Origin: Bacteroidetes bacterium ADurb.Bin008 | Lineage (GTDB): Bacteria > Bacteroidota > Bacteroidia > Bacteroidales > Tenuifilaceae | Reading direction: 5' to 3' | NCBI GenBank assembly: GCA_002071445.1 | Contig: MWFE01000013.1 | Coordinates: forward strand, 1-64,000 | DNA length: 64,000 bases | Shown: piece by piece, positions 1 through 64,000 of the stretch | Position numbering within the stretch: position 1 is the stretch's first letter | Layout of the letters: every line of letters begins with the position of its first letter | Made by a program: the position numbers and the translations under genes | The notes under the pieces: model-generated | Databases searched by the model: none | What the model saw: the letters and a program-made list of their open reading frames with translations, nothing else | Told to the model about the DNA's origin: nothing

Positions 1-34
1 ACAATATTGCTGTCAAATATCCAAGGGTTTAGGT

Positions 35-79
35 AAAAAAAAAGAGGCTGCTCAAATTACTTTTGAGACAGCCCCTTTT
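35..79 (-). terminator. Rho-independent terminator after the barrel-fused membrane protein gene
   Basis: On the minus strand a G+C-rich hairpin (arms about 63-75 and 44-55, with one mismatch) is followed by a run of nine T (complement of 35-43). It lies 24 bases past the stop codon of the upstream minus-strand gene, so it most likely ends the sigma factor/membrane protein transcript. Confidence 0.8.
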
Positions 80-102
80 AGTGAAAATTTCTTGTAAACA
101 TG

Positions 103-1383
103 TTAGAACCTATACCCTATCCCTACTTTCAAAATTCCGGAAAATGGATATGTGCTTTCGTAGTCGTAGCTAATAGGAGTAACGCTCAACTTAAGGCTTG
201 GCTCTAGGGAAAAAGTCAGATTATTCCTCAGGGGGAATGCTATACCCACCGATGCAATAGCATTGGTAATAAAAGGCCGTACATTTTCGGTTTTTCCGTA
301 AAAAACACCCTCGTTACTGATAACCTCAAACCAATTGGCCACCAAAACTCCCGCAGAGCATCCCAGTTTAACCTCCACTTCAAAACTTCTGTCTTGATAG
401 TGTGATGAAAAGAAAATGGGTATTTCCAAAAAGTAGAAATTTTGGTTTAACCTTGCGGGTGTTATGGATGAAGATTTTATAACGGAAGATGGCGCACAGG
501 GGAGGTATGAGAAATTCGATACGGCAACATACCTGTTTTCCAGCGAAACCATGCCGAAAGAGGTGTTAGCAGAAAGTACCATCATATCCTTATTAACCCC
601 TTCGCTTCGGAGAAATACCAAATTTTTATTTACCTGCCCAAGGGGGCTTAACTGCAAACCTGTGGAGATAGAAAAATAGCGGCCAATTCGCCTTTTAACT
701 AAAATATCGCCTCCCCACATCCATGTTCCCAACTCGGTAGGGTTCATTTTTTGGTTAAGGGCTGCAGTTGTGTGATATGCAAAGGTGGGGTTCACAAATG
801 CCACTATCTCCCAATCTTTCAATTTCTTTGCGGAAGTGCTTTCTATAGCATTACCCGAATTAATAACTGCGGGTTCAACACTTTTAACTTGATTTTCATC
901 AGGCATAATAGCCAATGGCCTAATGTTATGCGAAGCAGACCATTTTTTATTAAAAGCCATCGGCGGAATAGGGTTAATTCTGGCGACAATATCTTGACTA
1001 CTAAAGTCATAAGATTCATTGCTGTTTGCACTAATTCCGGTTGGTGGAACATTCGGAACACCTATATTGTCAAAATGATAGTCCTGAAACATTTCTCCGC
1101 CAAAGAGCGGTTGAAAAGATGAAAAGTCTTCATATGAACTATACAACGATACTTCATTGTAAAGACGATTTCCGGAAAAATGGATGAACATCCAGCTTAT
1201 GGTAATAATCAGAACAAAACCAGCTGCATAGGCAAACCGATGGAAAAGAGCCCTTTTTCTGGCTCGCTCTTTTCTATAAAGATAATCGGAGATTGACTCC
1301 CAAACCTTTACCGAAGGTCGGATACTAATGGAGGCTAATTTTCCGATAAAATCTTCATATTTCCCCGGCTCATAAAACTGCAT
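103..1383 (-). CDS. Membrane protein, putative anti-sigma regulator with C-terminal outer-membrane beta-barrel-like domain
   Basis: 426 residues. Residues 1-42 are charged and probably cytoplasmic, with a VWESISDYL stretch of the kind seen at the start of Bacteroidota sigma-partner proteins. One hydrophobic segment spans about residues 48-67. After a low-complexity linker, residues 195-426 carry alternating beta-strands ending in a final aromatic (GIGYRF), like PorT-type 8-strand barrels. The start codon overlaps the 3' end of the ECF sigma gene by 14 bases, so the two are translationally coupled. I infer that the N-terminus binds that sigma factor. Whether the C-terminal part really inserts in the outer membrane is uncertain, because an inner-membrane anchor precedes it. 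No recognised gene name. Confidence 0.7.
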   Translation of the reverse strand: MQFYEPGKYEDFIGKLASISIRPSVKVWESISDYLYRKERARKRALFHRFAYAAGFVLIITISWMFIHFSGNRLYNEVSLYSSYEDFSSFQPLFGGEMFQDYHFDNIGVPNVPPTGISANSNESYDFSSQDIVARINPIPPMAFNKKWSASHNIRPLAIMPDENQVKSVEPAVINSGNAIESTSAKKLKDWEIVAFVNPTFAYHTTAALNQKMNPTELGTWMWGGDILVKRRIGRYFSISTGLQLSPLGQVNKNLVFLRSEGVNKDMMVLSANTSFGMVSLENRYVAVSNFSYLPCAPSSVIKSSSITPARLNQNFYFLEIPIFFSSHYQDRSFEVEVKLGCSAGVLVANWFEVISNEGVFYGKTENVRPFITNAIASVGIAFPLRNNLTFSLEPSLKLSVTPISYDYESTYPFSGILKVGIGYRF

Positions 1384-1915
1384 GGCTCTCCAAATCTGCT
1401 ATTTTATTCACTTTTTCTCTCAATATGGCTCTAGCCCTACTATAATTTGACTTGCTTGTTGATTCGGTAATTGCAAGCATTTTTGCAATCTCAGCATGCG
1501 AATACCCCTCAACGGCATAAAGGTTAAAAACCATTCTATACTGATTTGGCAATTCCGATATCAGCAAAAGCAATTGCCTATAATCAATATCAACACTCAA
1601 AGGCTCCTGCGATAGCAATAAGGCATCCGACAGGTCAACCATCTTTTCATCCTTAATTTTTCGATGGTATTCTAATGCCGTATTAATAATAATCCGCCGT
1701 ATCCAACCCTCAATAGAACCTTCGAAACGGAAAGAATGTATGTTTTCAAAAACCTTAATAAACCCATCCTGAAGGATATCCTGTGCAATCTCAACGTTGG
1801 GATAGTACCTCAGGCACACTCCATACATCCTTGACGAGTAGTGAACGTAAAGCGCTTGCTGAGCTTTACGGTCATTCCTCATGCAACGTTCCAGTAAATT
1901 TCGGCTGATCTCCAA
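1370..1915 (-). CDS. ECF-type RNA polymerase sigma factor
   Basis: 181 residues, the usual ECF length. Region 2 is at about residues 20-90 (core helix with DILQDGFIKVFENI) and region 4 with its helix-turn-helix at about 128-172 (YSHAEIAKMLAI, then TSKSNYSRAR). No region 1 or 3 is present. It directs RNA polymerase to a small regulon. The downstream gene overlaps it and probably encodes its membrane-bound partner. A -7-like element TATATTTG (minus strand, 1943-1950) lies about 28 bases upstream of the ATG. The regulon and signal cannot be read from sequence; the neighbours do not suggest a glycan locus. Confidence 0.92.
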   Translation of the reverse strand: MEISRNLLERCMRNDRKAQQALYVHYSSRMYGVCLRYYPNVEIAQDILQDGFIKVFENIHSFRFEGSIEGWIRRIIINTALEYHRKIKDEKMVDLSDALLLSQEPLSVDIDYRQLLLLISELPNQYRMVFNLYAVEGYSHAEIAKMLAITESTSKSNYSRARAILREKVNKIADLESHAVL

Positions 1916-1942
1916 AATGACCTAGTAAATAATTAGCACAAG

Positions 1943-1950
1943 CAAATATA
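1943..1950 (-). promoter_or_regulatory. -7 promoter element (TATATTTG) of the ECF sigma gene
   Basis: The minus-strand sequence TATATTTG matches the Bacteroidota -7 consensus TAnnTTTG. Transcription would begin about 20 bases before the sigma-factor ATG. No clear -33 TTTG was seen. Confidence 0.45.
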
Positions 1951-1977
1951 GTAATATTTGGAAAGTCGGCCATGAAA

Positions 1978-2096
1978 AAGATGATAAAAAAAGCAAAAGG
2001 GTTGCGAGTGGAATCATTAAAAATTAGGTTGTTATGCCAATACCAATACTTTTACAACCTTACCGCACGCAACCTTTTTTAAACCTTTATCATCTT
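1978..2096. repeat. 119-bp imperfect nested inverted repeat
   Basis: Three pairs of complementary segments nest around almost the same centre: 1978-1988 with 2086-2096 (11 of 11 bases), 2000-2006 with 2068-2074 (7 of 7), and 2026-2032 with 2054-2060 (7 of 7). The segments between them are A- or T-rich and partly pair too. It could fold as one long stem-loop in RNA, or be a decayed small transposable repeat. It sits between the ECF sigma promoter and the terminator of the gldB-like gene, with no ORF inside. Confidence 0.6.
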
Positions 2097-2141
2097 CTCA
2101 TTGAAAATTGCCCTATTTATTATAATTCTCCAGCCTAAATT

Positions 2142-2175
2142 AAAAGCCCGCTTGTGAAAATGCAAGCGGGCTTTA
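2142..2175 (-). terminator. Bidirectional-looking hairpin terminator after the gldB-like gene
   Basis: AAAGCCCGCTTG (about 2143-2154) pairs with GCAAGCGGGCTTT (2162-2174) over a short loop. On the minus strand it follows the GldB-like stop codon by 22 bases and is trailed by a weak T-rich stretch. Confidence 0.7.
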
Positions 2176-2197
2176 TTCATTTTAATTTTTTCGTTTC

Positions 2198-3214
2198 CTA
2201 CGGATTGTATAGCGAAAGGGTTAATATTTGCTGGTAATTATCCTCCTTCATCAAATCGTACAGCGTACAGCGTTTGTTCTTCTCCATGTACTTGGAAACA
2301 ATTCTGTAACCAAGCCATACGGCAGCCTTCCCCGGAGATTCCTGAGTAAATCCTTGAGTGAATGGAGCGTCGCCAATGAACTGGTTGATGGTAAACTGCT
2401 CAGTGTTGAACAACAACTTGTGTTCAACCAGATGTGTCCACATCTGCGACTCGTTGTTTCTGCACCACTTCATTTGATTGGGAGTAAACCCAAGTATCAA
2501 ACTATCGGGTTCATCGGGAAGCAAACGTTTGGTGAAATAGACAAGTTTTCCCTCATAAATCATATTGTTCAACAGGTTATCTACCGAATCGCTGAATTGA
2601 AACTCACCCAGCCCCCATGCTCTAATCAAATCGGAAGGAATTTTCCTCAAATGCATGTTGTAAGTCAAGTATTTATGAATGCCAAGCTGCGGGTAATACT
2701 CGCATTGACGACCAAGGTACCTGTCGAAACCAACACCCAGCATGCTGTCGGCCAGAACAACGGATACATTAAAGCCTGAAACAAATCCGTAAATAGGTGG
2801 AATGAACCTGTCGGGGAAATAGTATCGAAACCGCTTAAAGGCATCCGTCAGGATTTTATCCAATTCCTTAGTATCGGGATAGGTATTCTGAACGCTCCGA
2901 TAGGTTTCCGAAACCATATTGTCGTTTATGAAGCTGTAAAGGTAATCGGCGAAGCCGGAGTCTTCGGGCAAGCCAATGCCTATAACCCTGTTGCAGAACA
3001 GCTCAAAAAAGGCTCCGTATGAAGCATGCAATCGGGCAACCTCAGTTTCAATGGAGTCGGTATTGATACTAAACAGGTCATGGTCAAACCGTTGAATCTT
3101 CACCTCAACATCAATCCTATCTAACGGAATTTTCGGCTCATGGCGGCAGGAGCATGAATGTAGCCAAAGAGCAACCCATGGGATAAAGATTAAAACAAAT
3201 CTGTTTTTTTTCAT
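2198..3214 (-). CDS. gldB: Gliding-motility lipoprotein GldB-like
   Basis: 338 residues. It begins with a lipoprotein signal (ALWLHSC, acylated Cys21 predicted), then IPLDRIDVEVKIQRFDHDLF, the opening typical of GldB-family proteins. It has the family's conserved Pro/Gly-rich centre and a C-terminal segment with GFTQESPGKAAVWLGYRIV, resembling the zinc-protease-like fold of DUF2268 relatives. GldB is needed for gliding in Flavobacterium, but homologues occur widely in non-gliding Bacteroidota, so motility is not implied. GldF and GldG are encoded 3 kb away on the other strand. The start is the only ATG giving a proper signal peptide. Confidence 0.8.
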   Translation of the reverse strand: MKKNRFVLIFIPWVALWLHSCSCRHEPKIPLDRIDVEVKIQRFDHDLFSINTDSIETEVARLHASYGAFFELFCNRVIGIGLPEDSGFADYLYSFINDNMVSETYRSVQNTYPDTKELDKILTDAFKRFRYYFPDRFIPPIYGFVSGFNVSVVLADSMLGVGFDRYLGRQCEYYPQLGIHKYLTYNMHLRKIPSDLIRAWGLGEFQFSDSVDNLLNNMIYEGKLVYFTKRLLPDEPDSLILGFTPNQMKWCRNNESQMWTHLVEHKLLFNTEQFTINQFIGDAPFTQGFTQESPGKAAVWLGYRIVSKYMEKNKRCTLYDLMKEDNYQQILTLSLYNP

Positions 3215-3300
3215 TTTTTACAAAGAATTATCTTTAAAAACGGTTCCATTTTCTCAGCCTACTATACACACATGTTTCTCTCAAGTAAATTGACTTTTGG

Positions 3301-5340
3301 CTAATTGTAAATCGGCAAGTATGAGTAGTTTTCCGAGTACTCCATCATTTGCTTTGTATAATCCATGGGATACTCAAGTTTTATATCGATAATGGTGTCG
3401 CCGTCGTATTGGGGGATCATCTTTGGATTGACGAATCCAGCATATGGGGCAATATTCAACTTGGCAAAACGCTCCAAAACCTCCTTGTGAAGATCGTAAT
3501 CAATTTTCACTGCATAGGTTTCTATCAAATCCTTGGCTCCCTCAAAATCGCCGGTACTCTTTACCCGCTGTATCTCTTTTAACAACTCACCAAAAAGCGT
3601 CCGGAGCTTATCATAATCGTTGATGACAAAATATGTTTTGCCATCGCGGATACGCTTTTCTATGACATTGTCTTTCTTGCCATGCTCATAGCACCAGCGG
3701 GCTATCAGCTGCCTGTTTCGCATGTGGGCTTGTTCCACGTCTTTCCCAAGTTCAATGCGGGTAATCTGCGTCATTATGCCATTCCTGATATAGCTGTTGT
3801 ACTCCGCTTTAGCCGCATCAAGATTTGGCATAATACCCAACTCTACCATTTTGGGATCCATGATAAAGTAAAGCGCAAACAGGTCGGCCCGGCTTTCCTC
3901 GATGGGAGAGCCGTACTGCTTAAGCTCATCGCCGGCCACACCGGGGGCCAGCTGCCCGCTTCCATGGCCTAGGCACTCGTGCAGATCGGTATGTAAACTT
4001 CCTGCAAGCAAACTATATTTACGATGCAGTTCTACCTCTGCCTGATCCCAGGCAAACTCTTCGAGAAAACCGCTGCCTATGGACGCCCTATCGTTTGCAT
4101 AAGAAATATTCTCGATGGTTACACTCTTTGATCCATGCTCTTTCCTTATCCAATCCGCATTGGGAAGGTTAATCCCAATGGGAGTAACCGGATAGCAATC
4201 GCCTCCAAGGGTAGTGGCGTTGATTACTTTTGCCGAAATCCCTTTTACCTCTTTCTTTTTAAATTCGCTACTTATCGGTGAGTGATCCTCGAACCACTGC
4301 GCATTTTCACTCAACAGCGTAGTACGCCTGGTCGATTCCAAATCCTTAACGTTGACCAACGATTCCCATGAAGCCTTAATCCCCATGGGGTCGCCATAAT
4401 CCTCAATAAACCCATTCACAAAATCTACTTGCGACACCGTATCCTGCAACCAAAGGATGCTGTACTTATCGAAAAGACTCAGGTCGCCTGTCCTGTAGTA
4501 GTCAATTAACGTATTGATAATCAAGGCCTGATGTTCATTCTCGGCCACTCCCGCGGCTTTTTCAAGCCAGTAAACAATACGCCCAATGGCCTCTCCATAC
4601 ATCCCATCTACCCGCCATACTTTCTCCTTAATCACACCATTCTCCTTAACAAGTTTTGAGTTCAAACCGTAGGAAATTGGTGTTGGGTCATTGGGTTTAG
4701 CCATTTTTGCATAAAACTTCTCAACCTCTTTTTGGGTAACCCCCTCGTAGTAGTTGTTGGCCGATGTGGTAATCAAATCAACGCCATCCTGCTGGTTGAC
4801 ACGTTTAGCCGCAATAGCGGGATCGAAAATTATTGGGGTAAACTTTTCCAATATCTCATTACGATCGCCCAATTCCTTGGGGAAAAATTTTTGGGGTGTA
4901 TTCCCAATCAATTCTGCGAAATACTCCTTAGAAATATCCGGTAAAATTTTATCGGTTGAATAGTGATGGTGTATGCCATTGGAAAACCAAACCCGTTTCA
5001 GGTAAACCATAAACTTTCCCCACTCCTCAACCTCTCTCGACCCTTCGTACCCATTGTAAATCGCTTCAAGAGTTTTGCGTATGGCCAGATTGTGCTTAAA
5101 ATTCTGATCAAACATGATATCCCGGCCGCAAAGTGCAGCTTCTCCTAAATAGTAAAGCAATTCTTTTTGCTTCAATGTCAGGCTATCCCAGTCGGGTATC
5201 TGATAGCGAAGTATTCGTATATCGGCAAATTCATCAATTTTCCACTGGAATTGATCCTCTGCCTTTTCGCCGTCTTTTCCTCCCGAACAGCCCATTAATC
5301 CTGCTGTTAACAGTGTCATTGCAATCATTATTCGTTTCAT
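3301..5340 (-). CDS. Dipeptidyl peptidase III family zinc metallopeptidase (M49), lipoprotein
   Basis: 679 residues. A lipoprotein signal (LMGC, Cys18) predicts periplasmic anchoring. The zinc-binding hexapeptide HECLGH is at residues 454-459, and a downstream EESRADLFALY supplies the third metal ligand and matches the second M49 motif (EECRA/ESRAD type). M49 enzymes release dipeptides from peptide N-termini. The length matches the Bacteroides thetaiotaomicron enzyme (about 675 residues), which has the same HECLGH form. It is a single gene with its own 300-base upstream region shared with the divergent gldF. The lipoprotein signal points to scavenging of periplasmic peptides rather than cytosolic turnover. 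Confidence 0.93.
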   Translation of the reverse strand: MKRIMIAMTLLTAGLMGCSGGKDGEKAEDQFQWKIDEFADIRILRYQIPDWDSLTLKQKELLYYLGEAALCGRDIMFDQNFKHNLAIRKTLEAIYNGYEGSREVEEWGKFMVYLKRVWFSNGIHHHYSTDKILPDISKEYFAELIGNTPQKFFPKELGDRNEILEKFTPIIFDPAIAAKRVNQQDGVDLITTSANNYYEGVTQKEVEKFYAKMAKPNDPTPISYGLNSKLVKENGVIKEKVWRVDGMYGEAIGRIVYWLEKAAGVAENEHQALIINTLIDYYRTGDLSLFDKYSILWLQDTVSQVDFVNGFIEDYGDPMGIKASWESLVNVKDLESTRRTTLLSENAQWFEDHSPISSEFKKKEVKGISAKVINATTLGGDCYPVTPIGINLPNADWIRKEHGSKSVTIENISYANDRASIGSGFLEEFAWDQAEVELHRKYSLLAGSLHTDLHECLGHGSGQLAPGVAGDELKQYGSPIEESRADLFALYFIMDPKMVELGIMPNLDAAKAEYNSYIRNGIMTQITRIELGKDVEQAHMRNRQLIARWCYEHGKKDNVIEKRIRDGKTYFVINDYDKLRTLFGELLKEIQRVKSTGDFEGAKDLIETYAVKIDYDLHKEVLERFAKLNIAPYAGFVNPKMIPQYDGDTIIDIKLEYPMDYTKQMMEYSENYSYLPIYN

Positions 5341-5661
5341 TTTATAATATAGTTAGGTTAAAAAATGTTCAGTTCAGGGCATAAAATTAGGTAAAGAAAT
5401 TGAAATTTAAAGTCTGCCGCGATAACCCAATCGTGTTGTTTCATTATGGTTTGGTGCTATGAAGCACCTGTACGAAATATTTTTCAGGGGCATATGAATC
5501 AGATAAGGCTAATTTTACAATTACCTAACACATTATATTGATTATCCGCACATTAATCTATAGAAAAAGAATTATATCCTAAGGATAAAATAAAAAGTTT
5601 AACGTTTCTTAAAGCGAACATTGGCTTTAAAAGGGTATTTTTGCCGCAAACAGCTAAAAAC
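5341..5661. other. Divergent intergenic region between DPP III and gldF
   Basis: About 320 bases, A+T-rich, with no ORF worth calling. It holds the gldF -7 element at 5636-5643 and a small perfect 6-bp hairpin (GGTGCT 5453-5458, AGCACC 5463-5468). No TAnnTTTG element was found for the DPP III gene. Confidence 0.5.
5636..5643 (+). promoter_or_regulatory. -7 promoter element (TATTTTTG) of gldF operon
   Basis: TATTTTTG fits TAnnTTTG and would start transcription near 5647-5650, 12-15 bases before the ATG at 5662. It overlaps a TTG at 5641 that would otherwise extend the reading frame, so that TTG is an unlikely start. Confidence 0.5.
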
Positions 5662-6393
5662 ATGTACGCGATATTCATAAAAGAGCTTAACAGTTTTTTT
5701 TCGTCGCTCACAGGTATCATAGCAGCCATAGTGTTTTTGGTTATTAGCGGGTTGTTTATCTGGGTATTTCCCGGCGAATTGAACGTGCTCGATGGCGGCT
5801 ATGCCACTCTGGATAGCCTTTTCATCATTGCTCCCTGGGTATTCATGTTTCTAATCCCTGCCCTCACCATGCGCTCTTTTGCCGAGGAGAAGCGAACCGG
5901 AACCATAGAGCTGCTTCTAACCAGACCTATCAGTGAAATGCAGCTCGTTCTTGGAAAATTTTTGGCAACGGTTGTACTGGTGCTGATTATTCTTATTCCC
6001 GCCGCGATTTTCTTTTTGTCAGTTTATTTGCTTGGAAACCCAAGGGGCAATATTGATGTGGGCGGGACATGGGGTTCGTTCATCGGGCTATTCTTTCTTG
6101 CATCGGCATATGCCTCCATGGGAATATTCGCTTCGAACTTAACCCGCAACCACATCGTAGCTTTTATGATAGCGGCGCTGCTTTGTTTTTTTATGTTCGT
6201 GGGAATAGGAACAATGAGTTCGCTTTACATTTTTAAGAAGATTGAGTATGGCCTGCTATGGTTGAGTATCCACGAGCATTACCGTTCGATCAGCCGGGGG
6301 GTTATCGATACCCGCGATCTGTACTACTTTGCAGGTTTAGCGGCATTTTTCATCATGCTTACGCGTTTTGTTTTGCAATCACGCAAGTGGTAA
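5662..6393 (+). CDS. gldF: Gliding-associated ABC transporter permease GldF
   Basis: 243 residues from the ATG at 5662 (MYAIFIKELNSFFSS). A TTG 21 bases upstream lies in the predicted -7 element, so I reject it. Six hydrophobic segments of the ABC-2 permease type are visible (about residues 15-40, 52-75, 98-125, 138-160, 165-190, 218-236), with the RSFAEEKRTGTIELLLTRP loop characteristic of ABC-2 permeases. GldF forms a membrane complex with GldG and the ATPase GldA; gldA is not in this window. gldG follows after 33 bases, so they are co-transcribed. In Flavobacterium the complex is required for gliding, but many non-gliders keep it. Confidence 0.93.
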   Translation: MYAIFIKELNSFFSSLTGIIAAIVFLVISGLFIWVFPGELNVLDGGYATLDSLFIIAPWVFMFLIPALTMRSFAEEKRTGTIELLLTRPISEMQLVLGKFLATVVLVLIILIPAAIFFLSVYLLGNPRGNIDVGGTWGSFIGLFFLASAYASMGIFASNLTRNHIVAFMIAALLCFFMFVGIGTMSSLYIFKKIEYGLLWLSIHEHYRSISRGVIDTRDLYYFAGLAAFFIMLTRFVLQSRKW

Positions 6394-6426
6394 TGGCTTT
6401 CTTAACAATTAATTGATATTCAAACA

Positions 6427-8127
6427 ATGGTTGTCCCATCGCGAAGAAAAAGTATCGTAGAATTAACCCTCTTTGTGCTATCGCTTGTACTTTTGGGGTA
6501 TATTCTGAATTTTAAATTCCTGCGATTAGACCTTACCTCTGAGAAACGCTACACGCTGAGCAACGTTACCAAAAGCGTCGTGTCCGATTTGGATGATGTG
6601 GTGTTTGTAAAGGTTTATCTCGATGGTGATCTGCCCATTGGTTTCAAACGCATGCAAAGGGCGTTGAAGGAAACCCTGGATGAGTTTAGGGTGTTTGGAC
6701 CAACTACGTTCCACTACGAGTTTATCGACCCGTCGGTATCATCGTCAAAAGATGTTAGGGATGCGGAACTCCGCCATCTTCACGATTTGGGCCTTGAGCC
6801 TACCAACGTTCAGGAGCGTAATCCTAAGGGGGGAACAACCCAGCGTATTATCTTCCCCGGAGCCATTGTGAACTATAAAGGTCGCGAAGCTGTGGTAAAC
6901 CTGCTGAACAACAATCCGGCCCTCTCGGGCGATGAGAACATCAACATCTCCATTCAGGAATTTGAGTTTAAGTTGATTAGCACAATCATCAGGCTAAAGC
7001 CAGATGTATTGCCCAAATTGGCCTTTGTTCATGGACATGGTCAGCTCGATGAACTGGAAACGGGCGATATCGTGCAGGATTTATCGCAGCAATTCGAAGT
7101 ACACAGGGTAATCCTGGGTGGAGAGGTTGGAGGGCTCGATCCCTACGCCGTTGTTATCATGGCAGGGCCAACCAAAAAAGTACCCGAGTCGGACAAACTT
7201 GTGCTCGACCAGTACATCATGGGCGGCGGAAAAGTTCTCTGGTTCATCGACGGGGTAAACGTAAGCATCGACAGCCTTTCGCATGGTGCAACCACGTTGG
7301 CATTTCCCAACCAGCATAACCTCGATGATATACTCTTTCGCTATGGTGCCAGGGTTAACTACAATCTGATTCAGGATATGCAATGTGCAGTGATTCCCAT
7401 AAATATTGCCCTTGAAGGGCAAACTCCTCGCTTTGCCCCCGCCCCATGGGTTTACTTTCCGTTGCTGAATGCTCCCGACAACAATCCCATAACCCGTAAT
7501 CTCAACCTGATTAAAAGCCAGTTTGCCAGCACGGTCGATACGGTGGGATTAAACCCTGAGGTGAGCAAACGCTTTCTCCTCCGCACATCCGACTATAGCC
7601 GACTCCTCAATGTTCCGCTATACATTAACCTAAGGCAAATAGAAAGTAGCCCGCTTGAGCGGGACTTCAACCTATCGTTTTTACCCGTTGCTGCCCTGCT
7701 GGAAGGGATTTTCCCTTCGGCATTCACCAACAGGCCTCTGGCCTCGTTCAACAATGGACACCCTTTTCAATTTCGCGACCATAGCATTCCCACTCAAATG
7801 ATCGTGGTTTCCGATGCCGATATCATTCGGAATGACGTCAGCCGAAGGGGCGATGGTGCTTACATATCGCCTTTGGGGTACGACCGTTACACCAACCAAA
7901 CTTTTGGCAATAAGGAGTTGGTGCTGAATATGGTAAATTACCTATACAACGACTCGGAGCTGATTAACCTGCGGGGCAGGGAATTCAAATTGAGGCTCCT
8001 CGATAGAAAGGCCATACTGGAAAGCAGGGTTAAATGGCAAATTATCAACCTTACTCTTCCACCTCTAATCCTGTTGGCTATTGGTGCGGCTTGGCTTTTC
8101 ATTAGAAGGCGCAGGCATGCGACATAG
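6427..8127 (+). CDS. gldG: Gliding-associated ABC transporter protein GldG
   Basis: 566 residues. N-terminal membrane helix at about 15-32, a large periplasmic domain with the LDLTSEKRYTLSN opening typical of GldG/IFT52-like (ABC_transp_aux) proteins, a central AFVHGHGQLDE segment, and a C-terminal helix at about 537-557 followed by the basic tail RRRRH. It is the partner of the GldF permease, 33 bases upstream. Length is normal for the family (about 550-600). The specific transported substrate is unknown in the family. Confidence 0.94.
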   Translation: MVVPSRRKSIVELTLFVLSLVLLGYILNFKFLRLDLTSEKRYTLSNVTKSVVSDLDDVVFVKVYLDGDLPIGFKRMQRALKETLDEFRVFGPTTFHYEFIDPSVSSSKDVRDAELRHLHDLGLEPTNVQERNPKGGTTQRIIFPGAIVNYKGREAVVNLLNNNPALSGDENINISIQEFEFKLISTIIRLKPDVLPKLAFVHGHGQLDELETGDIVQDLSQQFEVHRVILGGEVGGLDPYAVVIMAGPTKKVPESDKLVLDQYIMGGGKVLWFIDGVNVSIDSLSHGATTLAFPNQHNLDDILFRYGARVNYNLIQDMQCAVIPINIALEGQTPRFAPAPWVYFPLLNAPDNNPITRNLNLIKSQFASTVDTVGLNPEVSKRFLLRTSDYSRLLNVPLYINLRQIESSPLERDFNLSFLPVAALLEGIFPSAFTNRPLASFNNGHPFQFRDHSIPTQMIVVSDADIIRNDVSRRGDGAYISPLGYDRYTNQTFGNKELVLNMVNYLYNDSELINLRGREFKLRLLDRKAILESRVKWQIINLTLPPLILLAIGAAWLFIRRRRHAT

Positions 8128-8206
8128 GTAAATTTTTAGTCTATTACCCTGAAGTCTGATTCACTTATTAACTTGCTATAATCCATTATGTTAACGCTAT
8201 AAACCA

Positions 8207-9217
8207 ATGAATCTTAGGTATATCTTATCGAAATATTGGTGGTTTTTGGCCTTGCTCATCGTTGCAGGCATTTTCCTTTATAAAAACAAACGGGCAGGCA
8301 CCCTTAATCCTGCAGAAACAAACTTCTCTTACACGAATACCGACAGGATTACTTCTGTTATCATTTCTGACAGTCAGGGTTCAATTTCCCTAATGTATAA
8401 TGGCAATGAGTGGATACTTAATGGGGATGGCATGGCCGACAATGTCCCAATTAACGCATTACTTTTTGCTCTCTCCAATGTTAGAGTTGCCTCACCTATT
8501 CTGCTTTCCTTGCAGGATAGCATAAGGCAAGAGCTGATTATCAACGGCCGGAGTGTAAAGGTCTTTTCGGGGAAACGCCCTATAAAAGAATTTTCAATGC
8601 TGGAAACCCATGCAAAAGAGCGTGGAGTTGTAGGCATGTTGAGAAAAGCCAAAAAACCGTATAGGCTTGAATTGACCGGGTATGATGGCAACATATACAA
8701 TATTTTTAGCACAAACCCTTCCCATTGGCTGTCCAAGCGCATTGCTATACCCGACTTACAAAACCTCTCTGCCGTTGAGGTTGAGATACCATCGAAGCCT
8801 GAAATGTCGTACAGAATCGACAAGGCTGACGGCAAAACCATAAAACTGTTCAATTTGTTGCAAGGGAAATACTATAGGCAGTTCGATACACTTAAGGTAT
8901 TGAATGTTTTACAGAACCTTCACTCATTAAGATACAAAGAAAAAGTCTCAGGCTTTACAGCCAATGAAATGAAATCTGTATTATCGGTTCCGCCCGATTT
9001 TGTATTCATCATCTACCCGACAAGCGGAGAGCCAATCATCATGAAAGTAATTCCAATTCCCATTGAAGGACAAATTGATGACCTCGGGCGACCTGTTACA
9101 TACGACCCCAACACGCTTTATATCAATATCGGCAGCAAACCTGATTTGTACAAAATTTCCTATATCGACTGCTTCCCCATTCTAAAAGAGATTTCCCACT
9201 TTAATCCGAATTTTTAG
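8207..9217 (+). CDS. DUF4340 domain-containing protein
   Basis: 336 residues. N-terminal membrane anchor at about residues 10-26 (WWFLALLIVAGIFLY), then a beta-rich extracytoplasmic domain with the DUF4340 pattern (ITSVIISDSQG, later WLSKRIAIPDLQ). DUF4340 genes commonly follow gldG in Bacteroidota, and here the gap is 79 bases, so it is probably part of the same transcript and acts with the GldFG complex. No catalytic residues are recognisable and the function is unknown. Confidence 0.85.
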   Translation: MNLRYILSKYWWFLALLIVAGIFLYKNKRAGTLNPAETNFSYTNTDRITSVIISDSQGSISLMYNGNEWILNGDGMADNVPINALLFALSNVRVASPILLSLQDSIRQELIINGRSVKVFSGKRPIKEFSMLETHAKERGVVGMLRKAKKPYRLELTGYDGNIYNIFSTNPSHWLSKRIAIPDLQNLSAVEVEIPSKPEMSYRIDKADGKTIKLFNLLQGKYYRQFDTLKVLNVLQNLHSLRYKEKVSGFTANEMKSVLSVPPDFVFIIYPTSGEPIIMKVIPIPIEGQIDDLGRPVTYDPNTLYINIGSKPDLYKISYIDCFPILKEISHFNPNF

Positions 9218-9378
9218 AATTAACGTTGGCAGATTGCTCAAAAAGTTGTAATATTGGTCATTATTTTTAAGCCTGAAGTGCTTGTGAAGCATTGTTCGAT
9301 ATCAACCTGTTGTGTGAATGGCACCAGGGTATAATGAATAGGGAAAAAAGCAGTTTAATAAACAAAAAATAACCACAT

Positions 9379-10509
9379 ATGAAATTTGTTGTTTCAAGTA
9401 CAGAACTTTTAAGCCACCTCACCGTGGTCAGCAGGGTGATTAGTTCGAAGAACACTCTCCCCATTCTCGATAATTTTCTTTTCAATCTAAAGGGTAACGA
9501 TTTGGAAATAACGGCTTCCGACCTGGAAACTACCCTAACCACCCGCATAAAGTTGGAAAACGTGACCGATGATGGGCAGGTGGCAATACCCTATCGCATT
9601 CTGGTTGATACGCTTAAGGAGTTTCCTGAGCAACCTCTTACTTTCGATATCAATAAAAGCAACCAGGCCATTAAGGTTAGCACCGACACGGGAGAATTCA
9701 ATATTGTAGGCCAACCGGCAGAGGATTTCCCCATTAAAGCAACCATTAAATCGGAGTCAAAAGTTTCCCTGCAACTACCTGCAACTTCGCTGCTTAGTGG
9801 GATATCAAAAACCATTTTTGCCACTGCCGACGATGAAATGCGACCCGTTATGAATGGTATTTTGCTGGAGCTATCGGATGAGAGTTTAACTTTTGTTGCC
9901 TCCGACGCTCACAAGCTGGTTCGGTACAAAAGGCTGGATGTAAAACCACAGCAGCATGCCTCGTTCATTCTTCCCAAAAAACCGGCATCGCTGCTCAAAG
10001 CTATTCTGGGGAAAGATGGCGCTGACGTGACCATTGAGTTCGACGACAAAAATGCCCTTTTCACCATGGAGAATTACAACCTTGTATGCAGGCTTGTAGA
10101 AGGGGTATATCCAAATTACAATTCGGTGATACCCACAAGCAATCCAAATACCATGACCATTGACAGGCTCGATTTTTACAACTCTCTGAGGCGCGTTGCG
10201 CCTTTTACCAATCAGGCCAGCAACCTGGTTAAGCTGACGCTCAAGGGAAATCAACTGGTGGTATCGGCACAAGACCTCGACTTTTCCATATCAGCCTTTG
10301 AAAGAATCAACTGTCAGTACGATGGAGAGGACATGGAGATAGGATTCAAATCGGTTTTCCTGATTGAAATACTTGCCAATATTTCGGCCACCGATATTAT
10401 CCTTTCCCTTTCCGACCCATCAAGAGCAGGACTGCTTTTCCCGGCGGTAGCCGATAATGAAAATGAGGATGTGCTAATGCTTTTAATGCCTATGATGGTT
10501 AGTGCCTGA
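9379..10509 (+). CDS. dnaN: DNA polymerase III beta subunit (sliding clamp)
   Basis: 376 residues, normal for DnaN. Three clamp domains of about 120 residues follow each other; recognisable pieces are FVVSSTELLSHL at the start, ISSKNTLPILDNFLF, the DDEMRPVMNGILLE segment opening domain 2, VASDAHKLVRYKR, and the C-terminal VLMLLMPMMV that ends in the usual MPM/MR(L) pattern. The dimer encircles DNA and tethers polymerase III and repair enzymes. dnaA is not adjacent. A terminator directly follows (10534-10572), so it is separated from the exonuclease gene. Confidence 0.98.
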   Translation: MKFVVSSTELLSHLTVVSRVISSKNTLPILDNFLFNLKGNDLEITASDLETTLTTRIKLENVTDDGQVAIPYRILVDTLKEFPEQPLTFDINKSNQAIKVSTDTGEFNIVGQPAEDFPIKATIKSESKVSLQLPATSLLSGISKTIFATADDEMRPVMNGILLELSDESLTFVASDAHKLVRYKRLDVKPQQHASFILPKKPASLLKAILGKDGADVTIEFDDKNALFTMENYNLVCRLVEGVYPNYNSVIPTSNPNTMTIDRLDFYNSLRRVAPFTNQASNLVKLTLKGNQLVVSAQDLDFSISAFERINCQYDGEDMEIGFKSVFLIEILANISATDIILSLSDPSRAGLLFPAVADNENEDVLMLLMPMMVSA

Positions 10510-10533
10510 TCATCGCAACAATAATTAACCACG

Positions 10534-10572
10534 GAAGCTGTTCCTTGCTCACACAGGACAGCTTCTTTTTTT
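10534..10572 (+). terminator. Rho-independent terminator after dnaN
   Basis: GAAGCTGTTCC and GGACAGCTTC pair with one bulged T around an 11-base loop and are followed by seven T. Confidence 0.85.
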
Positions 10573-10590
10573 AGATACAATAGCAAAAAC

Positions 10591-11358
10591 ATGGAACTAA
10601 ACTTAAAAAACCCTTTAGTATTCATCGATTTGGAAACCACCGGCGTGGATATCGTAAAGGATCGTATTGTAGAAATAGCGCTGCTCAAGCTGAAGCCAAA
10701 CGGACAATCCGAGGTTAAAGTCCATAGGGTTAATCCAACCGTACCCATCCCGGCCGAATCCACGGCTATTCATGGCATCACCGATGAGGATGTGAAGGAT
10801 AAACCAACATTTCAGGAAATAGCTAAGTCGTTGGCAAACATGATGGAAGGTTGCGACTTGGCGGGGTTCAACTCGAGCAAATTTGATTTTCCTCTGCTGG
10901 CCGAAGAATTCCTCAGGGCTGATATAGATTTCGATTTCCAGAAAAGAAAATTCATTGATGTACAAACCATTTTTCATAAAATGGAACGACGTACCCTCGA
11001 AGCAGCCTATAAATTTTACTGCGACAAGGATTTAACCGATGCACATAGTGCCAAAGCCGACACAATGGCCACCTACGAGGTGCTGAAAGCGCAGTTGGAT
11101 CGCTATCCCGAGTTGGAAAATGATATTAACTTTCTTTCCGAGTTTAGCTACCACAAGCAGAATGCTGACCTTGCCGGAAGAATTATTTTCGATGAGAATG
11201 GAATTGAAGTTTTTAATTTCGGCAAGCACAAAGGAAAATCGGTTGAAGGTATTTTATCCACCGAGCCCAGCTACTACTCGTGGGTAATGAATGGTGAATT
11301 CCCTCTGTACACAAAGAAAGTATTAACCAATATCTACCTGAGGATGAGAAAAAAGTAG
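10591..11358 (+). CDS. 3'-5' exonuclease, DnaQ/DEDDh family
   Basis: 255 residues. The DEDDh motifs are visible: FIDLETTG (Exo I, Asp and Glu at about residues 12-14), NSSKFDFPLLAEEF (Exo II Asp at about 97), and AHSAKADTMATYEV (Exo III His and Asp at about 151-156). The C-terminal 55 residues (FNFGKHKGKSVEGIL... to the end) form the small domain found in Exo X-like proteins of Bacteroidota. It likely trims DNA 3' ends in repair or replication. Position after dnaN is compatible with replication, but a terminator separates them. It lacks a polymerase, helicase or GIY-YIG domain, so it is not a full UvrC-type or PolC fusion. Confidence 0.92.
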   Translation: MELNLKNPLVFIDLETTGVDIVKDRIVEIALLKLKPNGQSEVKVHRVNPTVPIPAESTAIHGITDEDVKDKPTFQEIAKSLANMMEGCDLAGFNSSKFDFPLLAEEFLRADIDFDFQKRKFIDVQTIFHKMERRTLEAAYKFYCDKDLTDAHSAKADTMATYEVLKAQLDRYPELENDINFLSEFSYHKQNADLAGRIIFDENGIEVFNFGKHKGKSVEGILSTEPSYYSWVMNGEFPLYTKKVLTNIYLRMRKK

Positions 11359-11376
11359 GGGAATTAAGAAGGAATA

Positions 11377-11454
11377 TGGTCGGGGTGGTGAGATTCGAAC
11401 TCACGACCTCGTCGTCCCGAACGACGCGCGCTAACCGGGCTGCGCTACACCCCG
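11377..11454 (-). tRNA. tRNA-Pro (anticodon CGG)
   Basis: Read on the minus strand, the acceptor stem CGGGGTG pairs with CACCCCG, the anticodon stem CGTCG/CGACG holds loop TTCGGGA with anticodon CGG, and the T arm is GTGAG-TTCGAAT-CTCAC. The discriminator A is followed by an encoded CCA (11377-11379). It is convergent with the exonuclease gene. Confidence 0.96.
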
Positions 11455-11563
11455 AAATTTTTGGTTAAGTCCAAAAATAACGAGTGCAAAATTATAAAAA
11501 GAATCCACTTACCACTTCGCAGTGGACGAATTTTTCTCTACCTTCGAATAAAATGCCAATCAC

Positions 11564-12850
11564 ATGCACGAGGACATTATCCACTTTATCTGGAAACACA
11601 AGCCCGCTTTATTCAACGGGCTCACATGCCAGCCCGGGGGAAAAGTTGAAGTTATCTCACCCGGCAATCACAATTTCGACTCAGGCCCCGATTTTTTCAA
11701 TGCAAAGGTTAAGATTGACAATACTATTTGGGCAGGTAACGTGGAAATTCATGTTAAATCATCGGACTGGAACAGGCACGGGCACAACAAGGATGAGGCG
11801 TACAACAATGTCATTCTGCACGTTGTGGCAGTAAACGATATGCCCGTAAGCAATGCCAACGGCGATCCGGTAACTACCCTCGAAATACCGTATCCCCACG
11901 ACTTAGAGTGGGAACTACAACGGCTTGTAGCCACAGAAAGTTGGATCCCGTGTGCCAAAGATATAGGTAAGGTAAACCCCATCAGCATCCAAATGTGGTT
12001 GACCTCACTGTGTATTCAGCGGCTCGAGCAAAAGACGGATCAAGTTCAAAACCTTGTTACAGAGTATAATGGCAGTTGGGAAGAGGCCTTTTACGTATCA
12101 TTGGCACGTAGTTTTGGGCTAAAGATCAATAGTTTGCCATTTGAACTGTTGGCAAAATCGACACCCCTGAAGGCACTGTCGAAAGTAAAGGATAATCTTA
12201 TTAGCGTTGAAGCGCTGCTTTTTGGCCAAGCAGGATTGCTCAACTTTTCGGCTATCACCGCGGATGACTACATGCAGGAGTTGGTCAAGGAGTACAATTA
12301 TCAACAAAGGAAATTTCAACTAATTCCCATACCCGGTCACCTGTGGAAATTTATGCGGCTCAGGCCAAACGCTTTTCCCACAATTCGTTTATCCCAATTT
12401 GCCCGGTTAATACACAATTCTGCCGGCCTTTTTTCGCAATGCATGGAGGCGGGCACGCTATCCGATTATGTGGAAATTTTGAGGGTTATCTCTTCCTCCT
12501 ATTGGAATAATCACTACACATTCGGCAAAGTGACTGAAGGCAAAAAGAAGTTGTTGGGTGAGAATGCGATTAAGACAATAATTTTGAACACCATAGTGCC
12601 ATTCATGTTTACTTACGGCAAGGTCAGAGGTAACGAAGTTCTCAAAGATAAATCGCTCAACCTGCTGGAAGAACTGCCGCCCGAATCCAATTCAATCGTA
12701 AAAGGGTTCGAATCCATTGGGATAAAGGCAGACAACTCATTCTTTTCTCAGGCATTGGTACAGCTTAAAAACCAGTACTGCGATAAAAGGAAATGCCTGT
12801 TTTGCCAAATTGGTACCAGTGTACTGCTCAAAAAAGTCGAAAAAACGTAG
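11564..12850 (+). CDS. DUF2851 family protein
   Basis: 428 residues. The N-terminus (MHEDIIHFIWKH, then GNHNFDSGPDFFNAKV and WAGNVEIHVKSSDW) is the signature of DUF2851, a conserved Bacteroidota/Chlorobi cytoplasmic family. The conserved D, N and E/H positions in this part recall restriction-endonuclease-like (PD-(D/E)xK) folds: SGPDFFNAKV and NVEIHV fit the D...ExK-like pattern, which is my inference. The C-terminus ends with a Cys pair pattern CDKRKCLFCQIG that could bind metal. No signal peptide. Alone in its transcript, downstream of the tRNA on the opposite strand. Confidence 0.88.
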   Translation: MHEDIIHFIWKHKPALFNGLTCQPGGKVEVISPGNHNFDSGPDFFNAKVKIDNTIWAGNVEIHVKSSDWNRHGHNKDEAYNNVILHVVAVNDMPVSNANGDPVTTLEIPYPHDLEWELQRLVATESWIPCAKDIGKVNPISIQMWLTSLCIQRLEQKTDQVQNLVTEYNGSWEEAFYVSLARSFGLKINSLPFELLAKSTPLKALSKVKDNLISVEALLFGQAGLLNFSAITADDYMQELVKEYNYQQRKFQLIPIPGHLWKFMRLRPNAFPTIRLSQFARLIHNSAGLFSQCMEAGTLSDYVEILRVISSSYWNNHYTFGKVTEGKKKLLGENAIKTIILNTIVPFMFTYGKVRGNEVLKDKSLNLLEELPPESNSIVKGFESIGIKADNSFFSQALVQLKNQYCDKRKCLFCQIGTSVLLKKVEKT

Positions 12851-13008
12851 TCATATTACCTACATTTCACAACAAAAAAATAATTAAATCGCACAATTGA
12901 TTGTTATACTTTATTGAATATCTGACATATAGACAACGAGATTGTTTACTCTTTGAAAATGGCTTTAAAAAATAGGTAGTAAAAGTACTCTGGCATTAAA
13001 AAAACTAT

Positions 13009-13016
13009 TACTTTTG
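13009..13016 (+). promoter_or_regulatory. -7 promoter element (TACTTTTG) of rpsO
   Basis: TACTTTTG fits TAnnTTTG, 50 bases before the rpsO ATG, and is followed by GCA as is common at Bacteroidota start sites. No convincing -33 TTTG at 19-20 bases. Confidence 0.5.
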
Positions 13017-13066
13017 CAGTCTGAAAAAAAAGCATACCATATACCCAACTAATATATTGAGTAGCT

Positions 13067-13339
13067 ATGAATTATTTGACCGCAGAACAGAAGCTGGAGA
13101 TCTTTAAAGAGTACGGAAAGTCTAATACCGACACTGGTTCACCTGAGAGCCAAATTGCGTTATTTTCCCACCGTATCGGCCATTTAACTGAGCATCTGAA
13201 GAAACACCGCAAGGATTACAGTACTCAGCGCTCGCTTTTAAAGCTGGTAGGGAAGCGCAGAAGGCTACTGGATTATCTAAAAGAACGGGATATTGAGAGG
13301 TATCGAGCCATAATAAAGGCGTTAAATCTAAGGAAGTAA
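13067..13339 (+). CDS. rpsO: Ribosomal protein S15
   Basis: 90 residues, the standard length. It has the S15 core [18 protein letters not shown] (residues about 18-36), then [29 protein letters not shown], which contacts the three-way junction of 16S rRNA. It is followed by pnp, the same order as in many bacteria, but here two hairpins lie between them. In other bacteria S15 represses its own translation; no matching leader structure can be claimed here. Confidence 0.98.
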
Positions 13340-13349
13340 ACGTTATAGA

Positions 13350-13377
13350 AAGGCAATTGCTCGATTGCCTTTTTTTG
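13350..13377 (+). terminator. Rho-independent terminator after rpsO
   Basis: AGGCAAT pairs with ATTGCCT around TGCTCG, followed by a T run. It lies 11 bases past the rpsO stop codon. Confidence 0.85.
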
Positions 13378-13393
13378 TCATTTTTGTGAGGGG

Positions 13394-13430
13394 ATCAGAG
13401 GAATTTTTAGTTTCTTCCTCTGATTTTTTG
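13394..13430 (+). terminator. Second hairpin/T-run between rpsO and pnp
   Basis: ATCAGAGGAA (13394-13403) and TTCCTCTGAT (13415-13424) form a 10-bp stem followed by a T run. It directly follows the first terminator. A 6-bp inverted repeat (AAACAC 13434-13439, GTGTTT 13442-13447) lies next, 25 bases before the pnp ATG. Confidence 0.7.
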
Positions 13431-13471
13431 TTTAAACACAAGTGTTTTTATTTAATATGAAGAATTGAAGT

Positions 13472-15595
13472 ATGTTTAATGTTGTAAAAAAGTCAATCGA
13501 TTTGGGTGATGGTCGTACCATTACCATTGAAACCGGAAAATTAGCCCGCCAAGCCGATGGTTCGGTTGTTATTCGTATGGGAAAAACCATGATGCTTGCC
13601 ACGGCTGTCAGCGCAAAAGAGGTAAAAGAGGATGTTGATTTCATGCCCCTGAGCGTCGACTACAAGGAAAAATTTGCTGCCAGCGGCCGATTTCCCGGAG
13701 GATTCCTCAAAAGGGAAACCAAACCATCCGACTATGAAGTGCTCATTGCAAGACTCGTAGATAGGGCTTTGCGCCCTCTTTTCCCCGATGATTTTCATGC
13801 CGAAACCTTTGTCACAATTAACCTCATATCCGCAGAAAAAGAGATTACTCCCGACGCGCTGGCAGGTTTGGCTGCATCGGCTGCTCTCACCATTTCTGAT
13901 ATCCCATTCAACGGGCCTATTTCCGAAGTAAGGGTGGCCAGAATCGACGGGAAATTGGTAATAAATCCCTCATTCAGCCAGTTGGAAAATGCTGACATTG
14001 ATATGATTGTGGGTGCCACCTATGATAACATCCTAATGGTTGAGGGAGAGTTGAATGAGGTTTCGGAGGAAGACATGCTCGAGGCCATTAAATTTGCACA
14101 CGATGCCATCAAAAAGCATTGCGTAGCTCAAATGGAACTTGCCAAGGAACTTGGCGTTGTTAAGCGGGAGTACTGCCACGAGACCAACGATGAAGAGTTG
14201 AAAAAACAGGTTCAGGATTTCTGCTACGATAAAGTTTACAAGGTGGCTAAATCGATGCTGCCCAAGCACGAGCGGGGGGATGCGTTTGCTGCCATCAAGG
14301 AGGAATTTATGCAAACCATTCCCGAGGAAGAACGTGAGGCCAAAGAGATTATGGTTTCAAGGTACTACCACAATGTGGAAAAGGAGGCCATGCGTAGGAT
14401 GATTTTAGACGAAGGGATAAGACTCGATGGTCGTAAAACCGATCAGATAAGGCCCATTGAATGCGAAGTTGACTTTTTACCCTCGGCCCATGGATCGGCC
14501 CTGTTCACCAGGGGCGAAACCCAATCGCTCACTTCGGTAACCCTGGGCACAAAACTCGATGAGAAAATCATCGATGAGGTTTTGGTGCGCGGAACCGAAA
14601 AATTTACCCTGCATTACAATTTTCCACCATTCTCAACAGGCGAGGCACGGGCTTACCGTGGGGTTAGTCGCAGGGAGATTGGCCATGGGAACCTTGCACA
14701 TAGGGCATTAAAGAAGATGATGCCCGTTGGCGAAGAGAATCCTTACACCGTAAGGGTAGTTAGCGATATATTGGAATCCAACGGATCATCATCCATGGCA
14801 ACAGTTTGCGCCGGAACTCTTGCGCTGATGGACTCTGGGATTAAAATCAAAAAACCTGTATCGGGCATAGCCATGGGTTTAATTTCTGAGCCCAAAGGGG
14901 CTAAGTTTGCCATCCTCTCCGATATCCTCGGCGATGAAGATCATTTGGGCGACATGGACTTTAAGGTAACCGGAACGAAAAATGGGATTACCGCCACTCA
15001 AATGGACATAAAGGTTGACGGGTTGCCATACGATGTGTTGGCCAAGGCGCTCAACCAGGCTCGCGAAGGGAGATTGCATATTCTGAATATCATGCTGCAA
15101 ACCATTGCCGAGCCACGTCCCGATTTGAAACCACATGCACCCAGAATTGAGCAGTTCAATATCCACAGGGATATGATTGGTGCAGTAATCGGCCCCGGCG
15201 GAAAGATTATCCAGGAGATTCAGCGCGAAACCGGGGCCACCATTAACATTGAAGAGGTGGATAATCATGGAGTCGTAATCGTCTTTGCCGACAATGCCGA
15301 GGCCAGAAATGCTGCAGTGAAGTGGATCAAAGGAATAGCAGCAACCCCCGAGGTTGGCGAAACCTATACCGGCAAGGTAAAATCCATCATGCCATTCGGA
15401 GCCTTTATCGAAATACTACCGGGGAAAGACGGACTGCTCCACATTTCGGAAATAGACTGGAAACGCATAGCCAAGGTTGAGGATGTACTAAAAGAGGGTG
15501 ATATTGTTGATGTTAAGTTGATCGAAGTGGATAGCAAAACCGGAAAACTTAAACTTTCGCGCAAAGCCCTGTTGCCCCGACCAGAAAAAAATTAA
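13472..15595 (+). CDS. pnp: Polyribonucleotide nucleotidyltransferase
   Basis: 707 residues, normal for PNPase. Two RNase PH domains (about 10-230 and 315-545; the second with the [16 protein letters not shown]-like phosphate/RNA-binding segment and the [16 protein letters not shown] active-site block), an all-helical linker between them, a KH domain (about 560-615, with [11 protein letters not shown]) and an S1 domain (about 625-700, with [15 protein letters not shown]). The enzyme degrades RNA 3' to 5' with phosphate and works in mRNA turnover. It is separated from rpsO by two terminator-like hairpins, so it may be expressed from its own promoter or by read-through. Confidence 0.98.
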
Positions 15596-15641
15596 CAAGG
15601 CAATCGACTGTTAACAAATATTTTCTGAAAGAAAAACGGAT

Positions 15642-15683
15642 ACGAGGGTGTCGCAAACAATTGCTACACCCTCGTTCTTTTTG
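15642..15683 (+). terminator. Rho-independent terminator after pnp
   Basis: ACGAGGGTGT pairs with ACACCCTCGT, with an additional inner GCAA/TTGC pair, and is followed by TTCTTTTTG. Confidence 0.85.
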
Positions 15684-15790
15684 TTGGATCATGGAATTAA
15701 GATTAAACACAAAATCAACACTACAGGAATTTATCCGGTTTTTATGTTTTTTACCAAACCATAAAATGAAACAATTATATTAAAAATCAC

Positions 15791-15829
15791 TACATTTGCC
15801 ATGTTATTTCAACCAATTGTGTAAATTTG
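15791..15829 (+). promoter_or_regulatory. Promoter region of the prolyl oligopeptidase gene
   Basis: Two TAnnTTTG matches occur: TACATTTG (15791-15798) and TAAATTTG (15822-15829). The TTTG of the first could serve as the -33 of the second (23-base spacing). The second overlaps the TTG at 15827, which therefore is unlikely to be a start codon. Confidence 0.45.
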
Positions 15830-15868
15830 TTTAATCTAACTAAGTTTAACACCATAAGCATAATTTTT

Positions 15869-17983
15869 ATGAACAAGTTGATTCCATTTACCTTAGCAGT
15901 ATTCGTAATGGCTTTTCTATCCTGCGACAGCAACAAGATTAAGTACCCCGAGACCAAAAAAGTTGATGTAGTTGACAACTATTTTGGCGTTAACGTTGCC
16001 GACCCCTACCGTTGGTTCGAAGACGATAAAGCAGAAGGTTTAAGCGAATGGATAAAGGCTCAAAATGAGATTACATTCAACTACCTGAGCAAAATACCCT
16101 ATAGAGAAACCCTTCGCGAGCGTTTATCGGAGCTGTGGAATTACTCCTCCATCTCAACTCCTTACATCAAGGCAGGGAAAGTGTTCTTCTTCAAGAGGGA
16201 TGGTTTACAAAATCAATCGGTATTCTATATGCAGAACTCCCTGCATGATGAGCCAAAGGTATTAATCGATCCCAACACATTCTCAGAAGATGGGACTGTG
16301 GCCATTTCGCAAATAAGCATATCCGGTAAAGCGGATTATGCTGCATATGCCATTGCCGATGGTGGTTCGGATTGGATGAAAATTATGGTTCGCGATATCA
16401 AAACCGGCAAAGACCTTGCTGATGAAATACGCTGGGTTAAATTCTCCGGAATCGAATGGTTTAAGGATGGATTTTTTTACAGCCGCTACGACGAGCCCAA
16501 GGAGGGTAGCGAATTGACCAATGTTAATCAATTCCATAAGGTGTACTACCATAAACTGGGAACCAAACAATCTGAGGACAGGCTAATCTTCCATAATCAG
16601 GAATATCCCCTTCGTAACTATGGTGCACAGGTTACCAGCGATGAAAATTTTCTGATAATTTCAGAAACCGAATCAACACACGGAAACGCATTGTACATCT
16701 CAAATCTTCACAAAAGGGATCAGGATTTTCTAAATCTTACTACCAGCTTTGAGTATTCCTACCATGTAATTGACCACGTGGACGGTTATCTTTACGTGCT
16801 CACCAATTACCGTTCGCCAAAATATAAACTCATCAAGATCAATATAAATTCATTAGATATCGGTAATTGGATTGATGTTTTGCCCGAAAGCAAGGATGTT
16901 CTAGAAAGCTGTGTTCTGGCAGGAGGAAAAATTATTGCCACCTACATTGACAATGTGAAAAGCCGCGTTGAGGTTTACGATCTCAATGGCGAAAAATTGC
17001 ATCAAATTTCGCTGCCCACCATTGGAACGGTAGGCGGAGTGAGCGCTTCATTCAAAGATCAGACTGCATTTTTCACCTTCACCTCATTCACAGTTCCTTC
17101 TGTTGTATATTCATTCGATACCAAAACTTATGATCTGAAGGAGTACTTCAGACCCAACATTAACTTCGATTTCGATAACTACGAAGTGAAGCAGATTTTC
17201 TACAAAAGCAAGGATGGCACAGAAGTGCCCATGTTCATTGTACATAAAAAAGGCTTGGAATTGAATGGTCAAAACCCAACCCTGCTATACGGCTATGGTG
17301 GCTTTAACGCAAGTATGATGCCTTCATTTGCCCCGTCAAGATTGGTGTGGCTTGAGAATGGCGGTGTTTATGCATTAGCCAACATCCGTGGCGGTGGCGA
17401 ATACGGCGAGAACTGGTACCGTTCGGGAACTAAGCTGAACAAGCAAAACGTTTTTGACGATTTCATAGCCGCAGCTGAATATCTGATTGCAGAAAACTAT
17501 ACGTCGGCAAAGAAACTGGCCATCCAAGGGGGTTCGAATGGTGGACTGCTGATTGGCGCTGTAGTTAACCAGCGTCCCGATCTGTTTAAGGTAGCCATCC
17601 CGCAGGTAGGAGTTATGGATATGCTTCGTTTTCACCTATTTACCATTGGATGGGCATGGGTTAACGACTATGGCTCCAGCGAAGATTCGGTTCAGTTCCT
17701 TAATCTTTACAAGTATTCACCTATTCATAACGTGAAATCCAATCCGGGATACCCGGCAATACTTGTAACCACTGCCGACAGGGACGATCGCGTTGTACCG
17801 GCCCATTCATTCAAGTACATTGCTACGCTACAAGAGAAGCAGGGTAAGGGTGCAAATCCCAAGCTGATAAGAATTCAAACCAGAGCAGGGCATAGCGCCG
17901 GCACTCCTACATCGATGAGAATAGAAGAGGCTGCTGATATCTACGCTTTCATCTTCTATAATCTACATGTAAATATTAAGTAA
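15869..17983 (+). CDS. Prolyl oligopeptidase family serine peptidase (S9A), lipoprotein
   Basis: 704 residues from the ATG at 15869, chosen because the TTG at 15827 sits in a promoter element and because this start gives a clean lipoprotein signal (MAFLSC). Residues about 70-410 form the beta-propeller; the alpha/beta hydrolase domain carries Ser556 (GGSNGG), Asp640 (DRDDRV) and His675 (AGHSAG), spaced as in prolyl oligopeptidases. It opens with PETKKVDVVDNYFGVNVADPYRWFED, the usual family start. It cuts short proline-containing peptides after proline, here likely in the periplasm. Own promoter and terminator on both sides. Confidence 0.96.
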   Translation: MNKLIPFTLAVFVMAFLSCDSNKIKYPETKKVDVVDNYFGVNVADPYRWFEDDKAEGLSEWIKAQNEITFNYLSKIPYRETLRERLSELWNYSSISTPYIKAGKVFFFKRDGLQNQSVFYMQNSLHDEPKVLIDPNTFSEDGTVAISQISISGKADYAAYAIADGGSDWMKIMVRDIKTGKDLADEIRWVKFSGIEWFKDGFFYSRYDEPKEGSELTNVNQFHKVYYHKLGTKQSEDRLIFHNQEYPLRNYGAQVTSDENFLIISETESTHGNALYISNLHKRDQDFLNLTTSFEYSYHVIDHVDGYLYVLTNYRSPKYKLIKININSLDIGNWIDVLPESKDVLESCVLAGGKIIATYIDNVKSRVEVYDLNGEKLHQISLPTIGTVGGVSASFKDQTAFFTFTSFTVPSVVYSFDTKTYDLKEYFRPNINFDFDNYEVKQIFYKSKDGTEVPMFIVHKKGLELNGQNPTLLYGYGGFNASMMPSFAPSRLVWLENGGVYALANIRGGGEYGENWYRSGTKLNKQNVFDDFIAAAEYLIAENYTSAKKLAIQGGSNGGLLIGAVVNQRPDLFKVAIPQVGVMDMLRFHLFTIGWAWVNDYGSSEDSVQFLNLYKYSPIHNVKSNPGYPAILVTTADRDDRVVPAHSFKYIATLQEKQGKGANPKLIRIQTRAGHSAGTPTSMRIEEAADIYAFIFYNLHVNIK

Positions 17984-18013
17984 GGATTATTGTGATAATG
18001 GCAATCAACATAC

Positions 18014-18045
18014 AAGAGTTGGGGTAAAACCCAACTCTTTTTTTA
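18014..18045 (+). terminator. Rho-independent terminator after the prolyl oligopeptidase
   Basis: AGAGTTGGG (18015-18023) and CCCAACTCT (18030-18038) form a 9-bp stem with a GTAAAA loop, followed by eight T. Confidence 0.9.
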
Positions 18046-18062
18046 AACTCGTCGGACATTCC

Positions 18063-18692
18063 ATGCGCTATCTGGTAATAGAAGGGAATATCGGAGCCGG
18101 AAAAACTACCTTGACAAAAATGATTGCCGAGGAGTATAATGCAAGGGTTGTATTAGAACAGTTTGCAGACAATCCATTTTTACCCAAATTCTACGATGAT
18201 CCACAGCGCTACAGCTTCCCTCTGGAGCTTTCGTTTTTGGCAGAAAGATACCGTCAGCTCAATAATGAATTAAGAGCAGTATCGCTTTTCCAACCCCTTG
18301 TTGTTGCCGACTACTTCTTTATGAAATCGCTAATTTTTGCCCAAAACACTTTGGCGCAGGATGAATTCAACCTATACCGGCAGATATTCGAAATTATTTA
18401 CAGCTCTATTCCCAAGCCTGATCTTTATGTTTACCTACATTTACCTGTTCCACGGCTAATACAAAATATTAAAAAACGTGGCCGGGAGTACGAGCAATCC
18501 ATTTCACCCGATTATTTGGAAAAGATACAGGAAGGCTATTTTAAATTCTTCAAACAGCATCCCGACTTCAAATTCCTGATTATCGATACGTCGAACATAG
18601 ATTTCGTTGAAAATCAAACCGATTTCAAATTGATAAGATCGGCAATTTTTGACCAACAGCATAAAATCGGTGTTGAAAGGCTATTTTTTTAA
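18063..18692 (+). CDS. Deoxynucleoside kinase
   Basis: 209 residues. P-loop GNIGAGKTTL at residues 8-17, followed by the LEQFADNPFLPKFYDDP segment, the LSFLAERYRQL helix and the DYFFMKSLIFA motif (the position of DRS/ERS catalytic motif), then the basic lid KKRGREYEQSI. This is the dNK/dGK/dAK family that salvages deoxynucleosides to monophosphates. Sequence alone does not tell deoxyadenosine from deoxyguanosine or pyrimidine preference. It follows the POP terminator by 18 bases and ends 116 bases before the next gene. Confidence 0.93.
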   Translation: MRYLVIEGNIGAGKTTLTKMIAEEYNARVVLEQFADNPFLPKFYDDPQRYSFPLELSFLAERYRQLNNELRAVSLFQPLVVADYFFMKSLIFAQNTLAQDEFNLYRQIFEIIYSSIPKPDLYVYLHLPVPRLIQNIKKRGREYEQSISPDYLEKIQEGYFKFFKQHPDFKFLIIDTSNIDFVENQTDFKLIRSAIFDQQHKIGVERLFF

Positions 18693-18744
18693 CCTTTTAT
18701 GGCATTTTTTACATATAAAGGTTTTCTTTTTAGTAAAAGAGTAT

Positions 18745-18752
18745 TAAATTTG
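18745..18752 (+). promoter_or_regulatory. -7 promoter element (TAAATTTG) of the OmpA-like/TPR lipoprotein gene
   Basis: TAAATTTG fits TAnnTTTG and lies 56 bases before the ATG. The T-rich stretch 19 bases upstream could be a weak -33. Confidence 0.45.
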
Positions 18753-18808
18753 TAACCTGTTAAGTTAAAAGCACAATGCATGAATACCAACTTAAACTCT
18801 AATAGACT

Positions 18809-20518
18809 ATGAAAAGAACTAAATTCAGTTTTCTGGCAATTTTTGCCCTAGTAGCCATAATCCTTAGCGGTTGTGGTGGAGTTGATAAGATGAAAGAACT
18901 TCCCGAAGGAACATCTTTTAAAGTAACTCCAAATCCCTTAGAAGTACATGGCGATATTGTACAAGGTACCATTGAAGGCACATTCCCCGCAAAATACTTC
19001 AATAAAAAAGCCATGTTGGAAATTACCCCCGTACTGGTATACCAGGGTGGCGAACTCCCATTGCCTGTAAAAGTACTTCAGGGACAAGACGTTGAGGCAA
19101 ATAATCAGGTGATATCCAACGATGCAGGGGGATCTTTTAAGCATGATATCGAGTTCGAGTATGTAGATGCAATGATGAAATCTGATCTTGAACTTCGCTT
19201 TGTCATCCTTTACAAAGACAAAAGGATTCCTTTCGATCTACCACAAAAAATTGGTGTTGGCGTATTGGCTACATACAAATTGGTAGATAAAGATCCAAAG
19301 CCCATCATGCTGAAGGATAACTTCCAAAGGGTTGTTTCTTCGCAAGAGGAAGCTCAGATTAACTTTGTTATCCAAAAGTCTGATATTCGCAAATCTGAGC
19401 TTACCAAGGAGGATGTTAGCACACTGGAGAACTTTGTTAAGCAAACAGCTGCCGAAGAAAGCCTTGAGTTGAAAGAAATTAAAGTTTCTGCTTACGCATC
19501 ACCCGATGGTCCTGAAGCACTAAACGAGAAACTGTCCAAAGAACGTGGAAAGAATACCGAGAAATGGCTTGGCGATGTTTTCAAAAAGGCCAAAATTGCC
19601 AATAAGCCCTCCGATTATGTAAAGGTTGAAACCACTGCCGAGGACTGGGACGGCTTCCAAAAATTGGTACAAGCATCAGACATTCAGGATAAGGAATTAA
19701 TCCTCCGCGTTCTATCAATGTACTCCGATCCTGCTGTTCGTGAGAAGGAGATTAAAAATTTGAGTAAGGTTTATCTGGTTCTCAAAGAGAAAATCCTCCC
19801 CGAACTTCGTCGTTCGAAAATGATTGCCAGCGTTGATAAAGTTGGATATTCTGATGAGGAGTTTAAAGAAATGGTTGACAATGACAATTTTGGCGAACTC
19901 AATATTGAAGAGATGCTTTATGCAGCCACTCTATATCAGGATAACGACACCAAGCTGAAGATATATTCTAAAGCTGCTGAGGTACATGGTGATTCACGTG
20001 CTCACAACAATGTAGCATACATTAACATCCTCAAAGGCGATGTTGCTGCTGCTAAAACAGCTCTGGCTGCCGCCGATGCAAATAACCCCGCTGTTAAAAA
20101 CAACATGGGATGTGTTGCAATGCTTGAGGGTGACTTAGAAGCCGCCGAAAATCACTTTGTTGCTGCTACCAACGCAGGAAATGATGTGAAATATAACCTT
20201 GGTATTATCGCCATTATCAAGAATAAGTATCCCGCTGCTGTAGAATATTTTGCAGGCACAGATACTTTTAACCAGGGATTGGCCATGCTGTTGACCAATA
20301 AAAACGATGCTGCTAAAAACACATTCCAAAAAGTTGAATCGGCAAAATCGTTCTACGGATTGGCAATAGTTGGTGCACGCATCCAAGATGAGAATATGGT
20401 ATTGAACAACCTACGCACTGCTGTTGGCAAAGATGCCTCACTGAAGGAACGTGCAAAAATCGACCTTGAATTCCGCAACTATTTCCAGAATGATGCATTT
20501 ATGGCAATTGTTGAATAG
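18809..20518 (+). CDS. Lipoprotein with OmpA-like central domain and C-terminal TPR repeats
   Basis: 569 residues. Lipobox LSGC, Cys22 acylated. Residues about 30-170 are beta-rich. Residues about 190-290 resemble an OmpA/MotB peptidoglycan-binding domain (ASPDGPEALNEKLSKERGK echoes the family's asymmetric NxxLSxxRA helix). Residues about 370-560 are alanine-rich helical repeats of TPR type (NNPAVKNNMGCVAMLEGDLEAAENHF). The family is common in Bacteroidota as a cell-envelope lipoprotein. It may link outer membrane and peptidoglycan. Own promoter, terminated by a bidirectional terminator. I do not recognise a specific gene name. Confidence 0.8.
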   Translation: MKRTKFSFLAIFALVAIILSGCGGVDKMKELPEGTSFKVTPNPLEVHGDIVQGTIEGTFPAKYFNKKAMLEITPVLVYQGGELPLPVKVLQGQDVEANNQVISNDAGGSFKHDIEFEYVDAMMKSDLELRFVILYKDKRIPFDLPQKIGVGVLATYKLVDKDPKPIMLKDNFQRVVSSQEEAQINFVIQKSDIRKSELTKEDVSTLENFVKQTAAEESLELKEIKVSAYASPDGPEALNEKLSKERGKNTEKWLGDVFKKAKIANKPSDYVKVETTAEDWDGFQKLVQASDIQDKELILRVLSMYSDPAVREKEIKNLSKVYLVLKEKILPELRRSKMIASVDKVGYSDEEFKEMVDNDNFGELNIEEMLYAATLYQDNDTKLKIYSKAAEVHGDSRAHNNVAYINILKGDVAAAKTALAAADANNPAVKNNMGCVAMLEGDLEAAENHFVAATNAGNDVKYNLGIIAIIKNKYPAAVEYFAGTDTFNQGLAMLLTNKNDAAKNTFQKVESAKSFYGLAIVGARIQDENMVLNNLRTAVGKDASLKERAKIDLEFRNYFQNDAFMAIVE

Positions 20519-20537
20519 AAATATTATATACTAAAAG

Positions 20538-20567
20538 AAAGGGCGCTTTTCCGGCGCCCTTTTTTTA
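20538..20567. terminator. Bidirectional terminator between the lipoprotein and SpoU methyltransferase genes
   Basis: AGGGCGC and GCGCCCT pair around a short loop, with an A run on one side and a T run on the other. Its T tract overlaps the minus-strand stop codon of the convergent methyltransferase gene. Confidence 0.9.
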
Positions 20568-21104
20568 TTGTTTGGATTTCGAGAAGAAATCCCAAAGCAC
20601 TATTCCGGCAGTAATGGCAACGTTGAAAGAATGCTTTGTTCCGAATTGTGGTATTTCGATTGAAAAATCGGAAAGATCCAATGCGTGCTGATGAACGCCT
20701 TTCAACTCGTTACCCAACACGAAGGCATATTTAGCACCAATTTCAGGCTTAAAGATTCTCAAATCAATACTTTGCACTGTTTGCTCGATGGCGCATATTT
20801 TAAAACCTTCCTTTTTCAGATCAATGAGTGCCTGAACAGTATCAGCATAGTACTCCCATCTAACCGAATCCTCGGCACCTAATGCCGTTTTATGTATCTC
20901 AGGATGAGGCGGCTCTGCAGAAATACCGCACAAGAGAATCTTTTCGGCTTTTAAAGCATCGCACGTTCTGAAAATTGACCCAATATTGTTAAGGCTTCTC
21001 ACATTATCAAGCACTAATACTACGGGCATCTTGACCGATTCTTTATACTCTTCAATGCTTTTTCTATTCAACTCCTCTATACTTAATTTCCTCAATCTGC
21101 TCAT
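20565..21104 (-). CDS. RNA 2'-O-methyltransferase, SpoU/TrmH family
   Basis: 179 residues from the ATG at 21104 (MSRLRKLSIEEL), preferred over an upstream in-frame ATG at 21254 because the longer frame would overlap sucC on the other strand and lacks family similarity. SPOUT motifs are present: motif 1 LVLDNVRSLNNIGSIFRTCDA (N, R), motif 2 FVLGNELKGV, and motif 3 EIPQFGTKHSFNVAITAGIVLWDF. It methylates a ribose 2'-OH in tRNA or rRNA; target not determinable. It is read from its own upstream region opposite sucC. A second, unrelated-branch SpoU gene lies at 30562-31338. Confidence 0.94.
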   Translation of the reverse strand: MSRLRKLSIEELNRKSIEEYKESVKMPVVLVLDNVRSLNNIGSIFRTCDALKAEKILLCGISAEPPHPEIHKTALGAEDSVRWEYYADTVQALIDLKKEGFKICAIEQTVQSIDLRIFKPEIGAKYAFVLGNELKGVHQHALDLSDFSIEIPQFGTKHSFNVAITAGIVLWDFFSKSKQ

Positions 21105-21229
21105 GATAAATTCCTTATTGAGATGTGCAAACTCCCTATAAACTATGGTAAAAATTTCCTTTTTGAAATAATTTCTTAAAACATCAGGTTTTTTGTACTT
21201 TAGTTCACTGCAAAATAAACCTTTTTCCC

Positions 21230-22414
21230 ATGAATATCCATGAGTATCAGGCAAAAGAAATATTAAGGAATGCCAAAGTTCCTGTTCCCGCAGGCAAAGC
21301 GGTCTTCACTGTTCCCGAAGCTGTAACAGCCGCTGAGGAAATATTCAACCTAACTAATACCAATGCCATAGCCGTAAAGGCACAAATCCATGCAGGCGGG
21401 AGAGGCAAAGGTGGTGGGGTTAAAATCGCCAAAGATTTAGATGGGGTAGCACTCCATGCACAGTCCATTTTGGGCATGAAGTTGGTAACCCATCAAACCG
21501 GCCCCGAAGGGAGAATGGTTAAGAAGTTGCTCGTAGAGCAAGGAATATATTATCCGGGTCCAAGCCCCGTTAAGGAGTTCTACGTCAGCATCCTGCTCAA
21601 CAGAGCAACAGGTCGCTACATGATATTGTACTCCGCAGAGGGGGGAATGGATATTGAAGAAGTGGCAGCGAAAACACCACACCTTATATATAAAGAGGAA
21701 ATTCATCCAATCGGAATACAAGCCTATCAAGCAAGGCGAGTGGCTTTCAATTTAGGTCTTTCCGGGCAGGCATACTCTGCCATGGTTAAGTTCATAATGG
21801 CACTATTTAAAGCCTTTGTCAGCTGCGATGCCTCTATGGTGGAGATAAATCCGGTTATCAAAACATCCGACGATAAGATTTTTGCCGCTGATGCTAAGAT
21901 AACTTTAGATGACAGTGCCTTGTATCGGCATCCTGAATTGGCGCTATACCGCGATTTAGATGAGGAAAACCCGGCTGAGATTGAAGCATCGGAATCAAAC
22001 CTCAACTTCATAAAACTTGATGGTAATGTGGGTTGCATGGTGAACGGTGCCGGATTAGCCATGGCTACCATGGACATAGTTAAACTCTCGGGAGGAAATC
22101 CTGCCAATTTTCTAGACGTGGGCGGAAATGCCAATGCTAAAACCGTAGCTGCAGGTTTTAGAATTATTCTCAAAGATCCTGCAGTGAAGGCTATCCTTAT
22201 CAATATATTCGGTGGAATTGTACGATGCGACAGGGTAGCACAAGGCGTAATAGACGCCTATAAGGAGATTGGAAACATTCCTGTCCCTGTTGTCGCCAGA
22301 CTACAGGGTACCAATGCCGAAGAGGCTAAACAGCTTATTGACCGCAGCGGGCTAAAAGTATTTTCGGCCATTACCTTAAAAGAGGCTGCCGAACTGGTTA
22401 AAAAACTGGTGTAA
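21230..22414 (+). CDS. sucC: Succinate-CoA ligase (ADP-forming) beta subunit
   Basis: 394 residues, close to the usual 386-400. ATP-grasp domain at about 1-230: MNIHEYQAKEILRNAKVPVPAG, the AVKAQIHAGGRGKGGGVK nucleotide loop, then MVEINPV and the Mg-binding DAKITLDDSA. C-terminal CoA-ligase domain with GAGLAMATMDIV, ANFLDVGGNA and FGGIVRCDRVAQGV. It catalyses the substrate-level phosphorylation step of the TCA cycle, interconverting succinyl-CoA and succinate. The alpha subunit gene sucD is not adjacent in this window, an uncommon arrangement although split sucC and sucD are known. Confidence 0.97.
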   Translation: MNIHEYQAKEILRNAKVPVPAGKAVFTVPEAVTAAEEIFNLTNTNAIAVKAQIHAGGRGKGGGVKIAKDLDGVALHAQSILGMKLVTHQTGPEGRMVKKLLVEQGIYYPGPSPVKEFYVSILLNRATGRYMILYSAEGGMDIEEVAAKTPHLIYKEEIHPIGIQAYQARRVAFNLGLSGQAYSAMVKFIMALFKAFVSCDASMVEINPVIKTSDDKIFAADAKITLDDSALYRHPELALYRDLDEENPAEIEASESNLNFIKLDGNVGCMVNGAGLAMATMDIVKLSGGNPANFLDVGGNANAKTVAAGFRIILKDPAVKAILINIFGGIVRCDRVAQGVIDAYKEIGNIPVPVVARLQGTNAEEAKQLIDRSGLKVFSAITLKEAAELVKKLV

Positions 22415-22419
22415 ACAAA

Positions 22420-22455
22420 GTGAAAGCCTCAACATTTACAAGTTTAGGCTTTCAC
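22420..22455 (+). terminator. Hairpin after sucC
   Basis: GTGAAAGCCT (22420-22429) pairs with AGGCTTTCAC (22446-22455), 10 bp with a 16-base loop. There is no long T run, so termination is probable but not certain. It lies between convergent genes. Confidence 0.6.
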
Positions 22456-22461
22456 AAGTTG

Positions 22462-22656
22462 CTATTCCTCCTTTTTCAAAGGACAAGTGTTGATGCCAAG
22501 TATATAGTAAAGTCCACAAAAATTTACTAATGCTGTTGCAATAGGAAGTAGGGCTAACAACCCCCACCAACTTTTGTAAATAATCCCCAAAGCAGCTATC
22601 AACACACCAATGATAAGCCTAATCACCTTGTCAGTTGTTCCAATATTCTTTTTCAT
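22462..22656 (-). CDS. DUF2892 family small inner-membrane protein
   Basis: 64 residues from the ATG at 22656 (MKKNIGTTDKVIRLIIG); the longer reading frame to 22701 lacks family features. KNIGTTDKVIRLIIGVLIAALG is the DUF2892/YgaP-membrane-domain opening, followed by a second helix (about residues 24-44) and the Cys-containing tail FCGLYYILGINTCPLKKE. Two transmembrane helices are predicted. Family members often accompany rhodanese or redox proteins; here the nearest minus-strand genes are a YbaN-like protein and CDGSH proteins, 400 bases upstream, but no common transcript is evident. Confidence 0.85.
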   Translation of the reverse strand: MKKNIGTTDKVIRLIIGVLIAALGIIYKSWWGLLALLPIATALVNFCGLYYILGINTCPLKKEE

Positions 22657-23063
22657 CGCCTTGTATTTAAAAAATTTCACTATTAACAGTTTTAAAGGCA
22701 CAAGTGTTCATCTTTTTTCCCAATCCAAAATGTTAACCGACAGGCTCTATTATATAAGTTCCCGACTTTGTTACATTACGATTTGGCATGTGCTAAGTTT
22801 TAGATAATCCATCTATTAGCTTCGAAAATTGCTGAAGATATTTTCGGATTGGCTTTTTTTACCTTAATAACATCAACTCGTATATCACTACATTACTTTC
22901 ACAAGTGATATTTGGCCGTTGGTCAAAGATTTATAAGCAGATGTGTTTTTTTGAATACTTTTGTATCGGAAAGGTAAGCTCATGGCTTATAGTTTTCCGG
23001 TGGTTAATGAGAGTACGGCGCAGATAAGATCTGCGCCGTATGTTTTATAGTAAAATTGATTTA
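22657..23063. other. Gene-poor gap with a promoter-hairpin unit
   Basis: 407 bases without a recognised gene. The left part is featureless A+T-rich DNA. The right part (22956-23050) holds a TAnnTTTG element, two hairpins and a 22-codon ORF, described separately as a possible small RNA. Confidence 0.5.
22956..23050 (+). ncRNA. Possible small RNA or tiny-ORF transcript
   Basis: TACTTTTG (22956-22963) fits the -7 consensus. About 8 bases later begins a hairpin (GGAAA 22968-22972 with TTTCC 22994-22998, and TAAGC 22975-22979 with GCTTA 22985-22989), followed by a perfect 12-bp stem with a 3-base loop (23014-23025 with 23029-23040) and TGTTTTATAG. This looks like a short transcript of about 75 nt with a terminal hairpin, though the T run is short. 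An in-frame ATG at 22982 opens a 22-codon ORF to 23050 (start MAYSFPVVNES). Unproven. Confidence 0.35.
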
Positions 23064-23468
23064 CTATTTGCGGGCAGCATTTCGCAAGGTAACCACATGA
23101 ACTGTGACTGCAACGGCAATGACAACAAGCAATGCTTGTAACCATACGGTCCCTTTTAGCCATATGCAACTTAGAGCTATGGCTCCCCAGAGTAAAACGA
23201 GAGTATATATTTTCATAGCAGGACTGATAGCCCTGTGATAAATATAGTTATATATATAGTGGCCAAATATTCGGTTGGTTAGAAGCCAGTTGTAAAACCT
23301 TTGTGAACTCCTCATGAAAAGGTACGAGGCCAACAGCAAAAATGGAGTTGTGGGAAGAATGGGGATAAAGGCCCCGAGCATGCCTAATGCGACTGCAATA
23401 AAACCCATAACAATCATCAAAAACCGCAACCAGGGTTTTTGAATTTTAACAAGTTTTCTTTCAAACAT
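23064..23468 (-). CDS. YbaN family (DUF454) inner-membrane protein
   Basis: 134 residues. The DUF454 pattern is clear: LRFLMIVMGFIAVALGMLGAF, then PILPTTPFLLLASYLFMRSS near residue 40-60, and RFYNWLLTNRIFGHYI. Three or four membrane helices. Its function is not established in the family; homologues sit near iron or envelope genes. The stop lies at 23064 and its ATG at 23468 is 26 bases downstream of the CDGSH gene stop, so it is the third member of the minus-strand CDGSH transcript. Confidence 0.88.
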   Translation of the reverse strand: MFERKLVKIQKPWLRFLMIVMGFIAVALGMLGAFIPILPTTPFLLLASYLFMRSSQRFYNWLLTNRIFGHYIYNYIYHRAISPAMKIYTLVLLWGAIALSCIWLKGTVWLQALLVVIAVAVTVHVVTLRNAARK

Positions 23469-23494
23469 TTAGAGGGTAAAAGTGATACCAGGGA

Positions 23495-23689
23495 TTATTT
23501 ACTGTGACTCCCGTCGCAGTAGGGTTGCTTCTGAGTACGGCCACAGGCACACAACCACACTTCTCTATCATTGTCAAGTTGAAGTACGCAGCTGTTAATA
23601 TCGGTTATGGTGAAATTACCTGTAATTATTATTGGCCCTTCCCGGGTAATTTTCACTTCCGCTGTTTTCTTGGTATTGGCACTATCCAT
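23495..23689 (-). CDS. CDGSH iron-sulfur domain protein
   Basis: 64 residues from ATG 23689; an alternative GTG at 23695 overlaps the upstream stop by four bases (GTGA). It ends with the canonical [2Fe-2S] motif: Cys-Ala-Cys, then QPYCDGSH, the three-Cys/one-His ligand set of MitoNEET-type domains. The first half is the beta strands ITREGPIIITGNFTI. CDGSH proteins bind a labile [2Fe-2S] cluster. The gene is cotranscribed with and overlaps or abuts the upstream Fer4/CDGSH fusion. Confidence 0.9.
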   Translation of the reverse strand: MDSANTKKTAEVKITREGPIIITGNFTITDINSCVLQLDNDREVWLCACGRTQKQPYCDGSHSK

Positions 23690-23691
23690 GA

Positions 23692-24183
23692 TCACTCTCT
23701 GTTATCCTTAAAACCAATTTTAAAATGATATCCATCGCAAAATGGCATATTCCCTGAAGCTCCACAACGACAGAGTGAAACCATTTGCATGGATTTAAGC
23801 TCGGTTCCATCGTGGCTCGTCAATTTAAAATTTCCGCTTACCAATATGGGACCATTCCTCATGATTTGAATCTTCACCGGTTTCTGCTCCCTTTCCGATG
23901 GAACGATTGCCAAGGCTTGTTCCTTAGTCACCAGCTTATGCGATTTCTCCAGACGATTCTTCTCATCGTCATTCCACATGAAGGTTAGCGCATTGGTTGG
24001 GCATTGATTTACAATATCAATGATTTGCTCGGTTGGAGCACCCTGCATATCTACCCACGGGCGTTTTGCAGGGTTAAATACCGAGAGCAACTTGGTGTAG
24101 CAGGTAGTGGCGTGCACACATTCGGCCGGCCTCCAAAAAACGGTGATATCATCGTTGGAATATCTGCGATTATTCTTATCCAT
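23692..24183 (-). CDS. Fusion of a divergent [4Fe-4S] ferredoxin-like domain and a CDGSH-type domain
   Basis: 163 residues. The N-terminal 70 residues match the YjdI/Fer4_19 pattern: [18 protein letters not shown], and [10 protein letters not shown] as the second cluster segment. A linker follows, then a CDGSH domain with [16 protein letters not shown]; the residue before the ligand His is Tyr, where Ser, Thr or Ala is usual. It can be expected to bind two iron-sulfur clusters and act in electron transfer or cluster handling. First gene of the minus-strand set Fer4/CDGSH, CDGSH, YbaN; an 11-bp inverted repeat lies 18-59 bases upstream. Known architecture in bacteria (YjdI-CDGSH fusions), but the physiological role is open. 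Confidence 0.88.
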
Positions 24184-24200
24184 ATCTATTGGTTTGCTCT

Positions 24201-24242
24201 TTTAGAAAAAAACACCCAGCGTCGCAAAAAGTTTTTTCTAAA
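24201..24242. repeat. 11-bp inverted repeat upstream of the CDGSH operon
   Basis: TTTAGAAAAAA (24201-24211) is the exact reverse complement of TTTTTTCTAAA (24232-24242), separated by 20 bases. It lies within the 5' leader or operator region of the minus-strand CDGSH genes. Simple A/T arms reduce its significance. Confidence 0.5.
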
Positions 24243-24326
24243 CTCAATGAATTTTTAATTGCATGAAAAAAACGGAAATTTTTTTCCAAAAATAGGTAAA
24301 GTATAATTCTAAAGAAATTTCTACTG

Positions 24327-24334
24327 TAAATTTG
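24327..24334 (+). promoter_or_regulatory. -7-like element (TAAATTTG) upstream of the DUF4294 gene
   Basis: TAAATTTG fits TAnnTTTG, about 150 bases before the ATG. Competes with the sigma-54-like element closer to the gene. Confidence 0.3.
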
Positions 24335-24404
24335 CTACACCATTATATTCTTTCCATTCTAATAATGAGAAATTTGACATAGGAAGAAATTTATTTTAAA
24401 AATT

Positions 24405-24419
24405 TGGCACTTTTTATGT
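24405..24419 (+). promoter_or_regulatory. Sigma-54-like promoter element upstream of the DUF4294 gene
   Basis: TGGCAC then TTTTTATGT: GG and the following G are separated by 10 bases, as in the -24/-12 consensus, but the -12 dinucleotide is GT instead of GC. The 14 bases TTGGCACTTTTTATG are shared with the element at 31596-31610. Start would be near 24430, 56 bases before the ATG. Confidence 0.4.
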
Positions 24420-24485
24420 ACACCTCGATAGAGTAAAATTTTACAACAAATGGTTTTGAAATACGTTTAACGGATTGGTAAGGAA

Positions 24486-25100
24486 ATGGTTAATATGAAG
24501 TTTGGTAATCTTTTAATATTACTTCTCATAGTCAGTATCGGTTGCACAATGGAAACCAAAGCGCAACAGCCGATTGTAATTGACGGATACGCCATGCTTC
24601 CAATTGCCATTGTTGATGGCGATACCATTCCGCACGTCTATATTCGCCCCATTGTAGTTTTTCCAACCCGTAAGTTTGCCAGCAAGCGCGACTATCGAGA
24701 GTATCAAAGGCTTATAAGGAATATAAAAATTGTTTACCCCTATGCCGCGATTGCCAAGGTGAAATTATCCGAAATGGATGCGCATTTTAAGACACTAGAC
24801 AATGACCTTCAACGCAAGGCTTACGCCAAACAGGTTGAGAAAGAACTTCGTGCCGAATTTGAAGGGCAATTGAGAGAGCTAACCATTACCCAGGGGAAAC
24901 TTTTAATTAAACTAATCGATAGAGAGATAGGGCGAACTACATACGATATTATCAAAGAGATGCGCGGTGGTGCTTCTGCAGTTTTCTGGCAGGCCATTGC
25001 ACGGATTTTCGGATCGAATCTTAAAACCCAATTCGATTCGGTATCGGAAGACAAGCTGCTGAACGAGCTGATTATACTTTATGAATATGGGCTGCTCTAA
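24486..25100 (+). CDS. DUF4294 family protein
   Basis: 204 residues, with a second in-frame ATG at 24495 (MKFGNLLILLL) as alternative start. A signal peptide ends near residue 26 (TKAQQ). The rest is one DUF4294 domain: GDTIPHVYIRPIVVFP, then FASKRDYREYQRLIRNIKIVYPYA and AEFEGQLRELTITQGKLLIKLIDREIGRTTYDIIKE. It is a secreted Bacteroidota-specific protein of unknown function with no catalytic signature. A terminator follows. Upstream lies a sigma-54-like element like the one of the tamL-type gene, suggesting shared envelope regulation (inference). Confidence 0.87.
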   Translation: MVNMKFGNLLILLLIVSIGCTMETKAQQPIVIDGYAMLPIAIVDGDTIPHVYIRPIVVFPTRKFASKRDYREYQRLIRNIKIVYPYAAIAKVKLSEMDAHFKTLDNDLQRKAYAKQVEKELRAEFEGQLRELTITQGKLLIKLIDREIGRTTYDIIKEMRGGASAVFWQAIARIFGSNLKTQFDSVSEDKLLNELIILYEYGLL

Positions 25101-25119
25101 CTCCTACCCAGCCCAATAC

Positions 25120-25145
25120 AAAGCCGCCTGAAAGCGGCTTTTTTA
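25120..25145. terminator. Terminator between DUF4294 and elbB genes
   Basis: AAGCCGC and GCGGCTT pair around CTGAAA, followed by six T. It sits between convergent genes. Confidence 0.85.
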
Positions 25146-25805
25146 CTAACCCATATATTTTACCATTGCTCCCACCAAAGCCTTGGCATCGTTTGCAATA
25201 TCAGCAATGGTTGAGTCCAGCATATAGCATGGAACGGTGAACAGCAGGTTCTCCTTGTCAATGGCAACCTCCCCATGGTTGGCAAGTTGATGCTTTGTCC
25301 CCATGCTTTCTATCGCCCTTGCGGTTCCCTCGTCTTGGCCAATGGTTACAGTAACCTGACCCAAAACTTTTGAAAGTATAACAGGGGCAATACAAAGTGC
25401 GCCAATGGGTTTTTTAAGCCTGTGGGTTTCCTTAATTGCCTTTTCAACCTGATCATTGACTGTACAATTTGCCCCATCAAAAGCAAATGTGCAAAGATTT
25501 TTTGCCACACCAAAACCACCGGGAAAAACCAAGGCATCGAATTCCTTTGGATTGTAATCCGTCAGAGGTTTGGCTTTTCCACGAGCTAAGCGTGCCGATT
25601 CAACAAGCACATTCCGTGATTCAGCCATTTCTTCCCCTGTGATGTGGTTTATCACATGATGCTGCCGGATATCGGGAGCAAAAACTTGGTACGTTGCGCC
25701 TTGCAGAACTATTGCATAAAGCGTCATAATCGCTTCATGGATTTCAGCCCCATCGTAAACCCCGCAACCTGCCAATACAACTGCAAATTTCTTTTTTTCA
25801 CTCAT
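25146..25805 (-). CDS. elbB: ElbB, DJ-1/PfpI-superfamily glyoxalase-like protein
   Basis: 219 residues, near the family's 217. The start MSEKKKFAVVLAGCGVYDGAEIHEA is the ElbB opening; the nucleophile elbow carries Cys in IGALCIAPVIL (about residue 137), and the fold-defining FDALVFPGGFGVAKNL is present. ElbB (formerly a sigma cross-reacting protein) has weak glyoxalase activity in E. coli and was isolated as affecting isoprenoid production. Cytoplasmic, single gene with terminators or promoters on both sides; divergent from thpR. Confidence 0.95.
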   Translation of the reverse strand: MSEKKKFAVVLAGCGVYDGAEIHEAIMTLYAIVLQGATYQVFAPDIRQHHVINHITGEEMAESRNVLVESARLARGKAKPLTDYNPKEFDALVFPGGFGVAKNLCTFAFDGANCTVNDQVEKAIKETHRLKKPIGALCIAPVILSKVLGQVTVTIGQDEGTARAIESMGTKHQLANHGEVAIDKENLLFTVPCYMLDSTIADIANDAKALVGAMVKYMG

Positions 25806-25899
25806 GGCTATTAGGAATTGGTTACAACTGATAAATATGCAAAATTTTTCTCAATAGATCGCTATATTTACAATGGATTATTGGCTAAATAATTGGACT

Positions 25900-26463
25900 A
25901 TGAATTCTGTGCGAACCTTTATTGCCATTGACATCCCAACTGGAGATGAATTGAGAAAGGGCTGGGAAAGAATCAAGGAATCGCATGTTCGCGATCATAT
26001 TAAATGGGTTGATCCACGGATTCTTCACCTCACCCTCTTTTTTTTAGGCGAAATACCCTTTTCGAAAGTTGACCCAATATGGAATAGTGTATGTCAGCAC
26101 TTACACTCAACCTCCTCATTTAAAATCACCCTCAAGGCAATGGGAACTTTCGGCAGCGTCAATAACCCCAAGGTTATATGGGTTGGACTACAACCCAGCG
26201 AAGCACTATCATCACTCTACATAAAAGTGGTTGACTCCCTCAAACCCTTTGGATTCATCCCTGATGAGCGCGGATTCAACCCTCACATCACGCTGGGTAG
26301 AGTAAAACACGTTTCGAGCGGTATGAAGTTGATGCAATCCATTAGCGAATTGAGGAATACAGAGTTTCAAGAGTCGCGGGTTGATAAAATCATTTTTTAC
26401 AAGAGCGAACTTATGCCTCAAGGGCCAAAATATACAATACTTAAGCATTTAAGTTTGGGATGA
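25900..26463 (+). CDS. thpR: RNA 2',3'-cyclic phosphodiesterase (2H superfamily)
   Basis: 187 residues from the ATG at 25900 (MNSVRTFIAIDIP), the family's usual beginning; an upstream ATG at 25873 would add nine atypical residues. Two H-x-T-x motifs, HLTLFFLG at about 42 and HITLGRV at about 130, form the active site. It opens 2',3'-cyclic phosphates on RNA and was long annotated as 2'-5' RNA ligase. It is separated from purL by 150 bases and so is likely independent. Confidence 0.94.
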   Translation: MNSVRTFIAIDIPTGDELRKGWERIKESHVRDHIKWVDPRILHLTLFFLGEIPFSKVDPIWNSVCQHLHSTSSFKITLKAMGTFGSVNNPKVIWVGLQPSEALSSLYIKVVDSLKPFGFIPDERGFNPHITLGRVKHVSSGMKLMQSISELRNTEFQESRVDKIIFYKSELMPQGPKYTILKHLSLG

Positions 26464-26501
26464 AGCCGTTTTTCTGTGCAATCTCATACCGCAAAAAAAA
26501 C

Positions 26502-26609
26502 ATGGCTACAGGGCAAGCAGTATGCCATATTGTTACTACTTTTGAAAGTTGGAAAAATGCAATGCCAACCAAAAGGAGAGAGCAGTTTGTAGAAAAAATC
26601 TTAACATAA
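26502..26609 (+). CDS. Short ORF immediately upstream of purL
   Basis: 35 codons (ATG 26502, TAA 26607-26609), stopping 7 bases before the purL ATG. The sequence (start MATGQAVCHIVTT, end KRREQFVEKILT) matches nothing I recognise, and it is too short to be PurS. The A-rich stretch before its ATG could help initiation. It may be a leader peptide coupled to purL, or chance. Low confidence as a protein gene. Confidence 0.25.
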   Translation: MATGQAVCHIVTTFESWKNAMPTKRREQFVEKILT

Positions 26610-26616
26610 ATCATCA

Positions 26617-28839
26617 ATGAAAGTAACGGTTGAAACAGCGCGAGAATTGGGTTTACTTCCCGAGGAATTTGAAATGATAAAAAAAATCCTTGGACGTGAT
26701 CCAAATTATACCGAGCTAAGCATATACTCGGTAATGTGGAGCGAGCACGCATCGTACAAAAACTCCATAAGGTGGATTAAAACACTGCCTACAAAGGGTA
26801 AGGCACTTCTTGCTGAAACCGGTGCAGAAAATGCCGGCCTTGTGGATATAGGCGATGGATTAGGGTGCGCTTTCAAAATCGAATCGCACAACCATCCCAG
26901 CGCCATGGAACCCTACCAGGGTGCTGCCACGGGTGTCGGTGGTATTACACGCGACATTTTCACCATGGGCGCACGCCCCATTGCTCAGCTCAACTCTCTG
27001 CGTTTTGGCGATATCAACCTCGAAAAGACCAAGTGGCTTATCAGAGGAGTGGTTAAAGGTATGGGCGACTATGGTAACACATTGGGTGTACCCATGGTTG
27101 CAGGAGAAGTATTCTTCGATGATTCGTTCAATACCAACCCTTTGGTCAATGCCATGTCGGTGGGGATTGTACAAAAGGGAATGGTGGTGTCGGCCATTGC
27201 AAAAGGTGTGGGCAACCCCGTTTATATCGTTGGATCGGCCACAGGCCGTGATGGAGTGCATGGCACTACCTTTGCCTCGGCAAGCATTACGGAGAGTTCG
27301 GCAGAAGAATTGCCCCCTGTTCAGGTTGGCGATCCGTTTGTTGAAAAATTACTGCTGGAGGCAACCCTCGAAGTGATTCCTACCGGAGCTCTCATAGGGA
27401 TGCAGGATATGGGGGCAGCAGGCATCATTTGCTCCACTTCCGAAATGTCGGCCAAAGGGAAGCACGGCATGAGGGTTCATTTGGACAGGGTTCCTATTCG
27501 TCATCAGAATATTGAACCCTGGGAGATACTCCTTTCGGAGTCGCAGGAACGAATGCTGATTGTTGTAAAGAAAGGAAGCGAAAAGAAGGTTGAAGAAATA
27601 TTTAAAAAATGGGATATCCCATGCACACAAATAGGCGAAGTGACGGAAGGTAACATGCTGGAGTTTCTATGGCATGGCGAACTGGTTGCCAACGTACCTG
27701 CCCAATCGCTTGTGGTGGGCGGAGGTGCTCCGGTTTACGATCGAGAATACAGAGAACCTGCCTATTTCAACGAGAATAAAAAATTTACCATTGATCAAGT
27801 GGATGAACCCGGCAATTTAAAAGAGATTGCCTATCATCTCATTAAGCATCCCAACATAGCATCAAAACGGTGGATTTACGAGCAGTTCGATACCATGGCT
27901 GGAAATTCAAACATGACCATAAATTTCCCTTCAAGTGCCGGAGTGGTGAGTGTTAAGGGATCGGGAAAAGCCCTTGTCATGACCGTCGATTGCAACTCGC
28001 GCTACGTTAAGGCCGATCCCGAGGTGGGAACGATGATAGCCGTTGCCGAATCGGCAAGGAATATTGTGTGTACGGGAGGAAAGCCGCTGGCCATTTCCAA
28101 CTGTTTGAACTTTGGCGACCCTTACAATCCGGAAGTGTACTGGCAATTCGTAAAATCCATCAAAGGGATGAGCCGGGCGTGCGAAAAATTTGAAACGCCG
28201 GTTACCGGAGGTAATGTCAGCTTTTATAACCAGTCGTCCATTGGAGGAAAGGATGAATCGGTGTTCCCTACCCCAACCATTGGAATGTTAGGACTTATGG
28301 AGAATAAGAATCATCATACTACTTTGGCTTTCAAGGAAAAAGGACATATGATTTTCCTTATTGGGCGTTCGCGCAATGACATCGCCTCATCGCAGTACCT
28401 CTACTCCTACCATGGCATTAAAAATTCCCCGGCTCCATACTTCGATCTAGACGAAGAATACGCTGTACAGCAAGCCGTTCTCGAACTGATAAGCAAAAAC
28501 CTTATACAATCGGCAAATGACGTATCCGACGGAGGGTTATTTATAACGCTTGTGGAAAGTGCCATCCCACGACAACTGGGATTTGATATTACCACGGATG
28601 CGGAAATTAGAACCGATGCTTTCCTTTTTGGGGAAGCCCAAGGGAGAATAGTGGTTTCGGTTTCGCCTTCAAGAGAAACTCAGTTTATTGATCATATGAT
28701 AGCGAAAGGGATACCGTTTACCACTCTTGGACATGTTACCAAATCGGAAGTAAGGATTGACGATGAGTCGTACGGTTTTATTGCCGATATCAAACGAGAA
28801 TATGAGAATGCCTTCACCACATTGATGGAGGGCAAGTAA
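26617..28839 (+). CDS. purL: Phosphoribosylformylglycinamidine synthase subunit PurL (small type)
   Basis: 740 residues, the small PurL that works with separate PurS and PurQ. Signatures: LSIYSVMWSEHASYKNSIRW, the HNHPSAMEPYQGAATGVGGI Mg/substrate loop (about residues 88-108), GMQDMGAAGI, and GGNVSFYNQS near residue 530. It converts FGAR, glutamine-derived ammonia and ATP to FGAM in purine synthesis. Neither purS nor purQ is in this window. menG begins 37 bases downstream, suggesting co-transcription; a 35-codon ORF ends 7 bases upstream. Confidence 0.98.
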   Translation: MKVTVETARELGLLPEEFEMIKKILGRDPNYTELSIYSVMWSEHASYKNSIRWIKTLPTKGKALLAETGAENAGLVDIGDGLGCAFKIESHNHPSAMEPYQGAATGVGGITRDIFTMGARPIAQLNSLRFGDINLEKTKWLIRGVVKGMGDYGNTLGVPMVAGEVFFDDSFNTNPLVNAMSVGIVQKGMVVSAIAKGVGNPVYIVGSATGRDGVHGTTFASASITESSAEELPPVQVGDPFVEKLLLEATLEVIPTGALIGMQDMGAAGIICSTSEMSAKGKHGMRVHLDRVPIRHQNIEPWEILLSESQERMLIVVKKGSEKKVEEIFKKWDIPCTQIGEVTEGNMLEFLWHGELVANVPAQSLVVGGGAPVYDREYREPAYFNENKKFTIDQVDEPGNLKEIAYHLIKHPNIASKRWIYEQFDTMAGNSNMTINFPSSAGVVSVKGSGKALVMTVDCNSRYVKADPEVGTMIAVAESARNIVCTGGKPLAISNCLNFGDPYNPEVYWQFVKSIKGMSRACEKFETPVTGGNVSFYNQSSIGGKDESVFPTPTIGMLGLMENKNHHTTLAFKEKGHMIFLIGRSRNDIASSQYLYSYHGIKNSPAPYFDLDEEYAVQQAVLELISKNLIQSANDVSDGGLFITLVESAIPRQLGFDITTDAEIRTDAFLFGEAQGRIVVSVSPSRETQFIDHMIAKGIPFTTLGHVTKSEVRIDDESYGFIADIKREYENAFTTLMEGK

Positions 28840-28876
28840 ACGCATCAATATTACCATTCCATTGTTGTTTTAAGGC

Positions 28877-29587
28877 GTGACAGCAAAGTCAGGAAATCAG
28901 AGCGTGGAGGAAATGTTCAATGGCATTGCCCATCGCTACGATTTGCTTAACCATATCCTTAGCTTCGGAGTTCATATCCTTTGGCGTAATCGGCTGGTAA
29001 AAAGCGTATTAAAAATCAACCCTACAAAAGTACTTGATGTTGCCACAGGTACAGCCGACGTGGCCATAGCGCTTGCAAAAAGGGATAGGCGTGTTGAAAT
29101 TGTTGGGGTTGATGTTGCCGAAAAAATGTTATCGGTTGGTAGAGCAAAAGTACAGAAGTTGGGGCTCGACCACAGAATCGTTTTATCACAAGCCAGTGCC
29201 GAAAACCTTCCTTTCGACGATTCAACATTCAGCGCTGTAACCGTGGCCTATGGCGTACGTAATTTTAACGATCTTCAACGGGGCCTTACCATGATGTACA
29301 GAGTGCTTGAATCGGGAGGGAGCATCCATATCCTTGAGTTTGTCAAACCGAAGCTTATGGTAATGCGCCTGGTCTTTGGTTTATACTTTCATAGGATATT
29401 GCCACTGATTGGGCGATGCATATCGGATCATTCCAATGCATACTCATACCTACCCCAATCGGTTCAAACTTTTGCCGAACGCGATGATTTTGTCAAAATG
29501 CTGTTAGCGGCAGGATTCGTTTCACCAGGGTATTCCATACAAAGTTTTGGGATAGCGGCAATCTACACCGCAAAAAAATCAACTTAA
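28877..29587 (+). CDS. menG: Demethylmenaquinone methyltransferase (UbiE/MenG family)
   Basis: 236 residues, GTG start. SAM-binding motif LDVATGTADVAIALA at about 55-69, then GVDVAEKML and SQASAENLPFDDSTF, and the UbiE signature YGVRNFNDLQRGL. It methylates demethylmenaquinone to menaquinone; Bacteroidota use menaquinone, so menG is the proper name. 37 bases after purL and 109 before porT. The menG-porT neighbourhood is a known Bacteroidota arrangement. Confidence 0.96.
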   Translation: MTAKSGNQSVEEMFNGIAHRYDLLNHILSFGVHILWRNRLVKSVLKINPTKVLDVATGTADVAIALAKRDRRVEIVGVDVAEKMLSVGRAKVQKLGLDHRIVLSQASAENLPFDDSTFSAVTVAYGVRNFNDLQRGLTMMYRVLESGGSIHILEFVKPKLMVMRLVFGLYFHRILPLIGRCISDHSNAYSYLPQSVQTFAERDDFVKMLLAAGFVSPGYSIQSFGIAAIYTAKKST

Positions 29588-29597
29588 TTTTAAAATG

Positions 29598-29612
29598 ACT
29601 ATCTTTCAGCGC
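29598..29612 (+). promoter_or_regulatory. Shared 15-bp motif upstream of porT
   Basis: ACTATCTTTCAGCGC is repeated exactly at 31643-31657 upstream of the TamL gene. It contains TATCTTTC, one base from TAnnTTTG. It may be a promoter or a regulator site. Confidence 0.35.
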
Positions 29613-29696
29613 GAAAAGGCATCAGTAAGCGCATTCTAAATCGTAAAACCATGCTTGGTTTAGCATACTAAAGCCGAACGAAGATCGTTTTTTACC

Positions 29697-30440
29697 ATGT
29701 GTTTAAAGTTTAAAAAATTGAAAAAAATATTCATAATACTGATAGGCATTGCCATAGCCCTTTCATTGCCCTTGCAAATGAATGCGCAGTACAAGCCGCC
29801 TACCCTGCTTAATGACCCTAATTACGATCAAGAGAAATGGTTGCGATTTGGTTTTTCATTAAGCCTTCACGTTATGGATTTCCAATCACTGAGCAATCCG
29901 ATTCAGGGGGAAACTGAAAAATATTTTGTTGATGTGAGCCATCTTATACCGGGGTTCAACGTGAATGTGGTATCTGATTTGGCTTTTACACCCACATGGC
30001 ATTTACGTTTCTTGCCGGGTTTGGCCTTTGGACAAAGGAATCTAATCTTTTACCGGCCCAACGGTACCATTGCACACACCATGAAAATGGAATCGTCATT
30101 CATTGAATTGCCTTTAACATTGAAATATTCTGCTGTTCGGGTATCCAACGTACGACCCTATCTGATTGCCGGTGGCAATTTCAGGATTGACATGGCCGCA
30201 TATAAAAAGTTGAATATCGAAGAGGGTATCTTTATTAAATTGGTCAAAGGGGATGCTTACTACGAGTACGGTTTCGGTATGGACTTCTATCTGGAGTATT
30301 TTAAGTTTTCAACGGAAATTAAAATGTCTTCGGGATTCAGAAATGTTCTGGGTAAGGTGGATGAACAGGGAGAGGTTTATGCCAATGCCATTGATCGCCT
30401 CAAATCGCAAATGGTAATCATCTCGTTCCATTTCGAGTAA
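29697..30440 (+). CDS. porT: PorT-family outer-membrane beta-barrel protein (type IX secretion)
   Basis: 247 residues. Signal peptide of about 31 residues ending NAQ, then the PorT features KWLRFGFSLSLHVMDF, VSDLAFTPTWHLRFLPGLAFGQR and a terminal aromatic (IISFHFE). It is an 8-stranded outer-membrane barrel required for assembly of the type IX secretion system (SprT in Flavobacterium). Its location directly after menG supports the call, since this gene order recurs in Bacteroidota. No other T9SS structural gene is seen in this window, although gldB/gldF/gldG-like genes are. Confidence 0.88.
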   Translation: MCLKFKKLKKIFIILIGIAIALSLPLQMNAQYKPPTLLNDPNYDQEKWLRFGFSLSLHVMDFQSLSNPIQGETEKYFVDVSHLIPGFNVNVVSDLAFTPTWHLRFLPGLAFGQRNLIFYRPNGTIAHTMKMESSFIELPLTLKYSAVRVSNVRPYLIAGGNFRIDMAAYKKLNIEEGIFIKLVKGDAYYEYGFGMDFYLEYFKFSTEIKMSSGFRNVLGKVDEQGEVYANAIDRLKSQMVIISFHFE

Positions 30441-30443
30441 CCA

Positions 30444-30483
30444 CTGTAATTTGGAAAGAACAGCAAACCCAATCAAATTACAG
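30444..30483 (+). repeat. 10-bp inverted repeat after porT
   Basis: CTGTAATTTG (30444-30453) and CAAATTACAG (30474-30483) are perfect complements, 20 bases apart, starting 4 bases after the porT stop. A T run is missing, so it is a terminator-like hairpin at best. Confidence 0.45.
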
Positions 30484-30561
30484 GGAATGATTGCCGAATA
30501 CAGGTTTTCTCCAAGGCAAGGTTAAATTCATCTTCATCAGCCGAAAAATGCCGTCTTTGGT

Positions 30562-31338
30562 TTAACTGCCAATTTTCCGTCTTCTAAATTCGGCGCACAC
30601 AATAGCTGCTGCGGTTGCAACGTTGAGCGATTGGCTGCCTTTATCATGTTTAACAAAACTGGGAATGGTTAACCGATGTTTAACTACTTGTTCGAATTCT
30701 TTGGAGATTCCATTGCCCTCATTACCCAAAATAATTACTCCATTCTGTTTCAGGTCGCTTCGAAAAATACTCTCGCCATCGAGATAGGTACCATACACCG
30801 GAACGTCCATGGCAGAAAGTTTTGCAATAATGTTAGCGGCGTCATAATATGCAAGGGTAACCCTGGCTATGGACCCCATGGTGGCCTGAACCACTTTGGG
30901 CGAATATGCATCAGCCGTTCCGGCTGTGCAAATAATTTTCTCGATACCAAACCAATCGGCCAAACGGATTATGGTTCCCAGATTCCCCGGATCCTGTATA
31001 TCATCGAGTATTAGTGTAAGGTCATCTCCAAAGAGAGCATCAAACTCAATGGTATGGGATGGAATCCTGACTAAAGCCAAAACCTCTGAAGGCGTTGTAA
31101 GACCGCTGATGCGTTCCATTTCCTTGCTACCAATTTGAAAATATCGAACGCCCTCCATTCGTGTTGCGGGGGACCATGCAGGGGTAAAAAAAATGTCAGT
31201 AACTTCTAACCACGATTGGGTAATATCGTGAACTAAACGTGGACCCTCCGCCACAAAAAGGTTATATTCGCGCCTAAACTTTTTGTTCTGTAAATTTTTT
31301 ATGCTCTTTATCTGCGACGAACTCAACATATTATTCAT
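30562..31338 (-). CDS. RNA methyltransferase, SpoU/TrmH family (RlmB-like)
   Basis: 258 residues with an N-terminal substrate-binding domain (SSSQIKSIKNLQNKKFRREYNLFVAEGPRLV at about 5-35, the SpoU_sub_bind pattern) and a C-terminal SPOUT domain with LTLILDDIQDPGNLGTIIRLADWF, GVIILGNEGNGISKEF and LTIPSF...SQSLNVATAAAIVCAEF. It 2'-O-methylates 23S rRNA or tRNA; the exact target is open. A -7 element TATCTTTG (minus, 31352-31359) lies about 14 bases before the first ATG, making the leader extremely short. An in-frame ATG at 31329 is a possible alternative. Confidence 0.94.
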   Translation of the reverse strand: MNNMLSSSQIKSIKNLQNKKFRREYNLFVAEGPRLVHDITQSWLEVTDIFFTPAWSPATRMEGVRYFQIGSKEMERISGLTTPSEVLALVRIPSHTIEFDALFGDDLTLILDDIQDPGNLGTIIRLADWFGIEKIICTAGTADAYSPKVVQATMGSIARVTLAYYDAANIIAKLSAMDVPVYGTYLDGESIFRSDLKQNGVIILGNEGNGISKEFEQVVKHRLTIPSFVKHDKGSQSLNVATAAAIVCAEFRRRKIGS

Positions 31339-31351
31339 ATTAATTTAAGTA

Positions 31352-31359
31352 CAAAGATA
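31352..31359 (-). promoter_or_regulatory. -7 element (TATCTTTG) of the SpoU methyltransferase gene
   Basis: Minus-strand TATCTTTG fits TAnnTTTG and ends 14 bases before the ATG at 31338, so the mRNA would be nearly leaderless. Confidence 0.5.
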
Positions 31360-31595
31360 AAATTTAAGAGTGCAGAATTAAGTTAAAAAAGCAAATGGTT
31401 TTGGTTTTCGAATGAATGTATAAAAAACCATAAAGTACTAAGGATGAAATATTTCTTATAATTGTATGGGGCCACAAAAATACTACTGTAGATTGATCAA
31501 AGCAGTTACACACAAAAAGGTTAAGATCGAATCATGGGATTGATTTTGATAGCTCAATTGGATATTTTGACAATACATCGGATTTCATTGATAAT

Positions 31596-31610
31596 TGGCA
31601 CTTTTTATGC
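31596..31610 (+). promoter_or_regulatory. Sigma-54-like promoter element upstream of the TamL gene
   Basis: TGGCAC, then TTTTT, then ATGC: GG and GC are exactly 10 bases apart, matching the -24/-12 consensus TGGCAyr-N4-TTGCw apart from AT for TT before GC. The predicted start near 31622 is 57 bases before the ATG, as for the DUF4294 element. Confidence 0.5.
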
Positions 31611-31642
31611 TATCCCTTGGTGTTGTTGATTCAACAGCTTTC

Positions 31643-31657
31643 ACTATCTTTCAGCGC
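31643..31657 (+). promoter_or_regulatory. Shared 15-bp motif upstream of the TamL gene
   Basis: Exact copy of ACTATCTTTCAGCGC at 29598-29612, here 22 bases before the ATG. Confidence 0.35.
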
Positions 31658-31678
31658 TAAACGAAGCGGCTCCGGAAT

Positions 31679-34102
31679 ATGCCCCTCATTTTCTCAAATA
31701 TATGGAATAATTGTTTTCCCGCGAGGATACCATTACTTCTTGTGGTGGGCATTGCGTTGCTTCTCACATCGTGTAGTATCACGCGCAGGGTACCCGATGA
31801 TAAATATCTGCTTGATAAAGTGAATGTAAAGATTGAAACTGCCGAAAAGGTTGATATCAAAACGGGAGAACTGCAAAAATATATTAGGCAAAAACCCAAC
31901 AAGCGTATTCTGTTATTTCGATTTTACCTAAGGCTATACAACGCTGCCAAACCCCATAAATACACAGGAATAAGCCGATGGTTGAAAACCATAGGTGAAG
32001 AACCCGTAATCCTCGATAGTACTCAAACCCAACGAACGTCAGTGAATTTAAAAAAGTATCTGGATTCTAAGGGCTACTACAACTCACTGGTTTCTGATAA
32101 TACCGAGTACGGAAATAAGAAAGCTACTGTATCCTATACCATTAAGCCCGGATTACCGTATAAAGTCAAGAATATCAACTATGTTATTGAAGATCCTGAT
32201 ATCCGACAAATCGTGTTGAACGATACCTGCAACAGCATTCTGTCAAAGGGAAAAAATTTCGACATGGACCTTCTTCAGGACGAGCGAACCAGGATAGAAA
32301 AACTTTTAAAGGAAGAAGGGTATTACTTCTTTTCTCACGATTACATAACTTTTAATGCCGATACAAACCTTACCGGGAAGCAGGTCGATCTGGATTTGAA
32401 TATCCGAAACAGGTTCATCCGCGATCAGTTTGGAGAACGAATCCTACAACCCTACAAAAAATACGAGATAAACAAGGTTTATTTTTATCCAAACTACGAT
32501 CCGGTCAAATATTATCAGTATCAACAATATAAACTATTAGACACTGTTCGGTTTGATAATCAATACTTTATTTTTCACAAAGATCCCGGCATCAGATTTA
32601 AAACTTTAATCAATTCGAATTTAATAAAGCCGGGAAATCTTTACTCCGAGAGCACTGTAAAGAACACCAAGAGTAAATTAACCTCATTGAGGTTATACAG
32701 GGTTACCAATATTTCTTTTGAAGAGCAAATGGATGATCACGATGATGGATTTGATGCAATGGATTTCGTTTTCTTCAATCAGGATCAAAAGACTGAAAAG
32801 GTTAAAGAGTATGGGCATCTCAATTGCCACATCCAACTCACGCCCCACACCTTACAAAGTTATCAATTCGAATTTGTAGGGACAAACTCGGCTTCTGACA
32901 TCGGCGTTGAGGGCAACTTCAACTATCAGCATAAGAATATTTTTAGAGGAGCAGAATCATTTGATATCAAATTGAGGGGGATGGTCGAGATTCTATCATC
33001 AGAGCGTACGGGATTCGATAATGCTGTGGAATACGGAGGAGCGGTGAGCTTTGGGTTCCCTCGCTTTCTTGGACCACAATACTTTCAAAAGATTCTCAAT
33101 CAGTATAACCCCCGAACCCAGATATCGGTTTCGTACAACTATCAGCACCGGCCACAGTACACCAGAACCGTTGCAGGGTTAAACTTTGGTTACACGTGGA
33201 GGAGCGAGAAAAAATTCTCTCATACCATAATTCCTACCGAAATTAATTTAATCAACATCTTTGCTATCTCGCCATCCTTTTGGGACATAATTCGCGATAC
33301 CTATTTGGAGAACAGCTACATAAGCCAACTTGTTCCCATCACAAGCTATAGCATGATCTATAACAGTCAGGTGAACCCAAGGGATAACTATTCGATTGTG
33401 CGGTTTAACCTTGAACTTTCGGGGAATCTGCTTAACAGCGCTTTTTCGCTATGGGGTAAAAAGGAGGAAGACGATACTTATAAAATTTTCAACATTAGTT
33501 TTTCCCAGTTCGTCAGGAGCGACATAAACTACACGTTCAATCACATTGTTGATGAGAATAATAAGTTTGTTTACCGGGTATATGCCGGAGCCGGTTTACC
33601 CTACGGTAATTCCAAGGCTCTTCCATTCGAGAAGAAGTATTTCTCTGGAGGATCGACGGGCATAAGGGCATGGACAGCGCGTGGCCTTGGCCCCGGTTCA
33701 TATGTAGAACCGCAACGCCCCAATAAAACACCGCCCAATCAAACTGCCGATATCAAACTGGAGGCCAACGCTGAATATCGCTTTAAAGTAATCTGGATGA
33801 TTGAAGGGGCTATTTTTGTCGATGCCGGCAATATTTGGGCCATATCATCGGCCGATGAGCGCCCCGGAGCGCTATTCAAGCCCAACGAGTTTTATAAACA
33901 AATTGCCCTGGGGACAGGATTTGGCATGCGAATGGATCTAAGCTTTTTCGTTTTGCGGTTCGATTTAGGAATTAAAATTCACGACCCAGGAATTGACCTG
34001 TCCAACGTTGACGGGCAAAAGATTGTACACTGGATACCCTTCAACAGGCGGTACACCCTTGCGGATTTCGGATTGAATTTTGGAATCGGTTACCCCTTCT
34101 AA
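31679..34102 (+). CDS. tamL: TamL-type lipoprotein, BamA/TamA (Omp85) family outer-membrane protein
   Basis: 807 residues. Lipobox LLTSC with Cys32, typical of the Bacteroidota TamL branch (TamA/BamA are not lipoproteins elsewhere). Following it is VPDDKYLLDKVNVKIE, then POTRA-like repeats to about residue 400 (for example KKYLDSKGYYNSLV and RIEKLLKEEGYYFF, each a typical POTRA helix/strand pair), and a C-terminal Omp85 barrel of about 400 residues with GGSTGIRAWTARGLGPG and a final LNFGIGYPF. It helps insert or move outer-membrane proteins or lipids with TamB. Divergent from a SpoU gene, an arrangement common in the phylum. Confidence 0.92.
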   Translation: MPLIFSNIWNNCFPARIPLLLVVGIALLLTSCSITRRVPDDKYLLDKVNVKIETAEKVDIKTGELQKYIRQKPNKRILLFRFYLRLYNAAKPHKYTGISRWLKTIGEEPVILDSTQTQRTSVNLKKYLDSKGYYNSLVSDNTEYGNKKATVSYTIKPGLPYKVKNINYVIEDPDIRQIVLNDTCNSILSKGKNFDMDLLQDERTRIEKLLKEEGYYFFSHDYITFNADTNLTGKQVDLDLNIRNRFIRDQFGERILQPYKKYEINKVYFYPNYDPVKYYQYQQYKLLDTVRFDNQYFIFHKDPGIRFKTLINSNLIKPGNLYSESTVKNTKSKLTSLRLYRVTNISFEEQMDDHDDGFDAMDFVFFNQDQKTEKVKEYGHLNCHIQLTPHTLQSYQFEFVGTNSASDIGVEGNFNYQHKNIFRGAESFDIKLRGMVEILSSERTGFDNAVEYGGAVSFGFPRFLGPQYFQKILNQYNPRTQISVSYNYQHRPQYTRTVAGLNFGYTWRSEKKFSHTIIPTEINLINIFAISPSFWDIIRDTYLENSYISQLVPITSYSMIYNSQVNPRDNYSIVRFNLELSGNLLNSAFSLWGKKEEDDTYKIFNISFSQFVRSDINYTFNHIVDENNKFVYRVYAGAGLPYGNSKALPFEKKYFSGGSTGIRAWTARGLGPGSYVEPQRPNKTPPNQTADIKLEANAEYRFKVIWMIEGAIFVDAGNIWAISSADERPGALFKPNEFYKQIALGTGFGMRMDLSFFVLRFDLGIKIHDPGIDLSNVDGQKIVHWIPFNRRYTLADFGLNFGIGYPF

Positions 34103-34174
34103 TGGGCGATTACCTGCCATTGGCATTAACTGCCAACCCCCAGATCAAATTTGTCCTACCTGCGATTGAAGCGG

Positions 34175-35278
34175 CTACTTGTCAAACAGCTCCTCCAATT
34201 TACGCTGCAGCTCTTCGCCTTTCAAATTCTTTGCAACAATTTTCCCATCGGGTGAAATGAGCACATTGGAAGGGATTGACATAATGCCATATTGTTTTGC
34301 CACAGGGCTCTCCCACCCCAACAAATCCGAAACCTGTACCCACTGCAATCCATCGCTTTTAATGGCATCCAGCCACTGTTCGCGACTGCGATCGAAAGAT
34401 ACTCCGAAAATATCAAAACCCTTCGATTTATACTTTTTATACAGGTTAACCAGATTTGGATTCTCCTGTCGGCATGGAAGACACCAGCCCGCCCAAAAAT
34501 CGACCAGCACATAGTTCTCGCCGATAAAAGTGGAAAGTTCTAAATCCTGCCCTAACTGATCAGGTAACACGATGTTAATATAGGGTTGCCCAACAGATGT
34601 GCGTTCCTCCACCTCGATATGCTCGTTGAGTGCCTTTACGAATTGTGACATTTTGATATTATCGGGAAATGCTGAGGCAATCTCTTTTAATTCATTCAAC
34701 TCCAACGGCTCAACCAAGTGAATCAATGTAATATAGGCCGATACAACCGAATGGCTATGCTCTTTAACGAATTGTTTGACTGATTCAGTAAAAAGTTTCA
34801 TCTCCGCCAGGTACTGGTTGGTTAGCTCCTCTTCCAGCGACGCTGTGAGAATGCCATCTTCAGCAGCAGATTGGTATTGAAAATTGATATCCATCAAAGG
34901 CTGGCTTTTCTCTTCAACCATCTTATTGAATCCCAACAGTATATCGTGAGTATCGGAACCAACAATCGAAACGTTTTCAAAATCGTCCATGCTGCCGGTA
35001 ATGCTTATTTCGGAATTTTCGAGGAACAGAACAATACGATCCTGCGTTTTGCCAAATACAATGGCGTAAATATCGGGGCAGGCTACCGTTCCCTTAAAGT
35101 TGAATTTACCATCTTCCATAGTAGTGGAGTCAACCCTGACGAAATCATTCTCCAATACCTGTTCTAAATAAACAATTTGATTAACTGCTCCTTCGATTTT
35201 GCCATTGATTTTGAATTTATTGGCAGAGCACGAAATGATGAAAAGTGATGCAATTGATACAATGATTAGTTTGCGCAT
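34175..35278 (-). CDS. TlpA-like thioredoxin-fold lipoprotein (DUF4369)
   Basis: 367 residues. Lipobox IISC (Cys17). Residues about 22-135 match DUF4369 (KINGKIEGAVNQIVYLEQ). Residues about 230-367 are a TlpA/AhpC-type thioredoxin fold with active-site Cys266-Leu-Pro-Cys269 after FWAGW, and SRDREQW-like and IMSIPSNVLIS cis-Pro loop. It probably reduces periplasmic disulfides, fed by a membrane thiol donor not found here. It is 41 bases downstream of meaB on the same strand and likely cotranscribed. Such fusions are frequent in Bacteroidota. Confidence 0.92.
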   Translation of the reverse strand: MRKLIIVSIASLFIISCSANKFKINGKIEGAVNQIVYLEQVLENDFVRVDSTTMEDGKFNFKGTVACPDIYAIVFGKTQDRIVLFLENSEISITGSMDDFENVSIVGSDTHDILLGFNKMVEEKSQPLMDINFQYQSAAEDGILTASLEEELTNQYLAEMKLFTESVKQFVKEHSHSVVSAYITLIHLVEPLELNELKEIASAFPDNIKMSQFVKALNEHIEVEERTSVGQPYINIVLPDQLGQDLELSTFIGENYVLVDFWAGWCLPCRQENPNLVNLYKKYKSKGFDIFGVSFDRSREQWLDAIKSDGLQWVQVSDLLGWESPVAKQYGIMSIPSNVLISPDGKIVAKNLKGEELQRKLEELFDK

Positions 35279-35319
35279 TTCAGTTTAGTTTTATGTTTGC
35301 AATATTTGACCTTCTACTA

Positions 35320-36408
35320 TTATTGGTTTCGATAACGGTTAAACACATTTCTTGCTGCTGCAAAAGAGCTGATCTTTTGCGCTATCACGTCCTTTTCCGC
35401 CTCTTTTAGGGCTGTCTTTACCGCCGGATTGCCATAGAAATCTTCCTTCAGCGATTCCAAAATGGATTGGTGCATCCAAAAGGTGGCCTGTTTTAGCCTT
35501 CGGCTTTGGAAATAGCCATTACCCTTGGTAAAATGCATATAGCTTAACATGTCTTCCCATATCACATCAATACCGGTTTTGGTCAGCGATGAGCATGTTC
35601 TCACTATGGGAGTCCAACCCGACTCGGTGGCAGGAAAAAGGTGTAAGGCACTCTCATACTGTGCTTTGGCAAGATTAGCCTTATGAACATTGTCGCCATC
35701 GGCCTTGGTTATTGCCAGCATATCGGCCATTTCCATGATACCCCGCTTAATCCCCTGCAACTCGTCGCCGGCACCAGCTAACATGAGCAAGAGGAAAAAA
35801 TCAACCATGGAATGGACTATCGTTTCACTTTGGCCAACCCCAACAGTTTCGATGAATATGGTGTCGAAACCTGCTGCTTCGCATAGGATAATTGCTTCCC
35901 TTGTTTTACGGGCCACACCTCCCAGCGAACCGGCTGAAGGTGAAGGGCGAATAAAAGCCTTGGGATCGGAGCTGAGGGTTTCCATTCGAGTTTTATCGCC
36001 AAGAATACTCCCCTTGCTCCTTTCGCTGCTGGGATCAATTGCCAAAACAGCCAATTTACCACCGCGGGAAGTAATTGTTCCGCCTAACGCTTCTATGAAT
36101 GAACTCTTTCCCACTCCGGGAACGCCGGTAATGCCTATTCTAAGCGAATTGCCAGCGTGGGGTATGCATTTTTCAATCACCTGTTGTCCCAACTCATGAT
36201 GAGCAGGCAATGAACTTTCCACCAGAGTAATGGCCTGACTGAGAATGGGTATATTGCCGTTAATAATTCCCTCGAAATATTGTTCGGGGCTTAAGGTTCT
36301 CTTTCTATGCTTCCTCTGCCTCTGCAGCGCATCCCTGTTGATCGATGATGGCTGCTCAATTCCGGGATTTACAATCAGTGCCGATTTAAACGATTTCTTT
36401 TCAACCAT
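35320..36408 (-). CDS. meaB: Methylmalonyl-CoA mutase-associated GTPase MeaB
   Basis: 362 residues. Walker A GVPGVGKSSFIEALG at about residues 97-111, followed by the MeaB/ArgK segment LAIDPSSERSKGSILGDKTRM (switch region), FIRPSPSAGSLGGVARKTRE, TVGVGQSE, and ITKADGDN as the guanine-specificity motif. It protects and helps reactivate B12-dependent methylmalonyl-CoA mutase. The mutase genes are not in this window. Two minus-strand TAnnTTTG elements lie upstream (36429-36436 and 36453-36460). Confidence 0.96.
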   Translation of the reverse strand: MVEKKSFKSALIVNPGIEQPSSINRDALQRQRKHRKRTLSPEQYFEGIINGNIPILSQAITLVESSLPAHHELGQQVIEKCIPHAGNSLRIGITGVPGVGKSSFIEALGGTITSRGGKLAVLAIDPSSERSKGSILGDKTRMETLSSDPKAFIRPSPSAGSLGGVARKTREAIILCEAAGFDTIFIETVGVGQSETIVHSMVDFFLLLMLAGAGDELQGIKRGIMEMADMLAITKADGDNVHKANLAKAQYESALHLFPATESGWTPIVRTCSSLTKTGIDVIWEDMLSYMHFTKGNGYFQSRRLKQATFWMHQSILESLKEDFYGNPAVKTALKEAEKDVIAQKISSFAAARNVFNRYRNQ

Positions 36409-36428
36409 GAGGTTTGCAAAATTCGGGA

Positions 36429-36460
36429 CAAAGATAACCTTTTTGATCGATCCAAAGGTA
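36429..36460 (-). promoter_or_regulatory. Two -7 elements upstream of meaB
   Basis: On the minus strand TACCTTTG (36453-36460) and TATCTTTG (36429-36436) both fit TAnnTTTG, 16 bases apart. The TTTG of the first could also be the -33 of the second. Confidence 0.5.
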
Positions 36461-36529
36461 TGGGGAAATTATTACTGAAAAGTATGCTACACAATGGCTT
36501 TCACAATGGCAGCAATGAACTGTGGTAAG

Positions 36530-39082
36530 CTAAACCCGTACCCCAAAAATTACGATATCATCTATCTGTTCATATTCATCACCTCGCCACTGCAGATGGG
36601 CATTCAACAAAGCCTCTTTCTGCTCAGCCATCGACAGGTGGTTTATTTCCACGAATAGTTCTTTAAGCTTTTTAGTCATGAATTTCTTGCCATACTCTCC
36701 CCCAAACTGATCGGGGAAACCATCGGAAAACATGTAAAATGAATCGCCACTTTGCAGATCTATTTCGTGGTTGGTAAATGGATTAGTATCGTTGATATGA
36801 ATTGCCACAGGCATCTTATCGGCCTTAAACTCAATAAACTCACCATTCCTAACGATGATCAGAGGATTGTATGCGCCTGCCCATTCAAGGCGCATATTCT
36901 CTAAGTCCAGCATACTGAGTGAAATGTCCATTCCATCCTTCTGCTCATTGAGTTTTCCTGTTTGCGAAAGGGTAACTTTCACCAGATCACGGAGTTTATT
37001 GAGTATTTGCGCAGGCTGCATTATCCCCTCCTTGTTGACAATCTCATAGAGGAACGATACGCCCAACATGCTCATGAAAGCACCGGGGACACCATGACCT
37101 GTACAATCGGCTGCAACCAGCACCATTTTTTGATCCTTTACGGTGAACCAGTAAAAATCTCCGCTCACAATATCGCGGGGGAGAAATAGCACGAAGTGCT
37201 CCTTAAGCGTTGAACTCAGCAGTGTTTCGGATGGCAATATAGCCTTTTGGATACGGCTGGCATAGCGAATGCTATCGGTAATTTCCTGTTTTTGATGGGA
37301 AATAAGTGCGTTCTTCTCCTCTAAAATTTTGTTGGCCCGTTGCTTTTGCCGAATCATATTCACCAGCAACCCAGCAAATGCAAGAATAACCAGCAACCCT
37401 CCAATGGTAATGAAAATAATCAACCGTTGCCTTTGGTTCTCAGAGTGTAGCAGGGCTTTCTCGTTACTCAACAGTTTAATCTCCTGTTCCTTTTTCTCGG
37501 TTTCGTACTTGGTTTGCATCTCGGTTATGGCCTTTTGGCTTTTTTCCGAGAAAAGCTGGTCTTTTATCTGGGTAGATTTTTTGAAATAAACCAAGGCTTT
37601 ATTCATGTCCTTCAGGTGCTCATACACCACCGAAAGCTTATTGTAGTAATAGCGCAAATCGGGTTTTAAATCTTGCTCCTCGGCAATGCTGACCCCCTCT
37701 AACAGGTAACGCTCGGCTAACTGTAAATTGCCTCTCCGGAAATGGGTTTCAGCCAATGCAAACAGGGCGTTGGAAATGTCCTGCTGGCTTTTAAGTTTCC
37801 GGGCTATAACCAAACCCTTGTCGATAAAACTTTGTGCCTGAGTCCAATTGCGAACCCAGTTGTAATGGCTTCCTATGTTGATGTTAACCTTAGCTATCTC
37901 AATTTCATTATCAAGGCGTTCGAAAATATCGAGCGCTTTATTGTAGTAATCAATGGCTTTGGAGAAAGTATGTAAAATTTCTCCGGATGGGACTTTGTAA
38001 AGGGAATCTTCCCATGCTTCTCCATATTTGGCCACTAAGGAATTAATGGCAAGGCGCGAATTGGTATTGGCAATGTTGTTCAACGATCGGGCTGCCATTG
38101 CCAGATTCTCTTCCTGCATGAACAGATTTAGAGCCCTTTCATGGTACTCTAAAGCTTTCTCAAACAGAACCTTATTGTCATCGACAGAGAGAACGCTTTG
38201 CGAAAGATTTTCGTAAACCATGCCTATTTCGTTGCAGGCAATGGCAATGTAGTAGTGATGGTTTAGGCGCTCGGCAATGACCAAACTATTCTGAAATTGC
38301 TCCAAGGCTAACTGATAGTTTCCCTGCCGGTAGTGTACGCGGCCAAGGTTGTAGTGCGCCAGGTACAAGCCGCCAAAATCGCCCTGCGATTGCTTAATCT
38401 CAATTTCATTGTGGAAACATTCAATGGCTTTCGATGTTTCACCAACCTCATCGTACAGCAAGCCAAGTTTATTATAAGAGTGAGCAACATCTAACATGGC
38501 CTTTTCCTCGAGACGAATGGCCAATGCCTGATTGAGCAGAATGAAAGCTGAATCAGTATTGCCTTTGTTGATCTGAAGCGTGCCCATATCAACAAGTGCA
38601 TCAGCTTCGAGCAGTCTATCCTTAGTTTCGCGGGCAAGTTCGAGGGCTTTATTTGTATAGAGTTTGAACTTGTCGAGAGAATCGATGGCATAGTAGGCCT
38701 GGCCTATGCTACGCAGATTTTTTCCCATCAGATTAAGGTCCTGCACCTTCTCGGATAGGCTCAATGATTTAATAAAGCAATCGAGAGCTTTCTCCTCCTG
38801 ATACTGAGCATAATACACTTTTCCCAAGGCATTCAGTGCATCAGCCTGAGCCTTGGAGTCCTTCAGCCTGTTGGCCAGATCGCAGGCTTGCATGGCATAC
38901 GCCAGTCCTTCGTCCTCGTAGATTTTGATATCGCTTAGCTCAATGAGAATATCAACCTTTTCAATGTCCTTGGCATTATTCAAAACATTGAGCAAACTGT
39001 CGACTTTCGGATCGGCACCTTGCCCAAAGGCGAACTGCCAAGCAATCAAGAATGATATGGAAAGGATTCTGCGAATCATCAT
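36530..39082 (-). CDS. TPR-repeat, membrane-anchored SpoIIE/PP2C-type serine phosphatase
   Basis: 850 residues. Signal peptide (SFLIAWQFAFGQG). Residues about 40-515 are a long TPR array in the periplasm (for example ALDCFIKSLSLSEKVQDLNLMGKNL and similar 36-40-residue repeats). A membrane helix spans about 547-571. A coiled coil with KILEEKNALISHQKQEI follows, then a SpoIIE domain (about 610-850) with PRDIVSGDFYWF, VAADCTGHGVPGAFMSMLG, KDGMDISLSMLD and SDGFPDQFG, the PP2C metal-binding Asp residues. It probably senses a periplasmic signal and dephosphorylates an anti-sigma or similar partner. A paralogue lies at 45215-47563. Confidence 0.93.
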   Translation of the reverse strand: MMIRRILSISFLIAWQFAFGQGADPKVDSLLNVLNNAKDIEKVDILIELSDIKIYEDEGLAYAMQACDLANRLKDSKAQADALNALGKVYYAQYQEEKALDCFIKSLSLSEKVQDLNLMGKNLRSIGQAYYAIDSLDKFKLYTNKALELARETKDRLLEADALVDMGTLQINKGNTDSAFILLNQALAIRLEEKAMLDVAHSYNKLGLLYDEVGETSKAIECFHNEIEIKQSQGDFGGLYLAHYNLGRVHYRQGNYQLALEQFQNSLVIAERLNHHYYIAIACNEIGMVYENLSQSVLSVDDNKVLFEKALEYHERALNLFMQEENLAMAARSLNNIANTNSRLAINSLVAKYGEAWEDSLYKVPSGEILHTFSKAIDYYNKALDIFERLDNEIEIAKVNINIGSHYNWVRNWTQAQSFIDKGLVIARKLKSQQDISNALFALAETHFRRGNLQLAERYLLEGVSIAEEQDLKPDLRYYYNKLSVVYEHLKDMNKALVYFKKSTQIKDQLFSEKSQKAITEMQTKYETEKKEQEIKLLSNEKALLHSENQRQRLIIFITIGGLLVILAFAGLLVNMIRQKQRANKILEEKNALISHQKQEITDSIRYASRIQKAILPSETLLSSTLKEHFVLFLPRDIVSGDFYWFTVKDQKMVLVAADCTGHGVPGAFMSMLGVSFLYEIVNKEGIMQPAQILNKLRDLVKVTLSQTGKLNEQKDGMDISLSMLDLENMRLEWAGAYNPLIIVRNGEFIEFKADKMPVAIHINDTNPFTNHEIDLQSGDSFYMFSDGFPDQFGGEYGKKFMTKKLKELFVEINHLSMAEQKEALLNAHLQWRGDEYEQIDDIVIFGVRV

Positions 39083-39232
39083 TTTTTTTTGGTATTCAAA
39101 GAAACAAAAAAAATAGGTTTATTCCTCACTTTTAAGTAAAAAAACAGGAAGCAAATGCCCTACTATCCATTTTTTCAAGTGACCTTACGCATAAATGCAA
39201 GCCCATAATACACCAAAAACATTTTAAATCCT

Positions 39233-39263
39233 TTTGTGTTTAAAGAAATAGTAGATAGTTTTG
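39233..39263 (+). promoter_or_regulatory. Bacteroidota-type promoter of the znu-like operon
   Basis: TTTG (39233-39236), a 19-base spacer and TAGTTTTG (39256-39263) fit the -33/-7 consensus closely. The ATG of the first gene lies 28 bases after the -7 element. Confidence 0.6.
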
Positions 39264-39290
39264 GTTCGATATATCTAATAACAAAGCAGG

Positions 39291-40172
39291 ATGCCAAAAA
39301 TAGTTCCCTTACAATTTTTTTTAGCACTGGGTGTACTTTTTTCAGGATGTCACAGGGTTTCGGTTGAAACTACGAAACCCAATGTTGTAGTAAGTATTTT
39401 ACCTCAAAAATACTTTGTTGAACGAATAGCCGATACGCTTGTAAATATAAGCGTTATGGTACCACCGGGATCCAGCCCCGAGACCTACGAACCCACTTCG
39501 TCACAGGTTAAAACTCTCAACAACTCTTCGATCTACTTTTCGCTGGGGCTTTTGGATTTCGAAAGGCATATGCTCAAAAAAATTGAGAATAGCACCGGGA
39601 ACACCCGATTTGTGAACCTATCGAAGGAGTTTAACCTGATTGAGGGGCATGACCAGGGGCATCACCATCATCATGGGCATGGCTTCGATCCACACGTTTG
39701 GGTATCGCCAACCGAGGTTCAGGCAATGGTAAAGGCCATGAACATAGCCCTGTCAGAACTTTTTCCGCAATACGATTCGGTTTTTAGTGCAAATGCTAAA
39801 TCTTTTTTAACCGAAATAGACAGCCTGCACATGCACATGCTGCACTCCTTTGAAGGCACAGTGCATAAAAAGTTTTTCATTTTCCATCCGGCTTACTCAT
39901 ATCTTGCCCGCGATTACGATTTAGTGCAAGTGGCGCTGGAGGAAGAGGGCAAATCGCCGTCGCTCAAATATATGAAAGCCATACTGGAAGAGGCGCGACA
40001 GTTGGGTGTTAAAACCGTGTTTATCCAACGGGAGTTCGATTCGAACATGGCCAAAACCATGGCTCAAGACATTGGCGGGAAGGTAGTGGTGATTGACCCG
40101 TTGGAATACCAATGGCTTAACAACATGTACCTCACGGTGAGTTTACTAACTGATGCCTTAAACGGCAATTAA
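39291..40172 (+). CDS. Metal ABC transporter substrate-binding lipoprotein (ZnuA family)
   Basis: 293 residues. Lipobox FSGC (Cys20). The cluster A-1 fold is recognisable: VVVSILPQKYFVERI, then VMVPPGSSPETYEPTSSQVKTL, and a His-rich loop (HDQGHHHHHGHG at about 119-130) characteristic of zinc carriers, then DPHVWVSPTEV with the His ligand. C-terminal halves keep FHPAYSYLARDY and FIQREFDSNMAKTMA. It captures zinc or manganese in the periplasm; the His loop favours zinc. First gene of an operon; the ATPase starts 10 bases after it. Confidence 0.93.
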   Translation: MPKIVPLQFFLALGVLFSGCHRVSVETTKPNVVVSILPQKYFVERIADTLVNISVMVPPGSSPETYEPTSSQVKTLNNSSIYFSLGLLDFERHMLKKIENSTGNTRFVNLSKEFNLIEGHDQGHHHHHGHGFDPHVWVSPTEVQAMVKAMNIALSELFPQYDSVFSANAKSFLTEIDSLHMHMLHSFEGTVHKKFFIFHPAYSYLARDYDLVQVALEEEGKSPSLKYMKAILEEARQLGVKTVFIQREFDSNMAKTMAQDIGGKVVVIDPLEYQWLNNMYLTVSLLTDALNGN

Positions 40173-40181
40173 CTTATTTCA

Positions 40182-40925
40182 ATGGGGAAAATATTTGAAT
40201 TTACTTCAGTTTCGGCAGGCTACGATGATGAGATAGTACTAAAGGATGTGAATTTCACCGTCGGGGACAACGATTTTGTTGGCGTTATCGGGCCCAATGG
40301 TGGTGGGAAGACCACCCTGTTGAAGTTAATTCTGGGCGAGATAAAACCAAAACGGGGAACCATTGAGTATTTCAAACGCGAGCCCAATGAGGTTCTGTTT
40401 GGCTACCTCCCCCAGGTGATAGGCATTGATAAAAAATTCCCCATTTCTGTTATGGAGGTGGTACTGTCTGGGTTACTGGGGCGAAAGGGGATTATGGGCA
40501 GATATACCGGACACGATAAGCGTATGTCACTGAACCTGCTCCAGCGCATGGAAATACAGCACTTAAAAGACAAAGCCATTGGAGAACTATCGGGAGGCCA
40601 AATGCAGCGGGTTTTCCTGTGCAGGGCACTTATCTCCCATCCCCGGCTGTTAATCCTCGACGAACCCAACACTTTTGTTGACAACAAATTTGAAAAAGAG
40701 CTATACGAGTTGCTGCAAGAGCTTAATAAAGAGATGGCCATTATCATGGTTTCGCACGATCTGGGCACCATCACTACGCATGTCAAAACCATTGCCTGCG
40801 TAAACAGGCAACTCCATTACCACCCTTCGAACCTGATTACAACCGACCAGCTTGCTGCCTACGATTGTCCGATTCAGATTATTGCCCATGGCCCTGTGCC
40901 ACACACTGTTCTACATAAGCATTAA
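40182..40925 (+). CDS. Metal ABC transporter ATP-binding protein (ZnuC family)
   Basis: 247 residues. Walker A GPNGGGKTTLLKL at about 37-49, Q-loop LPQVIG, signature LSGGQMQRV at about 134-142, Walker B LLILDEPN at about 156-163 and a switch His (SHDLG). It powers the import of the metal delivered by the preceding binding protein through the permease encoded 15 bases downstream. No regulator gene (Zur) is adjacent. Confidence 0.95.
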   Translation: MGKIFEFTSVSAGYDDEIVLKDVNFTVGDNDFVGVIGPNGGGKTTLLKLILGEIKPKRGTIEYFKREPNEVLFGYLPQVIGIDKKFPISVMEVVLSGLLGRKGIMGRYTGHDKRMSLNLLQRMEIQHLKDKAIGELSGGQMQRVFLCRALISHPRLLILDEPNTFVDNKFEKELYELLQELNKEMAIIMVSHDLGTITTHVKTIACVNRQLHYHPSNLITTDQLAAYDCPIQIIAHGPVPHTVLHKH

Positions 40926-40940
40926 AAATACAGTCCGCCC

Positions 40941-41789
40941 ATGCTACATTTCTTCTCAGATATCTTTCAGTACCAATTCATTTTAAATGCCTTCCTGGCT
41001 GCTCTGCTTGTTTCCATAGCCGCAGGCATTGTGGGTTCGTACATTGTAGCGCGCAGGCTTGTGTTCCTTAGCGGTGGCATAACCCATGCTTCATTCGGCG
41101 GCATAGGAATAGCATATTACCTTGGGCTCAACCCCATATTAGGGGCGGCAATATTTGCTGTTATCACAGCTTTCGGCATCGAATCATTATCGAGCAGGTA
41201 CAAAGTACGCGAAGACTCTGCCATTGGCATCATGTGGTCGGTGGGAATGGCAATCGGAATTTTTTTCGTTTTTTTAACCCCGGGATATGCCCCAAACCTC
41301 ATGAGCTTTCTTTTCGGGTCAATTCTGACTGTCACAAAACAGGATGTTTACTTACTGTTAGGTTTGGATTTAGCCATGATTATCTTTTTTATCCTTTTCT
41401 ACTATCCCATTTTGTACCTTGCCTTTGACGCTAATTATGCCCGAACGCAAAAGGTTCCCGAAAAGGTGTTTTCGTATATCCTTATGGCCTTTGTAACGGT
41501 AACCATTGTTTTGAGCATAAGATTGGTGGGGATTATTCTTCTCATTTCGTTGCTGACTGTACCACCTACCATTGCCAATCTTTTTACAAAAAAGTTTAAA
41601 TACCTTATATACTCATCCATCCTTATCGGATTTGTTGGAACAATTACCGGGTTAATGGTTTCGCACGGGTTAAACGTACCTTCGGGAACCACAATAATCC
41701 TTGCTCTAATTTTCATGTTTTTGATTGCCAGGCTTATCCGCCTTATAATGGATAAAATAATCAGCATTAAGCAACTTAGTAAGAATTAA
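40941..41789 (+). CDS. Metal ABC transporter permease (ZnuB family)
   Basis: 282 residues with about eight transmembrane helices. The family signature GSYIVARRLVFLSGGITHASFGGIGIAYYLG is at residues about 30-60 (the FxSGGI/HASxGG loop that faces the ATPase), and the second half has SIRLVGIILLISLLTVPPTIANLF. It forms the channel for zinc or manganese in the inner membrane. Last gene of the three-gene importer; lpd follows after 38 bases. Confidence 0.95.
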   Translation: MLHFFSDIFQYQFILNAFLAALLVSIAAGIVGSYIVARRLVFLSGGITHASFGGIGIAYYLGLNPILGAAIFAVITAFGIESLSSRYKVREDSAIGIMWSVGMAIGIFFVFLTPGYAPNLMSFLFGSILTVTKQDVYLLLGLDLAMIIFFILFYYPILYLAFDANYARTQKVPEKVFSYILMAFVTVTIVLSIRLVGIILLISLLTVPPTIANLFTKKFKYLIYSSILIGFVGTITGLMVSHGLNVPSGTTIILALIFMFLIARLIRLIMDKIISIKQLSKN

Positions 41790-41827
41790 TTAACTATAGA
41801 TATTAAAACTGCAAATACTTAAAAATC

Positions 41828-43216
41828 ATGAATTACGATGTTATAGTTATTGGGAGTGGCCCGGGCGGCTATGTGGCAGCCATCAGGGCTAGCCAACTGG
41901 GATTTTCGGTTGGTGTTGTTGAGAAAGAAAATTTGGGCGGGGTATGCCTCAACTGGGGGTGTATTCCCACTAAGGCGCTTTTAAAAAGCGCTCAGGTTTA
42001 CGAATATGCCCGTCATTCTGAGGAATATGGCATTTCGGTTGGCGATGTCAAACCCGATTTCAGCAAGATAATCGAGCGTAGCCGCGGCGTGGCCGATAAT
42101 ATGAGCAAGGGCATTCAATTCCTTTTTAAGAAAAATAAAATCGAAGTGATCACCGGTGTTGGAAAGCTGAAGGGAAAAGGAGTGGTTACCGTCACCGATT
42201 TGGCAGGTAAAGAGCAGGATTACACAGCCAAGCATATTATCCTTGCCACAGGTGCACGCTCGCGTGAATTGCCCAACCTTAAGCAGGATGGCAAGAAGAT
42301 TATTGGTTACCGTCAGGCGCTCACATTGCCAAAACTGCCAAAATCCATGGTGGTGGTGGGTTCGGGTGCCATAGGCAGCGAGTTTGCCTATTTCTACAAC
42401 GCTCTTGGCACCGAGGTAACCCTGGTTGAATTTATGCCCAATGTGGTTCCACTGGAAGACGAAGAGGTGTCGAAAACCCTCGAGCGTTCATTCAAAAAGA
42501 ACAAGATCAAAGTGATGACCGACTCTACGGTAGAATCGGTTGATACAAGCGGCGATCTGTGCAAAGTTAAGGTAAAAACTAAAAAAGGCGAAGAGTTCAT
42601 TGAGGCTGAGATCGTACTCTCGGCTGTTGGAATTACACCTAATATTGAAGGCATCGGCTTGGAAGAGGCCGGAGTAGCCATTGAAAAAGGGAGGGTTAAA
42701 GTTGACGAGTTCTACCGCACCAACGTTGAAGGGATATATGCCATAGGCGATATTGTTCCCGGACCAGCCCTTGCACACGTTGCTTCTGCCGAAGGTATTG
42801 TTTGCGTTGAAAAGATTGCGGGGATGGATGTACTACCCATTAACTACAAAAATGTTCCGGGATGTACCTACACAACACCGGAGGTATCATCGGTGGGGAT
42901 GACCGAGAAGCAAGCCGTGGAGGCCGGCTATGAGGTGAAGATCGGCAAGTTTCCGTTCACGGCCTCAGGAAAGGCCACAGCATCGGGCATGCGCGACGGG
43001 TTTGTTAAACTCATTTTCGATGCCAAGTATGGAGAATTGTTGGGAGCGCATATGATTGGCGGAAATGTAACCGAAATGATTTCCGGAATGGTAGTTGCCC
43101 GCAACCTCGAAACCACAGGGCACGAGCTGATGAAGAGCATACACCCCCACCCCACCATGAGCGAGGCCATAATGGAAGCTGCTGCTGCTGCATACGGCGA
43201 AGTGATACACATGTAG
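41828..43216 (+). CDS. lpdA: Dihydrolipoyl dehydrogenase
   Basis: 462 residues. FAD-binding GSGPGGYVAAIRASQLG at about 9-25, redox-active disulfide in GGVCLNWGCIPTKALLKS (Cys at about 41 and 46), NAD-binding GSGAIGSEFAYF near 180, second FAD motif YAIGDIV near 308, and the C-terminal dimer interface with catalytic HPHPTMSEA. It reoxidises lipoamide of the pyruvate, 2-oxoglutarate or branched-chain complexes. No E1/E2 gene is adjacent. It may be co-transcribed with the metal importer (38-base gap), then stops at a terminator. Confidence 0.97.
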   Translation: MNYDVIVIGSGPGGYVAAIRASQLGFSVGVVEKENLGGVCLNWGCIPTKALLKSAQVYEYARHSEEYGISVGDVKPDFSKIIERSRGVADNMSKGIQFLFKKNKIEVITGVGKLKGKGVVTVTDLAGKEQDYTAKHIILATGARSRELPNLKQDGKKIIGYRQALTLPKLPKSMVVVGSGAIGSEFAYFYNALGTEVTLVEFMPNVVPLEDEEVSKTLERSFKKNKIKVMTDSTVESVDTSGDLCKVKVKTKKGEEFIEAEIVLSAVGITPNIEGIGLEEAGVAIEKGRVKVDEFYRTNVEGIYAIGDIVPGPALAHVASAEGIVCVEKIAGMDVLPINYKNVPGCTYTTPEVSSVGMTEKQAVEAGYEVKIGKFPFTASGKATASGMRDGFVKLIFDAKYGELLGAHMIGGNVTEMISGMVVARNLETTGHELMKSIHPHPTMSEAIMEAAAAAYGEVIHM

Positions 43217-43255
43217 TATGACTTTTTCCATATAAAAGTATTGTTGGAATACCAT

Positions 43256-43290
43256 AACCCGGCAGGTTTTTCAGCCTTCCGGGTTTTTTT
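43256..43290 (+). terminator. Rho-independent terminator after lpd
   Basis: AACCCGG (43256-43262) pairs with CCGGGTT (43279-43285), extended by AGG/CCT, and is followed by a run of seven T. Confidence 0.88.
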
Positions 43291-43312
43291 ATGTTTAAAA
43301 ATTTTCCGGTTA

Positions 43313-43330
43313 CGGATCAGGGCTGATCCG
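43313..43330. repeat. Short perfect palindrome CGGATCAG-GG-CTGATCCG
   Basis: Eight-base arms with a 2-base gap, downstream of the SGNH hydrolase gene on the minus strand. Possibly a terminator hairpin with loop GGGC. No T run on either side is convincing. Confidence 0.35.
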
Positions 43331-43366
43331 AAATAACAGCATATCCAACCAAGGTAAATGTGCCAA

Positions 43367-44023
43367 TCAATCTGTCAGGGACGGTTCAATTAACTTTTGC
43401 CAAATGGCATACCCCTTAGCGTTCATGTGGAGCATATCGTCCAAAAAGATATCCTTGTCGGGAACACCATCTGCATTAAGCATGGAATCCCACACGTTAA
43501 TAAAACGGGTATTGGGTTGCAACTTTATAAAGGTCTCTATTTTGCCATTGGCTTCCCTGAACTTGCCTGCCAGATTCCAACGTAGAGGGCTAGGTTTCAT
43601 CGAAACATAGGAAATAGGCACCTGTGGTAACCTGTTTCGAATTAAACCAAACAGGGTATAAAAACGCTGCGTAACCATCTCCACGTCAACGGTATCGTTT
43701 ACGGCAAAATCATTTTCGCCGCAATAAATCACTATTTTCGATGGAGCATAGGGAAAAACTATATCATCAACATACCTGATCAGGTCTTCCAGCGTGGATC
43801 CGCCAAATGCGCGATTGATAATAGTATATTCCGGGAAATAGCTGCTGACATCGTACCACATGGTAAACGAAGAGCTCCCAATGAACAGTATGGCATGTTG
43901 AGGCGGCAATGTTTCGCTATCAATGGCTTTGAACCGCTGTATGTCTTCTATAAAAGGCTGCGAATAGCCGGTAACTAACCCTGATGCAATCGCAATGGCA
44001 AGGAGTATCTTTTTGAACCTCAT
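43367..44023 (-). CDS. SGNH/GDSL-type hydrolase, secreted
   Basis: 218 residues from the ATG at 44023 (MRFKKILLAIAIASGLVTGYSQ), chosen because it begins a proper signal peptide; the frame is open to 44101. Block I is FIGSSSFTMW with the catalytic Ser (GxSS form), block III YCGENDFAVND, and block V DDMLHMNAKGY with the Asp-x-x-His. It is an esterase or carbohydrate deacetylase-type enzyme in the periplasm; substrate unknown. It follows an MBL-fold gene on the same strand with a gap of about 100 bases, so a shared transcript is possible. Confidence 0.9.
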   Translation of the reverse strand: MRFKKILLAIAIASGLVTGYSQPFIEDIQRFKAIDSETLPPQHAILFIGSSSFTMWYDVSSYFPEYTIINRAFGGSTLEDLIRYVDDIVFPYAPSKIVIYCGENDFAVNDTVDVEMVTQRFYTLFGLIRNRLPQVPISYVSMKPSPLRWNLAGKFREANGKIETFIKLQPNTRFINVWDSMLNADGVPDKDIFLDDMLHMNAKGYAIWQKLIEPSLTD

Positions 44024-44123
44024 GATATTAAGCTTATTATTGTTTTTTATCTTTTTGTTGGCAAGGCCAACAAAAAGTTTTTTACCTAAGTCTATCAGCA
44101 AGTGTTATTACAAGATGTATGAT

Positions 44124-44996
44124 TTAAAGGAAAGGGAATAGCGTTTCAATCCAGCGATCCTCAGAAATAAACCAGCTACCCCACGACTCCCATTTCTTTA
44201 GAACCCTTTGTTTTTTCATCTGCTCCAACGTCATGCCTTTCTTTTTGTGCCCTTTCAGCACCTTGATAGTTTCGTTAAGGGTTATATAGTACTGCTTATA
44301 CTGTTCCATATTGTAAACCGGTCCGTGACCGCCCACAATAGTGGCATCATCGGGGAAGTTTTCTGTAATCCATTGAACATTTTCGAGGTATTTAAAGGGG
44401 TTGCCCCCATTGTCAACATCAATAAAAGGGAAATAATCGGCAAAAAGCAGATCGCCAACAGCTAAAACTCCTGATTTTGGGAAATATACCACAATATCGC
44501 TATTGGTATGCCCTCCGGGCAAATGGATCAACTCCAAGGTTTCGCCATTGAAATCGACACTTGACCTATCGGTGAATGTAATGCTTGGCCGGGCATATTC
44601 GGGAAAGGCAGCCGTTTTCTTTTCGCCCTCACCATGCTCTTTGCTCAGGTACTCCTTCACATTTCTATGTGCAATGATGGCCCCTGCATTGAGGCCAAGC
44701 ACCAGATTGCCACCCGTATGATCGCCGTGGATATGAGTATTGATAATATACTTAATGGGATCCATGGAAAGCGTTTTAATGTGGTTGAGCAGATCATTGG
44801 CAGTACGCTCATATCCGGCATCAACCAGCAACACGCCGTTATCGCCGACTGAAACCACAACAGCCACCGCGTTGTTGACAAAAACCCGGTAAATCCCTTG
44901 AGACAACTCTGTGGTTTCGATGGGCGTTTTCGGCTCGCCCGGCTGTGCAATAGCCAGCACAGGCGCAAGAATAAGCAAGTTAAGTATCCTTTTCAT
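44124..44996 (-). CDS. MBL-fold metallo-hydrolase, secreted
   Basis: 290 residues. Signal peptide ending AIAQ. The metallo-beta-lactamase metal motif HIHGDHTGGN is at about residues 92-101, further ligands HLPGGHTNSDIVVYF (His), and VGDLLFADYFPFIDVDNGG (Asp). The C-terminal part (VGGHGPVYNMEQYKQY) resembles quinoprotein-relay and glyoxalase II-like members. The substrate is not predictable; nothing in the context suggests antibiotic resistance. A minus-strand TAAATTTG is found at 45098-45105, about 100 bases upstream. Confidence 0.9.
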   Translation of the reverse strand: MKRILNLLILAPVLAIAQPGEPKTPIETTELSQGIYRVFVNNAVAVVVSVGDNGVLLVDAGYERTANDLLNHIKTLSMDPIKYIINTHIHGDHTGGNLVLGLNAGAIIAHRNVKEYLSKEHGEGEKKTAAFPEYARPSITFTDRSSVDFNGETLELIHLPGGHTNSDIVVYFPKSGVLAVGDLLFADYFPFIDVDNGGNPFKYLENVQWITENFPDDATIVGGHGPVYNMEQYKQYYITLNETIKVLKGHKKKGMTLEQMKKQRVLKKWESWGSWFISEDRWIETLFPFL

Positions 44997-45214
44997 AGCA
45001 TCGTGATATTTTGGGTTAAGGGTTTGCTTAATATATAAGCACGTTATTTACACTTTGGTTTACAATTTGTTAGTATTTCTCAAAAAAATATTTTTAGCAA
45101 ATTTATTAGGTTATGGGCAATTAATAACTTATTAGTTTGATTTTTTTGTGTAATTTACTATTTTTCTGGGAATTATTCATGCAATTTTGTAAGGAACCTT
45201 TGCTCCGCTCTATC

Positions 45215-47563
45215 ATGTTGAGAAACAAGATACTATTTCTTTCTTTTTTATACCTCATTGCCTTTCTCGGGAATCTTAACGGACAGAACATCGCCCTTGA
45301 TTCGCTTGCTCGAGTAATTGAAACGGGAAAACACGACACTATAAAAATCAACGCCTGCGTTACCATTGGCGACGCATACCTGAGCGAAGATCCCGACACT
45401 GCTCTCTATTTTTATAGCAAAGCCCTGGATATTGCCATTCGAGCAGGTGTAAATACTTTTCCATACTGCATAAAAAAATCCAAGGCTCTAAGGAAAGTTG
45501 GGCAGGAGTTGATTAAACAATCGCAATATACCAAAGCCTTAGAGATTCTCACAGAATCGAAAAAGATTGATGAAGACTGCGGAAACTACGATGAAATGGC
45601 GTACACCTATATTGATATAGGGAATGCCTATGTCAGGTTGGGGGAAATGGATAAATCGATTGAAAATTACATTAATGCACTAAGCATATTAGAAAAGAAT
45701 GGGAATAAAGAGGGTATGGCCAATTGCTACAATAACATCGGAACCGTGTTAAAAGAACAGGGGTATTACCAAAAGGCCATTGATTATCATAGACAAGCAG
45801 CAGCTCTTTTTAATGAACTTATATCTGAATCCAAACCGCAGGAAATCGATTTACTGAAAAAGGGGCTTTCATATTGCTTCAACAACATGGGTATAATATA
45901 CTACTACCTCGATTCAATGGATCTTGCCCTGGAACATTACACTAAGTCGTTAATCATTAAAACTGAGTTGAATGATAAAGCCGGAATGTCGCAATCATTA
46001 AACAACATTGCCATAGTTTACTGTGCACAGGATAATTTTCTTAAGGGCATAGAATATTTTAAAAAATCGCTGAAGATCAATCAGGAAATTGGAAATCAGG
46101 AAGGAATGGCAATGGTCAATGGGAACATTTCGCATCTCTATTTGCTTTTAGTAGAAACATCCGAAACTGAGGACGAAAAGAAGAATAATCTAAACAATGC
46201 CATAGTATTCGGGCACCGGGCATACGAACTGGCTGAGTCGATAAGCTCCTTACCGTGGAAAAAGGAGGCAGCAGATCACCTTATGAATGCATACATGGGA
46301 TTGGGACATTATAAGGAAGCGCTTAAATATGCCGATATTTTAATAAAGGTTCAGGATCAACTCTTTTCAACTGAAAAGACCACAGCGCTTGCCGAAATGA
46401 CAACGCGTTACGAGGTGGAAAAAAAGCAGCTTCAGATTGACAACATGGAGAAGGAACAGGAACTTAACGCAAAAACCATTCGATCTCAGCGCATTATTAT
46501 CGCTTCAGTAGTATTGGGCTTTTTAGGTGTTATTATTTTTTCAGTGATTCTTTTCGGTTTGCTAAAGCAGAAACGTCTTGCCAATTCAAAACTATTGGAG
46601 CAAAAGCATGAGATAAACCAGCAGAAAGAGGAAATCCTTGTTCAACTTGAAGAAATTGAAAGTCAAAGAGATAGGATACAAGCATCCAAGTTTGAGGTTG
46701 AAAAGTTGTATCAGGTGGCCGTTGAGCAGAAAAGCATTCTGGAAACCCAGAAACGAAAAATCGACGATTCCATCCATTACGCCCAATTTATCCAGTCGGC
46801 CTTGCTGCCCGACCTCGATGTAATTTTTGTAAATCGTTTTTATGGCATTCATTCGTACTTCATCATGTTTAGGCCTAAGGACATTGTTTCGGGCGATTTC
46901 TATTGGGCAACCAGAGTTAAGGAGTGGCTGATAGTTACAGTTGCCGACTGTACGGGGCATGGCGTGCCGGGAGCTTTTATGAGTATGCTTGGCATTTCTT
47001 TTCTTAACGAAATTGTTATGAAGGGTGATGTTATCAACCCCGGCCTTATCCTCGGCGCACTACGATCATACATTATCAGTGCTTTAAAACAAACCTATTC
47101 GAAAAAATCGCAAAAAGACGGAATGGACATGAGCATTGCTTCAATCAATACCAAAACCAAGCAGTGCCTCTGGGCGGGAGCACATAATCCCCTTTGGATT
47201 TTCAGATCCAACAATCTGGCCACGGGTATGGACATGAAGTTTGCTTTCGAGGAGATTAAGCCTAACCCTATGCCTGTTGCCTTGCATATGCATATGGAAG
47301 ATTTTACGGAACATGAAATTCAACTTTACTCAGGCGATAGAATTTTTCTCTTCTCCGATGGATACGCCGATCAGTTCGGAGGGGTACAGGGCAAAAAATT
47401 TGGGTTTAGAAGCGGATTTAAACAGCTTCTTTTCAAAACATCGTCATTGCCAATAAAAGAGCAAGGGATAGAATTGGAAAAGGCCTTTGATGAATGGATG
47501 GGTTATGGGAACAATCACCACGAACAGGTGGACGACGTTACCGTTTTGGGAATAGTAATCTAG
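45215..47563 (+). CDS. TPR-repeat, membrane-anchored SpoIIE/PP2C-type serine phosphatase (second copy)
   Basis: 782 residues from the ATG at 45215 (MLRNKILFLSFLYLIAFL), which gives a signal peptide; the frame is open to a TTG at 45137. TPR array at about 60-390, membrane helix at about 430-455, coiled coil with KHEINQQKEEIL, and SpoIIE domain (about 545-782) with PKDIVSGDFYWA, VADCTGHGVPGAFMSMLG, KDGMDMS, and SDGYADQFGG. Same architecture and similar phosphatase motifs to the 36530-39082 protein, so they are paralogues with different sensor arrays. Substrate unknown. A bidirectional terminator follows. Confidence 0.93.
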   Translation: MLRNKILFLSFLYLIAFLGNLNGQNIALDSLARVIETGKHDTIKINACVTIGDAYLSEDPDTALYFYSKALDIAIRAGVNTFPYCIKKSKALRKVGQELIKQSQYTKALEILTESKKIDEDCGNYDEMAYTYIDIGNAYVRLGEMDKSIENYINALSILEKNGNKEGMANCYNNIGTVLKEQGYYQKAIDYHRQAAALFNELISESKPQEIDLLKKGLSYCFNNMGIIYYYLDSMDLALEHYTKSLIIKTELNDKAGMSQSLNNIAIVYCAQDNFLKGIEYFKKSLKINQEIGNQEGMAMVNGNISHLYLLLVETSETEDEKKNNLNNAIVFGHRAYELAESISSLPWKKEAADHLMNAYMGLGHYKEALKYADILIKVQDQLFSTEKTTALAEMTTRYEVEKKQLQIDNMEKEQELNAKTIRSQRIIIASVVLGFLGVIIFSVILFGLLKQKRLANSKLLEQKHEINQQKEEILVQLEEIESQRDRIQASKFEVEKLYQVAVEQKSILETQKRKIDDSIHYAQFIQSALLPDLDVIFVNRFYGIHSYFIMFRPKDIVSGDFYWATRVKEWLIVTVADCTGHGVPGAFMSMLGISFLNEIVMKGDVINPGLILGALRSYIISALKQTYSKKSQKDGMDMSIASINTKTKQCLWAGAHNPLWIFRSNNLATGMDMKFAFEEIKPNPMPVALHMHMEDFTEHEIQLYSGDRIFLFSDGYADQFGGVQGKKFGFRSGFKQLLFKTSSLPIKEQGIELEKAFDEWMGYGNNHHEQVDDVTVLGIVI

Positions 47564-47595
47564 ATAGTACAACCGAATAGCCGACGATAACCTAT

Positions 47596-47633
47596 AAAAA
47601 AAAGGTAGCCACTTATAACAGCTACCTTTTTTT
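47596..47633. terminator. Bidirectional terminator between TPR/SpoIIE gene and tRNA-Pro
   Basis: An A run plus GGTAGC (47604-47609) pairs with GCTACC (47621-47626) plus a T run. It can stop the SpoIIE transcript on the plus strand and the tRNA transcript on the minus strand. Confidence 0.9.
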
Positions 47634-47634
47634 G

Positions 47635-47708
47635 TCGGGGTGAGATGACTCGAACATCCGACCCCTTGCACCCCATGCAAGTGCGCTAGCCAACTGCGCC
47701 ACACCCCG
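47635..47708 (-). tRNA. tRNA-Pro (anticodon GGG)
   Basis: On the minus strand the acceptor CGGGGTG pairs with CACCCCG, the anticodon stem CTTGC/GCAAG holds ATGGGGT with anticodon GGG, and the T arm is GGATG-TTCGAGT-CATCT (one G-T pair). CCA is not encoded (discriminator A then CA). Ends next to the bidirectional terminator. Confidence 0.94.
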
Positions 47709-48080
47709 AACTCAATAACGGATGCAAAGATAACCATTTTTTCATTATCCCATATTTTTTACCATGAATTTTGCCGGACGGTTTTTCTATGTTGACTGTG
47801 TGGCTGAAAGGGCTTTAGCCTATCCTCGACTGGGGTTTGAATTCTTTTTAGGGGAAACAATATTCAACTATGACGGACTTTTATAATTCCTAAAATATTC
47901 TCTCCCAATTTCGAAAATAATTGGCATTGCTTCAATACTTCCCTTCAAAGGTAAATCCATTCATAAGTTCTGAAACACGTTGATTATTTCTAATTTTTCA
48001 TTGGCAGCAATTAGTATAAGGTTTTTAAAAAGTGTAACTTTAGAAGCGTTGTACAGACCATAATCATACCTTTGCAAACC
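47709..48080. other. Region between tRNA-Pro and the LuxR-type regulator gene
   Basis: 370 bases, A+T-rich. It holds the regulator's -7 element (48067-48074) and a 40-codon ORF (47764-47886) that I do not call. No hairpin of note. Confidence 0.5.
48067..48074 (+). promoter_or_regulatory. -7 promoter element (TACCTTTG) of the LuxR-type regulator gene
   Basis: TACCTTTG fits TAnnTTTG. It ends only 6 bases before the ATG at 48081, so the predicted mRNA has almost no leader. The TTG at 48072 lies inside this element and is rejected as a start. Confidence 0.5.
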
Positions 48081-50876
48081 ATGAGGTACTTTACCCTACA
48101 GGTTGTTTTTGTCTTGCTTTTCTTCTCGGCTCAGAGCAGGGAATTGGATTCGTATAAATCTAACTATCAAGAATTTACCCCATTTATAACCAATACCTTT
48201 AATGTTCACAACCAGAATTGGTGCATTGCGCAAAATCCGGTTACTCAGCTGATTTACCTGGCCAACTCCGAGGGACTTTTAGAATTCAATGGTATTCAAT
48301 GGACAAAATACCCGCTAACCGACAGAATGCCCTGTAGGTCGGTTTTAGTTGATAGCAGCGGGATTATCTACACCGGATCGTTCGAAGATTTTGGCTATTG
48401 GCAGCCCAACTCCTCGGGGATTCTAGAGTATCACTCCCTTTCGGCCTTGACTGAAATAGAGAAAAACGATGAAATATGGAAAATTTATTTGCATAACAGG
48501 GTTATCTACTTTCAATCCTTTACGGCAATATACCAATACAATGGCACAAGTATAACTAAGATAACATCCCCTGCTCCCATGCTCTTTCTACATCAGGTTG
48601 GTGGACATTTCATCACCCAAATTTTCGAGAAAGGGCTATACCGGCTTGAGCATGGTGATCTAAAATTTATACCCAACAGCGATATTTTTGCAGGCAAAAA
48701 GGTACATGCCATCATACCCCGGAACGATGGGCAATGGATGGTTTGTACCGACAACCTTGGCATCTACCTGTACAATGGACTAGCTTTCAATCACTTCAAT
48801 TCCAAAGCTTCGTCATTCCTTTCTACCTACCTGTGCAATTCGGCAAAACAGGTTAACGACTCAACCTATGCTTTCGGAAGCATACTCAATGGGCTGATCA
48901 TAACCAACGGCAAAGGGGAAATACTGAGCCGGTTCAATACCAATAACGGTCTGCAGAACAATACCATCCTATCGCTTCATGTCGGTCAGGATGGAGGGCT
49001 TTGGGTTGGCCTGGACGAGGGGGTTAACTTCATCAACCTTTCCTCGGCCTACACCCACTACAAAACCCAAAATGGTGCCATTGGCACCATCTATGCTTTG
49101 CTGAAGCAAGGCGATAAGATATATCTGGGCACAAATCATGGCCTGTTTGTTACCGACGTGGGCAAAAAGGATTGGCTTTACAATTTCAGCAACATTAGAT
49201 TGGTTGAAAAGAGTCAAGGGCAGGTATGGTCGCTGAATGAGTTTGAGAATCAGATTATTTGCGGGCACAACGATGGGACTTTCGTGGTTGATGGTGAGAA
49301 TCTCAGGCAGCTATCCACTGTTACCGGAGGATGGAGCTATACTATCCTTGGCGATTATCTGCTTTGCGGCACCTATACAGGCATTGTTATATTCAAAAAG
49401 GACAACTCTAATCGGTGGCAGTTCTACTCAAAACCGGACAACTTTTTAGAACCATCGAGATACATAGAGGTCGATTACCTTGGCTATATCTGGGCTTCGC
49501 ACCATCAGAAAGGGATATTCAGGGTTGAGATTTCGGAAGATCGGAAACAAGCACAGAGAACAACCTACTTTCCAAGCATTAACAATGAAAAACTAAACCT
49601 TAAGGTTTTCAAAATTAACAACAGGGTGGTTTTCACCACATCAGAAAATATCTATACTTACGACAACGTCCGCAATGATTTTACCGTTATCGAACCATTG
49701 TCAACCGACATTGGCGAATACCGTAGTGCCATTCAGATATGCGTGCATCAAAAGAACGAGTACTGGTTTGTCATGGAGGATAGGATTGCCCTTTTTGAGA
49801 TAGGCATCGATTTCTCAGCAAAAAAGCTGTACGAGATTCGGCTGAAAAACATTACCCTCCCTCAACACAATATCAACATTATTAAACTGAGTGACAATAC
49901 AATACTTGTCCCTACCCCTGAGGGGCTCGACAGCTACAACCTTTCTATTACAGGTCAGGGCCATACGGGCAGAGGACTTACCATTGACAAAGTGAACTTT
50001 TATGGCAGGAACAACCGTTCGGTCACCCATTTATACCCCACCAAAGAGCTCACCACAAGTTGGAATATCAATAATGTCACTGTCCATTTCTCGGCCCCCT
50101 ATCTTTTTGATTACCCCGATAAACACTATTCGTACCGAATTAAGGAGTTGGATAGCCCGTGGCAAAGTACAACGAACTCTCAATTCACATTCCCCGGACT
50201 TAAATATGGCTTTTATACCATTGAGATTAAAGATTTTACAGGGGCTGTTGCTTCTTTGCGTTTTGCTATTGCAAAACCTTGGTACTACTCGGGGCTGGCC
50301 ATTACAGGGTACTTTTTAATCTTTCTGCTCCTGATCTGGTTGCTCTATAAATACATAAAGCATAAAATCAGAAAGGCAAAAGAAATTTCAGCCATGGAGG
50401 TTAGGCAAAGTATCCTTGAAAAGGAGTTAGACTATAAAAACTATGAGCTCATGCTCACCATACGGCACCTGATAGACAGGAATGAAATATTGACCGAACT
50501 GCAAAAAGAAATCTCAACAATCAAAGAGCATTCGTCGAAATACCCCATTAAAAATTTGCGGAACATGGAGGCCACAATAAATGAAGGGCTGCAATCGCAA
50601 ACAGAGGATTGGAAGGATGCTTTGAACAAGCTCAAACTTTCGCAGCAAGGGTTCAACAAAACCCTGCTACAGCATTTCCCCAATCTTACCCCGCACGACC
50701 TAAGGCTATGTTCGTACCTGAAAATGAATTTCTCTACCAAGGAAATAGCCAGATTGCTCAACATTTCAGTGAGGGCTGTGGAAATTAGCCGCTATAGGCT
50801 AAGGAAAAAATTGGGACTAAAGCATGATGAGAATCTTACCGAGTTTTTGATCAATGAGATGTTTACAGGTGAATAA
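48081..50876 (+). CDS. Membrane-bound beta-propeller (Reg_prop/Y_Y_Y) regulator with LuxR-type HTH
   Basis: 931 residues from the ATG at 48081. N-terminal signal segment, then two_comp_propeller-type repeats through about residue 620 (LHVGQDGGLWVGLDEGVNFI is a typical Reg_prop unit), a Y_Y_Y domain at about 660-725 (YSYRIKELDSPWQST), a transmembrane helix at about 735-757, a coiled coil, and a C-terminal GerE/LuxR-like HTH at about 860-925 (LTPHDLRLCSYLKMNFSTKEIARLL, RAVEISRYRLRKKLGL). No histidine kinase or receiver. It reads as a one-component, membrane-tethered transcription factor. It sits 298 bases before the SusC gene on the same strand and is the obvious candidate regulator of the locus. 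This is distinct from HTCS, SusR and sigma/anti-sigma control. Confidence 0.88.
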   Translation: MRYFTLQVVFVLLFFSAQSRELDSYKSNYQEFTPFITNTFNVHNQNWCIAQNPVTQLIYLANSEGLLEFNGIQWTKYPLTDRMPCRSVLVDSSGIIYTGSFEDFGYWQPNSSGILEYHSLSALTEIEKNDEIWKIYLHNRVIYFQSFTAIYQYNGTSITKITSPAPMLFLHQVGGHFITQIFEKGLYRLEHGDLKFIPNSDIFAGKKVHAIIPRNDGQWMVCTDNLGIYLYNGLAFNHFNSKASSFLSTYLCNSAKQVNDSTYAFGSILNGLIITNGKGEILSRFNTNNGLQNNTILSLHVGQDGGLWVGLDEGVNFINLSSAYTHYKTQNGAIGTIYALLKQGDKIYLGTNHGLFVTDVGKKDWLYNFSNIRLVEKSQGQVWSLNEFENQIICGHNDGTFVVDGENLRQLSTVTGGWSYTILGDYLLCGTYTGIVIFKKDNSNRWQFYSKPDNFLEPSRYIEVDYLGYIWASHHQKGIFRVEISEDRKQAQRTTYFPSINNEKLNLKVFKINNRVVFTTSENIYTYDNVRNDFTVIEPLSTDIGEYRSAIQICVHQKNEYWFVMEDRIALFEIGIDFSAKKLYEIRLKNITLPQHNINIIKLSDNTILVPTPEGLDSYNLSITGQGHTGRGLTIDKVNFYGRNNRSVTHLYPTKELTTSWNINNVTVHFSAPYLFDYPDKHYSYRIKELDSPWQSTTNSQFTFPGLKYGFYTIEIKDFTGAVASLRFAIAKPWYYSGLAITGYFLIFLLLIWLLYKYIKHKIRKAKEISAMEVRQSILEKELDYKNYELMLTIRHLIDRNEILTELQKEISTIKEHSSKYPIKNLRNMEATINEGLQSQTEDWKDALNKLKLSQQGFNKTLLQHFPNLTPHDLRLCSYLKMNFSTKEIARLLNISVRAVEISRYRLRKKLGLKHDENLTEFLINEMFTGE

Positions 50877-51174
50877 TGCCACTTGATTCACACCATCCAA
50901 ACTTTCCATTTTAATGCCAATCCGTAAACAATAACGGATGCATGGTTCTATAACCATATCTACAGCGGCCTATACCGACATGTCAGGCATGTACGATTTA
51001 AAAAATATATGTTTCTGGTAAACAATCATGTACAGTTCGTTGTTGAGGTTGTGAGTAGCTCAACCTAACAGGAATTTTATGGGTGTGCAATTGAAATGCT
51101 ATCTGATTAGTTGACTTCACAGCCGATGTGCCTTAAATTTATACAACCAAAAAGTTTAGCAAAACCATCTAAAC
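50877..51174. promoter_or_regulatory. Upstream region of the SusCD operon
   Basis: 298 bases with no ORF. A perfect palindrome GACATGTC (50978-50985), two CATGTAC copies (50988-50994, 51027-51033) 39 bases apart, a GTTGAG/CTCAAC pair (51042-51047, 51059-51064) and the promoter at 51111-51141 are seen. The repeated CATGTAC are possible operator half-sites. Confidence 0.35.
51111..51141 (+). promoter_or_regulatory. Promoter of the SusC gene
   Basis: TTG (51111-51113), a 20-base spacer and TAAATTTA (51134-51141), one base from TAnnTTTG, fit Bacteroidota -33/-7 spacing. Transcription would start near 51148, 27 bases before the ATG. Confidence 0.5.
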
Positions 51175-54168
51175 ATGAAACAAAAATTATCGCTATTATT
51201 ATTCGTCGGTTTGCTGCCCTTATACCTATTCGCGCAACAGGTTACCATAACGGGTACCGTTACCGATGAGAGTAACGAAAGTCTACCGGGGGTATCGGTT
51301 TTTGTTAAGGGGACAACCCGTGGTACCTCCACCGATCTGGATGGCCGTTTTTCCATTATGGCTGCACCGTCCGAGACCTTGGTATTCTCGATGGTAGGAA
51401 TGGTAACGCAATCCATTCCGGTTGGGAATAACACTCACCTGAACATCATAATGCAACAGGAGGCAACAGCCCTCGAAGAGGTGGTGGTAGTTGGCTATGG
51501 AACGCAAAGGGCCAAAGATCTGACAGCCCCCATCGTTAAGGTGGGTGGCGACGACCTTTCGAAACAGGCCACATCAAATGCCATGCAGGCATTACAAGGA
51601 AAAGCCTCGGGTGTTCAAATTATCAATAGCGGAGTACCGGGCAGTGGAGCCTCCATTAAAATCAGGGGAATAGGTTCCATTGGCGATTATGCCAACCCCC
51701 TTTTCGTTGTAGATGGCGTGTTTGTAGATAACATCGACTTTTTGAGCTCCTCCGACATCGAGGATATTACCATCCTTAAAGATGCATCGGCAGCTGCAAT
51801 TTATGGTGTTAGGGCAGCCAACGGGGTGCTGCTGGTGACTACCAAGAAGGGGCGCTCGGGCGAGCCTTCAGTAAGCTATGACAGCTACGTTGGCATACAG
51901 GTTCCTGTAAACATTATGAGGCTTGCAACTAAAGATCAGTACGTAAGCGTTTTAAACGAGGCCAACGAGGATACACCGGGCTATGTACCAAAAGATCCTG
52001 CTGCGTTTCCGGTGAGCACCGACTGGTATCAGGAATTGGTTAGAACAGCCCCTATGTCCAACCACAGCTTCGATATTTCGGGGATAGCCGATAAATCGAA
52101 CTATTCGTTGGGCGGAAGTTACCTTTTTCAGGATGGCATAATGGATGCCCACAACCAGTACGAAAGGCTTAATCTGAGGATGAGATTGGATCAAAACGTG
52201 AACGACTATATTAAAATAGGTGTAAATAACGTATTTTCCAGGTATAATCGTTACAATCCCAACGAGGGTGCATTTTTCGGTGCCTTTGTGAACCCGCCTG
52301 TTTATCCTGTTTACGACCCCACAAATGATGAAGCTTATCCCATAAAATTTGGTGCTCCGCAAACCTACGGTTTTGGCAATAGCTATGGTAACCCTGTAGC
52401 CACTGCGTACTATCCCGATAACTATGAAAAGGGCAATCGGGTTGTCATTAGCGCATATGCCGAGTTTTACCCCATAAAGGATGCGCTCACTTTCAAAATA
52501 TCCTACAATCAGGATATTGGCAACTACTTCCCGCGTAATTTCACTCCAGCCTATTACGTAGGAGGCTCACAGGGGATAAGGAAATCGAACCTCACCAAAA
52601 CCTCAGGGAACTGGTCGAACCAGATCATTGATAACCTTCTGACCTACAACAACGCCAGTGGCAAACACAAATATACCGTACTCCTCGGGCAATCGACGCG
52701 TATCGAACGAAGTGAGTTCATTACCGGATCCGCACAGGATGTGCTGGGTATTGACGATCCGTCGAAATACATTGTAACGGGTTCGTATAAGGACAGGAAT
52801 GTTTATGATGGGGGTGCACTATATCATGGGCTATCGTTCTTTACCAGAGGGACCTACAGCTACGACAATCGTTTTTTGGGAACCATAACCTTCCGTGCCG
52901 ATGGCAGTTCCAAGTACCAGAAGAAGTGGGGCTACTTCCCCTCCGTGGGTTTGGGCTGGAATGTCAGTGAGGAGGAGTTTATGAAGGATAGCAAGTGGTT
53001 CAGTTTCCTCAAGGTGAGGGCCAGTTGGGGTTTGCTGGGCAACGATAATGTACCTGCCAACTCAACCGTTATCATTGGGCAAACGGGTCCCGAGAGTTCG
53101 GGAATTTTTGCCAATCAGCTGGTTGATGGAGTGGGAGCCCAAACTGTTTTACAGAATTTCTTGCGATGGGAAGTGGTGAGCGAGTATAATGCCGGGGTTG
53201 ATTTCGTTACCAGGAATACCAAACTGTCGGGAGAACTTGACCTATACAGCCGTATCACCGACAATGTGGTCTTTTATGCGCCCATTGCCACCGGAGGTGG
53301 AGTTGCCGATCTGCTTGCCAACAATGGTAAGGTACTCAATGCAGGGGTGGAGTTGAGCCTCAGGTGGAATGACAAGATTACGGATGACTTAACCTACAAT
53401 ATTGGATTTAACGCTACCACCATATACAACCGGGTGCTGGAGTTGGAAGGACGGGATTATATCCCCGGGGCATATGTCAGGGGCAACTACACAACCCGAA
53501 CTGCTGTGGGACATCCCATAGGTTCGTTCTATGGGTATGAAATTGATGGGGTTTACGCAAGCGAGCGCGAAGCGCTGACCGATCCGGTGAGTCAAACCAT
53601 TAAGTTGCCCGGATTTTTCAAGTACAAAGACCAGAATGGCGACAATGTGATTGACGATAAGGACAAGGTTTACTTAGGCAGTCCAATCCCCTGGTTAATC
53701 ACAGGTTTAGATTTTGGGCTTAACTACAAACAGTTTGATGTGAGCCTTTCATTATACAGCCAGGTGGGGAACAAGATACTGAATGCCAAGCGCATGATTA
53801 GGGATGTGTTTGCCGATGGTAATTACGACCAGGATTTTGTGGAGAACAGGTGGACTCCCGAAAATATGTCGGATAAATATCCATCGGCACAAGCCTATAA
53901 CACCTCATTTATACAGCAGGCCAACGATTTTTTTGTTGAGGATGCCTCCTTTATCAGGATACAAAATGTGCAGATAGGCTATACTACCCAAAAAATAAAA
54001 ATGGTGAAAATGTTAAGGGTTTTCCTATCGGCACAGCGACCCTATTCGTTTTTCACATACAACGGGTTTACTCCCGAGATAGGCGGAAGTCCCATCAGCG
54101 CCGGGGTTGACAATTCGGTGTATCCCATGCAGGCAATTTACAGTTTAGGACTTAAGGTTAATTTTTAA
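51175..54168 (+). CDS. SusC/RagA-family TonB-linked outer-membrane transporter
   Basis: 997 residues. Signal peptide (LYLFAQQ), N-terminal carboxypeptidase-regulatory-like domain at about 22-98 (VTITGTVTDESNESLPGVSVFVKGT), plug domain at about 110-220 with VVGYGTQRAKDLTAPI and the SusC-specific LFVVDGVFVDN, followed by a TonB-dependent barrel to the C-terminal aromatic (LGLKVNF). SusC takes up oligosaccharides captured by SusD, powered by TonB/ExbBD. First gene of the operon; SusD starts 13 bases downstream. Normal length (about 1000). Confidence 0.97.
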   Translation: MKQKLSLLLFVGLLPLYLFAQQVTITGTVTDESNESLPGVSVFVKGTTRGTSTDLDGRFSIMAAPSETLVFSMVGMVTQSIPVGNNTHLNIIMQQEATALEEVVVVGYGTQRAKDLTAPIVKVGGDDLSKQATSNAMQALQGKASGVQIINSGVPGSGASIKIRGIGSIGDYANPLFVVDGVFVDNIDFLSSSDIEDITILKDASAAAIYGVRAANGVLLVTTKKGRSGEPSVSYDSYVGIQVPVNIMRLATKDQYVSVLNEANEDTPGYVPKDPAAFPVSTDWYQELVRTAPMSNHSFDISGIADKSNYSLGGSYLFQDGIMDAHNQYERLNLRMRLDQNVNDYIKIGVNNVFSRYNRYNPNEGAFFGAFVNPPVYPVYDPTNDEAYPIKFGAPQTYGFGNSYGNPVATAYYPDNYEKGNRVVISAYAEFYPIKDALTFKISYNQDIGNYFPRNFTPAYYVGGSQGIRKSNLTKTSGNWSNQIIDNLLTYNNASGKHKYTVLLGQSTRIERSEFITGSAQDVLGIDDPSKYIVTGSYKDRNVYDGGALYHGLSFFTRGTYSYDNRFLGTITFRADGSSKYQKKWGYFPSVGLGWNVSEEEFMKDSKWFSFLKVRASWGLLGNDNVPANSTVIIGQTGPESSGIFANQLVDGVGAQTVLQNFLRWEVVSEYNAGVDFVTRNTKLSGELDLYSRITDNVVFYAPIATGGGVADLLANNGKVLNAGVELSLRWNDKITDDLTYNIGFNATTIYNRVLELEGRDYIPGAYVRGNYTTRTAVGHPIGSFYGYEIDGVYASEREALTDPVSQTIKLPGFFKYKDQNGDNVIDDKDKVYLGSPIPWLITGLDFGLNYKQFDVSLSLYSQVGNKILNAKRMIRDVFADGNYDQDFVENRWTPENMSDKYPSAQAYNTSFIQQANDFFVEDASFIRIQNVQIGYTTQKIKMVKMLRVFLSAQRPYSFFTYNGFTPEIGGSPISAGVDNSVYPMQAIYSLGLKVNF

Positions 54169-54180
54169 AATCACAGGAAG

Positions 54181-55674
54181 ATGAAAAAGATTAAAGTGAT
54201 ATTTTTTGCTGTAGCAGCATTAATGCTTGCCAATTGTGAGGGCTTCCTCGATTTGCGGCCCGAGGGCACTATCCCTTCAACGGGTATGGATTACACTAAG
54301 GCTGAAAACATTTTCCTTCCCATAAGCGCAGCCTATGCCAAACTCCGTTCCTACGGGGCACATGTATTTCCATACATTGGGGCCTTCGAGATAGCTTCCG
54401 ACAATGCCGACAAGGGTAGTACTCCCGAGGATAACCCTCCCATGAAAGAGATTGACGACCTTACCTACCAATCAACCAATGGTCTGATAAACGATTTGTG
54501 GATTGGATACTATGACATAGTTAGTGGTGCCAACTACGCCATACATCAGATGCCGCTGTTTTACGAAGCTTTGCAAAACATAGATGATAAACAGTACGCC
54601 ATGCAGTGCCAGGGCGAGGTGAAGTTTATCCGTGCCTACGCATACTTCAATCTCACCCGCCTATACGGTCGGGTTCCCATAATCGATACCACTCTCACTT
54701 CGGAGGAGTTGGCATCGGTCAGTCAATCTACCACAGCACAGCTATACGAATTTATTGAGAAAGACCTTGAGGAAGCCATTGAGGTATTGCCCGATTTTTA
54801 CTCAAAGGAGTGGGCGGGGAGAATTACCAAGTACACCGCCATGGCCCTTAAGGCCAAAGTGCATCTATACCAGGCGGAGTGGGACTCGGTGGCATCGCTA
54901 ACCGACAGGATTATCGCTTCGGGAAGGTATGGATTGCTGAACGATTTCAGAGCCGTATTCAGCGTTGATGAGGAGAACAGTAAAGAGTCGCTATTTGAAA
55001 TACAGAGTTCCACACTTGGTAGTTCCACAGGCCCTACAACCTACCTGGAATACGCCTATGTGCAGGGCCCCAGAGGTAATTCGCCTAGCAATATGCAGGG
55101 TTGGGGCTTTTGTACACCCAGTGACAACCTCATAGCATTCTTTGAGGAGAGGGGAGAGGTGATACGGCCCGCTACCACCCTGCTATATAGGGGAACGATG
55201 ACACCCGAGGGCGATAGCATTAAGAACAATTGCACTAATCCCGTGTACAATGGCAAGGTATATACCCCCTCGTACTACAACAACTGGAGCTACAATGGCT
55301 ATGGATTTGACCATAATATCAGGATATTGCGATATTCCGATGTGCTGCTCATGTATGCCGAGGCTTTAGTAAACGGTGCTTCTGTAACATTGACTAGCGG
55401 CATGAGCGCCGATATGGCCGTGAATATGGTGAGAGAACGCGCAGGGTTGGAAAACCTCTCCGGTGTAACCCTTGAGCAGATATGGGATGAACGCCGTGCC
55501 GAGCTGGCAATGGAAGAGGACAGGTTCTTCGACCTCATTAGAACCGGTCAGGCCAAGGAGGCCATGGCTAAAGTGGGTAAAACTTTTGTGGAGGGAAAAC
55601 ATGAGGTGTATCCCATACCCGCAGCGCAAATACAGCTGAATCCAAAATTAACTCAAAATAATGGATACAATTAA
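54181..55674 (+). CDS. SusD/RagB-family nutrient-binding outer-membrane lipoprotein
   Basis: 497 residues. Lipobox MLANC (Cys19). SusD_RagB features: N-terminal GFLDLRPEGTIP, TPR-like helices such as KFIRAYAYFNLTRLYGRVPII, and the C-terminal SusD domain with LRYSDVLLMYAEALV, VRERAGL and IWDERRAELAMEEDRFFDLIR. It sits on the outer membrane as a lid on SusC and delivers glycan fragments. Length is slightly below average (about 550). Confidence 0.96.
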   Translation: MKKIKVIFFAVAALMLANCEGFLDLRPEGTIPSTGMDYTKAENIFLPISAAYAKLRSYGAHVFPYIGAFEIASDNADKGSTPEDNPPMKEIDDLTYQSTNGLINDLWIGYYDIVSGANYAIHQMPLFYEALQNIDDKQYAMQCQGEVKFIRAYAYFNLTRLYGRVPIIDTTLTSEELASVSQSTTAQLYEFIEKDLEEAIEVLPDFYSKEWAGRITKYTAMALKAKVHLYQAEWDSVASLTDRIIASGRYGLLNDFRAVFSVDEENSKESLFEIQSSTLGSSTGPTTYLEYAYVQGPRGNSPSNMQGWGFCTPSDNLIAFFEERGEVIRPATTLLYRGTMTPEGDSIKNNCTNPVYNGKVYTPSYYNNWSYNGYGFDHNIRILRYSDVLLMYAEALVNGASVTLTSGMSADMAVNMVRERAGLENLSGVTLEQIWDERRAELAMEEDRFFDLIRTGQAKEAMAKVGKTFVEGKHEVYPIPAAQIQLNPKLTQNNGYN

Positions 55675-55707
55675 CCAACACTTTTGTTTAACTAAATCTT
55701 TAGAACA

Positions 55708-56643
55708 ATGAAAAACAAATTCAGAATTTTAGGAACCGTTCTCTTTGGAACGATGATGGCTATGGCCCTAATGTTTACATCCTGTAAAAAGGATAATGAT
55801 GATCCGGATGATGGGAAGATAGATCCGGGTACTATTGCAAAATCAAACTTGATTGCATATTTCGCATTCGAGGGTGACGGGAAAGATGAAGTCGGCTCAA
55901 TGACCCCCAGCAATATGTCAACCACCACAGCCACATTTGTTGATGGTCGCCGTGGTAAAGCTTTACAGGGTGCTGCCGACAAGAATTCCGGATTGCTCTA
56001 TACTTTGCCGGCAGACAGTAAGTTGAAAACGCTGAAAGCTTTCAGCTTTGCTTTGTGGCTAAAGCAGGTACCCAATACCATTGAAACAACCGACCTTCCT
56101 GAACAAATGGTTTTCCATTTAGATGGGAAGGGCGATTGGATTTGGGGTAACCTATTCTTATTGCAGCATAGGAACTGGCCTGAAGGTGAATCAGAAAGAG
56201 ACCGTAACTTCGCCGAAATGGACTGCTATTTTTGGAAAGATGATGCTCAAGAGTGGAAAGGACAGCGTGCAAACAATTGGTTTGTTGAAGTTTCTGTACC
56301 AACATGGAGGCATATTATCTGCACATACGACAATGTTACTTCCGAATTCCATGGCTATATTGATGGAGTTCACATCACTCATTTCGACGGAGCAGAGTAC
56401 GGTGGTGTTAAACGTTGGCAGGCTGGTGGCGAGGAAGTACCTTTGGGTGACCTAAAATTTAATAACCCCGAAAAATTTGCCATTGGGGCATGGTGCGATC
56501 GTCTTGCAGGTACTGATTTACAGAATGATGACTGGGCATCCCCATTCAAGGGCTTAATCGATGAGTTCCGTATTTACGACAGGGCTCTCACAGCAGCCGA
56601 GGCAAAAGATCTATACGATGCCGAGGTTACACAAATAAACTAA
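55708..56643 (+). CDS. LamG-domain lipoprotein, probable surface glycan-binding protein
   Basis: 311 residues. Lipobox FTSC (Cys26). An acidic linker (DNDDPDDGK) typical of surface-exported Bacteroidota lipoproteins follows, then a LamG/concanavalin-like jelly roll at about 47-305, opening LIAYFAFEGDGKDEVGSMTPSN and ending with the ALTAAEAKDLYDAEV helix. It has no catalytic signature. By position after SusD it probably holds the glycan at the cell surface. A strong terminator directly follows. Confidence 0.85.
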   Translation: MKNKFRILGTVLFGTMMAMALMFTSCKKDNDDPDDGKIDPGTIAKSNLIAYFAFEGDGKDEVGSMTPSNMSTTTATFVDGRRGKALQGAADKNSGLLYTLPADSKLKTLKAFSFALWLKQVPNTIETTDLPEQMVFHLDGKGDWIWGNLFLLQHRNWPEGESERDRNFAEMDCYFWKDDAQEWKGQRANNWFVEVSVPTWRHIICTYDNVTSEFHGYIDGVHITHFDGAEYGGVKRWQAGGEEVPLGDLKFNNPEKFAIGAWCDRLAGTDLQNDDWASPFKGLIDEFRIYDRALTAAEAKDLYDAEVTQIN

Positions 56644-56654
56644 CATTCTTTTTT

Positions 56655-56690
56655 TAATGAGGGGAGGCGCTTTTCTTCCCCTCATTTTTT
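56655..56690 (+). terminator. Intra-locus terminator after the LamG gene
   Basis: AATGAGGGG (56656-56664) pairs with CCCCTCATT (56678-56686), 9 bp, followed by T residues. It lies between the SusCD-LamG genes and the enzyme genes. Confidence 0.85.
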
Positions 56691-56709
56691 CCTCCTTAAA
56701 TCTTTTGTG

Positions 56710-58359
56710 ATGAGGGTAAATCCTTTATTGCTGGTGCTTTTGTTGTTTTTTTTCTCGTGTAAAAAAAACGAAACAGATGGGGTGGTTGCGGAAATTCTTA
56801 TTGACTCCGTAACCGTCAATGGGCTGGGCATGGTCAATGGGGGAACTGTTCACGAGATAGACTACAATGCTCAGGATATAAAGATTTACTTTGCCAATGA
56901 GGTCGATAGCTCCCTGTTCAATCCGGCAAAATTGTACTTTACCGGACCCTCCAACACTGCTTTTAAGTATTCCTTTCAGAAAAACAAAAAGGTTTTATGC
57001 ATTACCCCGCAACAGAAGTTAGAACCTGTTTCCATCTATAAGATAATTTTTGACGAGGGTGAAAACCTTGGAGGAATAAACAAAATATTCTATATTTTTA
57101 AATTCCATACCCGGATTGACAGCACATACAAGTTCCCCCAAATTGAAGATGAGGAACTGCTTACCCTTGTTCAACGGCAGACCTTTAAATACTTTTGGGA
57201 TTACGCTCATCCCGTATCGGGGTTGGCAAGGGAAAGGTTTGGGTCGGGTGATGTTGTAACATCGGGCGGTTCAGGATTTGGCATGATGGCTATCCTGGTG
57301 GGAATATCGAGGAACTTCATCACTCGAAGTGAAGGTTTTGAAAGGCTAAACACCATTGTAAATTTTTTGAACAACCCCGAAACCGATAGGTTTCAAGGAG
57401 CATTTCCGCACTGGCTCAACGGGAGTACAGGAAAAGTTTACCCTTTCACCACAAAAGACAATGGCGGCGATTTGGTGGAAACCGCCCTGCTGATGCAGGG
57501 GATGCTCACGGTGCGTGAGTTTTTCAAAAACGGAAGCGATGCCGAACGGGCCATGTGCGATACCATACAGAAACTTTGGGAAGAGGTTGACTGGTCTTGG
57601 TATCGGAAGAACGAGGAAAACGTTTTATACTGGCACTGGTCGCCAAATTATGGTTGGGAGATGAACCACCAGATAAGGGGTTGGAACGAAGCCCTGATTG
57701 TTTACGTTTTGGCCTCTTCATCACCTACATACCCTATAACTAACGAGGTGTACCATGAGGGCTGGGCACGGAACGGGGCATACCCTATGGTAAACAACAA
57801 CACTTTTTATGGCATTCAACTTCCCTTGGGGGAGAATTACGGTGGGCCGCTTTTCTTTTCGCACTACTCTTTCCTTGGGCTCGATCCAAGGAACTTGTCT
57901 GACCGGTATGCCAACTATTGGAATCAGAATGTAGTTCATACCCTAATCAACAGGGCTTACTGTATTGCTAACCCCAAGAAGAATGTGGGCTATTCGGCCG
58001 ATTGCTGGGGATTGACAGCCAGTGATATACCCGGTGGCTATTCCGCAAGCCAGCCGATGAACGACAGGGGGGTGATTGCACCAACCGCAGCCATCGCCTC
58101 CATGCCCTATACCCCCGAGGAGAGCCTGAGGGCTCTACGGTTTTTTTACTACGTATTGGGCGATAAAATTTGGGGCGAGTATGGCTTCAATGATGCCTTC
58201 AGCCTCACATCGCTTTGGTTTGCCAACTCCTATATAGCCATTGACCAGGGGCCCATTGTGTGTATGATTGAGAACCACCGCTCTGGCTTACTGTGGGACC
58301 TTTTCATGGGAGCCCCCGATGTGCAGGAAGGATTGAACAAGCTGGAGTTTTTATTCTGA
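56710..58359 (+). CDS. PF10091-family glycoside hydrolase (GH144-like) with N-terminal Ig-like domain, lipoprotein
   Basis: 549 residues from the ATG at 56710; a GTG at 56707 is an equal-quality alternative. Lipobox FFSC (Cys17). Residues about 30-135 form an Ig/Big_5-like beta domain; about 145-549 match the PF10091 glucoamylase-like (alpha/alpha)6 barrel, with FKYFWDYAHPVSGL, GGSGFGMMAILVG, DNGGDLVETALLMQGML, and SADCWGLTASDIPGGY. The PF10091 fold includes GH144 endo-beta-1,2-glucanases (for example from Chitinophaga pinensis). Substrate assignment by this resemblance is inference. First gene after the internal terminator; tandem with a second PF10091 gene. Confidence 0.9.
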   Translation: MRVNPLLLVLLLFFFSCKKNETDGVVAEILIDSVTVNGLGMVNGGTVHEIDYNAQDIKIYFANEVDSSLFNPAKLYFTGPSNTAFKYSFQKNKKVLCITPQQKLEPVSIYKIIFDEGENLGGINKIFYIFKFHTRIDSTYKFPQIEDEELLTLVQRQTFKYFWDYAHPVSGLARERFGSGDVVTSGGSGFGMMAILVGISRNFITRSEGFERLNTIVNFLNNPETDRFQGAFPHWLNGSTGKVYPFTTKDNGGDLVETALLMQGMLTVREFFKNGSDAERAMCDTIQKLWEEVDWSWYRKNEENVLYWHWSPNYGWEMNHQIRGWNEALIVYVLASSSPTYPITNEVYHEGWARNGAYPMVNNNTFYGIQLPLGENYGGPLFFSHYSFLGLDPRNLSDRYANYWNQNVVHTLINRAYCIANPKKNVGYSADCWGLTASDIPGGYSASQPMNDRGVIAPTAAIASMPYTPEESLRALRFFYYVLGDKIWGEYGFNDAFSLTSLWFANSYIAIDQGPIVCMIENHRSGLLWDLFMGAPDVQEGLNKLEFLF

Positions 58360-58406
58360 TAGACGAAAAAGCATTTTTGTTGGGAAACACTTTTTAATCA
58401 TTAGAA

Positions 58407-59786
58407 ATGAAATTATTTAGTAAACTACTCATATTTACGCTTTTAATTTCGGCGTGCAACAACTCACAACAGGTTGTTTATCAATCGAATGGTAAAGTTA
58501 ATTATCAACTTACACCTGAGGATGAGGCCCTGCTCGATTCCATTCAGCAGAAGTCTTTCCTCTATTTTCTCAATGAACGTCATCCCGTTTGGGATGTGGT
58601 CAAGGATAGGGCATCGGAATGGGCGCCGTCAAGCATAGCGGCCACGGGATTTGGTATTCCAAGTTTGGCTGTTGGGGTGGAAAGGGGCTGGATTACAAGG
58701 GAAGAGGCAGTGAAAAACACCCTGAGCATACTCTCGTTTTACGTCAATTCATCGCAGAGTGCCGATACCAACGCGGCAGGATACAAAGGATTTTACTACC
58801 ATTTTCATAGGATGAGCACCGGTACGCGCGAATGGCGATGCGAACTATCGTCGGTGGATACGGGGCTGTTGATGATGGGAATTATCTTTGCGCGCAACTA
58901 CTACAATACCGACAATCCGGATGAGCAACAAATTCGTGAGCTGGCCAAATTCCTACTGGACCGTATTGAGTGGAATTTCATGGAAATGCCCGATACCGGG
59001 AAGTTTGCCCACACCATATCCATGGGCTGGTACCCCGAAACCGGACTGCACAACATGGGCTGGAAAGGCTACAACGAGGCACTGTTCCTATACATTCTGG
59101 CCGCAGGGCTGGGCATGGAGAATATTGAGAGGAGCTACAACGCCTGGTTAAAATCGTACGATTGGAACACCTACTACAAGGATTATCCCCATGCCGCATT
59201 CCCCCCGCTTTTTGGGCATCAGTTCTCCCATATCTTCATCGATTTTCGTGGCCTTGCCGACCCCTACATGCATAAAAAGGGCATTGACTACTTCGAAAAT
59301 TCGCGGAGGGCAACCTACGCCCAGCGGCAGTATGCCATGGACAACCCACACGGCTGGGTGGGCTACGATTCGCTTTGTTGGGGCATCACGGCCAGCGACG
59401 GGCCAACGGAATTGTACAATAGCGATGGCAAAACATTCTACGGCTATGCCGGCAGGGGCGCGAGCAATCCAAACCTCAACTACTTCGACGATGGTACCAT
59501 AGCTCCCTATGCAGCGCTCTCGTCGCTACCTTTTGCCCCCGAAATCGTTTTGCCCACAGTAAAATCGATGATAGATCGAAACGGCAGCAGGATATGGGGT
59601 AAGTATGGATTTTACGATGCCTTTAACAACACCGTTAACTGGGTGAACGATGATTTCATCGGTATTGCACAGGGTCCAACGCTCCTGATGATTGAAAACT
59701 TCCGAACAGGGCTGGTTTGGGAGTATGTAATGATAGACCCTGTGATACAGAGAGGGTTGAATACCCTTGGATTCAAATATTTTTAA
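58407..59786 (+). CDS. PF10091-family glycoside hydrolase (GH144-like), lipoprotein
   Basis: 459 residues. Lipobox ISAC (Cys17). A single PF10091 domain with EDEALLDSIQQKSFLYFLNERHP, TGFGIPSLAVGVERGWIT, YNEALFLYILAAGLGMEN and YDSLCWGITASDGP. It shares the same core as the upstream 549-residue protein, but has no Ig-like domain and diverges in loops, so the two are likely to differ in cleavage mode or side chain. 47 bases separate them. Length close to GH144 enzymes (about 450). Confidence 0.9.
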   Translation: MKLFSKLLIFTLLISACNNSQQVVYQSNGKVNYQLTPEDEALLDSIQQKSFLYFLNERHPVWDVVKDRASEWAPSSIAATGFGIPSLAVGVERGWITREEAVKNTLSILSFYVNSSQSADTNAAGYKGFYYHFHRMSTGTREWRCELSSVDTGLLMMGIIFARNYYNTDNPDEQQIRELAKFLLDRIEWNFMEMPDTGKFAHTISMGWYPETGLHNMGWKGYNEALFLYILAAGLGMENIERSYNAWLKSYDWNTYYKDYPHAAFPPLFGHQFSHIFIDFRGLADPYMHKKGIDYFENSRRATYAQRQYAMDNPHGWVGYDSLCWGITASDGPTELYNSDGKTFYGYAGRGASNPNLNYFDDGTIAPYAALSSLPFAPEIVLPTVKSMIDRNGSRIWGKYGFYDAFNNTVNWVNDDFIGIAQGPTLLMIENFRTGLVWEYVMIDPVIQRGLNTLGFKYF

Positions 59787-59867
59787 ACAGACGCACTCGC
59801 TGTTTGTGATGCTACCATTGTAAAAAAGAAATTACATCGATTTTAGGGCAATTTTGCAATACCTCTC

Positions 59868-62800
59868 ATGGCATATCGGAATAACATAAAGGCAACCCTG
59901 CTTTGTACCATTGCTCTGCTAATCCACACCATGGCATACAGCCAGCAGGTGGTTGTGGATGATTTCGAGAGTACCGATGGCTGGAGTTTTGTCAAATCCG
60001 ATGGGGTGAACCTACGCCTCGAGCCCGGGGATGGGGTTTCGGGGAATGGCCTGCGTTTTGACTACGATTTTACCCTCGGAACTGGGTATGGGGGTATCCA
60101 AAAGTGGTTCACGTTCGACTTGCCCGATAATTTTGAATTCTCCTTTTGGATAAAGGCTGATTCTCCCGACAACAATTTCGAGATTAAATTTTTGGATAGT
60201 TCGGGGGAGAACGTATGGTGGGTTAACAACATAAACTATTCTTTCCCAACGGAGTGGAAAAAAATCCGTATTAAAAAAAGGCATATCAGCTTTGCCTGGG
60301 GGCCAACAGATAACAGGGGGATAAGCCGCATCCGCAGGATTGAATTTACCGTGGCATCGTTTGTTGGCGGCAAGGGTACGGTATGGATTGACGACCTTAG
60401 ATTTCAACCCCTGCAGCCCGAAACGCAAGCCTATCCCATTCCACGGATTACTGCAACCTCTTCGGCACCAATAACCAACCCACAGAGCATTGCCGATGGT
60501 GCTTCAGAAACTTTTTGGCAAAGCCAAAGCGGCAGTCCACAGTCCATTACGTTCGATTTCGACGGACAGCGGGAATTTGGCGGATTGCAGATTGACTGGT
60601 GTCAGGGAAAGCACGCCGAAAGTTTTGAGGTATCAATTTCCGACGACGGTAAGGAGTGGACAAGGGTATTTACGGTGGATAACAATCGCCAACAGAGAAG
60701 TTTTGTTGACCTTTCCGAATCGGAGGCTGCGTATTTACGGTTGAACCTGTTGAAAGGTGTACATCCAAACGGATTTGGAATAAACAATGTCAAAATACTT
60801 GATGTAAAAGATTCGCAAACCCCCAACGACTTTTTCAGATACGTGGCCAAAAACTCGCCCGTGGGCGATTACCCCCGTTACTTCCTCGACCAGGCATCGT
60901 ACTGGACTGTGGTGGGCCCCAACACCGACGTTAAGGAAGCCCTGATAAACGAGGATGGGTTGGTTGAGGTGGGAAAAGCCATGTATTCCATCGAGCCCAT
61001 GATGATGATTGACGGGAAACTATTCAATTGGAGCAATGCCAACCCGACTCAGAGTATGAAATTCCCCCACGCCTCCGATGAGCTTGGGTTTACACCATCG
61101 GTTAAATGGCAATGCAATGATATCGAACTTGTTACGGGAGTGTCAACTTCGGGCACAGCCAACGTGAATTCGCAGCTGAATATTGGATATTACCTGAAAA
61201 ACAGCTCTGCTCAAACCCGGGATTTTGATTTATACTTACTCCTAAGGCCTTTTCAGATTAACCCCTACTACCAGTTTCTAAACCTGAACGGCGGTGTGGG
61301 AAAAATTTACTCCGTTGCGGAGAGGGATAAAGGGAACAGCATTGAGGTTGACCATAAGATGATATACACCACAAGGGAATACGACCTCTTCGCGGCGGGA
61401 ACAACGGACGAGGGGAACCTGGTTGACATGATAAGGAGGGGCCAACTGACGAATGGGGTTAAAGCAGTTCACCCCCATGGAAGGGCTAATGGCGCCATCC
61501 GATACCATATCAACCTTAAACCCGGAGAGGAAACCATGTTTTTTCTGGTGGTACCGTTCTACCATGAACTTCAGCCGGATTATCCGATTACCAACGAAAG
61601 GGTGCTTGATGATTTCAAGCAAGCTGAATTGTTCTGGGAGTCGAAGGTGAACCACATTCGGTTTAACCTGCCCCCATCGGCCAAAAGGATAGTGGACACC
61701 TACAAGTCCAATCTGGTTTACATACTCATCAACAGGGATAGGGCGGGCTTTCAGCCCGGCTCTCGATCCTACGACCGTAGCTGGATTCGCGATGGGGCAC
61801 TCACCTCATCAGCATTGCTGAAATCGGGGATAGACAATGAGGTTCGTGAATTCATTCAGTGGTATTCCGCCTACCAGTACGACAATGGCAAAGTACCCTG
61901 CGTGGTGGACGCCCGTGGCCCCGACCCGGTGCCGGAGAACGACAGCCATGGTCAGCTTATCTACCTCATTAGGGAGTATTTCAATTTTACACACGATACT
62001 GCATTCCTGCGTTCGAACAATGAGCACGTACTGAAAGCGGTTGATTACATCGAAACGCTGATTGCAGAGCGTTCCACGGAGCATTACAGAAGCGGAAACG
62101 ATAGCATCAGGGCGCATTACGGGCTGGTGCCGGAATCAATCAGCCACGAGGGTTATTCTGAGAAAGCCATGCACTCCTATTGGGACGATTTCTTTACCCT
62201 CAAAGGCCTGAAAGATGCCGTTGAAATCCAAAGAGTGCTTGGCGAAGAGAACAACCGCCGGCGTATAGCCGCCATCAGGGATACGTTCAGGGAGAATTTG
62301 TACAACTCCCTGGAGATGGCCATGAGGTTAAGGGGGATTGACTATATCCCCGGCTGCGTTGAACTGGGCGATTTCGACCCCACTTCAACCACCATTGCCC
62401 TTACGCCCTGCAATGAGTTTAATAATCTTCCCAAGCCACAGGTTTACAATACTTTCAATCGATACTTCCAGTTTTTTGAGGAGAGAAGGGATGGCAAAAG
62501 GGAGTGGGACAAGTACACACCTTACGAAACAAGGCTTATCGGTTCGTTCATACAGCTCAACGAGCCCCAGAAGGCTCATCGGTTGATTGAGTATTTCCTC
62601 AACCATCAACGCCCCCGGGCGTGGAATCACTGGGCCGAGGTGGTCTGGAACGATGAGCGAAAGCCCGGATTTATCGGAGATATGCCCCACACGTGGGTGG
62701 GCAGCGATTTTATCAATGCCATACGAACCATGTTTGTTTTTGAGAATGAGTACGATAGCACCTTAGTAGTGGCATCGGCGCTGTATCAGGATTGGATAGA

Positions 62801-63059
62801 TTCGCCCCGTGGCATGTCGGTTGAAAACCTCCCCACATACTATGGCGACATCTCTTACACCATACAAAAGATGGGTAACAAATACAGCATCCGCATTTAC
62901 GGAGATGTTGTGCTACCTGAGAATGGCATGAGGATTAAAAACTTCAACGGCTCCAGAATACCAAAAAGGGTTACTGTGAATGGGAAGGAGATACAATCCT
63001 TTGATAACAAGCAGATTGCCATTCATGCTTTTCCGGTAGAGATTGAGATATACTACTAA
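59868..63059 (+). CDS. Large secreted multidomain enzyme: CBM11/CIA30-like, F5/8 type C and (alpha/alpha)6-type glycosidase
   Basis: 1063 residues. Signal peptide (about 26 residues, ending AYSQQ). Residues about 28-185 form a CBM11/CIA30-like beta-sandwich (VVVDDFESTDGWSFVKSDG, TVWIDDLRF). About 195-325 resemble a F5/8 type C (discoidin) domain. About 330-620 are a beta-rich domain. About 630-960 are an (alpha/alpha)6-type catalytic region with YDRSWIRDGALTS, CVVDARGPDPVPENDSHGQL, HYGLVPESISHEGY, and MPHTWVGSDF. The catalytic acids cannot be placed with certainty. A C-terminal beta domain completes it. It is probably a glycosidase cooperating with the PF10091 enzymes. No CAZy family number can be assigned by eye. 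Confidence 0.8.
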   Translation: MAYRNNIKATLLCTIALLIHTMAYSQQVVVDDFESTDGWSFVKSDGVNLRLEPGDGVSGNGLRFDYDFTLGTGYGGIQKWFTFDLPDNFEFSFWIKADSPDNNFEIKFLDSSGENVWWVNNINYSFPTEWKKIRIKKRHISFAWGPTDNRGISRIRRIEFTVASFVGGKGTVWIDDLRFQPLQPETQAYPIPRITATSSAPITNPQSIADGASETFWQSQSGSPQSITFDFDGQREFGGLQIDWCQGKHAESFEVSISDDGKEWTRVFTVDNNRQQRSFVDLSESEAAYLRLNLLKGVHPNGFGINNVKILDVKDSQTPNDFFRYVAKNSPVGDYPRYFLDQASYWTVVGPNTDVKEALINEDGLVEVGKAMYSIEPMMMIDGKLFNWSNANPTQSMKFPHASDELGFTPSVKWQCNDIELVTGVSTSGTANVNSQLNIGYYLKNSSAQTRDFDLYLLLRPFQINPYYQFLNLNGGVGKIYSVAERDKGNSIEVDHKMIYTTREYDLFAAGTTDEGNLVDMIRRGQLTNGVKAVHPHGRANGAIRYHINLKPGEETMFFLVVPFYHELQPDYPITNERVLDDFKQAELFWESKVNHIRFNLPPSAKRIVDTYKSNLVYILINRDRAGFQPGSRSYDRSWIRDGALTSSALLKSGIDNEVREFIQWYSAYQYDNGKVPCVVDARGPDPVPENDSHGQLIYLIREYFNFTHDTAFLRSNNEHVLKAVDYIETLIAERSTEHYRSGNDSIRAHYGLVPESISHEGYSEKAMHSYWDDFFTLKGLKDAVEIQRVLGEENNRRRIAAIRDTFRENLYNSLEMAMRLRGIDYIPGCVELGDFDPTSTTIALTPCNEFNNLPKPQVYNTFNRYFQFFEERRDGKREWDKYTPYETRLIGSFIQLNEPQKAHRLIEYFLNHQRPRAWNHWAEVVWNDERKPGFIGDMPHTWVGSDFINAIRTMFVFENEYDSTLVVASALYQDWIDSPRGMSVENLPTYYGDISYTIQKMGNKYSIRIYGDVVLPENGMRIKNFNGSRIPKRVTVNGKEIQSFDNKQIAIHAFPVEIEIYY

Positions 63060-63084
63060 CCGTTTTGAAAAAATGTAAAATAAC

Positions 63085-64000
63085 ATGGCCCAACTAACAG
63101 ATACTTCTGCAAAGAACATGAATACCGACGGACGAATCGGATTTGGGCAGCTTATGGCCTACGGTTCGGGCGGGATAATCCCCATTGCGCTTTTCAATAT
63201 CGCTGGAATTCTGGTGGGGTTGATGGGGAATATCAGCCTTGGGCTAAGCGCCTTTTGGCTGGGGGTCATTCTTATCATTCCCCGCCTATGGGACGCGGTA
63301 TCCGACCCCATTGTTGGCCATATATCCGATAACATCCGAACCCCGTGGGGTAGGCGTCGTCCATTCATCCTTGTGGGGGGTATTCTCGTGGCCTTGTGTT
63401 TTGTGATGCTATGGTGGATCCCCAAGGGCGAAATGGTAAAGGCGTGGTTCCCGTCCGATGCGGGATTCCAATGGTTCCAGTTGGGCTACATACTGCTATC
63501 GCTGTTGCTGTTCTTCACGGCATGCACCATCTTCGAGATACCCCACGGTGCCTTAGGAATGGAGATGACCAACGACCCGCATGTTCGTACTCGATTGTTC
63601 AGCGCAAAAAGTTTTGTTGGGAACCTGTTCGCCATGAGCACGCCCTGGCTGTTTGCATTGGCCAACATGGAGATTTTCAAAGGCCCCGGAGGCAATGAGG
63701 CTGATGGGATGCGATACGTTTCGCTAATGGTGGCAGCCATACTTATTCCCCTCTCCGTTTTGTGGTTCTTCTCGCTGCGCGAACCGGGTTTCCATAGGGT
63801 TGCCTCCCAAAAGAAAACCCCGTTCTGGCACGACATGAAGCATGCCATTGGTAACAGGAACTTCATCATGCTCACGCTCACCATTTTCACCCTGGCCATG
63901 GGGTTTAACTTTGTGAACCTGCTGGGTTCATACATCCCCATTTTTTACGTTTTCGGCGGCGACAAAGTGGCCGGAGCATACCTGCTGGGCATTAACGGAA
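63085..64000 (+). CDS. GPH-family sugar:cation symporter (MFS), truncated by window end
   Basis: 305 codons visible; open at the window end. ATG at 63085, 25 bases after the preceding stop. The MelB/GPH signature PRLWDAVSDPIVGHISDN followed by TPWGRRRPFILVGG (residues about 69-106) is clear, with seven or more membrane helices visible. It moves a mono- or disaccharide across the inner membrane with a cation, completing the locus. GH3 or other downstream genes may lie beyond the window. Confidence 0.93.
   Translation, partial: MAQLTDTSAKNMNTDGRIGFGQLMAYGSGGIIPIALFNIAGILVGLMGNISLGLSAFWLGVILIIPRLWDAVSDPIVGHISDNIRTPWGRRRPFILVGGILVALCFVMLWWIPKGEMVKAWFPSDAGFQWFQLGYILLSLLLFFTACTIFEIPHGALGMEMTNDPHVRTRLFSAKSFVGNLFAMSTPWLFALANMEIFKGPGGNEADGMRYVSLMVAAILIPLSVLWFFSLREPGFHRVASQKKTPFWHDMKHAIGNRNFIMLTLTIFTLAMGFNFVNLLGSYIPIFYVFGGDKVAGAYLLGING

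Follow-up and report, generated by a model that had tools for sequence, protein, structure and literature searches.

A candidate small RNA gene with an almost invariant 11-nt core in genomes of the family Tenuifilaceae

The element described here lies in a 64,000-nt stretch of DNA (the window; contig MWFE01000013.1 of Bacteroidetes bacterium ADurb.Bin008, family Tenuifilaceae), in a gap which is bordered by the succinate-CoA ligase beta gene on one side and by a DUF454 gene on the other. A first-pass annotation of the sequence had called this gap (22415-23063) the largest in the window, a description which needs qualification, because the gap contains a small YgaP-like transmembrane (membrane-protein) gene at 22462-22656 on the - strand and only 407 nt remain. 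The stretch at 47564-48071 is longer than the gap which bears the element, but has a tRNA inside. Directly past the stop codon of the succinate-CoA ligase gene, at 22420-22455, there is a 14-nt inverted repeat, 93% complementary and without a clear T-run.

The features of the element are collected in Table 1. Sequence checking and folding reproduced the arrangement which the first-pass annotation had reported, a TAnnTTTG element followed by two hairpins, and the perfect 12-bp stem (arms 23014-23025 and 23029-23040) and the 22-codon ATG frame that it had listed are likewise present. The helices of hairpin 1 in the window are GGAAAG/UUUUCC and GUAAGC/GCUUAU, and hairpin 2 is the sole + strand terminator-like site which a terminator scan lists in 22400-23500. 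The region 22956-23060 folds with a z score of -6.04, and none of 200 shuffled sequences was equally stable. The string GGUGGUUA may resemble the 5' strand of 5S rRNA.

Table 1. Positions of the features of the element (window coordinates) and of the intron matches found beside it in two other genomes
Feature	Position	Strand	Basis or occurrence
Conserved upstream box TTGGTCAAA, possible activator site	22919..22927	+	in all 11 carriers
-7 promoter element TACTTTTG (TAnnTTTG)	22956..22963	+	exact in 10 of 11 carriers
5' hairpin (hairpin 1)	22968..22998 (fold spans 22964-23002)	+	folding; inside the 103-nt identity with G001
22-codon ATG frame, probably not functional	22982..23050	+	not conserved
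Core CCGGTGGTTAA, candidate seed or protein-binding stretch	22997..23007	+	identical in 10 of 11 carriers
Terminator-like hairpin 2, 13-bp stem, then GTTTTAT to ~23048	23013..23041	+	same place in carriers
Group II intron match, directly 3' of the sRNA terminator	L285 4046-4217	-	G019
Group II intron match, directly 3' of the sRNA terminator	L286 555-781	+	G018

When the genome of the window (G000) is compared with G001, the only other genome of the same genus in the comparison, the 103 nt at 22946-23048, which run from the promoter through the terminator, are identical. The flanks differ by 16 mismatches per 150 nt in the bins covering 22800-22949, every one of them before 22946, and by seven mismatches and one gap in 23050-23099; the conserved block thus starts at the promoter and stops at the T-run. 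This identity is moderate evidence when taken alone, because the adjacent coding stretches are also very similar.

Structure, pattern and synteny searches identified carriers of the element in 11 of the 27 genomes of the family, the window's own included, and in five of its nine genera (two carriers in g1, one in g2, five in g5, two in g7 and one in g8). A DNA similarity search of 60 relatives gave some match at E <=1 in 52; apart from the genome's own match, that in G001 was the only one of full length, and the others were short and weak. A covariance model built from two sequences matched over its full length, but weakly, in G002 (E 0.13) and G008 (E 0.24), both of which also have CCGGTGGTTAA between the hairpins, and its matches in G093 (33.9 bits, E 4.6e-4) and G268 were dropped because the core is absent by eye. 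The pattern TAnnTTTG-N15-45-core matched 10 of the 27 family genomes, with no match in backward controls; the match in G025 was dropped, since it lies within a 648-codon stop-free frame and its 3' fold amounts to -2.5 kcal/mol. A second pattern, GTCAAA-N52-82-core, which leaves out the -7 element, gave nine loci, precisely those of the first pattern minus G025, again with no match in backward controls, and each genome that matched yielded one match. Two more carriers were located through synteny, G007 with the element beside DUF454 and G018 with the element upstream of an arginine-deiminase-family gene. The 16 non-carrier genomes were examined by the covariance model, by the two patterns and, where these were fetched, by their DUF454 and arginine-deiminase neighbourhoods, so that diverged copies may be missed.

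Outside the family the pattern matches are at chance level: in an order-wide set of 393 genomes, from which six of the own family were left out, 8 of 387 genomes matched at nine places, as against 10 backward-control matches. Six of the nine places sit in stop-free frames of at least 200 codons, and their 3' folds (-3.3 to -12.2 kcal/mol) are weaker than those of the carriers (-12.5 to -24.3 kcal/mol), although the two ranges almost touch. Loci L088 and L091 of G043 contain a near-identical AT-rich sequence with the core string at the same distance from the contig ends, which looks like a repeat family. A search of phage records and viral contigs for the element gave no match.

The accessible text of PMC7366714 gives TAnnTTTG as the -7 consensus of Bacteroides. 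The string occurs 62 times in the window against 61 expected, and since it is by itself at chance frequency, its support comes from conservation; in G007 the element is degenerate by eye (TGCTTTTG). The upstream box reads TTnRTCAAA in 10 of the 11 carriers and CTTGTCAAA in G002, and among the 10 carriers with an exact TAnnTTTG the distance from the start of the box to the start of the -7 element is 37 nt in eight and 38 nt in two, a constancy of spacing which suggests that an activator binds at the box. Inspection by eye shows no clear -33 TTTG upstream of the -7 element in the window. The same source, in the text accessible, states that the -33 motif could not be identified in Flavobacterium johnsoniae, so the missing -33 motif is, alone, no proof of an activator.

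The arrangement of box, -7 element, core and two hairpins is common to the carriers, while the letters of the hairpins vary among genera. The basal helix of hairpin 1 is GGAAAG/UUUUCC, GGAAA/UUUCC, GGUC/GAUC or GAGA/UCUC, depending on the carrier, and the apical helix is mostly built around AGC/GCU. The core CCGGUGGUUAA between the hairpins is exact in 10 of 11 carriers and has one change in G018 (CTGGTGGTTAA). Its predicted mean unpaired probability, computed with assumed transcript starts 25-33 nt ahead of the core and dependent on them, is 0.41-0.83 in G000, G001, G002, G008 and G007, 0.33-0.53 in G018, and, in the five carriers of g5, 0.14-0.56; in these, GGUUAA is predicted to pair with the stretch that follows.

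The full RNA folds with z scores of -3.9 to -6.6 in nine of the 11 carriers; in G007 and G018, both of g7, whole-RNA folding is weak (z -1.2 to -1.3), and these two copies may be decaying. Hairpin 1 taken alone reaches just -0.2 to -3.5 across the carriers. MAFFT alignments put the hairpins in wrong places. The stems were placed by hand across the carriers, and the G005 inner-stem row, which was mismatched, was left unused. Covariance, which the first-pass annotation had named as a check, was counted within g5: every one of the 80 helix cells considered is paired, with one double change, which is not above the shuffled control (255/500). The structural support is folding together with the layout shared across genera, not counted covariation.

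The gene neighbourhoods of the carriers interlock. The element is divergent from an arginine-deiminase-family gene in seven carriers (G002, G022, G005, G016, G011, G007 and G018), with frames of 170 and 72 codons lying between the two in G011; the G022 protein matches Pfam ADI and falls under the arcA equivalog cut-off. In G008 the arginine-deiminase gene shares the contig with the element at a distance of ~18 kb, and in G019 it is ~3 kb away. At E 1e-30 no arginine-deiminase match was found in G000 or in G001 (the latter 63% complete), both of which have presumably lost the gene; since the RNA is present there, it is not merely that gene's leader. The 3'-side gene is DUF454 in G007, G000 and G001 and glycine dehydrogenase in G011, as apparently also in G022 and G016, judging by sequence likeness. 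In G011, DUF454, Fer4/CDGSH-like and DUF4294-like genes, the last two so named because their products resemble window proteins, lie within ~9 kb of the RNA; in the window the RNA is flanked by their counterparts.

Group II intron matches (RF02001) follow hairpin 2 on its 3' side, in the same orientation, in two carriers from two genera, scoring 125.2 bits in G019 and 43.9 bits in G018. The G019 intron start, GTGCG, is 8 nt past the hairpin 2 stem, and in G018 a less typical GTGGG is 4-8 nt past it, depending on the pairing. By eye, no reverse transcriptase was recognised among the frames listed around the two introns. A stem-loop requirement for group II introns is treated in the accessible part of PMC10190682, and the two introns may belong to class IIC.

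Judged from sequence, the stretch is very probably a small RNA gene. Two of the marks of a trans-encoded sRNA are found here at the sequence level, namely its own promoter and intrinsic terminator in an intergenic region, and the lack of a conserved reading frame. The favoured mechanism, which is put forward as a whole with moderate confidence, is that of an sRNA acting in trans with the core as its seed. The gene would be free-standing, with a transcript of roughly 80 nt driven by the housekeeping-type TAnnTTTG element, probably with help from a putative activator at the TTnRTCAAA box, as the fixed spacing suggests. Transcription would start near 22968-22970, at or just ahead of hairpin 1, which may shield the 5' end, and would be ended by hairpin 2. 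Part of CCGGUGGUUAA would then pair in trans with a short stretch of at least one mRNA and alter its translation or stability.

A conserved mRNA target of the core was sought through counts of core-complement sites, through sites close to gene starts and through pairing with leaders, and none was found. Four genomes together contain 199 core-complement sites with at most one mismatch and 270 sites of the reversed pattern; in G000 itself the counts are 76 and 61. Among 148 classified site records, which were drawn from the 199 sites with one site read twice and the sRNA loci included, five lie close to a start, each in a different gene. The best site belongs to the window's genome and lies in the leader of a polyferredoxin/4Fe-4S (Fer4_5) gene, 41 nt before the start (L143 701-711); this leader contains ATAACCACCGG, which has a predicted pairing energy of -21.7 kcal/mol with the core region of the sRNA, and in G001 the match is interrupted and the value is -15.0 kcal/mol. 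Pairing of the arginine-deiminase leaders is no better than that of shuffles in five of seven, and for the other two 8 and 11 of 200 shuffles did as well. The best pairing within the window, with the gene at 59868 (7/500 by shuffling), was rejected, because it was picked as the best among 45 genes and falls mainly outside the core. These tests would not catch a seed of fewer than 10 nt, wobble pairing, or action through an RNA-binding protein.

The strongest alternative is less probable than pairing with mRNA but has to be taken seriously: the stretch would still be an sRNA gene, with the core binding an RNA-binding protein which the RNA titrates or guides, and with no mRNA seed. This would account for a core which is almost invariant, yet whose complementary mRNA sites are neither enriched nor conserved, and the predicted pairing of the core in g5 is also in its favour; a single motif copy per RNA is, however, few for a sponge. 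In a more specific and distinctly speculative version, an uncharacterised RNA-binding protein docks at CCGGUGGUUAA, and the TTnRTCAAA box is the mark of an uncharacterised regulon. If this were true, the family would have its own RNA-protein regulatory pair, retained even where the usual arginine-deiminase-family neighbour is absent.

The strong stem adjoins the DUF454 stop, as it would if it served simply to terminate DUF454, or read-through arriving from the left, and were accompanied by a chance hairpin, with no RNA gene present. Since the scan lists the stem as a terminator on the + strand only and DUF454 is on the - strand, it cannot end that gene, and box, -7 element and core are conserved at fixed spacing in loci with differing neighbours; this explanation is very unlikely.

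Even less credible is a conserved small peptide gene, with MAYSFPVVNESTAQIRSAPYVL as the window product and PVVN, which the core would encode, as the shared residues. The ATG frame is open in the window, and five of 11 carriers have a frame-0 ATG ahead of the core, opening frames of differing lengths: 22 codons in G000, 25 in G001, where the stop has changed, and 8 (MLKSPVVN) in G022, G019 and G011. It is absent from the other six (G002, G008, G005, G016, G007 and G018); G016 has a 31-codon ATG frame, but in another frame. In G000, G001, G002, G008 and G007 a GTG within the core begins a frame of 16-42 codons, but this frame stops after 3 codons in each of the five g5 carriers and after 8 in G018. 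The core is, moreover, invariant at third positions too, and no frame is kept in relatives as a small peptide gene would demand. The first-pass annotation had left the choice between a regulatory RNA and a small peptide, and had named conservation of the hairpins or the ORF in related genomes as a test; the RNA half is supported by the promoter, by the two-hairpin layout common to the carriers and by the 11-nt core kept across genera, while the peptide half is not supported.

A cis-acting leader or attenuator of the 3'-side gene, which a stable hairpin followed by a U-rich tail might suggest, can be set aside as highly improbable, since, in all 10 carriers examined, the first ORF listed past the core on its 3' side has the opposite orientation.

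The sRNA reading was compared with known families. In Rfam searches of the window and all 11 carriers (six at a relaxed threshold, five at the gathering score), no gathering-score match was found over the element. Sub-threshold matches to three families were taken as chance: to SurA, opposite to the sRNA strand (window, 10.5 bits; L076, 26.9 bits, E 0.0009; gathering score 100), and, on the sRNA strand at L082, to RsaE (29.6 bits, gathering score 79) and to Yfr10 (28.4 bits, gathering score 43). A full-text literature search for the core string returned a sole match, on heart-muscle cells, and among the papers listed by searches for Bacteroidota sRNAs there is no description of the RNA. The accessible text of a 2010 comparative survey (PMC2864571) describes structured-RNA motifs of Bacteroidota, including Bacteroidales-1, Bacteroides-1 and Flavo-1, which like the present RNA were found computationally; none of these motifs is among the Rfam matches at the sRNA loci.

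In layout the RNA is like known trans-acting sRNAs, among them GibS and FopS of Bacteroides thetaiotaomicron, as far as these are described in the accessible portions of PMC7366714 and PMC11697453. According to the same portions, FopS has a single-stranded 5' end without a 5' hairpin and is multicopy, whereas the RNA of the window has a 5' hairpin and one match per genome. The unstructured 5' end with the R1 sequence which FopS and GibS share, as far as these portions describe it, was not found here, GGTTAA(CAAA) being all that is common by eye. The published FopS query, in the part of the source available, ends in GGTTAACAAA, a string also present in the G002 carrier; the GGTTAA common to the two is short and may be due to chance. 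MasB, which the accessible text of PMC10994844 describes as an sRNA of about 100 nt, narrowly conserved, activated by the transcription factor Cur and pairing with an mRNA, is similar in size and in its narrow conservation.

The RNA of the window very probably represents a new family within an established class, that of the sRNAs. Its core is short enough for mutation and the putative binding factor of its promoter box can be sought, so that both regulator and targets are testable. The published Bacteroidota sRNAs with which it was compared come mainly from gut Bacteroides, while the present RNA is defined by its anatomy across five genera.
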